27,634 nucleotides of DNA from Candidatus Omnitrophota bacterium (GTDB taxonomy: Bacteria; Hinthialibacterota; Hinthialibacteria; Hinthialibacterales; JAKPRU01): the NCBI GenBank assembly GCA_029570205.1, contig JAKQSI010000062.1, positions 1-27,634 on the forward strand. The letters run 5' to 3'. Within the stretch, counting starts at the first letter, position 1. Every line of letters begins with the position of its first letter. A program made the position numbers and the translations under genes. The notes under the pieces were generated by a model that was not told where the DNA came from, did not search any database, and saw only the letters and a program-made list of their open reading frames with translations. Below, piece by piece: positions 1-27,634 of this stretch.

Positions 1-468
1 CTGAATTTCGGCCTTTACCTGGTCCTGACCGATCGTGCTGATGTATTCCTGCTTGGTTTTATTAGCAAGGATCGAACCAATCGCTTCGGAAACCAAAGGC
101 AGCTTGGTGATATTCGAGTTTGTATCGGTTAAAGGCGCGAGCTCCGCCTTTGCGTCCTCCAGAGTGGAGCCTTTTTCCTCTCGCGGAGTCAACATCAGGA
201 TGACCGATACGCTCATAATGTCTGTTCCATCCGGCAGCAAATTAACCACGAATGCATCCGGAATGGGGACCATAAAGGTATTCTCCGGAATGACATCCGC
301 TGTTTCAACGTATTCATTCTCCGTGGAAGAATTGCCTTTGAAAATGACAAACGCCACAGTCCCTATTGCTCCCAGGGCGACAAGGACAATCACAATAATA
401 ATCAATAATTTGTTTTTACCGCGTTTTGGTTGTTGTTCTTGAGATGATGCTTCTTCCGGGTCTCCCAT
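1..468 (-). CDS. fliL: Flagellar basal body-associated protein FliL (C-terminus cut by window edge)
   Basis: Reading the minus strand from an ATG at 468 gives 156 open codons that run off the left edge. Residues 1-18 are polar and basic (cytoplasmic), about 19-43 form one membrane helix (KLLIIIVIVLVALG), and the rest is periplasmic. The stretch VVNLLPDG ... SVSVILML followed by L-V-S-E-A-I-G-S-I-L-A-N-K-T matches the FliL pattern of a beta-rich start and a conserved 'aI.silss.t' helix. FliL sits around the stator at the flagellar motor and affects torque and swarming. A strong Shine-Dalgarno AGGAGG at 475-480 lies 6 nt before the ATG. In many bacteria fliM and fliN follow fliL, so the flagellar operon probably continues left of the window. 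The plus-strand open frame over the same bases is a shadow. FliL identity is a family-pattern call without a search; the membrane topology is seen directly. Confidence 0.8.
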   Translation of the reverse strand, partial: MGDPEEASSQEQQPKRGKNKLLIIIVIVLVALGAIGTVAFVIFKGNSSTENEYVETADVIPENTFMVPIPDAFVVNLLPDGTDIMSVSVILMLTPREEKGSTLEDAKAELAPLTDTNSNITKLPLVSEAIGSILANKTKQEYISTIGQDQVKAEIQ

Positions 469-797
469 TGCTGGCCTCCTTTAGAACGTCGTGTCGGAGC
501 CGTTTTCAGTCAAGGTGTTTACTGATTTCCCGCCGAGTCCGCAAGGGACCTGAGGATTTGTCAATTTGACTGTGTAAAACCTGCCCACTTCCGGGAAAAG
601 CGGGCAGAAATTACCCTCGCGATAATCGGCCTTTACAGTGAAGAATACAACGTTTTTTGTAACAATCCAAACCCTTTCCGACAGACGCCGCACCGGGGGT
701 CTTTCGGATCCGGTCGCGCGGTCCACGTACCGGAAGATTCTTCATCATAAAAATACGGACGACAGAACGCCTGGTGACATGTCCGGCACGTGTTTCC
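469..797. other. Intergenic region upstream of fliL
   Basis: These 329 bases between the prepilin stop and fliL hold the fliL ribosome site (475-480) and a hairpin at 581-607. An 81-codon minus-strand frame ending at 481 is open here, but its composition is not protein-like, it has no ribosome site, and no domain is recognisable. I treat the stretch as non-coding leader, probably containing the fliL promoter. Confidence 0.5.
581..607 (-). terminator. Hairpin, possible terminator of the prepilin gene
   Basis: CTGCCC at 581-586 pairs with GGGCAG at 602-607, and CTT with AAG inside, with one mismatch and a 7-nt loop. Read on the minus strand the stem is followed by GTTTTAC. It is a short U tract, so an intrinsic terminator is plausible but not strong. 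Confidence 0.4.
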
Positions 798-1334
798 CTA
801 AAAAGTAATCCCGTACCAGGAATTGTTGACCACATCCCCGTTGCTGACCAGGCCGTTGGAGGGGTTATAGAGTCTGTCTTTGAATTGCCCTGCTGTCTCC
901 GGCGTGTAAAAAAAACAATCCATGCTTTGTCCTTTGTCGGGCCCGAATCCCCAAAGCGTCCAGTCTTTCTGCACCTCGGCCGTCCCGTATGAATGATAGT
1001 CGTAATGTTTTGTGGGCCAATCGGTGACTTTGGAATGGAACATGTCGTCGGGAATAGAGGGTATGTAAACAACGGGCGTGGTCAGCCGCATGAGCTCCTT
1101 ATGCGGATTCCCGCTTTCCCATAACCAGACAGCCCCGTTGTTGTCAAGCTGATACATTCGAATGGAGTCTCCCAGCGCCTTCAGGTCGGCATGACATCGG
1201 GCGACACTCGCCCTAATGCGGGCATTCATAAAATTCGGCACGGCAATAGCCGCCAGGATGCCGATGATAGCCACAACAATAAGCAGCTCGATCAACGTGA
1301 ATGCATCAAACCTGGAACGCTGCGAGGGAGACAT
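798..1334 (-). CDS. Type IV / type II secretion prepilin-like protein (GspG-like)
   Basis: 178 residues. The N-terminus has a short basic leader and then the class III signal FTLIELLIVVAIIGILAA, with the mature F at residue 12 and the conserved glutamate at 16. The residue before the cleavage site is Ala11, not the usual Gly, which prepilin peptidase may tolerate less well. After the helix (to about residue 35) comes A-V-P-N-F-M-N-A-R, typical of GspG-like pseudopilins. The C-terminal part holds W-G-F-G-P-D (near 133) and P-S-N-G-L-V-S-N-G-D near the end, a signature shared with the second prepilin at 9440. No assembly ATPase, platform protein or prepilin peptidase is nearby, so it is an orphan subunit. 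It would be inserted in the inner membrane and assembled into a pilus or pseudopilus. ATG at 1334; a purine-rich AAAGGAAA lies somewhat far upstream. Confidence 0.88.
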   Translation of the reverse strand: MSPSQRSRFDAFTLIELLIVVAIIGILAAIAVPNFMNARIRASVARCHADLKALGDSIRMYQLDNNGAVWLWESGNPHKELMRLTTPVVYIPSIPDDMFHSKVTDWPTKHYDYHSYGTAEVQKDWTLWGFGPDKGQSMDCFFYTPETAGQFKDRLYNPSNGLVSNGDVVNNSWYGITF

Positions 1335-1526
1335 GAATGGGTATTTCCTTTCTCAATCTCGATTTTTAAGCGTAGCGTAACCCATTCGATTCCAATTGGC
1401 ACCCTTCATGGATCCGCTGCGCTTCGGAGTCCTGATACTCGGCGCAATGATAGATCTTCTTTTTAGTTCAAGCCCCCCCTGTGGAGTATGAATGCTGCAG
1501 AGGGAGAGTGAACAGCACGTATCACA

Positions 1527-2225
1527 TTATTTTCCCAAGCTGCTCGCCGGCCGAGGAGTTGGGGTGGATTTCAAGGTGCGGAGACGCCAATCCACGTGTT
1601 CTGTCGCGCCTGGCGGACTGACCTCCTCTCCCCGGATTCCACCGAAATACTTCTTGTAGGAAGGCATCTCGTCCTGCTCCTTTTCGGTCACCACAGGGTC
1701 CCCGCCGATCAGGAATGCCTGGCTTACCGTATAGGGACCGTACAGAATCACCAGTTGAAGCGCATCCGGCGAAATCCCCGGAACAAGCAGAAAGGCGATA
1801 TGCGCCGTTTCCATCGGCTGCCGGACGCACTGCACCGGAACCTCCACCTGCCTTCCTTCCTGATTTGCCACAACCCACAGCCACTTTTCGCCGTCAAACT
1901 CGAATCCGACCACATATTTCCCCGGAGCCAGTGTGTACTTCTCCCCTTTCAGGGGGACATTCGTGTTCAGCCTTGCCAGGCGGGGAGTTACATGTTTCGT
2001 GTAATACTCCTTGATCGGCCTGGCCTCTTCGCTCACAGTTGGCGACTGAAGCATTTCGAATACCTCGGCGTCCCACCGGATTGCCTCATAAGCAACACCG
2101 ATCTCCGCGCCCTTTGGAGTTTGCAGGGATGTCTTCATCGTGGGAGCCGTTTCATTTCCCTTCGGATCCGCACAGACATGGAACGCTACGGCCATTGCCA
2201 TAAAAAACGCTATTGCGTATTTCAT
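1527..2225 (-). CDS. Secreted protein of unknown function
   Basis: 232 residues from the ATG at 2225. This start is chosen over the longer open frame (to 2516) because a good ribosome site (AGAGGAGA, about 6 nt upstream) precedes it, a clear Sec signal peptide follows (M-K-Y then A-I-A-F-F-M-A-M-A-V-A-F, cleavage after about residue 19), and the upstream extension translates REP-like repeats. The mature part has an alternating beta pattern (Y-T-L-A-P-G-K-Y-V-V-G-F and W-L-W-V-V-A-N) and later V-P-V-Q ... T-A-H-I-A-F-L-L-V. The 'APGKY' turn is faintly like DUF2911 proteins, but I cannot claim membership. It is probably periplasmic or exported. The gene is separated from ispH by a divergent, repeat-rich region and ends about 190 bp before the prepilin start. 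Confidence 0.75.
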   Translation of the reverse strand: MKYAIAFFMAMAVAFHVCADPKGNETAPTMKTSLQTPKGAEIGVAYEAIRWDAEVFEMLQSPTVSEEARPIKEYYTKHVTPRLARLNTNVPLKGEKYTLAPGKYVVGFEFDGEKWLWVVANQEGRQVEVPVQCVRQPMETAHIAFLLVPGISPDALQLVILYGPYTVSQAFLIGGDPVVTEKEQDEMPSYKKYFGGIRGEEVSPPGATEHVDWRLRTLKSTPTPRPASSLGK

Positions 2226-2271
2226 CCGAATCTCTCCTCTTTCGGACAGGAGTAGGACAGGCCTCCTATGC

Positions 2272-2310
2272 TTCCCCCCGGAGATCGGGGGGAATACAAG
2301 GGGGGTTGAG
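2272..2310 (+). repeat. REP-like palindromic repeat, family 1
   Basis: The stem CCCCCCG ... CGGGGGG brackets GAGAT and is followed by AATACAAGGGGGGTTGA. The same layout recurs at 11242 and 25427, and in inverse orientation at 2383 and 21706. Confidence 0.7.
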
Positions 2311-2382
2311 TTCAGGACAGTAGAGATTCCAGAGGTATTGGAGCTGTTTTTCATGTTAATCGCCATCTGGCCTTTCTGAGCA

Positions 2383-2462
2383 GTCAACCCCCACCTGACC
2401 TTGCCCGATCTTCGGGGGAGGGATTTTTGGCTGTGACCTTGCCCGATCTTCGGGGGAGGGAT
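2383..2462 (-). repeat. Two REP-like copies (family 1), inverse orientation, partly tandem
   Basis: The block TTGCCCGATCTTCGGGGGAG followed by GGAT occurs at 2401 and again at 2439, 38 bp apart. The first copy carries the full TCAACCCCC flank and the second only the core. In reverse complement they match the family at 2272 (CTCCCCCGAAGATCGGG, then a GGGGGTTGA tail). Confidence 0.7.
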
Positions 2463-2501
2463 CGGGTCTGTCACTGCCCCTTTTGTCCTTCCCGACCTAT
2501 T

Positions 2502-2519
2502 CAAATGTATAAACATTTG
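2502..2519. promoter_or_regulatory. Operator-like dyad with -10-like TATAAA upstream of ispH
   Basis: CAAATGT (2502-2508), a 4-nt ATAA spacer, then ACATTTG (2513-2519) form a perfect 7-bp inverted repeat. It includes TATAAA (2508-2513), and TTGTCC at 2483-2488 could serve as a poor -35 (19-bp gap). It lies about 98 bp before the ispH start. It could be a regulator site over a promoter, or chance in an AT-rich island. Confidence 0.35.
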
Positions 2520-2616
2520 CTTCCCCGGTCAACAAAAGATTGCTTTCGGTTTATCTTGCCGGACGGATTCGAGGTGGATATTCTGGGTTGATATCTGTTC
2601 CGATTAAGAGGGAAAT

Positions 2617-3456
2617 ATGCAAATCAAGATGGCCAAAGAAACCGGCTATTGTTGGGGAGTCGACCTCGCCATGGAAATGGTGGACAAGGCCCTGACGGAA
2701 AGCGCTCCTCCGGTTTGTTCCCTGGGGCCGATCATTCACAATCCGCTGACCATCCGATCTTTGGAGGCGAAGGGTCTCGGTGTCGCCGAGTCGATCGACT
2801 CCATCGAATCGGGAACGGTCATTATCCGCACGCATGGTGTTCCTCCGGAGGTGGCCGGGAAAGCGGAAGCAAAGGGGTTATCGGTTATCGACGCCACATG
2901 TCCCTTCGTGAAACGCACTCAGAAGAAGGCAAGATCACTGGTCGAGGAAGGGTATAGATTGATCGTAATCGGGGAATCCACACATCCGGAAGTGATCTCC
3001 ATTCTCGGTCATGCCGGAGGCGGGGATGTGGTTGGAACCGAGGAAGAATTGGCCCAGCTGCCTCCACGGCGGCGAGTCGGCGTGGTAGTCCAGAGTACCC
3101 GAAATCCTGGTCCGACCAAACGGCTCATCGGGGAAATCTGCGAAAAGTTCTCCGAGGTCAAGGTGTTTATGTCCATCTGCAATGTTACTTATCATCGCCA
3201 ACGGGAAGCGGAGGAACTCGCCAAACAATGCGATGTCATGCTTGTGGTCGGTGGTCGTAACAGCGCCAATACCAAGAAACTGGCCCTGGTCTGCGAGGAA
3301 CAGCATACACGAACCTACCTGGTGGAAACCGCCGAGGAACTCGATCCGGCATGGTTCAAGGGAGTGGAATCTGCAGGGGTAGTGACCGGCGCATCCACAC
3401 CCCATGTTGTAGTGGATGAAGTGTACCGTCGTCTGCAAACGCTATCCGCCAAATAA
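2617..3456 (+). CDS. ispH: 4-hydroxy-3-methylbut-2-enyl diphosphate reductase (IspH/LytB)
   Basis: 279 residues, the short form of the family. IspH is the last enzyme of the MEP pathway: it reduces HMBPP to IPP and DMAPP with a [4Fe-4S] cluster. The three cluster cysteines are visible as Cys12 (G-Y-C-W-G-V), Cys95 (D-A-T-C-P-F-V) and Cys188 (S-I-C-N-V-T). Substrate-binding positions are also present: His41 (P-I-I-H-N), His73 (R-T-H-G-V), His123 and Glu125 (T-H-P-E-V), the S-A-N triad at 216-218 (normally S-S-N) and Ser260 (T-G-A-S). The gene stands alone on the plus strand, convergent with the acidic-protein gene that ends 53 bp further on. The start at 2617 has a purine-rich AAGAGGGA just upstream. 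The second position of S-S-N replaced by Ala is a mild variation, and all catalytic residues seem intact, so activity is expected. Confidence 0.97.
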   Translation: MQIKMAKETGYCWGVDLAMEMVDKALTESAPPVCSLGPIIHNPLTIRSLEAKGLGVAESIDSIESGTVIIRTHGVPPEVAGKAEAKGLSVIDATCPFVKRTQKKARSLVEEGYRLIVIGESTHPEVISILGHAGGGDVVGTEEELAQLPPRRRVGVVVQSTRNPGPTKRLIGEICEKFSEVKVFMSICNVTYHRQREAEELAKQCDVMLVVGGRNSANTKKLALVCEEQHTRTYLVETAEELDPAWFKGVESAGVVTGASTPHVVVDEVYRRLQTLSAK

Positions 3457-3509
3457 TCCGTCCAGCCGATTTTTTTGGGTGAATGGTTTGTGGTTTGGAG
3501 TGGTTTTGA

Positions 3510-5846
3510 TCACACTTTTCCTTCATCGACCAATTTCACCAGCTGCTTTTTCACACTGGCGGGATTGGCGCTGTGATGCGGAAAACAGCGTTTGTTGTTC
3601 TCCTGAGCATAATTGGTCGCCTCGAGAATGCCGGGGTCTGTGATTGCATCGCTCAACGTGAGAATCAGATCCGAACGGTCCACGACCTCCGCAATCTCGC
3701 TTTCGGACAACTCTGCCAGACTCTGGCGCCACTCGCAGTTGCCCCCCAGCTCCTCGACAAGTTTTCGATAATCATCTTTGTATTGCTCTTCTCCCCCCAG
3801 GATCAGAATGGTTTCACCGCTGAGGACCTTTTTAACTTCTTTCTCGTTCTCCTGGCTGACAGCTTTCTCGATCTCATGGATGAAGTCGAGGTCCAGGTCC
3901 TCTCCCCCTTCGTCTTTCAGGGATTCTTCCACGATCTCCTGCATCGGCAGCTCCATCTCTTCCTCCTCCATACTCAGATCCCCAAGAGCCTCCAAGTCAT
4001 CCAGGTCCAAACCGAAGTCGTCCTCTTCTGCGGGTTCCTCTTTTTCCTCCGAAAGACTTTCAAGGATCGGTTTCTCTTGCTCGACCGGTTCTGTAGTCTC
4101 CTCGATTTCCTCCGGAATCTCTTCGACCCTCCCCTTCCGTGCCGGTTGTTCGGATTGGGTTTTCTTCTCTTCGGTAACCGGCATGTACTCAATGGAATCT
4201 AACTCTTTTTCGATAACCGAGAGACGTTCTTCGTACTCTGCCACCCTGGCCAGCAATCCTTTAACCTGGTCCTGAAAGCCGGCGACATCCTTTCCGGAAA
4301 CACCCTCCCCGGCGATGGATGCCGCCGCTTTGATTCTGGCCGCTGTTTCTTCATCCACCCACGGGGGCAATCCCATCCGCGTTCCTTCGTTCTTCAGAAT
4401 GACAATCCCCGTCTGACGCCCCACAATCGGGATAATGCCCTGGCCAAGCAATCCCGGATCGGGGATGACCTTGATCTGTTCTCCGTAGACTTTGCTCAAC
4501 GCCTCTTCCGCCCCCACCGGAGACAGGTTCACCGGCCTGTCCAGTTGATCCTCCGGAGCCGGTTGCGCCTCGATACTCCAACTGGGACCGTGCAAAATCT
4601 TCACCCCGCAATGTCTCCCAACCACTCCGATCTTGTCTTGCGCGAGGAGTTCCGGATCGGTTACCAGTTCCACCGGTTCCCCGAACACACCGCAGCAGGC
4701 GCGATGCAATGACTCAATCGGCACATCGATTCCGGCCATGGTGATAGAGTGACGCACAACCGGGACCGGCTCCTGTTCTTCCACCTTTAGCGGCTCCACA
4801 TCGGAGGAATCGATGGTTTTCTTTTTCTCTTTAAAAACAGGGGGCAATTCCGCCCCCGGTTCGAATATCCCTTCCTCATCCGCCGACAGTTCTTCCTCGA
4901 GAATACCTGTCAATTCTTCAATATCCGGTATTTCCAGTCCCTCGTCGGTTTCCAAATCCAGGGTTTCGTCCAGAATACTGCCGATTTCATCCGCATCCGG
5001 GACTTCGATGGTCTCCTCATCCAATCCCCCCCCCAAAAAAGAATCTTCCAACGCAACCTCCTCTAACGGTTCCACGGATTCGCTCAGAATCTCTTCCAGA
5101 TCGTCAATATCCGGCGGAACCAGGTTTTCATCGGTCTCACTCAAGATACCGGTCAACGCTTCTTGATCTATCGATGGGATGGATTCCTCTTCCTCCAAAT
5201 CGCTCTCGAAATCGAAATCCATCTCCTCCTCTTCGCCGTCCGCTGTCGCTTCCGCTTTAATCTCTTTCACAACTGCTCCGAGTATTTCATCCAGATCGTC
5301 GATCCCTTCCTCATCCGAACCGAATTCCTCCTCCATTTCCGCAAAGGATTCGGGGATATCTTCTCCGATCCCGGCGCTTTCTTCCTCGGAAACCAGGTAT
5401 TCCGGGATTTTCCATTCCGAGCCGGCGCCCGATTCTCGACTTGCCGGTTCTTCTGCGGGGGATGTGCGCAGGGGTTTGGGGGATTCGTCAAGTCCCCCCC
5501 CCGCAAAGGTTCGATAAATCTGACTTGCGAGGTGCGCTGCTCCCACTCGTCCGTCTCGAAGCAGCGCCCAGACAACCAGGCCCAGATTTCGGCCCGGCTC
5601 CAGGAACTCCACAACGAGGCTTTTGCGCAAATCGGCCAGAGAAAGCTGGCGGATTTTTTCGCGCTGTGCGGCGGAACTCCGATCCAACTGCGCCGAAATC
5701 GCGTCCGCCGATTCATCACCTTCCAGCAGCAGTTCCGCAGCGCGTCGATACGGATCCCGGCCCAGATTCTGCCCGGGCAATAAACTCCGCAACTGCGATT
5801 CCGTGCAGCAGTTGCGGATGACCAACATGATTTCTTCGAGTTCCAT
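3510..5846 (-). CDS. Large acidic modular protein with short repeated motifs and a DUF2325-like C-terminus
   Basis: 778 residues with no signal peptide or membrane helix. Residues 1-118 look helical (repeated short helices, as in HEAT or armadillo-like folds). Residues 130-345 are extremely rich in Glu and Asp and carry five copies of a motif of the form P-x-I-D-x-L-x-x-I-L-x-E (near 184, 224, 246, 283 and 307). Residues 382-418 and 448-484 are an internal duplication with 16 of 37 identical positions, each ending V-G-R-x-x-G-x-x-I-L. Residues 522-552 form a short coiled coil, and 555-670 are again acidic. Residues 677-776 resemble DUF2325: I-L-I-L-G-G near the start, a V-E-E-L-G-G turn, then D-L-I-L-T-L-S-D. 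The ATG at 5846 has only a weak ribosome site (TCTGGAG), with another Met at residue 7. It lies 41 bp after the membrane-protein gene and probably shares its operon. Function unknown; the layout suggests a scaffold with many docking motifs. Confidence 0.85.
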   Translation of the reverse strand: MELEEIMLVIRNCCTESQLRSLLPGQNLGRDPYRRAAELLLEGDESADAISAQLDRSSAAQREKIRQLSLADLRKSLVVEFLEPGRNLGLVVWALLRDGRVGAAHLASQIYRTFAGGGLDESPKPLRTSPAEEPASRESGAGSEWKIPEYLVSEEESAGIGEDIPESFAEMEEEFGSDEEGIDDLDEILGAVVKEIKAEATADGEEEEMDFDFESDLEEEESIPSIDQEALTGILSETDENLVPPDIDDLEEILSESVEPLEEVALEDSFLGGGLDEETIEVPDADEIGSILDETLDLETDEGLEIPDIEELTGILEEELSADEEGIFEPGAELPPVFKEKKKTIDSSDVEPLKVEEQEPVPVVRHSITMAGIDVPIESLHRACCGVFGEPVELVTDPELLAQDKIGVVGRHCGVKILHGPSWSIEAQPAPEDQLDRPVNLSPVGAEEALSKVYGEQIKVIPDPGLLGQGIIPIVGRQTGIVILKNEGTRMGLPPWVDEETAARIKAAASIAGEGVSGKDVAGFQDQVKGLLARVAEYEERLSVIEKELDSIEYMPVTEEKKTQSEQPARKGRVEEIPEEIEETTEPVEQEKPILESLSEEKEEPAEEDDFGLDLDDLEALGDLSMEEEEMELPMQEIVEESLKDEGGEDLDLDFIHEIEKAVSQENEKEVKKVLSGETILILGGEEQYKDDYRKLVEELGGNCEWRQSLAELSESEIAEVVDRSDLILTLSDAITDPGILEATNYAQENNKRCFPHHSANPASVKKQLVKLVDEGKV

Positions 5847-5887
5847 GGCGGCAGACTCCAGACCATTCGAGAATACGGTTCGGACAA

Positions 5888-6463
5888 TCAGCTTGACTTG
5901 TCGGGCCAGCGCTCCCTGACACCCTCCAGATGTTCCGTCTCACCTCCCTGCCCTCGGGACAAAACCATCAAAGACATCACACGGGGATGTGACAGCACCA
6001 GAACAATAAACACTTCAAATGTCGTAATCACCAAATCCACGCTGACGCCGGTCTCGACTGGTTTCCGCAGAATCCATTCCAGAACTGCCGGGCGAATCGC
6101 GACGCCCAGCGTCACAAAAAGATCCACCGTAATTGCGACTTTCAGAACAATCCGCGCCCATTCCCGCAGCCGAAGCAGGTACGATCCCGACACAAAAGCA
6201 ACCACCCACAACACCAGGTTGAACGCGGCAAGAGACAGGTGAGAAACAGGGTCCTTTGCAAGAATCTGGTACTGTTCGTATTCGGCTGTTCCCTGCTCCA
6301 AAGTGAAAGCAGCCGTTTGGACTCCCCAGTAGATCACCAGGTCCCGGAAGGAAACCAACGCCCCGAAGGCTGCAATAAACAAGGTGACCACCAGCGTCCA
6401 TCGCAACCACAACAGGGCGGGTATATCAATAAGGCCATTTTTAGCGGAACGAGTCGGCTCCAT
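5888..6463 (-). CDS. Small integral membrane protein of unknown function
   Basis: 191 residues with four predicted membrane helices (about 21-43, 76-97, 105-125 and 140-158) and a charged tail rich in Gly, Glu and Arg. The loop between helices 1 and 2 is acidic and polar; the short loop between helices 2 and 3 reads L-L-R-L-R-E-W-A-R. I recognise no family; it is somewhat like general stress or DUF2127-type membrane proteins, but no diagnostic motif is present. Both termini are probably cytoplasmic. It lies between deformylase (113 bp upstream) and the large acidic protein (41 bp downstream), so it is likely co-transcribed with the latter. A hairpin at 6472-6495 lies just before its start. 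Confidence 0.8.
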   Translation of the reverse strand: MEPTRSAKNGLIDIPALLWLRWTLVVTLFIAAFGALVSFRDLVIYWGVQTAAFTLEQGTAEYEQYQILAKDPVSHLSLAAFNLVLWVVAFVSGSYLLRLREWARIVLKVAITVDLFVTLGVAIRPAVLEWILRKPVETGVSVDLVITTFEVFIVLVLSHPRVMSLMVLSRGQGGETEHLEGVRERWPDKSS

Positions 6464-6471
6464 GATAAAGT

Positions 6472-6495
6472 CATCCCCCGGCGCATTCCGGGATG
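6472..6495 (-). promoter_or_regulatory. Hairpin covering the translation start region of the membrane-protein gene
   Basis: CATCCC at 6472-6477 and GGGATG at 6490-6495 form a 6-bp stem with a 12-nt loop. On the minus strand the 3' arm contains the G-rich stretch ending 8 nt before the ATG at 6463, which is the only Shine-Dalgarno-like sequence there. Folding could mask it. The same bases could simply be a dispersed repeat. Confidence 0.3.
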
Positions 6496-6576
6496 TCGGA
6501 ATCGGAACGCACGATTACACTCCAAAGATATCATAGTCAGACGGGGAACGGCTACCATGGGTCAGGAAAAACCCGC

Positions 6577-7077
6577 TCAGGCGGCTTCCATTTCCCGCAG
6601 AGCCGGTTCCAGGGATGACCGTGCCTCGTCATTCAGATAATCGATGAAAAGTATTCCCTCAAGATGGTCCATTTCATGCTGCAAGACTCGCGCCAGAAGA
6701 CCATCGGCTGAAATCGTGATGATTTCTCCATCGCCGGGTCGCTGCGCCCGGACCCGAACCTCTTTTGGGCGCGAAACCTCGCTTTCCAGTCCGGGCAGGG
6801 AAAGACACCCTTCGTTGAAAGGTTCCACTTCTTTGGAAATCCAGAGAATCTTCGGATTTGCCAGCGCCAGACGACCACCCGGTTCCATGGTGTCAATAAC
6901 AATGAGCCTTTTGGATTTCCCCACTTGGGGAGCCGCCAGGCCCACGCCGCCACCCTCGAACATAGTCCGAAACATGTCCTCCACCAGCTGCTGCACGCTC
7001 TCGTCAAACTTCTTGATACTGCGAGATTTCTTGCGCAAAACCGGCGCGGGATAGGTCACGATTTGAAGCCTGGACAT
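6577..7077 (-). CDS. def: Peptide deformylase
   Basis: 166 residues. The enzyme removes the N-formyl group from nascent proteins with a bound metal. All three signature motifs are present: G-V-G-L-A-A-P-Q-V-G (44-53), E-G-C-L-S-L-P (89-95, metal ligand Cys91) and Q-H-E-M-D-H-L-E-G (133-141, ligands His134 and His138, catalytic Glu135). Length is normal for a bacterial type I enzyme. I place the start at the ATG (7077); a TTG one codon earlier (7080) is also open. GAGG lies 8 nt before the ATG, which favours it. The usual partner gene for methionyl-tRNA formyltransferase is not adjacent. The gene sits 76 bp after a glycosyltransferase gene on the same strand. Confidence 0.96.
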   Translation of the reverse strand: MSRLQIVTYPAPVLRKKSRSIKKFDESVQQLVEDMFRTMFEGGGVGLAAPQVGKSKRLIVIDTMEPGGRLALANPKILWISKEVEPFNEGCLSLPGLESEVSRPKEVRVRAQRPGDGEIITISADGLLARVLQHEMDHLEGILFIDYLNDEARSSLEPALREMEAA

Positions 7078-7153
7078 CAATCAAACCTCACTGTGCCCTC
7101 TTTGCACTTAGTGTATCGCGCCGCCTGTGTTCTAACAAGCGTGGAACGCACGA

Positions 7154-7873
7154 TTATTCGTTCGATGATCTGCCGTTCTTTAACACTGCGTACAACTTGA
7201 ACAGCTCCTTGAACGCCCGCAAAATCACCGCAGGGCTTCCGCCCGACTGCTTCCCTGCCACACGCGGATAATGATGTACCCCGATCTGCTTGATTTTTGC
7301 CCCCTGACGCGTCATGGTGGCAAATAGTTCCACCGTAATCACAGCCCCTTCCGCATGAAGCGTCAGCCCATCGAAAAAACGTCGTCGAAACAGTTTGAAT
7401 GCGCAGTCCAGATCCCGAACCCGAAATCCGAAAAGACATCGGACCAGCGCTCCCCAGCAGAGCGCAAACACCTTGCGATGAAACGGGTCTCGGCGGTCGA
7501 TGCGATACCCCACGATCGCGTCAAACTCCCCGGCATAAGGGAGAAACAATTCGATTTCACGGATATCGAATTGCCCATCCCCATCGGTGAAGAAAATCCA
7601 CTCTTTCGTGGAGGAGGCTATTCCGGTCTTGACCGCTCCGCCGTATCCCCGATTCTGATCGTGATGAATGGCTCGTACCTGGGGGAATTGCTCGGCAAGA
7701 CGATCCGCAAGCGCCCCGGTCCCATCCGTGCTACCGTCATCTACAATAATCACCTCATAATCGGAAACCAGCGGCTCCAATACCGCCACGGTTTTTTCCA
7801 CAAGCGGTTGCGTATTTTCCACCTCATTGTGAGAGGGAAAAAACACCGAAAGCGACAAATCATACCTGGCCAT
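7154..7873 (-). CDS. Family 2 glycosyltransferase, dolichyl/polyprenyl-phosphate mannosyltransferase-like
   Basis: 239 residues from the ATG at 7873. The open frame reaches a TTG at 7891, but that codon lacks a ribosome site, while GGAG lies 9 nt before the ATG. GT-A motifs are clear: nucleotide-binding V-D-D-G-S-T-D-G-T (44-52), metal-binding D-G-D-G-Q-F-D (97-103), and R-D-L-D-C-A-F-K-L-F-R-R (153-164), typical of DPM1-like enzymes. There is no C-terminal membrane pair, unlike GtrB or DPMS with helices, so it is a soluble or peripheral enzyme. It would transfer a sugar from a nucleotide sugar to a polyprenyl-phosphate carrier on the cytoplasmic face for envelope or flagellin glycans. The GT87-like enzyme at 13631, which should use such lipid-linked sugars, is in the same window. 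Substrate is not readable from sequence. Confidence 0.9.
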   Translation of the reverse strand: MARYDLSLSVFFPSHNEVENTQPLVEKTVAVLEPLVSDYEVIIVDDGSTDGTGALADRLAEQFPQVRAIHHDQNRGYGGAVKTGIASSTKEWIFFTDGDGQFDIREIELFLPYAGEFDAIVGYRIDRRDPFHRKVFALCWGALVRCLFGFRVRDLDCAFKLFRRRFFDGLTLHAEGAVITVELFATMTRQGAKIKQIGVHHYPRVAGKQSGGSPAVILRAFKELFKLYAVLKNGRSSNE

Positions 7874-7995
7874 CAAACCACTCTCCACCAATACATTGTA
7901 TTACACGGAAGGATACATGAGATTTTATTAACCGGGCAGCCCCCAACACGATCTCTTATTGGTCCCATCCCCTTCCACAGGGTCTCCGCAGCCTG

Positions 7996-9249
7996 TCAAC
8001 TCTCCATCACATAAATCCACCGTGTCAGATGCTGCCCCTGTCGGGAGTATCGCAGCATTCCCCTCCGTGCCTGCTTGACTATTTCCGCGGGAATCCCAAA
8101 CCATTCCACATACGCGATATTCCCCAGCGGATCGCTGCTGCGGTATCCCGCAAGACGAGCTGTCAGACCAAGAGGAATGGCATGTTCGTTGCCTTCTGTA
8201 TCCCGAAAGGAAGGGGTAACAAACACCACGCCGCCACCCGGTCGGGTCACAATTCGGATCTCTGCCAGGACCTCGCGGTAGAGATCGCTGAGTTCTCGGA
8301 CAACTTGTTTGGCCCTGGCGGGAGACGGTTCCCTCGTGAGAGGCGGTCCCAAGTATGGCTCGGTCACAACGCAGTCGAACGAAAGGGGTTCGAAATAATG
8401 CCGCATTTCCGTGGCATCTCCCTGGGTATAGCGAACAACGGGCAATTTTCTTTTTGCGTACTTTTGCAGCCAGTCGCAGTTTTCCCGTGCCGATTTTACT
8501 GCTTCCAGGTCACGATCCAATGCGGTCGGATCGAGTCCCAGGAGGATGGCTTCCATCAGAATGCCGCCGGAGCCGCAGAACGGATCGAGCAGCGTTCTGG
8601 TCTGCGGGCCACGCGCCAGATTGACCATGATTCGGGCGAGCTTCGGCGGAAGCATTCCCGATCGGGGGTCCGCGCGGGGACGTTGATAATCCCGTGTGCT
8701 CTGTCCCGAATAATCCTGAATCCAGCAAGTCGAGCCGATCCGCCACCCTTCCCTTCCCTTCACGGCTGTCCATTCAAATCCCGCATCCAGCATTCGGCTC
8801 TCGCCGACTTGAGCGCTGGTGAGTACCGTTTCCTTCCCGCGCGGCTCCAGGTACCGGCTGGAGATCCCCCTTTCACGAAACCGATCCTTCACCTGGTTCA
8901 AGAGAGACACCAGAAGTTCCTTCGATGGGATGTTCTTGTCTCCGAATACGGACAGACCGAACACAATGCGGTTGCCCGATTCAAATCGGGATGCGGAGTC
9001 TTCCAGCGACAGTAATCCATCCGCTGTGAGTTCCTGAATCTTGCCGATACACCGGGCCACTCGCACAACGCCCCCGAACATGTCCCAAAAGTCCGGCTGC
9101 AATTCCGGTTCGCTCTCGACAAGAAGAACATGCGGGGCAATTGCCTCCAGGCGGCAAGCGGGTTCCTGCCATTGCAGCAGCCTGGCGCACTCGGCGGCAC
9201 AAAGCAGTGTCTCTCGTCCCAGCTCGATCAGATAAGTATGCGGAACCAA
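7996..9249 (-). CDS. Trm11/TrmG10-type RNA guanine-N2 methyltransferase-like protein
   Basis: 417 residues. The C-terminal half is a Rossmann methyltransferase: motif I L-L-D-P-F-C-G-S-G-G (about 220-229), G-D-A-T for motif III (278-281), and the catalytic T-E-P-Y-L-G-P-P-L (296-304) in place of the N/D-P-P-Y of other families. Upstream, G-M-L-P-P-K-L-A-R (198-206) is diagnostic of the COG1041 group. The N-terminal half (1-190) would be the THUMP-like RNA-binding part. Archaeal and eukaryotic relatives make m2G or m2,2G at tRNA position 10, and the bacterial homologues are poorly characterised. The start is TTG at 9249, supported by CGGAGG 9 nt upstream; no in-frame ATG is nearby. It leads the minus-strand run that continues with the GT2 gene 122 bp further on. 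Confidence 0.87.
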   Translation of the reverse strand: MVPHTYLIELGRETLLCAAECARLLQWQEPACRLEAIAPHVLLVESEPELQPDFWDMFGGVVRVARCIGKIQELTADGLLSLEDSASRFESGNRIVFGLSVFGDKNIPSKELLVSLLNQVKDRFRERGISSRYLEPRGKETVLTSAQVGESRMLDAGFEWTAVKGREGWRIGSTCWIQDYSGQSTRDYQRPRADPRSGMLPPKLARIMVNLARGPQTRTLLDPFCGSGGILMEAILLGLDPTALDRDLEAVKSARENCDWLQKYAKRKLPVVRYTQGDATEMRHYFEPLSFDCVVTEPYLGPPLTREPSPARAKQVVRELSDLYREVLAEIRIVTRPGGGVVFVTPSFRDTEGNEHAIPLGLTARLAGYRSSDPLGNIAYVEWFGIPAEIVKQARRGMLRYSRQGQHLTRWIYVMES

Positions 9250-9333
9250 CAGCGCGATCCTCCGAGAACAGGCCCATTTCGTCCGGCATTAAAATCTGGG
9301 AATGAATATACATGTTTGGCAGTACAATGTCCC

Positions 9334-9366
9334 GGTGGGCCGTCAGGCAGAGACGCCTGACCCACC
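9334..9366. repeat. Palindromic repeat, family 2 (GTCAGGC...GCCTGAC)
   Basis: GGTGGG, then TCAGGC, a 6-nt AGAGAC loop, GCCTGA and CCCACC form an imperfect 12-bp hairpin between the divergent genes at 9249 and 9440. The same sequence recurs, diverged or complete, at 13477-13500 and twice at 26585-26633. Confidence 0.65.
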
Positions 9367-9381
9367 GATTCTCCTTCCCTG

Positions 9382-9410
9382 TTCTTCCCAGGGATTCGTC
9401 GTGCTATACT
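9382..9410 (+). promoter_or_regulatory. Candidate sigma70-type promoter of the second prepilin gene
   Basis: TATACT at 9405-9410 matches the -10 consensus in 5 of 6 positions. It lies 17 bp after TTCTTC (9382-9387), a weak -35. The prepilin start follows about 30 bp later. The -10 is credible and the -35 is not strong. Confidence 0.45.
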
Positions 9411-9439
9411 GTCCTTAAAAAGAGAGAGTGAGACTGATC

Positions 9440-10054
9440 ATGATGAAACGGCGGCGCCCGTTGGGTTTCACTTTGATCGAATTACTGATTGTCGTGGCCA
9501 TTATTGGTATTCTGGCGGCAATCGCGGTACCGAATTTTCTGAACGCACAGACCCGCGCGCGGGTGGCGCGCGCGGAGGCCGACCTGACTAACCTGGCAAA
9601 GTCCATGGACTTATATCTTCTGGACAACAACAATCGTCTGATTCCGGATTACAATGACGATGCAGGCGTAAGAGCGGGTGGGATCGGGAACGGTGTCCCG
9701 GCAAGCGCGATAGCAGATCCAAGAACGAATTGCTGCCTCTCCTATCACAGCCTTCACGCCTGGTCTCGACTGACCACGCCGATATCCTACATGAACAGCA
9801 TTCCCTGTGACCCGTTCTGGGACGGGCTGGTTTATGGATACGACGGGCAAAAGGAGCAACTGCCTGGGATGCCTGAGGCAAGAATCCACAACTGGATTAT
9901 CTGGAGCATCGGTCCTGACCGGACAGATGGCCAGTGGGGACGCGGCGGCGCTGTCTATTACATGCCGAGTAACGGCGTGCAGTCCCGAGGCGATATCACC
10001 ATTACTCCCAATTACTCGAGGCAATACAACCCCGGTGAAACAGGGTTGCATTAG
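9440..10054 (+). CDS. Type IV / type II secretion prepilin-like protein (second copy)
   Basis: 204 residues from ATG 9440 (a GTG four codons earlier and the next ATG at 9443 are also possible). The leader is M-M-K-R-R-R-P-L-G with cleavage before F10, then the standard hydrophobic helix F-T-L-I-E-L-L-I-V-V-A-I-I-G-I-L, with Glu at mature position 5. After A-V-P-N-F-L-N-A-Q-T-R-A-R the globular domain is similar in plan to that at 798: I-I-W-S-I-G-P-D and P-S-N-G-V-Q-S-R-G-D-I near the C-terminus. Here the residue before the cleavage site is the usual Gly. The two genes share no synteny and no pilus machinery is near. It is probably a minor or alternative pseudopilin. A GC-rich hairpin follows the stop codon. 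Confidence 0.88.
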   Translation: MMKRRRPLGFTLIELLIVVAIIGILAAIAVPNFLNAQTRARVARAEADLTNLAKSMDLYLLDNNNRLIPDYNDDAGVRAGGIGNGVPASAIADPRTNCCLSYHSLHAWSRLTTPISYMNSIPCDPFWDGLVYGYDGQKEQLPGMPEARIHNWIIWSIGPDRTDGQWGRGGAVYYMPSNGVQSRGDITITPNYSRQYNPGETGLH

Positions 10055-10071
10055 ACGGAATGAAAGACCCG

Positions 10072-10094
10072 GGGGCGGGCTTCAACCCCGCCCC
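10072..10094 (+). terminator. GC-rich hairpin, probable terminator of the prepilin gene
   Basis: GGGGCGGG (10072-10079) and CCCGCCCC (10087-10094) form a perfect 8-bp stem with a 7-nt loop, 18 bp after the prepilin stop, followed by TATTTTC. The U tract is short, and this sequence type is also a common dispersed repeat in bacteria, so either role fits. Confidence 0.5.
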
Positions 10095-10134
10095 TATTTT
10101 CACTTCTTTGTCCACCCTGTCCACCGCATTCACA

Positions 10135-11196
10135 ATGTCCGGTTCCTCGATCCCCAATCCTGCAAAGAAACTGAAACGCAACCGGATCGGCAACAAACAG
10201 GCCGGCCACATCCGCCTGCGCAAACCTTCCGGGGATCGCCCCGCCCTGCGCGAGTATATCCCGGCACATTCCACCGTGCCCCGCAAATTGCTCGAGACAC
10301 TTCCCATCGTCGTTCCTGATGCGGATACACATTCCGGCACGGCAAATCTCACAGGCCGAATTTTGTGCATGGATGCGCTCGATGGTCTTTCCCGGCTGGA
10401 TGACCGGTCGATCCATCTGATCATCACCAGCCCCCCGTATTGGAACGTCGTGGATTACGGAGTCCCTGGCCAGATGGGGCAATGCGAGTATGAGAAATAC
10501 CTGGCCCAGCTGCTCCAGGTCTGGACGCAGTGCGAACGGGTCCTCGTTCCGAATGGAAAACTCTGTGTCAATACGCCCATCATGCCGATCTCCAAGTCCG
10601 TCCTTGGCGACCGGCACACCCGTCAGATCAAGAATCTGAGTGCGGATATTGAGGCAACCATCCTCTCAAATCTGACCCTGGAGCGATTCAGCCTCTATGT
10701 CTGGCAGAAACAGACGACCGAGAAGATGTTCGGTTCGTATCCCTATCCGCCGAACGTTTATGAACAGAACACCGTTGAGTTCATCAATGTTTTTGTGAAA
10801 GATGGTGCGCCGCGCCGGATTCCCGCTGCCGTAAAAGAGGCAAGCCGCCTTACCGAAACCGAGTGGATGGATCTGACACGGCAGGTCTGGTATCTCTATC
10901 CGGAGGATGTGCAACGGGCGAGTCATCCCGCGCCGTTCCCGCAGTCTCTGCCCAACCGCCTCATTGCGCTGTATACTTTCAAGGCATTTCGGGACGAGAA
11001 CACTCACTTCGCGGGAGATATCGTCCTGGACCCGTTTTGTGGGACCGGGGCAACCTGTGTCGCCGCCAAGAAACTGGGCCGCCGATGGATCGGGATCGAC
11101 AACAACCCGGATTTTTGCATCGAGGCCGCCCGACGGGTTACCGATGCCGAATATGATGGAAGGATTTTCCTCGACAAATGGAAGCAACGTCGCTGA
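10135..11196 (+). CDS. Orphan DNA methyltransferase, beta class, probably N4-cytosine
   Basis: 353 residues from the ATG at 10135. An earlier in-frame ATG (10060) would translate the terminator-like hairpin, so I reject it; neither start has a good ribosome site. The order of motifs is catalytic first (L-I-I-T-S-P-P-Y-W, 95-103) and SAM-binding last (D-P-F-C-G-T-G, 299-305, followed by I-G-I-D near 319-322), the beta-class permutation. The S-P-P-Y-W form is typical of m4C enzymes, whereas m6A beta enzymes usually have D-P-P-Y. H-P-A-P-F-P near 264 is also family-typical. The N-terminal 60 residues are basic and may bind DNA. No restriction endonuclease or specificity gene is visible on either side. 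It could act as a solitary regulatory methylase or come from a lost R-M pair. The target sequence is unknown. Confidence 0.9.
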   Translation: MSGSSIPNPAKKLKRNRIGNKQAGHIRLRKPSGDRPALREYIPAHSTVPRKLLETLPIVVPDADTHSGTANLTGRILCMDALDGLSRLDDRSIHLIITSPPYWNVVDYGVPGQMGQCEYEKYLAQLLQVWTQCERVLVPNGKLCVNTPIMPISKSVLGDRHTRQIKNLSADIEATILSNLTLERFSLYVWQKQTTEKMFGSYPYPPNVYEQNTVEFINVFVKDGAPRRIPAAVKEASRLTETEWMDLTRQVWYLYPEDVQRASHPAPFPQSLPNRLIALYTFKAFRDENTHFAGDIVLDPFCGTGATCVAAKKLGRRWIGIDNNPDFCIEAARRVTDAEYDGRIFLDKWKQRR

Positions 11197-11241
11197 ATCC
11201 GGGAAGGCGAGATTCCTGCCGAGGCGCATATAATCCGCAAC

Positions 11242-11288
11242 CTTCTCCCCCAAAGATTGGGGGAGATACAGAGGGGGTTGAACCTGCC
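11242..11288 (+). repeat. REP-like palindromic repeat, family 1
   Basis: CTCCCCCAAAGATTGGGGGAG is a near-perfect palindrome, followed by ATACAGAGGGGGTTGAACC. It matches the copies at 2272 and 25427. It lies between the methyltransferase and the CgeB-like gene and ends 15 bp before the latter's start. Confidence 0.7.
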
Positions 11289-11303
11289 TGCCCCCTGTAA
11301 GCC

Positions 11304-13199
11304 ATGACCACTGTCCCCCTCTCCAACATCCAATCTCCACACCTCGAAACCAACATGGCTCTATGGAGAGGACTTTATCCCCAAATCGCCGAATGCCTCT
11401 CCACGCATGTCCGCCCCGAAGAGATTGAGATCACCCTCCTGGAGTCCGGTGGAACCATCGTATCCTGTCCCGACCCGAACCGGCGCGGGGCAAAACTCCG
11501 TGTCCGTGTCACACCGGATACCTTCAAGGAGTTCGTGCGCCAGGTTGATGAATCCGCTCAGGGCCAATCGAAATTCATTATCCTCGTGGGAACGCTCGCC
11601 GGATGGGCGGTTGCCTCGCTGGCAAAGAAGATCGAACAGGATCAGCAGAAAGGCTGGCTGATCGTCGAACCGGTTCCGGCGCTTCTGTATGCGGCCTCCT
11701 TTTTCTACGATCTCTCTTCCTTGATTTTATCCGGCAATGTGTTTTGGGCCGTCGGACCCGATACGCACAGCGAAATCGACCGCCTGCTGATGGAGAAGAA
11801 ACTGTTCGGAGTCGGGGATTGTACGCTCCTGGTTCCTCATGGTGAGGATGCCGGCGTGGTTCCCGGCTATCATGAATTGGCTCGATGGATCGAACAGGAA
11901 CAGAAGGATCTCCTCGTCCGGTGGATTCGCGAATGCCTGGTCGGGATCGCCCGCCGCGTGCCGTCCGAGAATCCGTTTCAAAAGATGGCGTCCTATGTGC
12001 CCCGCAACGAAGCCTCCTGGCTGCTGAGAGTCTCCGTGGAGTCCGTAATCCGGGGCATGACACAGTGCGGCGTGAAAACTCTGTCCATTCCGGCGGACAT
12101 CCAGGGCTACCAGCCTCCCATCCGGCCCTTTGTGGACCTGATGACCGCAGAGCCGGATTTCCTGTTGAATGTCAATCTCCCCATGGACTTCCACATGCGG
12201 ACCCCTCTCTGGGAGAAAATGCGCATCCCGAAAATCCTGTGGTATGTCGATATTCCCGATTACTGGCGGCAGATCGGCGATTGGACCCTTCGCGACCCGA
12301 CCTCCTGGGATATCCTGATCTGTTACGATCGCGAGCATATCGACACCGTAAAATCCTGGGGAGCGCAACATGCCCTGTACGTTCCCTGGGCCGCCGATTT
12401 CCTCGAACCGGCTCCCCCGCGCGAGGACCTGATGTGTGAGGTTTCATTTGTCGGCAGCGTGTTCGACCAGCGACGGCAGTATGATTCGTTCTCACCCCAA
12501 CTGAGGGAATTTGTCGATCGAACCATCGAGGAAGTGTACTCTACCTATTCGGAAAAACATCTGCGACCGCCGTATTTCGACGGACTGGTCTCTGCGGAGA
12601 CCCTGCCGAAAGGAACGCCGTGTTCTCTCCTGGATGTGTCCCGGTATATCTACCTGGAGGTCAATAATCGACTGCGCGTGGATGCCATTCGACAACTACT
12701 GCATTTTAATCTGCATCTGTACGGTCAACCGTTCTGGAAAGAACTACTGGGAGAAAAGGATTCCGAAAAATGCTACCGCGGGAAAATCGACTATGATGCG
12801 AGTGTCCGGGTGATGAGTTCCTCGCAAGTAAATCTGAGTGTAACGAGTATTCAGACACGAAGCTCGCTGGGCGCGCGGTGTTTCAATATCGTCGCTCAGC
12901 GCGGCTGCCTGGTAACCGAATGGGCCGATGGATTGGACCACCTGCTTGAGCCGGGCGAGGGTGTTCTGTATTATCATGGTGTAAAGGAGCTCCCCGATAT
13001 AGTCGAACGCTGCCTGGCCGATTCACAAATGCGCGCTGAGGTAGTCGAGCGGGGCCGCGACCGCGTCCTGCGCGAACACACCTTCCGTCATCGCGCCGAA
13101 ACCATCCTCGGCTACCTGCACTGCCACCGTGACATCTTCCTTTCGGAGTGTGCCGAGAATCCGTCCGTATCCCCAGCCTCCAGTCTGGCAAGAGATTGA
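11304..13199 (+). CDS. Fusion of a MAF-like domain and a CgeB-like glycosyltransferase
   Basis: 631 residues. Residues about 85-165 (K-F-I-I-L-V-G-T-L-A-G-W, then W-L-I-V-E-P-V-P-A-L-L-Y-A-A) recall the Rossmann part of motility-accessory-factor (MAF/DUF115) proteins, which attach nonulosonic sugars to flagellin. About 270-390 contains W-Y-V-D-I-P-D-Y-W and I-C-Y-D-R-E-H-I, the DUF3880 pattern found before CgeB domains. The end (about 525-615: F-N-I-V-A-Q-R-G-C-L-V-T-E, then H-T-F-R-H-R-A-E-T-I-L) is the CgeB or Glyco_trans_1_2 nucleotide-sugar half. So it is probably a GT-B glycosyltransferase, and the N-terminal partner suggests flagellin or a surface protein as acceptor. It has no signal peptide. 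The ATG at 11304 lacks a ribosome site; the next Met, at residue 18, may be the true start. The N-terminal MAF link is inference, the C-terminal assignment is firmer. Confidence 0.82.
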   Translation: MTTVPLSNIQSPHLETNMALWRGLYPQIAECLSTHVRPEEIEITLLESGGTIVSCPDPNRRGAKLRVRVTPDTFKEFVRQVDESAQGQSKFIILVGTLAGWAVASLAKKIEQDQQKGWLIVEPVPALLYAASFFYDLSSLILSGNVFWAVGPDTHSEIDRLLMEKKLFGVGDCTLLVPHGEDAGVVPGYHELARWIEQEQKDLLVRWIRECLVGIARRVPSENPFQKMASYVPRNEASWLLRVSVESVIRGMTQCGVKTLSIPADIQGYQPPIRPFVDLMTAEPDFLLNVNLPMDFHMRTPLWEKMRIPKILWYVDIPDYWRQIGDWTLRDPTSWDILICYDREHIDTVKSWGAQHALYVPWAADFLEPAPPREDLMCEVSFVGSVFDQRRQYDSFSPQLREFVDRTIEEVYSTYSEKHLRPPYFDGLVSAETLPKGTPCSLLDVSRYIYLEVNNRLRVDAIRQLLHFNLHLYGQPFWKELLGEKDSEKCYRGKIDYDASVRVMSSSQVNLSVTSIQTRSSLGARCFNIVAQRGCLVTEWADGLDHLLEPGEGVLYYHGVKELPDIVERCLADSQMRAEVVERGRDRVLREHTFRHRAETILGYLHCHRDIFLSECAENPSVSPASSLARD

Positions 13200-13630
13200 G
13201 CAATAATTCCCCTTCGTTCTTGTCGACCCAACCCGTCAACAATCGGCAAATGAACGCCCGAATACCGTTAATGCAAACGTCCCAGCACCCGTTCGTCGCG
13301 CGCCTCTACCGGATTCCGCACCAGGTCCGCCGCTCGGCTGAATGCCGTCTCCCGAGCGGATTGTGAAGTACTCGTCGCCGGATAGGCTGCGGCTCCAACG
13401 ACAAATCGCCCATAAATATGGAACAATACCCACCAGGGCCGGATAGCAGGACAGTCCTCCGGGGCTGTTGCCGATCGACAGGCAGGAACGCCTGGCCTAC
13501 CCAACTGGGGAAAAAGGGAGGATAGTCCTTCGTGCCTGCCGTCCATATCTTCCCCCTCTCCGTTCTGAAGAAGGTCGGGATGAGGGATTCTGGGGTTACT
13601 TGCCGCCATCTTGCAGGACCGCAAAGCACC
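13200..13630. other. Intergenic region with one repeat
   Basis: 431 bases without a credible gene. It contains a diverged family-2 repeat at 13477-13500. The frame open from 13532 into the GT87 gene covers repeat-like sequence and lacks a ribosome site. Minus-strand frames here carry no recognisable protein. Confidence 0.5.
13477..13500. repeat. Palindromic repeat, family 2, diverged copy
   Basis: GACAGGCAGGAACGCCTGGC followed by CTAC resembles the 26585 copy (ACAGGCAGAGACGCCTGTCC) with a few changes. It lies upstream of the GT87-like gene. Confidence 0.55.
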
Positions 13631-14881
13631 ATGCATCGAACATGGAACGATCTCATCCTAGCGTTTTGCCGCCCCGTCACCGGTGGGCGGCGTGCGCTTC
13701 TGGTGTCTCTCGGCTTTGTTCTTTTGTTCGCCTGCTATGTGACAGAATGGAATGCGCAATGGGATTTTGAGGTCTACCAAAGGGCGTCTCTGGCTTTGCT
13801 GCACGGCGAAAATCCTTACCCTGTGGAGAGTCCGGATTCTCCCTCGCCGCCGGCAAAGTTGCCTTACCTGTATTCCCCGCTGTTTGCACGTCTCGTTACT
13901 CCCATTGTTTTGTTGGGTGTTGTCCGGTCGAAACTGGTCTGGGTGATACTCAAATGCCTGGCTTTGATCGCCTGTGCGGTCCTGACTATCTGCCTGGTCG
14001 AGATACCTTTTTCCGTCGGATCGTTTGGAATACTGGTTTTGTTCATGACTGTCTATCAGCCGATTGGATTCGATATCAGCGCGGGCAATGTCGCCCTATT
14101 CGAGAGCGGCGCGATTCTGGCGGGGTTGTACGCCTGGAAAAGGAAGCGCCCGGTCTTGGCCGGATTTCTGTTGACGTTGCCTGCCATGGTGAAAGCGACC
14201 TGCCTGCTGGTTTTGCTGTATCCGTTCCACCGGCGGGATTGGCGGGTCTTGCGCGGGGTGGCGTCGGCAATAGTAATGTTGGCAGTTCTTTCTCTTCCTG
14301 ACCGGCGGCATCTGATGGAAATGTTGCAATTCCTGCGGGGGCCGATTTGGGTGAATTATTGGGATGACCTGGTCCAGGGGTATTACAACCTGTCCGCTGT
14401 GACTGTGATCCAGCACATTTTCGGACAGACATACATTTTGGAGCCGATTTTGCCGATCCCGTGGGTCCCGCCGTTTTTCGCGCCGCTGTTTCCGATTGTA
14501 GTAATCGTTCTGACCGCGTGGGCCATTGCACAAGCCGAGAAGCGCCGTGACCTTTCGCCGTATGACCATTCGATCCTTTCTCTGGTTTTGCTCACTGCTT
14601 TGCTGCTTCCCCCGCGCCTGGCCGGATACAGCCTGGCCTGGACACTCTTCCCTATTGTCTCGCTTGCCTGCCGGTTTATGGCGTGCAGGGACAAGATCAT
14701 CGGCCTGTTGCTGGTCATCGGATTTGCGTTGATTCAATTGCATGTCCGCCCAAGCCATGTCCCGCCGGGCATTGCACAACTGGTGATCGACCACTGTTTT
14801 TTCGGACTGTTATTCCTCTATGCGGCAACCGTTCGCGCGGTTAGCCGTCTCCGAAACGAGATGCGGATGTCCGGCGATTGA
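13631..14881 (+). CDS. GT87-like (DUF2029) polytopic glycosyltransferase
   Basis: 416 residues from the ATG at 13631; a longer frame to 13532 covers repeat-like sequence and is not favoured. About ten hydrophobic segments are visible. The first lumenal or periplasmic loop has W-D-F-E-V-Y-Q-R-A followed by L-L-H-G-E-N-P-Y, the DUF2029/GT87 signature whose Asp is the likely catalytic base, then L-Y-S-P-L-F. Further on, L-A-G-F-L-L-T-L-P-A-M-V-K is typical of the middle of these proteins. Family members are polyprenyl-phosphate-sugar-dependent mannosyl- or arabinosyl-like transferases acting outside the inner membrane. The DPM1-like enzyme at 7154 could supply such donors, which is inference. 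It ends convergent with the hybrid kinase gene, with two hairpin-forming sequences between. Confidence 0.85.
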   Translation: MHRTWNDLILAFCRPVTGGRRALLVSLGFVLLFACYVTEWNAQWDFEVYQRASLALLHGENPYPVESPDSPSPPAKLPYLYSPLFARLVTPIVLLGVVRSKLVWVILKCLALIACAVLTICLVEIPFSVGSFGILVLFMTVYQPIGFDISAGNVALFESGAILAGLYAWKRKRPVLAGFLLTLPAMVKATCLLVLLYPFHRRDWRVLRGVASAIVMLAVLSLPDRRHLMEMLQFLRGPIWVNYWDDLVQGYYNLSAVTVIQHIFGQTYILEPILPIPWVPPFFAPLFPIVVIVLTAWAIAQAEKRRDLSPYDHSILSLVLLTALLLPPRLAGYSLAWTLFPIVSLACRFMACRDKIIGLLLVIGFALIQLHVRPSHVPPGIAQLVIDHCFFGLLFLYAATVRAVSRLRNEMRMSGD

Positions 14882-14955
14882 CTTGACAGCCTGTGGCATC
14901 GGACCGCATCACCACAGGTCGGAAGGCTGTGCCTCCCGTTCACCATGGAGGGTGA

Positions 14956-14974
14956 CACCGGCATCTTGCCGGTG
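14956..14974. repeat. Perfect hairpin between convergent genes
   Basis: CACCGGCA, a TCT loop and TGCCGGTG form an 8-bp perfect stem in the 120-bp gap between the GT87-like gene and the hybrid kinase gene. A second weaker pairing, CCTGTGG with CCACAGG, lies upstream near 14890-14920. There is no U tract, so this may be a dispersed palindrome or a bidirectional stop. Confidence 0.45.
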
Positions 14975-15001
14975 GTTCCGGCAACAGGTAAAGGCAATTC
15001 T

Positions 15002-16984
15002 TCACGCTCTGCGCCCGACTTCCTGATTTTCCATCGCACGCCGGATGGCACGAGCCAATGCCAGTTCATCAAAGGGCTTCTTGAGAATCTCGCAGATGCC
15101 GGACATCTGGATATTCTGTCCGATGAGACTTTCCCCATATCCTGTGCAAAGCAGAATAGGAATCCCCGGTCGTATTTTGGAGATTTCCCTGGCTAACTCG
15201 ATCCCTGTCAGGTGCGGCATGGTTTGATCGGTTACAACCACATCGAACGCCGAGGGATTGGCCCGGAACGTATCCAGAGCATCCATACTGCTCCGGTAGC
15301 CGTTTACTCGGTAGCCCATCTCCTCCAGTGAATGCTCGGCCAGGTTTACAATCAATTGCTCATCATCTACGACCAGAATCCGTTCCGTGCCCAGTGGAGC
15401 CTCGATCTCGGTGTTTTCGACAACCGGGGGCGAGGACTCGGCTATATGCACCGGAAGAAGTACCTCGAAGGTGGAGCCGCGACCGACCGTGCTGTCTACA
15501 AGAACCGCTCCCCCATGAATCTTGACAATTCCATGGACCATTGCCAGTCCCAATCCCGTTCCCTCTCCCGCGCTCTTGGTTGTGAAATAGGGTTCGAAAA
15601 TTCTTTGCATAGTGGCCTGATCCATGCCGCATCCGGTATCGCGGATGCGCAGAACCACATGCGGACCGGGGTGCAAATCCGGGTGATCTTCGGCCATCTC
15701 CGGTTTCACTTCGACCTCAACCAGGCTGATCTCCAGTTTTCCCCCGTGGTCGCGCATCGCATGGTAGGCATTGACGCACAGATTCATAAGTACCTGATGA
15801 ATCTGTGTGGGATTTGCCATAACGGCAGGACAAGACGGATCGATGTGAGTTTCAATCTCGATGGTGGAGGGCAAGGAACCATGCAGGAGTTTCATTACCT
15901 CCTTCACCACCGGCTGTAAATGAATCGGTCGCATATCTTTCTGTGAGTGCCGGCTGAACGTGAGCATCTCCTGAACCACTTCTGCGGCCCGCTGTCCGGC
16001 CTGATCCACTTTTTCCAGGTGCTTATAGGCGACGGTATCCGTCGGAAGTCTCCTCATGGCCAGATGCGTGTATCCGAGTATCGCCTGGAGAATGTTGTTG
16101 AAATCGTGCGCAATGCCTCCCGTGAGACACCCGATGGCCTCCATTTTTTGCGCCTGGCGCAGCAAATCTGCCAACTCCGCTTTTTCTTCCTCCGCCCGCT
16201 TCCGCTCCGTAATATCCCGCGCAATGCTCAATACCGCGTATTCTCCCTGGTATTCAAACAGGCGGCTGTTGATTTCGACCGGAATGGTCTTGCCGTCCTT
16301 CGTAATATGGACTGTTTCGTAAAACGTATTCTGCGACTTTTTCAGATTCGCCAGAGAGTTCGAAATGGTTTCCGCATATTCTCCCGGGCTGAGATTCAGG
16401 AAACTCCTTTCCAGGAGGTCATCCCGACTATACCCCAGATATTCCTGGGCACGCTGGTTGCACTCAATCAATTTTCCATCGGGGTAATGGATAAAAATTG
16501 CGTCGCCCGCAAAATTGAAAAGGATGCGGAATTTCTCTTCTGAGCGGCGCAGCTCTTCGGTCAATTCCCGTTCCGACATCTCCAATTCCATCAGGAGCTG
16601 CGCCCGCAGCAATTCCGCCGCTTTCTCCGTTTCAATCTGATCTATTTTGAATCGAAGGCGGTTCATCTCAAGACTTTGATTTTCGATCCGCTTCCGAAGC
16701 CGTTTATTCTCCGATTTCAGAATCCGCACGAAATGACAGGCGACCAGGATCAATACCACACAAGCCGGCACGGCGCCCCAAAACAGATACATACAAAGAC
16801 CGGATGGTTCCGCGACGGACAGATTTCTGCTCAACACCGTGTTCGCGGGAATCTCCGCTGTTTCGTGCACGGCCGCTATAGTCCATTCGGAAAAGAACAG
16901 GGCGACGCTTTCCATGGCACAGGCCGGACCGGCCATCGACGCTCCAACAAGAAATGCCACAAACATCCTGAGTATTTTCATCAT
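15002..16984 (-). CDS. Membrane-bound PAS hybrid sensor histidine kinase with C-terminal receiver
   Basis: 660 residues. Residues 1-23 form a signal-like first segment, 24-64 a short periplasmic loop, 65-88 a membrane helix, and 92-145 a coiled coil. A PAS plus PAC domain spans about 147-265 (S-I-A-R-D-I-T-E-R-K). The kinase core has the H-box G-G-I-A-H-D-F-N-N-I-L with His293, the N-box N-L-C-V-N-A-Y-H-A-M, G1 D-T-G-C-G-M (449-454), the F-box F-E-P-Y-F-T-T-K and G2 G-T-G-L-G-L (475-480). The receiver (534-650) has D-D at 540-541, phospho-acceptor Asp586 (V-V-T-D-Q-T-M-P) and the Lys-Pro at 636-638. This is the NtrB-like type with an HD-F-N-N box. Two start ATGs are adjacent; no strong ribosome site is seen. 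It follows the helical-protein gene by 15 bp, so the two are surely co-transcribed. No separate DNA-binding output protein is present. Confidence 0.95.
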   Translation of the reverse strand: MMKILRMFVAFLVGASMAGPACAMESVALFFSEWTIAAVHETAEIPANTVLSRNLSVAEPSGLCMYLFWGAVPACVVLILVACHFVRILKSENKRLRKRIENQSLEMNRLRFKIDQIETEKAAELLRAQLLMELEMSERELTEELRRSEEKFRILFNFAGDAIFIHYPDGKLIECNQRAQEYLGYSRDDLLERSFLNLSPGEYAETISNSLANLKKSQNTFYETVHITKDGKTIPVEINSRLFEYQGEYAVLSIARDITERKRAEEEKAELADLLRQAQKMEAIGCLTGGIAHDFNNILQAILGYTHLAMRRLPTDTVAYKHLEKVDQAGQRAAEVVQEMLTFSRHSQKDMRPIHLQPVVKEVMKLLHGSLPSTIEIETHIDPSCPAVMANPTQIHQVLMNLCVNAYHAMRDHGGKLEISLVEVEVKPEMAEDHPDLHPGPHVVLRIRDTGCGMDQATMQRIFEPYFTTKSAGEGTGLGLAMVHGIVKIHGGAVLVDSTVGRGSTFEVLLPVHIAESSPPVVENTEIEAPLGTERILVVDDEQLIVNLAEHSLEEMGYRVNGYRSSMDALDTFRANPSAFDVVVTDQTMPHLTGIELAREISKIRPGIPILLCTGYGESLIGQNIQMSGICEILKKPFDELALARAIRRAMENQEVGRRA

Positions 16985-16999
16985 TATCTGTGTATGGCG

Positions 17000-17884
17000 T
17001 TATGCTTTCTTCTCAAGATCCTCTGCTATGACCATCCGACTTCCGTTTTGGTTCGATTGGTTACTATCGGGGTGGTTTCTGAATGCTCCTTGTTTGGAAG
17101 CTCCGGACGAATCGTTTCGTTTACTCATTTGCTTGAGCGCGCTGACCGTGTTTCGGATTTCCTCTCGATGGGTATCTAATCGACGGATGCTCTCGTAGGA
17201 TCGCTCCAGACTCGCGATGCCTTTCAGCAGAATCTCCCGCAGGTCTTCCATGGGAAGATTCAGGTCAGGCAGATCGTCATGGGTCGGTATCGTTATATGC
17301 AATTTTTTGAGGAGGGTGCGAACCCTTCTGATCGCTTCATCGTCCTTGATTTGAATGGCAATTTGTGTGAGTTGATCCGCCATCTTCATGGCGCATTTCA
17401 CAAGAAAAATGCGGCGGACTTCCAGGATATCGTCCCAATTCCAGGCCATTTCAATCCGACAACGGAGAGATTGGGACACATCTTTCTGAACGAGTGGGAG
17501 CGATTTGTACCTACGCGATGCGTCCGGTTCGCTCTTGAGTCGCACCAGAAACTCGATCAAGGCGTCCAGCGTATGAACACAGCGCCGGGCTTCCAATTCC
17601 CCGGAGTATTCCTTCAGAAGTGGATCGCGTTGTCTTCCCACGTGGATTTTGTGATCGATGGATTGAAGGCGATTGCGGAGAACCGTAGCGCGGTCCGCTT
17701 GTCCTCTGACCCGTTCCAGATAATCTCGGATTGTGGTTGCGTCGGCCAGATTCTGCGTCTCCGGGCTGTGCAGCATTTGCGAAGCGATATCCGTCTCGTC
17801 GGCAATAGCCTGGTGGATCACCTGGGCGGTACCGGTCAAGAGAATCTCAGCGATATTGTCGGGAACGCCAGACGTCGATATCAT
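17000..17884 (-). CDS. Helical protein of unknown function in the signalling operon
   Basis: 294 residues, nearly all alpha-helical in pattern, with no signal peptide or membrane segment. It begins with A-E-I-L-L-T-G-T-A-Q-V-I-H-Q-A-I-A-D-E and has several amphipathic stretches; the region 205-250 (R-E-I-L-L-K-G-I-A-S-L-E-R-S) may be a coiled coil. The last 35 residues are polar, with many Ser, Asn and Gln, and probably disordered. AGGAG lies 7 nt before the ATG. It sits between the receiver-phosphatase (233 bp upstream, across a decayed gene remnant) and the hybrid kinase (15 bp downstream). That placement suggests a partner or regulator of the phospho-signalling proteins. I recognise no family. 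Confidence 0.8.
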   Translation of the reverse strand: MISTSGVPDNIAEILLTGTAQVIHQAIADETDIASQMLHSPETQNLADATTIRDYLERVRGQADRATVLRNRLQSIDHKIHVGRQRDPLLKEYSGELEARRCVHTLDALIEFLVRLKSEPDASRRYKSLPLVQKDVSQSLRCRIEMAWNWDDILEVRRIFLVKCAMKMADQLTQIAIQIKDDEAIRRVRTLLKKLHITIPTHDDLPDLNLPMEDLREILLKGIASLERSYESIRRLDTHREEIRNTVSALKQMSKRNDSSGASKQGAFRNHPDSNQSNQNGSRMVIAEDLEKKA

Positions 17885-17953
17885 CTCTGTGCTCCTTTCG
17901 GGGAGATCACAAACGTCCAGGCTTCGGGAATGACTCGGATTCCCGGTCCCTCA

Positions 17954-18041
17954 CCGCTCAACACATTCGGTCGGGAACGCAGCGGATGACACGAATCGTC
18001 AGGCTGTCGCACACCGATGCACCGCCGCGAAACGATTCCCG
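17954..18041 (-). pseudogene. Decayed duplicate of the 3' end of the receiver-PP2C gene
   Basis: This stretch aligns with 18105-18191, the end of the gene at 18118-19329, with a 151-bp period. Read on the minus strand it gives E-S-F-R-G-G-A-S-V-C-D-S-L-T-I-R-V-I-R-C-V-P-D, against E-V-F-R-G-D-A-P-V-R-D-D-L-T-I-L-V-I-R-Y-V-P-D in the intact gene. The metal-binding D-D is now D-S and the stop codon has become CGA. The similarity continues past the stop (GTTGAGCGG) and breaks off at about 18041 on the upstream side. It is either a partial tandem duplication or the last trace of a second phosphatase paralogue. Confidence 0.7.
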
Positions 18042-18117
18042 GCTCTCAATCAGTCCGTTACCAGTCTCCTATTATGCAGAATGATTTCGATTCTCAGCCC
18101 TCAACCGCTCAACATAG

Positions 18118-19329
18118 TCAATCGGGAACGTAACGAATGACAAGGATCGTCAAGTCGTCCCGGACGGGCGCATCACCGCGAAACACCTCCCATGTCCGGA
18201 TTATCTCATCGACTGTTTCTTGTGCGGACCGATCTCCGGTTCGCAGCAACACTTCAGCGAGACGCTCTTCGCCGAAGACCTGACGGTCCCGGTTTAAAGT
18301 TTCTACGATTCCATCTGTGAATAACACAATTTTATCGCCCATTTCAAGGGAAATCTGTTCTTCGTCATAATCGTCGCTTAAGCGGGAACGAAGGGGAAAT
18401 CCCATCTTCGTCGACAGGGGGGCAACGCTCTTTTCTGTTGCCCGGTAGTGGAACATCGGTATGTGACCTGCCGAACTGAATGTGTATTGCATGGACCGCG
18501 TATCCAGGATTCCATAGAACATGGTCACATAGTGTTCCGATGATAAGTGGGCGTTGAGTTTCTCATTGACCACCTTCAGGGCCGTACTGGGGAATTTAAA
18601 GGTGTTGACAAACGATCGCATCAGCAAATGCGTGATCGCCATGACAACTGCCGCCGACGCGCCATGACCGCTTACATCCGCCATGACCGTTCCCAAGTGG
18701 TTCTCGCCCACCTCGATGATGTCGTAGTAGTCTCCGCCCGCCTGGTCGGATGGCCGGTACGAGGCCGAGATATCCATCCGGGGGCGCTTTGGGAATGCGG
18801 AGGGCAGGAAAGAACGCTGGATCTCCCCGACAATATGCAGCTCACTCTCGATAATCTTCTGCACGCTCTGCAACTTCTGATTGGCCTGCAAGAGTTTCTC
18901 CTGCAAGTCCTTGATCCGCAGGATAGATCGCACCCGTGCCAGCAATTCTTCGGGATTCACCGGCTTGATCAGATAGTCATCCACTCCCGCTTTCAGTCCC
19001 GCGATCTTGTTTTCCATGCTGTCATTCGCCGTCAGCAGAACAACCGGAATGAACTTCTGCGTGGCCTCACAGTAGGCCCGGATTTCCCGACAGGGTTTGT
19101 ATTCCTCCATACCGGATACGGCCTGATCCAGCAACACGAGATCGGGGTTCTTCCGGCGGATACGCTCAATTGCCTCCTCCCCGGTTTCTGCCGTGGAAAT
19201 TTCATAATTCTCCTCTGCGAGGCTTCTCTCCAGGAGAAACACGCGCAACTTGGAATCGTCAACGATCAAGATTCGTTTTCTTGTGGCGGGATGGGAATCG
19301 AATGCGACCGATGAGATGCCGGAGACCAT
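18118..19329 (-). CDS. Response regulator fused to PP2C-type (RsbU/SpoIIE) serine phosphatase
   Basis: 403 residues. The N-terminal receiver (19-135) has Asp24-Asp25, phospho-acceptor Asp68 (L-V-L-L-D-Q) and Lys122-Pro123. Residues 138-170 form a coiled linker (Q-E-K-L-L-Q-A-N-Q-K-L-Q). The phosphatase (175-403) shows the metal-binding positions in A-G-G-D-Y-Y-D (197-203), A-D-V-S-G-H-G (217-223), F-T-D-G-I-V-E (337-343) and D-D-L-T-I-L (391-396). Such proteins dephosphorylate anti-sigma-factor antagonists in a partner-switching pathway that controls sigma-factor activity, biofilm or motility. No anti-sigma kinase or STAS antagonist is nearby, so the target is elsewhere or unknown. ATG at 19329; the start is preceded by AAAGGGG at close spacing. 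It follows the solute-binding lipoprotein gene by 80 bp and leads into the helical protein and the hybrid kinase. Confidence 0.95.
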   Translation of the reverse strand: MVSGISSVAFDSHPATRKRILIVDDSKLRVFLLERSLAEENYEISTAETGEEAIERIRRKNPDLVLLDQAVSGMEEYKPCREIRAYCEATQKFIPVVLLTANDSMENKIAGLKAGVDDYLIKPVNPEELLARVRSILRIKDLQEKLLQANQKLQSVQKIIESELHIVGEIQRSFLPSAFPKRPRMDISASYRPSDQAGGDYYDIIEVGENHLGTVMADVSGHGASAAVVMAITHLLMRSFVNTFKFPSTALKVVNEKLNAHLSSEHYVTMFYGILDTRSMQYTFSSAGHIPMFHYRATEKSVAPLSTKMGFPLRSRLSDDYDEEQISLEMGDKIVLFTDGIVETLNRDRQVFGEERLAEVLLRTGDRSAQETVDEIIRTWEVFRGDAPVRDDLTILVIRYVPD

Positions 19330-19409
19330 AGGCCCCTTTCCGCTCCTCCTGGCGATAATTCGTGCCCCCCTTGTATCGGTTCACAGCCGGGCAGCGGTGA
19401 ACGGAACTT

Positions 19410-20219
19410 TCAGATTGAAGACTGACCCCCGACACCGGCGGTGAGCTGCGCCAGCGTACCGTCTTTCTTCATTTCCCCGATGACACCGCTGATTCGGTCA
19501 ATCAGGACTTCATTTCCTTTTCGACCGGCTATTGTCACCGGAGTGACGGCGAGGGGAGTCTCAATTTCGAAGAGGGCGCTTTCCCACCCGATATGCTGCT
19601 TGAAAGCGGCTTTTGCGGCCTCTCGGTTGCAACCCGCGCCATCCACCGCGCCCGTGACCGTCATACGAAGCGCCTCCTCGACATTCTTTGTTCCGATCAG
19701 ATGTTGGACTCCCTTCACCAGAAGTTGCTCGTATTCCATGGATCCTTTCGGACTGGCCACGACCTTCGGGACAACATCGCTGATCGTGCGGATTTTGCTT
19801 GTTCTGCGGACGTACACAACGGAGGTCATGGTTCCCCAGCCCAGCGATAACGCCCATTCGCGCCCGCGTTGCGGAGTGTACACCATGGTTGCCGCAAGGT
19901 CTGCGTTACCGGAGGACAGCTGCGCCAAAACGTCGGTCCAGGGGAGAGCGCGGAATGTGACAGGCCTGTTCAACCGACGCGCAATTTCCCGCATGACATC
20001 AATGGAAACTCCGACCGATTCACCGTTTGCATCAACGGATTCATACGGAGGAAAGTCCGGCATACATGCAACAACTAAAACATTCGGATCCCTTGCGGAG
20101 AGCAGAGACTGAATCGATGGGGATTCCTCTTGCGCCTTGCGCGGCGTATGGCCCTGACACCCCCCAAATATCCACACCCCCACAAGCGTCGCAATCCAAA
20201 TCACCGTCATCCGTTTCAT
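19410..20219 (-). CDS. Solute-binding lipoprotein, family 3 (amino-acid type), orphan
   Basis: 269 residues from the ATG at 20219, chosen because AGGAGG lies 8 nt upstream and the signal peptide starts here; the frame extends upstream to 20387 without these. The leader (M-K-R-M-T-V-I-W-I-A) ends in an imperfect lipobox F-G-G-C at Cys21. The mature part is a type II periplasmic binding fold: D-F-P-P-Y-E-S near 55-61, then G-V-S-I-D-V-M-R-E-I-A-R, A-D-L-A-A-T-M-V-Y-T-P-Q-R, and V-V-A-S-P-K-G-S-M-E-Y-E, all standard for SBP_bac_3. No permease or ATPase of an ABC importer is adjacent. The next genes in the same direction are the receiver-phosphatase, the helical protein and the hybrid kinase. The protein may therefore feed a signalling pathway or serve a transporter encoded elsewhere. 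Confidence 0.9.
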   Translation of the reverse strand: MKRMTVIWIATLVGVWIFGGCQGHTPRKAQEESPSIQSLLSARDPNVLVVACMPDFPPYESVDANGESVGVSIDVMREIARRLNRPVTFRALPWTDVLAQLSSGNADLAATMVYTPQRGREWALSLGWGTMTSVVYVRRTSKIRTISDVVPKVVASPKGSMEYEQLLVKGVQHLIGTKNVEEALRMTVTGAVDGAGCNREAAKAAFKQHIGWESALFEIETPLAVTPVTIAGRKGNEVLIDRISGVIGEMKKDGTLAQLTAGVGGQSSI

Positions 20220-20400
20220 CTGGGAACCTCCTCGATAACCTGCTCTTGCAGTCGAACATTTGAAATCATTGTTTACCACAGCCTTTCGAGAGGCGGAAGT
20301 GCCCGTGACCCTTTCCTTCATACAACAAGGATAGCGTGAAATGCCTGCCGTTGTCCGGTCGGGTCGGTTCTTTTTTTTACTCTCCACCGAATGGATTCCC

Positions 20401-21570
20401 TCAGATCTGTTTCCCTGCCAGAATTGCTTTTAATGTTTTTCCCGTCTTAGTCGGGACATGGTTCTCGAAAATGGACGAATAGGCGAAAAAGGCCATGCCG
20501 GCGGTTCGTTGTTTTCGGATCGATGCAATTTCGCGGCGCAGTTCCTCGACAGATTGTTCCAGGCTGATCCCGATTACCACGCGCCCAATCTGTTGTTCCC
20601 CCACCGCATTGCAGTATTTCGTCAGATTCGAATCGAAACTCTTCCGGAAATAATTCATCGGGAATACGAGGTCCAACAGTCCCTCCCGGAGCCACAACGT
20701 CGAATCCTGGAAGTAAGTTTCTTTACCCTTTTCCGGGTCGGCGAGTACCGCGCAGGAAAGGACCAGGGAAGGATTCTTTTTCAGCGCAGCGGAGCGAATT
20801 TCCCGCAAAAGATCCGTCAGAGCATCGCGCCGAAACTGATTCCAGGCCTCGCTGTCCTGCGCGGGGGTTTTGCCGGTTTGAGCCTTGAACTGCTCCAGGG
20901 CGGTTTTGTCGTAGGAGAAATCCTTGTGTCCGGCAAGTTCGGCGGATTTCATCTTTCCGTAGACCTGTTCCGCCGGGTAATCCGACGGAAATCGGAAGTA
21001 ATCGAGGTGAATTCCATCCACTTTGTATTGGGAGGCCAGTTCCGCAAAGAGCCGCCTGAGGTGCGCCCGTGCTTCGGGATGATGCGGAGAAAGGAACGTA
21101 TACCAGCTTTTGCAGGGCCGCATCCTCTTTCGCGCTGCATCTACCATGAACCATTCCGGGTGTGTCGCCCATATCTGCCCGGATTCTTTGGGAGGCGGTT
21201 CTTCTCCACGCCATCCGGGAAGCACATTCACATAAGCATGGATTTGTAAGTTCCGGTTTTTGGCCTCACGAATTGCGACGGCCAGCGGGTCCCATCCCGG
21301 ATTCTTTCCCGTACAGGCGGGCGAGTTCCCTGTCAATTGCCAGGCCCACGGCTCGATCTTCGATGGATAATAAACCGTCCCATCTCCACGGACCTGAAAC
21401 AACACCGTGTTGAATCCATACCCGGCCGCATTGGCCATGATCGAAACCACGTCCTTGTCTGTCTTGTAGTCCCACCGGGTTACCCACAATGCCCGAACGT
21501 CTGCCCGGACACAGGGGACCGAGGCGAGAAAAAACATCACGAAGACGACGGGGAAAAATCTTCTCAACAA
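20401..21570 (-). CDS. Secreted family-10 glycoside hydrolase-like protein (DUF187/YngK type)
   Basis: 389 residues with a signal peptide (hydrophobic stretch 5-18, cleavage after about Ala23). The catalytic-type TIM barrel begins with A-L-W-V-T-R-W-D-Y and includes G-F-N-T-V-L-F-Q-V-R-G-D-G, A-Y-V-N-V-L-P-G-W-R and the signature G-I-H-L-D-Y-F-R-F-P-S (186-196), as in GHL10/DUF187 proteins. Those are thought to act on glycans, perhaps peptidoglycan-related, but the reaction is rarely shown. The start codon is TTG (21570, or 21567), with GGAGG 5 or 8 nt before. The next in-frame Met, at residue 12, would destroy the signal peptide. It stands alone between repeat-rich intergenic DNA and the lipoprotein gene (181 bp downstream). 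Confidence 0.9.
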   Translation of the reverse strand: MLRRFFPVVFVMFFLASVPCVRADVRALWVTRWDYKTDKDVVSIMANAAGYGFNTVLFQVRGDGTVYYPSKIEPWAWQLTGNSPACTGKNPGWDPLAVAIREAKNRNLQIHAYVNVLPGWRGEEPPPKESGQIWATHPEWFMVDAARKRMRPCKSWYTFLSPHHPEARAHLRRLFAELASQYKVDGIHLDYFRFPSDYPAEQVYGKMKSAELAGHKDFSYDKTALEQFKAQTGKTPAQDSEAWNQFRRDALTDLLREIRSAALKKNPSLVLSCAVLADPEKGKETYFQDSTLWLREGLLDLVFPMNYFRKSFDSNLTKYCNAVGEQQIGRVVIGISLEQSVEELRREIASIRKQRTAGMAFFAYSSIFENHVPTKTGKTLKAILAGKQI

Positions 21571-21921
21571 TCCTGCCTCCGATCTGATTTTGGATCACAT
21601 TCTACTGTCCCGAGACTGGGCTGTCTTTACCATGGGTTGCGAGCCTGTGCCACCCTTCTATCCCTTTCTCTCGAGAAATCTCGGTCACAACCGTCGATAT
21701 CCGGTCACCTCCCACCTGAGCTGCCCCGATCTTCGGGGGAGGAACCTTGAATGTATGGCACGAATTATGCTTGAGTAAAATTGTCGATCCCATTCGGCTG
21801 CAACGCAACAGGTTTTCGTCATCCCGTGCTGCCAAGCCGAATCCCGGGCGCTCAAGATTTTACATTTTGGGGTCGATACCAATGATGAAAACCCGCATCC
21901 CCCGGAAAGGGGGTGGATAGA
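21571..21921. other. Intergenic region with one REP-like repeat
   Basis: 351 bases between the hydrolase gene (minus) and the small charged protein (plus). It contains a family-1 repeat at 21706-21752. The region around 21819-21860 (CGTCATCCCG, later GAATCCCGGGCGC) may be a further degenerate palindrome. I see no gene. Confidence 0.5.
21706..21752 (-). repeat. REP-like palindromic repeat, family 1, inverse orientation
   Basis: The block CACCTGAGCTGCCCCGATCT followed by TCGGGGGAGG matches 2391-2421 with few changes, and the reverse complement matches 2272 and 25427. Confidence 0.65.
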
Positions 21922-22125
21922 ATGGTTGACACACGATATGACCCTCCAAAGATCCCTACTTTCACGACCGGCCTGCTGCGGATGAGCGAATCCGGCAAGT
22001 ATGAGGGAAAGGAATATTTCGCTCTTCCCTATTACAAGCAGCCCAAAAAAAGGGAAGCGCCAAGAGACAAGAAGGAAAAACCTGCCAAAAAGGACCCCGA
22101 TCACGAGATCGACTTTGTGGCATAA
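21922..22125 (+). CDS. Small charged hypothetical protein
   Basis: 67 residues from the ATG at 21922 (a GTG three codons earlier is possible). GGGGGTGG lies just upstream as a plausible ribosome site. The N-terminal half (Y-D-P-P-K-I-P-T-F-T-T-G-L-L-R-M) is not low-complexity; the C-terminal half is strongly basic and then acidic (K-K-R-E-A-P-R-D-K-K-E-K, ending in D-H-E-I-D-F-V-A). It has no signal or membrane segment and no known domain. The minus-strand frame over it is longer but carries a hydrophobic run typical of an antisense shadow. Coding status is probable, not certain. Confidence 0.6.
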   Translation: MVDTRYDPPKIPTFTTGLLRMSESGKYEGKEYFALPYYKQPKKREAPRDKKEKPAKKDPDHEIDFVA

Positions 22126-22420
22126 GAATTTGCCCTGAAGTGCAGTGGAGTTTCCTGTCATCCTTTGATGCATACCGGACTGCGAATCGGATTGTAAAAA
22201 GTGGCCTGGATTCCGGCTTTCGCCGGAATGACGGGTTGTGGGGGCCTTTCTGCGTAGTAGGATTCATTTCTTCACCGGAAAGACAAGGCCCATTCGTTCG
22301 CCGATCATCAATGTTCTTCTTTTTCTTTTATTCATCATTGGCCATTCATCCTTCATTCCCCATCCCTCCTCGTTTACACTACGGCCCGGCGTTTAACCCT
22401 CCCATGAAACGAGGATGTTT
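22126..22420. other. Intergenic region with a dispersed palindrome
   Basis: 295 bases upstream of the symporter gene. It contains the palindrome at 22210-22229 and a T-rich stretch (about 22310-22340). No credible gene is seen; the frame from 22140 covers the repeat and has no domain. Confidence 0.5.
22210..22229. repeat. Palindromic repeat (ATTCCGGC-TTTC-GCCGGAAT)
   Basis: A perfect 8-bp stem with a TTTC loop, followed by GACGGG. This is the widespread type of bacterial dispersed palindrome with the form GGATTCC...GGAATGACGG. I found only one copy in the window. Confidence 0.6.
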
Positions 22421-24028
22421 ATGGAGATTCAATCGATCGCCCAATCCACCTCACGGATGGCTCGGCCGGAGCGCTGGGCGACAAGAATCGGTGTGATTCT
22501 TGCGGTGGCGGGCAGTGCGGTGGGACTGGGCAATTTTCTTCGGTTTCCCGGTGTGGTGGTTCGGAATGGGGGCGGGGCATTTATGATCCCGTATTTCCTG
22601 GCTTTTCTTTTTCTGGGGATTCCCGTGTGTTGGGCGGAGTGGATCATGGGCCGACGAGCGGGGCGGCTTTCGGGTCTTTCATCGTGTCCCGGTCTTCTGG
22701 GTACGCTGACCCGTGGCGGCAAGTTCCGTTATTTTGGTGTGCTTGGTCTGTTTATTCCTCTTGTAATCTATATGTGGTATGTCTACGTCGAATCCTGGTG
22801 CCTCGCCTATACCTGGTTCACCATTACCGGCCAGATTTGCCTGGGACCCGGCGGGGACTACACGGCTTTTTTCAATCAATTCAACGGGGAAAGCACGGGG
22901 CCATTCTTCAGCGGTGTTACGGTCAATTATATTTTCTTTCTCATCACGTTTTTCATAAATTTCTTTTTGATTTATCGCGGTCTGTCGCGGGGAATCGAGA
23001 AGTTTTGCCTGGTAGCGATGCCCCTGCTGGTTATCGCGGCCATTCTCGTGGCGTTGCGTGTATTGACGCTCGGCACACCGGACCCCACCAAACCGCTTCA
23101 AAACGTGAGCGAAGCGCTCGGTTACATGTGGAATCCGGACTGGGTGAAGTTGAAAGACCCGGAGGTTTGGCTTGCCGCGTGCGGACAGATTTTCTTTTCG
23201 CTTTCAGTCGGTTTCGGGGTCGTCCTGACTTATGCCAGTTACCTAACTAAACAAGATGATGTTGTCCTTTCCGGTCTGACAGCGAGCGCGACGAATGAGT
23301 TCTGTGAGGTTTGCCTGGGAGGGCTGATTGTTGTTCCTGCTGCTTTTGTGTTCCTGGGCATCGGTCAGATGCAGGATGTGGTCGGCGCGAGTTCTTTCAC
23401 GCTCGGATTTGTAACCATGCCGCATGTTTTCGCCCAAATGCCCGCCGGAAGGTTGTTTCAGGCATTGTTCTACTTTCTTCTGTTCCTGGCGGGAATTACT
23501 TCTTCTCTTTCCATGCTTCAGCCCGCGATAGCATTTTTCGAGGAAGGATTCAATATGAACCGGCCAATCTCGGTCGCGCTTTTGGGGATGCTGACTTTTC
23601 TGGGCGCCAATGCCGTTGTGCTGACTCCCGGGCTTACTGTCCTTGCCACCATGGATACTTGCGCTTCCGACTTGGGGATTCCTTTATTGGCATTGGCGGA
23701 GCTGTTTCTTTTCATTTTCGTGCTGAAAGTACCCACCGGCATTCAGGAGGGGGGGTATGGCGCGAATATGAAATTGCCGTTCTGGTTCGGATTTGTTATT
23801 ACTTATCTCAGTCCGGTTTTCCTGTTGGCCATTCTCGCAGGGTGGTTTGTTAACAAGCTTCGTCCGCTGTTCGATGCCTCTGTGGAGTGGACACCCATGG
23901 AGCCGCTTGAAAAATACACCATACTTGTGATGATCGCATTTTTGTTCTTTCTCCGGCTGCTGGTCGGCCTGGCGTGGCCGAATATGAAACGGCGGTATCT
24001 TGGCTATGCCCAATCGAGCGAGGGGTAG
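22421..24028 (+). CDS. Sodium-dependent neurotransmitter:sodium symporter (NSS/SNF) family transporter
   Basis: 535 residues from the ATG at 22421; an ATG six bases earlier leaves the AGGA too close, while here it is about 7 nt away. The first helix carries the hallmark G-S-A-V-G-L-G-N-F-L-R-F-P (31-43), whose unwound middle binds Na+ and substrate, followed by G-G-G-A-F-M-I-P-Y (50-58). A later W-L-A-A-C-G-Q-I-F-F-S-L-S-V-G-F-G segment is the helix-6 signature. About 11 or 12 helices are visible. NSS proteins import amino acids or related small molecules with sodium across the inner membrane; the substrate is not readable. A very short gene follows 12 bp later and is the likely small subunit. 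Confidence 0.95.
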   Translation: MEIQSIAQSTSRMARPERWATRIGVILAVAGSAVGLGNFLRFPGVVVRNGGGAFMIPYFLAFLFLGIPVCWAEWIMGRRAGRLSGLSSCPGLLGTLTRGGKFRYFGVLGLFIPLVIYMWYVYVESWCLAYTWFTITGQICLGPGGDYTAFFNQFNGESTGPFFSGVTVNYIFFLITFFINFFLIYRGLSRGIEKFCLVAMPLLVIAAILVALRVLTLGTPDPTKPLQNVSEALGYMWNPDWVKLKDPEVWLAACGQIFFSLSVGFGVVLTYASYLTKQDDVVLSGLTASATNEFCEVCLGGLIVVPAAFVFLGIGQMQDVVGASSFTLGFVTMPHVFAQMPAGRLFQALFYFLLFLAGITSSLSMLQPAIAFFEEGFNMNRPISVALLGMLTFLGANAVVLTPGLTVLATMDTCASDLGIPLLALAELFLFIFVLKVPTGIQEGGYGANMKLPFWFGFVITYLSPVFLLAILAGWFVNKLRPLFDASVEWTPMEPLEKYTILVMIAFLFFLRLLVGLAWPNMKRRYLGYAQSSEG

Positions 24029-24040
24029 GAGGCAGGAATT

Positions 24041-24211
24041 ATGAATGCGTTCGGATGGTTGATCTTTCTCGGTTCGAATGCCTTTGTGATCGGTCTGACG
24101 GCCGTCTGTTTCATCCGGGTCTTTTCATCCGGTGAGCACATGCACGCTCCGCTGGACATCGATACGCGGGATATGGATGAACCTTCGCCCGATCGCCCGG
24201 ATGAATGGTAA
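24041..24211 (+). CDS. Putative small subunit of the NSS transporter (MetS-like)
   Basis: 56 residues, too short for usual ORF thresholds. A strong AGGAGG lies 8 nt before the ATG, and the start is only 12 bp after the symporter stop. One membrane helix occupies about 5-26 (W-L-I-F-L-G-S-N-A-F-V-I-G-L), and the tail is hydrophilic and acidic (D-I-D-T-R-D-M-D-E-P). In Corynebacterium and other bacteria, NSS methionine/alanine importers are followed by a single-helix subunit called MetS. The size, topology and spacing fit. The name is by analogy, not by sequence match. Confidence 0.75.
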   Translation: MNAFGWLIFLGSNAFVIGLTAVCFIRVFSSGEHMHAPLDIDTRDMDEPSPDRPDEW

Positions 24212-24221
24212 TTCGAGGTGG

Positions 24222-24268
24222 CACAGGCATTTTGCCGGAGAATGTCTGCGCTCTCCGGTCGCCCTGTG
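24222..24268 (+). terminator. Long two-part hairpin after the transporter operon
   Basis: CACAGG (24222-24227) pairs with CCTGTG (24263-24268), and CCGGAGA (24235-24241) pairs with TCTCCGG (24252-24258) inside. It starts 11 bp after the small-subunit stop. No U tract follows, so it could stabilise the mRNA 3' end or act with Rho, and it separates the transporter from ftsY. Confidence 0.45.
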
Positions 24269-24342
24269 ACCGAACTATCCCGATTGTTACCATGTGGGTA
24301 TCCATCAAACCAAATCGGAATAACAGGAACTTGTGAACTGCT

Positions 24343-25419
24343 ATGTTTTGGAAGAGAAACAAACAGGAATCGGAACTACCTATAGATACTCCCCGGAACA
24401 ACGAAGAACGGCAAGCCGTGTTGTCGAATGCGGATCAGGCATCTCCACCGGCTGAATCCCCATCCGAATCGGAGGCTGCGAAGAAACGCGGCCTTTTCGG
24501 AAAACTGTTCGACCGTCTCCGTGCATCCCGCGATGCCATTCTTAAAAAGACCATCTCGATTTTCCAGCGACGGGGAAAGATTGATGACGATCTCTTGGAT
24601 GAACTGGAGGAAACCCTGATTACAGCGGATATCGGCGTGGAAACCACCACGCGGCTGATCGACCATTTGCGCGACCAGGTCAAGTTCCAGAAGAAAAAAG
24701 GCAGCACGGATATTAACTGGCTGACCGATACTCTCCAATCCGCCATCGGCGAGATGATTGCCTCGGAAAACAGATCGCTGAAAACCGGCACGGAGAAACC
24801 GTCGGTGTATCTGGTTGTGGGGGTCAATGGAGTCGGCAAGACCACGGCGATCGGCAAGCTGGCCTGGCGGTTTCGTTCCGAGGGCCAGAAGGCGCTGATT
24901 GTTGCGGCGGACACGTTCCGCGCGGCGGCCATCGACCAGTTGGCCATCTGGGCGGATCGGGCCGGATGCGACATTGTGAAAGGCGAGGAAGGTGTGGACC
25001 CGTCATCCGTTGTGTACAACGCGGTCCATGCCGCGCGGGCGGGGCAGCATGACTTCGTAATTATCGACACGGCGGGGCGGCTGCATAATCGGGCAAACCT
25101 GATGCAGGAGCTCGGTAAGATGGCTCGTGTGATCGGGCGGGAATTTCCCGGCGCTCCGCATGAAACCCTGCTGGTGTTGGACGCCTCTACCGGCCAGAAT
25201 GCTCTCCAGCAGGCTCGGCAGTTCACCGATACTTGCGGCGTGACCGGCATTATTCTGACGAAAATGGATGGAACGGCAAAAGGCGGCGTAATTATCGGGA
25301 TTCACGATCAGCTGAAAATCCCCGTCAAGTTTATCGGCCTCGGCGAGAAAATCGACGATTTGGAACCATTTGAACCGGAGGCGTTTCTGAAAGCCTTGTT
25401 CGAAAGGGAAGAAGCATAG
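24343..25419 (+). CDS. ftsY: Signal recognition particle receptor FtsY
   Basis: 358 residues. FtsY docks the SRP-ribosome complex at the inner membrane through a GTPase pair with Ffh. Residues 1-47 are an acidic, polar A region, shorter than in E. coli. The helical N domain is about 50-145 (G-L-F-G-K-L-F-D-R-L). The G domain has G1 G-V-N-G-V-G-K-T (160-167), D-T-F-R-A-A-A (190-196), D-T-A-G-R (242-246), T-K-M-D-G (306-310) and the closing I-G-L-G-E-K-I-D-D-L-E-P-F (331-343). The E-A-F-L-K-A-L-F end is typical. A possible ribosome site, AGGAAC, lies rather far upstream. The Ffh gene is not in the window. A family-1 repeat begins 8 bp after its stop. Confidence 0.97.
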   Translation: MFWKRNKQESELPIDTPRNNEERQAVLSNADQASPPAESPSESEAAKKRGLFGKLFDRLRASRDAILKKTISIFQRRGKIDDDLLDELEETLITADIGVETTTRLIDHLRDQVKFQKKKGSTDINWLTDTLQSAIGEMIASENRSLKTGTEKPSVYLVVGVNGVGKTTAIGKLAWRFRSEGQKALIVAADTFRAAAIDQLAIWADRAGCDIVKGEEGVDPSSVVYNAVHAARAGQHDFVIIDTAGRLHNRANLMQELGKMARVIGREFPGAPHETLLVLDASTGQNALQQARQFTDTCGVTGIILTKMDGTAKGGVIIGIHDQLKIPVKFIGLGEKIDDLEPFEPEAFLKALFEREEA

Positions 25420-25426
25420 CCCGATT

Positions 25427-25466
25427 TTTCCCCCGAAGTTCGGGGGGAATACAAGGGGGGGTGAAT
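25427..25466 (+). repeat. REP-like palindromic repeat, family 1
   Basis: TTTCCCCCGAAGTTCGGGGG is the core palindrome, followed by GAATACAAGGGGGGGTGAAT. It lies between the convergent ftsY and eight-helix-protein genes. The tail closely matches that at 2290-2310. Confidence 0.7.
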
Positions 25467-25486
25467 CCCTAATTGCATATTCGCGT

Positions 25487-26347
25487 TCAGGCCCCGTTTC
25501 CCCGGTGTGAAGCGAAACAGTTTGTCAGCCCCACGGGCAGATAGCGCGTGGTGTAGCGCAACAGGCCGATCAGTACCGGGGAAAAAATAATGGATAGGAG
25601 TATCGTTATTCCCATGATCTGCTCCGACGATGCAGTCCTCCATCCGCTGCCAGGCCATGTCGGCGCGGATGTCGTGATGCCGAATATCACAATGACTCCC
25701 GTCGACAAAGATAATATCTGCTGCCAACGCGCCTGACTGCGGAGGTAAGCCAGCGCGGTCCCGCACATCAGGATCGTCAGAACGATAATGACAGTCGCCA
25801 CAAAGTACGGATGCGTCGATGTGAACCGAAATTCGCCGGCATTTTCGAGGTAACCCACTGTGACCGCCAATGGCACACATCCCATCATCCCAAATGTCAG
25901 CAATGTCCAATCCTTCCAGATATTCGTGAAGAACTTTGACAACGGACGGAACGAGCGCGCGACCGCCAGGCCGACCAATGTCGCCGCCAGCAATGGCGTC
26001 CAGGACCACCAGCCCCAATGCTCGTGCCCGAGGTTGTGGCCGAATATCCATAGCCCGGGAGTGGACACATTCATCATGTATAGACCCATCAGCAAGGCTT
26101 GAAACACGTAAGGGTAAGACCATCCCGGAAATCCCTTGACCAATCCCACTCCGGCGCCGAACGGCGAAAAGCAGATCATGATCAAGAACATGCCGTTCTC
26201 AACATGGTATAGCCATACAGGCCATCCGGAAACCGGAAGGGTCTCCGTTGCGAGAAACTGCATGCCGTTGATGAGAAAAAGGAGCATTCCTGCCAAGGCG
26301 GCGTTCCACGAAGCGCGGTTTTCGAGCTGTTGTGTCGTATCAGGCAT
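25487..26347 (-). CDS. Eight-helix membrane protein of unknown function
   Basis: 286 residues from the ATG at 26347, with GGAGG 8 nt upstream; the frame extends to 26467 without a ribosome site. Hydrophobic segments lie near 15-36, 44-66, 78-96, 114-131, 146-166, 182-202, 209-226 and 243-263. The loop before helix 4 contains H-N-L-G-H-E-H-W-G-W-W (104-114), three His within seven residues, which could bind a metal or haem. His48 (L-Y-H-V-E) and His179 are also in or near the membrane. The C-terminus is basic. I recognise no family; heme-copper oxidase accessory or NnrS-like proteins are possible comparisons only. It is a single gene. Confidence 0.8.
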   Translation of the reverse strand: MPDTTQQLENRASWNAALAGMLLFLINGMQFLATETLPVSGWPVWLYHVENGMFLIMICFSPFGAGVGLVKGFPGWSYPYVFQALLMGLYMMNVSTPGLWIFGHNLGHEHWGWWSWTPLLAATLVGLAVARSFRPLSKFFTNIWKDWTLLTFGMMGCVPLAVTVGYLENAGEFRFTSTHPYFVATVIIVLTILMCGTALAYLRSQARWQQILSLSTGVIVIFGITTSAPTWPGSGWRTASSEQIMGITILLSIIFSPVLIGLLRYTTRYLPVGLTNCFASHRGNGA

Positions 26348-26529
26348 GATTGTCCCTCCAGGGCGGTCTGAAGTCTCAACATGAGTGCGATATTCCTCTT
26401 GTTGCAGGTTGTCAATCACCTGTGAAGGCAAATTTTCGGGCCTGGCAAACGGCAAGATTCTCCTCATCCCGGCAGGGGTCGAAGCGTGACGATCTCGCCG
26501 TTCGAACGCGCAAGCCTGAGATCGCCACG

Positions 26530-26561
26530 TTTCGGCTCCTTCGCAGACTCAGGAGCCGAAA
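26530..26561. repeat. Perfect 11-bp hairpin in a repeat-family end module
   Basis: TTTCGGCTCCT (26530-26540) and AGGAGCCGAAA (26551-26561) pair perfectly around a 10-nt loop. The preceding TGAGATCGCCACGT is the same as the start of the tandem-array units at 27229 and later, so the end module is shared while the centre differs. Confidence 0.6.
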
Positions 26562-26584
26562 CTCCTAAGAAAGCTCACCCTTCG

Positions 26585-26633
26585 ACAGGCAGAGACGCCT
26601 GTCCCACCAGTAGGTCAGGCGTCTCTGCCTGAC
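26585..26633. repeat. Head-to-head pair of family-2 palindromes
   Basis: ACAGGCAGAGACGCCTGTCC at 26585 and GGTCAGGCGTCTCTGCCTGA at 26613 are the same repeat in opposite orientations, separated by a short CACCAGTA. Each can also fold on itself. Confidence 0.65.
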
Positions 26634-26663
26634 AAAGAAGGGCGGAAAGCCGCGCTTTCTTTG

Positions 26664-26766
26664 CCCAATCACCGGCCCCGCCGGAGGGAAGCTCGCGATG
26701 ACGGGTCGGGGACAGTTCTTTCTTCACCCAATCACCGGCTCCGCCGGAGGGAGGCTCGCAATGACG
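26664..26766. repeat. Two direct copies of a 40-bp repeat unit
   Basis: The unit CCCAATCACCGGC-CCCGCCGG, then AGGGA and GCTCGCGATGACG, occurs at 26664-26703 and again, slightly changed, at 26728-26766. The end (CGCGATGACGG or CGCAATGACG) matches the end of the 27161 array units. Confidence 0.6.
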
Positions 26767-26790
26767 CATCGTCGCTCGCAATGACTGGTA

Positions 26791-26846
26791 AGCCGTCATC
26801 GCGAGGAGCGGCCCGGAGTCCGCGAAGGGCGGCGACGTGGCGATCT
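26791..26846 (-). repeat. Left 56-bp inverted repeat of the GIY-YIG element
   Basis: These 56 bases are the exact reverse complement of 27160-27215; I compared them base by base. The sequence starts AGCCGTCATCGCGAGGAGCG and ends GACGTGGCGATCT. It ends 12 bp after the stop side of the nuclease gene. Confidence 0.9.
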
Positions 26847-26858
26847 CAGGTTCTCTAC

Positions 26859-27149
26859 TCAAAGAAGATCATCATACAGATCGCTCCAGCTTGGGTTCAT
26901 AGCCTCGATCAGGTCAACTTTCTTTCGACGTGAGCCTTTCTTGATCTGTTTCTCTCTGGCGATGGCTTCCCGTACATCTTCGAATATCTCGAAATACACC
27001 AATTTCTTGATATTGTATTTTTTTGTGAACTCTCCGCCGATTCCTTCCTTGTGTTGCGAAATGCGTTTGAGAAGATCCGTTGTGACACCGGTGTAGAGGA
27101 CTCGGTTGGTCTGATTTGTCATTATGTAGACATACGATTGTCTGGACAT
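26859..27149 (-). CDS. GIY-YIG nuclease-like small protein (COG2827 type)
   Basis: 96 residues from the ATG at 27149. The open frame continues upstream through the tandem array, but that part is repeat translation and is left out. The fold motifs are visible: Y-V-Y-I-M (6-10, the GIY part), Y-T-G-V-T (19-23, the YIG part), Arg29 in L-L-K-R-I-S-Q-H-K, and the C-terminal A-R-E-K-Q-I-K-K-G-S-R with the metal-binding Glu66. N-P-S-W-S-D-L (85-91) is the usual end of this small family. All catalytic-type residues appear present. Members of this small family are widespread, with DNA-processing roles suggested but little shown. The gene fills 291 of the 313 bp between perfect 56-bp inverted repeats, which suggests it travels with the repeat. 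No strong ribosome site is seen. Confidence 0.9.
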   Translation of the reverse strand: MSRQSYVYIMTNQTNRVLYTGVTTDLLKRISQHKEGIGGEFTKKYNIKKLVYFEIFEDVREAIAREKQIKKGSRRKKVDLIEAMNPSWSDLYDDLL

Positions 27150-27159
27150 CGTTCCTACC

Positions 27160-27215
27160 AGATCGCCACGTCGCCGCCCTTCGCGGACTCCGGGCCGCTC
27201 CTCGCGATGACGGCT
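27160..27215 (+). repeat. Right 56-bp inverted repeat of the GIY-YIG element
   Basis: Exact reverse complement of 26791-26846. It is also most of the first unit of the tandem array that runs to the window end. Confidence 0.9.
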
Positions 27216-27634
27216 CGGGCTGACGACTGAGATCGCCACGTCGCCGCCCTTCGCGGACTCCGGGCCGCTCCTCGCGATGACGGCTCGGGCTGACGACTGA
27301 GATCGCCACGTCGCCGCCCTTCGCGGACTCCGGGCCGCTCCTCGCGATGACGGGTCAGGCTGACTGAGATCGCCACGTCGCAGCCCTTCGCGGACTCCGG
27401 GCCGCTCCTCGCGATGACGGCTCGGGCTGACGACTGAGATCGCCACGTCGCAGCCCTTCGCGGACTCCGGGCCGCTCCTCGCGATGACGGGTCAGGCTGA
27501 CGACTGAGATCGCCACGTCGCCGCCCTTCGCGGACTCCGGGCCGCTCCTCGCGATGACGGCTCGGGCTGACGACTGAGATCGCCACGTCGCCGCCCTTCG
27601 CGGACTCCGGGCCGCTCCTCGCGATGACGGGTCA
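27161..27634 (+). repeat. Tandem array of seven ~70-bp units (last cut by the window end)
   Basis: Units start at 27161, 27231, 27301, 27368, 27438, 27508 and 27578, with lengths 70, 70, 67, 70, 70, 70 and 57 or more. Each begins GATCGCCACGTCGCNGCCCT and contains CGGACTCCGGGCCGCTCCTC. The linker is CTCGGGCTGACGACTGA or GTCAGGCTGA(CGA)CTGA. Units 1-3, 6 and 7 have CGCCGCCC; 4 and 5 have CGCAGCCC. From unit 2 on, the two linker types alternate, so a dimer seems to be the amplified unit. Units adjoin without unique spacers. Long open frames in this array (for example 27155-27586, minus) are artefacts of a period close to a multiple of three. Confidence 0.9.

Follow-up and report, generated by a model that had tools for sequence, protein, structure and literature searches.

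A small GIY-YIG nuclease gene near the end of the window (the whole stretch of 27,634 nucleotides that was analysed) very probably encodes the enzyme, long missing, by which a very common family of bacterial repeats is recognised and perhaps spread. CGTC-tagged REPs, together with related repeats, rank with the commonest in bacterial genomes; the superfamily, which includes the neisserial dRS3 and the rickettsial RPE-4 and RPE-6, was described in 2013 as having no dedicated transposase, and a link to an enzyme has been absent until now (PMC3733652). The family of the window gene offers a specific and widespread candidate, with matched variants of repeat and protein and a testable code between one residue and one base. 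No earlier report linking GIY-YIG proteins to REPs was found in the open-access literature (subscription papers and preprints lay outside this scope), and the novelty is provisional for that reason.

The gene was recognised from its open reading frame and a PF01541 match and occupies positions 26859 to 27149 on the minus strand (291 bp, 96 aa). Its product scores 68 bits against PF01541 (E 7.5e-19; cut-off 22.6), which places it in the GIY-YIG nuclease superfamily; this is the only domain found in the 96 residues, and no HUH/Y1 (IS200/IS605-like) domain is present there. All of the active-site residues Y8, Y19, R29, H33, E66 and N85 occur in the window protein and are kept in 130 to 132 of 132 homologues, and the AlphaFold (AF2) model has a mean pLDDT of 92.8. 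To the left lies a class B REP (26791 to 26846, plus strand), with its CGTC tag at 26794-26797, a stem of ATCGC...GCGAT and a CT tail; to the right lies its exact inverted copy (27160 to 27215, minus strand), with the tag at 27209-27212 on the minus strand. Both tags point away from the gene, and the gaps between ORF and arm are 12 bp on the left and 10 bp on the right. A preliminary description of this DNA had reported a 96-residue GIY-YIG gene between perfect 56-bp inverted repeats, and this was exact: the arms are exact reverse complements over 56 bp, a match that cannot have arisen by chance.

The right arm is also the first of seven copies in a tandem REP array (27160 to 27634, minus strand; period 67-70 bp) that reaches the contig end at 27634, so that several array copies would serve equally well as partners of the left arm. 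Further tagged repeats adjoin the left arm on the minus strand (26655 to 26785) and carry the heads GTCATCGCGAG or GTCATTGCGAG, at positions 26692, 26755 and 26775; among them two 54-bp copies of a different tagged repeat (CAATCACCGGCYCCGCCGGAGGGARGCTCGCRATGAC), at 26655-26708 and 26718-26771, stand 63 bp apart. It was also observed that a repeat-derived ORF (SRHREERPGVREGRR...) starting from GTG at 27446 enters the GIY-YIG gene in frame (26859-27446), and automatic annotation may therefore fuse repeat peptides to the nuclease.

A search of the whole 4.39-Mb assembly, as the preliminary description had proposed, found the window repeat at about 40 other places besides the array, at 82-97% identity. 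The arms therefore belong to a dispersed repeat, and the picture of private terminal repeats is wrong, since they are copies of an abundant REP family. With its CGTC tag, short imperfect stem (ATCGC...GCGAT), loop of about 37 nt and CT tail, the window repeat is itself a REP. It has the terminal CGTC (TGTC and CCTC being allowed), the stem starting with A-T and the many dispersed copies of the CGTC superfamily, and departs as a variant from the published four-family layout of an 8-9 bp stem, a 4-5 nt loop and a CCA tail. Only one other small GIY-YIG gene of the same type was found in the assembly (contig C130, locus L010). It too lies between tagged inverted repeats with their tags outward, but these belong to a different REP family and have the 8-9 bp stem, 4-5 nt loop and CCA tail; the repeat, CGTCATTCCGGC-GAAA-GCCGGAATCCAG, agrees exactly with the CGTC-1 REP that Di Nocera et al. 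(2013) described, with the consensus CGTC-ATTCCSGC-GNAN-GCSGGAAT-CCA (PMC3733652). A lone class A REP (GTCATTCCGGCGAAAGCCGGAATC), a member of the family flanking this second gene, occurs in the window at 22209 to 22232 on the minus strand.

Three REP classes were found altogether: class A (ATTCCSGC...CCAG), class B (ATTGCGAG...GCAATCTC) and class C (ATTCTGAG, ATTTCGAG or ATGCTGAG ... TCTC). Class A matches the published CGTC-1, whereas classes B and C differ from the CGTC-tagged REPs as described in having longer loops and CT or TC tails (PMC3733652). A gonococcal GIY-YIG gene sits inside a dRS3 array.

Given that the arms are copies of an abundant REP, the proper null is a gene landing between two such copies, and this null was rejected by tests on other genomes. 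Homologues were drawn from 251 whole genomes and 80 named loci of many phyla, and a REP was taken as tag, stem, loop, stem and pyrimidine tail. Tagged REPs on both sides, tags outward, were found for 79 of 127 homologues compared with four of 461 control ORFs from the same loci (Fisher p 1e-58). A strict REP motif on both sides gave 59/128 against 4/454, and when inverted repeats were scored without any motif, 48 of 76 genes and five of 453 other ORFs from the same loci reached 16 or more. Lower-scoring GIY-YIG genes of other subfamilies never had tagged REPs on both sides (0/20). The REPs often begin within 5-10 bp of the stop codon of the gene, and for about 7% of homologues the neighbourhood holds no recognised REP. 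The association of gene and REP is real, and it is general across many bacterial phyla. Chance capture of the gene by repeats, which the preliminary description had entertained, is contradicted by the 79 homologues against four controls; its other caveat, that the repeat might be abundant and indifferent to the gene, proved right as to the many copies and wrong as to the indifference, the preference of the gene for REP flanks being extreme.

Protein subclass and REP class go together; the motif and class boundaries behind the following counts were set after the first data were seen and were held fixed for the held-out test. Proteins with a WxRxWK motif after the catalytic helix accompany class A in 78 cases, class B in none and class C in two, with six mixed, four unclassified and six without REPs. 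The window protein belongs to the GSR subclass (K71-G72-S73-R74), whose members accompany class B in 15 cases, A or C in none, and no REP in one. The other proteins go with class C in 12 cases, A in two and B in none, the rest being mixed, unclassified or without REPs. Host effects do not account for this matching, as hosts with two or more genes (G000, G033, G037, G068 and G018) combine different proteins with different REPs within one genome. The same link appears in REP numbers genome-wide, where co-occurrence is in itself no proof of cause: at least three class A copies are found in 13 of 15 genomes with a W-type gene against 24 of 236 others (p 1.7e-10), and class B copies in 13 of 13 genomes with a GSR gene against 31 of 238 others (p 2.8e-11). 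The REP patterns read backwards, used as controls, gave at most one match in total, and genomes with only other GIY-YIG genes showed no link to REP copy number. Some REP-rich genomes have no detected gene, with 433 (G075), 206 (G184) and 101 (G121) class B copies; in these the gene is lost or undetected, or another enzyme serves. Class A REPs are also present, and the gene absent, in two genomes of the window's own genus (G001 and G002). Such genomes imply that the gene is dispensable for the persistence of REPs or that other enzymes serve.

Among class A REPs the matching can be narrowed to a single residue, position 71 in window numbering, and a single stem base, base 6 (the N of ATTCC[N]GC). 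Their excess mutual information is 0.77 of a possible 0.91 bits; the next-best column is the near neighbour 73 (0.52), and every other column reaches at most 0.21. With the held-out loci included, K71 goes with C in 57 cases, T in one and G or A in none (n=58), and D, E, N, G, T or Y at this position goes with G in 23 of 24; R71 goes with T in three and C in two. Columns 71-73 were left out in building a tree, and on it 20 independent comparisons differing in K71 gave 17 concordant, no discordant and three tied outcomes (p 1.5e-5); over 40 bootstrap trees the means were 18.4 concordant and 0.025 discordant outcomes. The bootstrap outcome outweighs any single topology, because a tree of 96-residue proteins is weakly resolved and a test limited to strongly supported branches has one usable pair.

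The rule was written before the new viral, plasmid and new-genome loci were fetched. In these held-out loci K71 predicted C in 14 of 14, GSR predicted class B in two of two and the class C motif predicted class C in five of five; the exception is L259, where K71 occurs with a different REP family. Copies across the genome follow the code in 12 of 13 genomes: C-type copies dominate in all nine K71 genomes, and of the four D/N71 genomes three are dominated by G-type copies (C/G copies 0/52, 0/7 and 0/77), the exception being G342, which has N71 yet 34 C against 11 G copies. In the AlphaFold model the helix that bears E66 is joined to the next helix by a turn made up of residues 71-73. A plausible chemistry would set lysine opposite the G where the pair is C-G, and an acidic or amide side chain opposite the C where it is G-C.

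Several observations bear on whether gene and REPs move together. Loci L054 and L076, from one genome with different surroundings, are homologous exactly from a TGTCAT tag to an ATGACA tag, and in the same-genome pairs L126/L149 and L144/L155 the homology ends in or beside REPs. The distribution of the gene is patchy, and genomes may carry several paralogues with unrelated flanks. In Azospirillum lipoferum 4B a REP-gene-REP unit separates sufB from sufC; in the 11 other Azospirillum records listed sufB-sufC matches as two pieces without the unit, which was absent from all four of the loci aligned. The check for empty sites proposed in the preliminary description has thus yielded one orthologous site, at which a unit with terminal inverted repeats, as in an insertion sequence, is present in A. 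lipoferum 4B and absent from the other Azospirillum records. No target duplication was established, the flanks of the Azospirillum empty site being too diverged and L054 having no downstream flank. The minimal mobile unit of the preliminary description gains from the tag-to-tag copies and the empty site, but its 56-bp ends are dispersed REP copies. The Sinorhizobium gene stays at a single locus, which is closer to the behaviour of a domesticated gene. The comparison of S. meliloti with Sinorhizobium sp. M103, a candidate empty site by length, was rejected as evidence of mobility because the gene is present in both, the difference lying only in the REP array. In two genomes (L143 and L084) an outer inverted repeat, CCCATAAGCGYTAACTTAAG, common to both, encloses the REP-gene-REP unit, as if the unit were nested in a larger element.

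We consider it likely, taking the explanation as a whole, that the protein is a REP-specific GIY-YIG nuclease which acts in trans and whose own gene is carried on a REP-gene-REP unit. Specific recognition of REPs by the protein family is highly probable, and that a dedicated REP enzyme also drives their dispersal is favoured with less assurance. Each single-domain nuclease would recognise one CGTC/TGTC-tagged REP family and act on its copies around the genome, while the gene would travel or persist between two REPs with both tags outward. The conserved active site may cut at or beside the shared GTCAT tag, and residues 71-76, which make the turn joining the last two long helices just after the catalytic E66, may read the variable stem. 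Cutting would then lead to dispersal of REPs, and at times of the whole unit, through excision and reinsertion of hairpins or repair-templated copying; the route could thus use single-stranded hairpins, as in RAYT, or break repair. Sequence comparison demonstrates REP-specific pairing and points to a specificity-determining turn, while cleavage and transposition by the nuclease are what we infer from them.

A GIY-YIG protein in a role related to that of RAYT, as the preliminary description suggested, is supported at the level of sequence by the association across phyla, the matched classes, the residue-base code, the tag-ended paralogues and the empty site. In both systems a small nuclease gene lies between inverted copies of a dispersed, tetranucleotide-tagged palindromic repeat, as in REPtrons and REPINs, and enzyme variants each go with their own repeats (PMC3733652, PMC3116915). 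The enzymes are not homologous, however, RAYT being an HUH/Y1 tyrosine transposase, and the RAYT tag is GTAG whereas the tag here is CGTC/TGTC; the flanks of the window gene, when examined for GTAG-tagged REPs, carried CGTC. The system works like RAYT/REP but is not a RAYT. Enzyme and repeat are both unrelated to the known RAYT/GTAG-REP pair, and on a cautious view the system could still be placed among those of the REP-plus-nuclease kind. A new class of REP-propagating elements, with a minimal hydrolytic GIY-YIG nuclease and a code between residue 71 and base 6, that gave rise to the CGTC-tagged REPs, including neisserial dRS3, and to many unexplained repeats across phyla has a little better than an even chance of being right. 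If the nuclease does move REPs, this would be a transposition-like system from a nuclease family not known in such a role, and it would also provide a sequence-specific nuclease of very small size in which natural changes at one or two residues alter the specificity.

An alternative reading, which we regard as unlikely, is a free-standing homing-type endonuclease that cuts REPs or sites without the unit, after which repair templated by a REP-flanked donor would place a copy of the gene in another REP; the nuclease would spread its own gene only, and REP dispersal would have another cause. I-TevI and the T4 Seg family are GIY-YIG homing endonucleases. The classic homing-endonuclease fold (PMC1564403) and the selfish-looking distribution are shared with them, recognition of REP sequence and REP-bounded paralogues fit this reading equally well, and the many REP-rich genomes without the gene also favour it. 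The window gene differs in having no intron, no separate DNA-binding domain in its 96 residues and dispersed REPs as flanks. Insertion into one REP would interrupt the recognition site and leave half-REP flanks, but two complete inverted REPs flank the gene; moreover, the same REP base dominates genome-wide, beyond the flanks of the gene, and gene presence predicts REP copy number.

The protein might instead be a host-useful, Slx1-like processor that works on REP hairpins or cruciforms at replication forks, resolving or trimming them, and that stays close to REPs through co-inheritance, the dispersal of REPs being old and unrelated. The nearest solved structures, UPF0213 proteins (1zg2, 1ywl), Slx1 (4xlg) and the UvrC N-domain, the stable Sinorhizobium locus and the strong constraint on catalytic residues are consistent with this. 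UPF0213/YhbQ-type proteins and Slx1 have the same minimal fold, but the low-scoring members tested lacked REP flanks (0/20). A trans-acting host enzyme need not sit between REPs, and the patchy distribution, with absence within one genus, and the several paralogues per genome with unrelated flanks also make a host processor quite unlikely. Autoregulation at the RNA level, with the protein binding or cleaving REP hairpins carried by its own transcript and by other mRNAs, is favoured by the REPs that start so near the stop codon and would be transcribed. GIY-YIG nucleases act on DNA, and the REPs stand on both sides with tags outward, a DNA-symmetric arrangement in which the tags are the unit ends, which makes this reading very improbable. 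Scarcely credible is a passenger gene that abundant REPs happened to surround, its perfect 56-bp pair coming from local array amplification, as the right arm being one of seven array copies of an abundant repeat might suggest: the control comparison (79/127 against 4/461), class matching and residue-base code cannot arise from a passenger and refute it for the gene family, although at the window locus alone the present arms may be secondary copies.

Some minor observations may be added. A phage search gave no match, and phylum searches centred on G189 (three genomes) and G196 (two genomes) added nothing. Several phage-like viral contigs (L209-L234) carry homologues with H, T, S or R71 that lack REP flanks; they may form a branch carried by phages and directed at a different target. 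Two GIY-YIG genes of Legionella sp. PATHC038 (L056 and L073) are 98% identical over 823 bp at different places in one genome, and neither has a recognised tagged REP beside it. Two records labelled as plasmids resemble chromosomes, namely the 2.17 Mb gonococcal NZ_CP119140.1 (L196) and the 3.7 Mb S. meliloti 'pSymB' with hfq-hflX, CP090106.1 (L197). At L187 inverted repeats of GTCACGCTGAG...GTCGAAGCGC stand on both sides of a GIY-YIG gene from another subfamily, and the association may reach past the subfamily studied.
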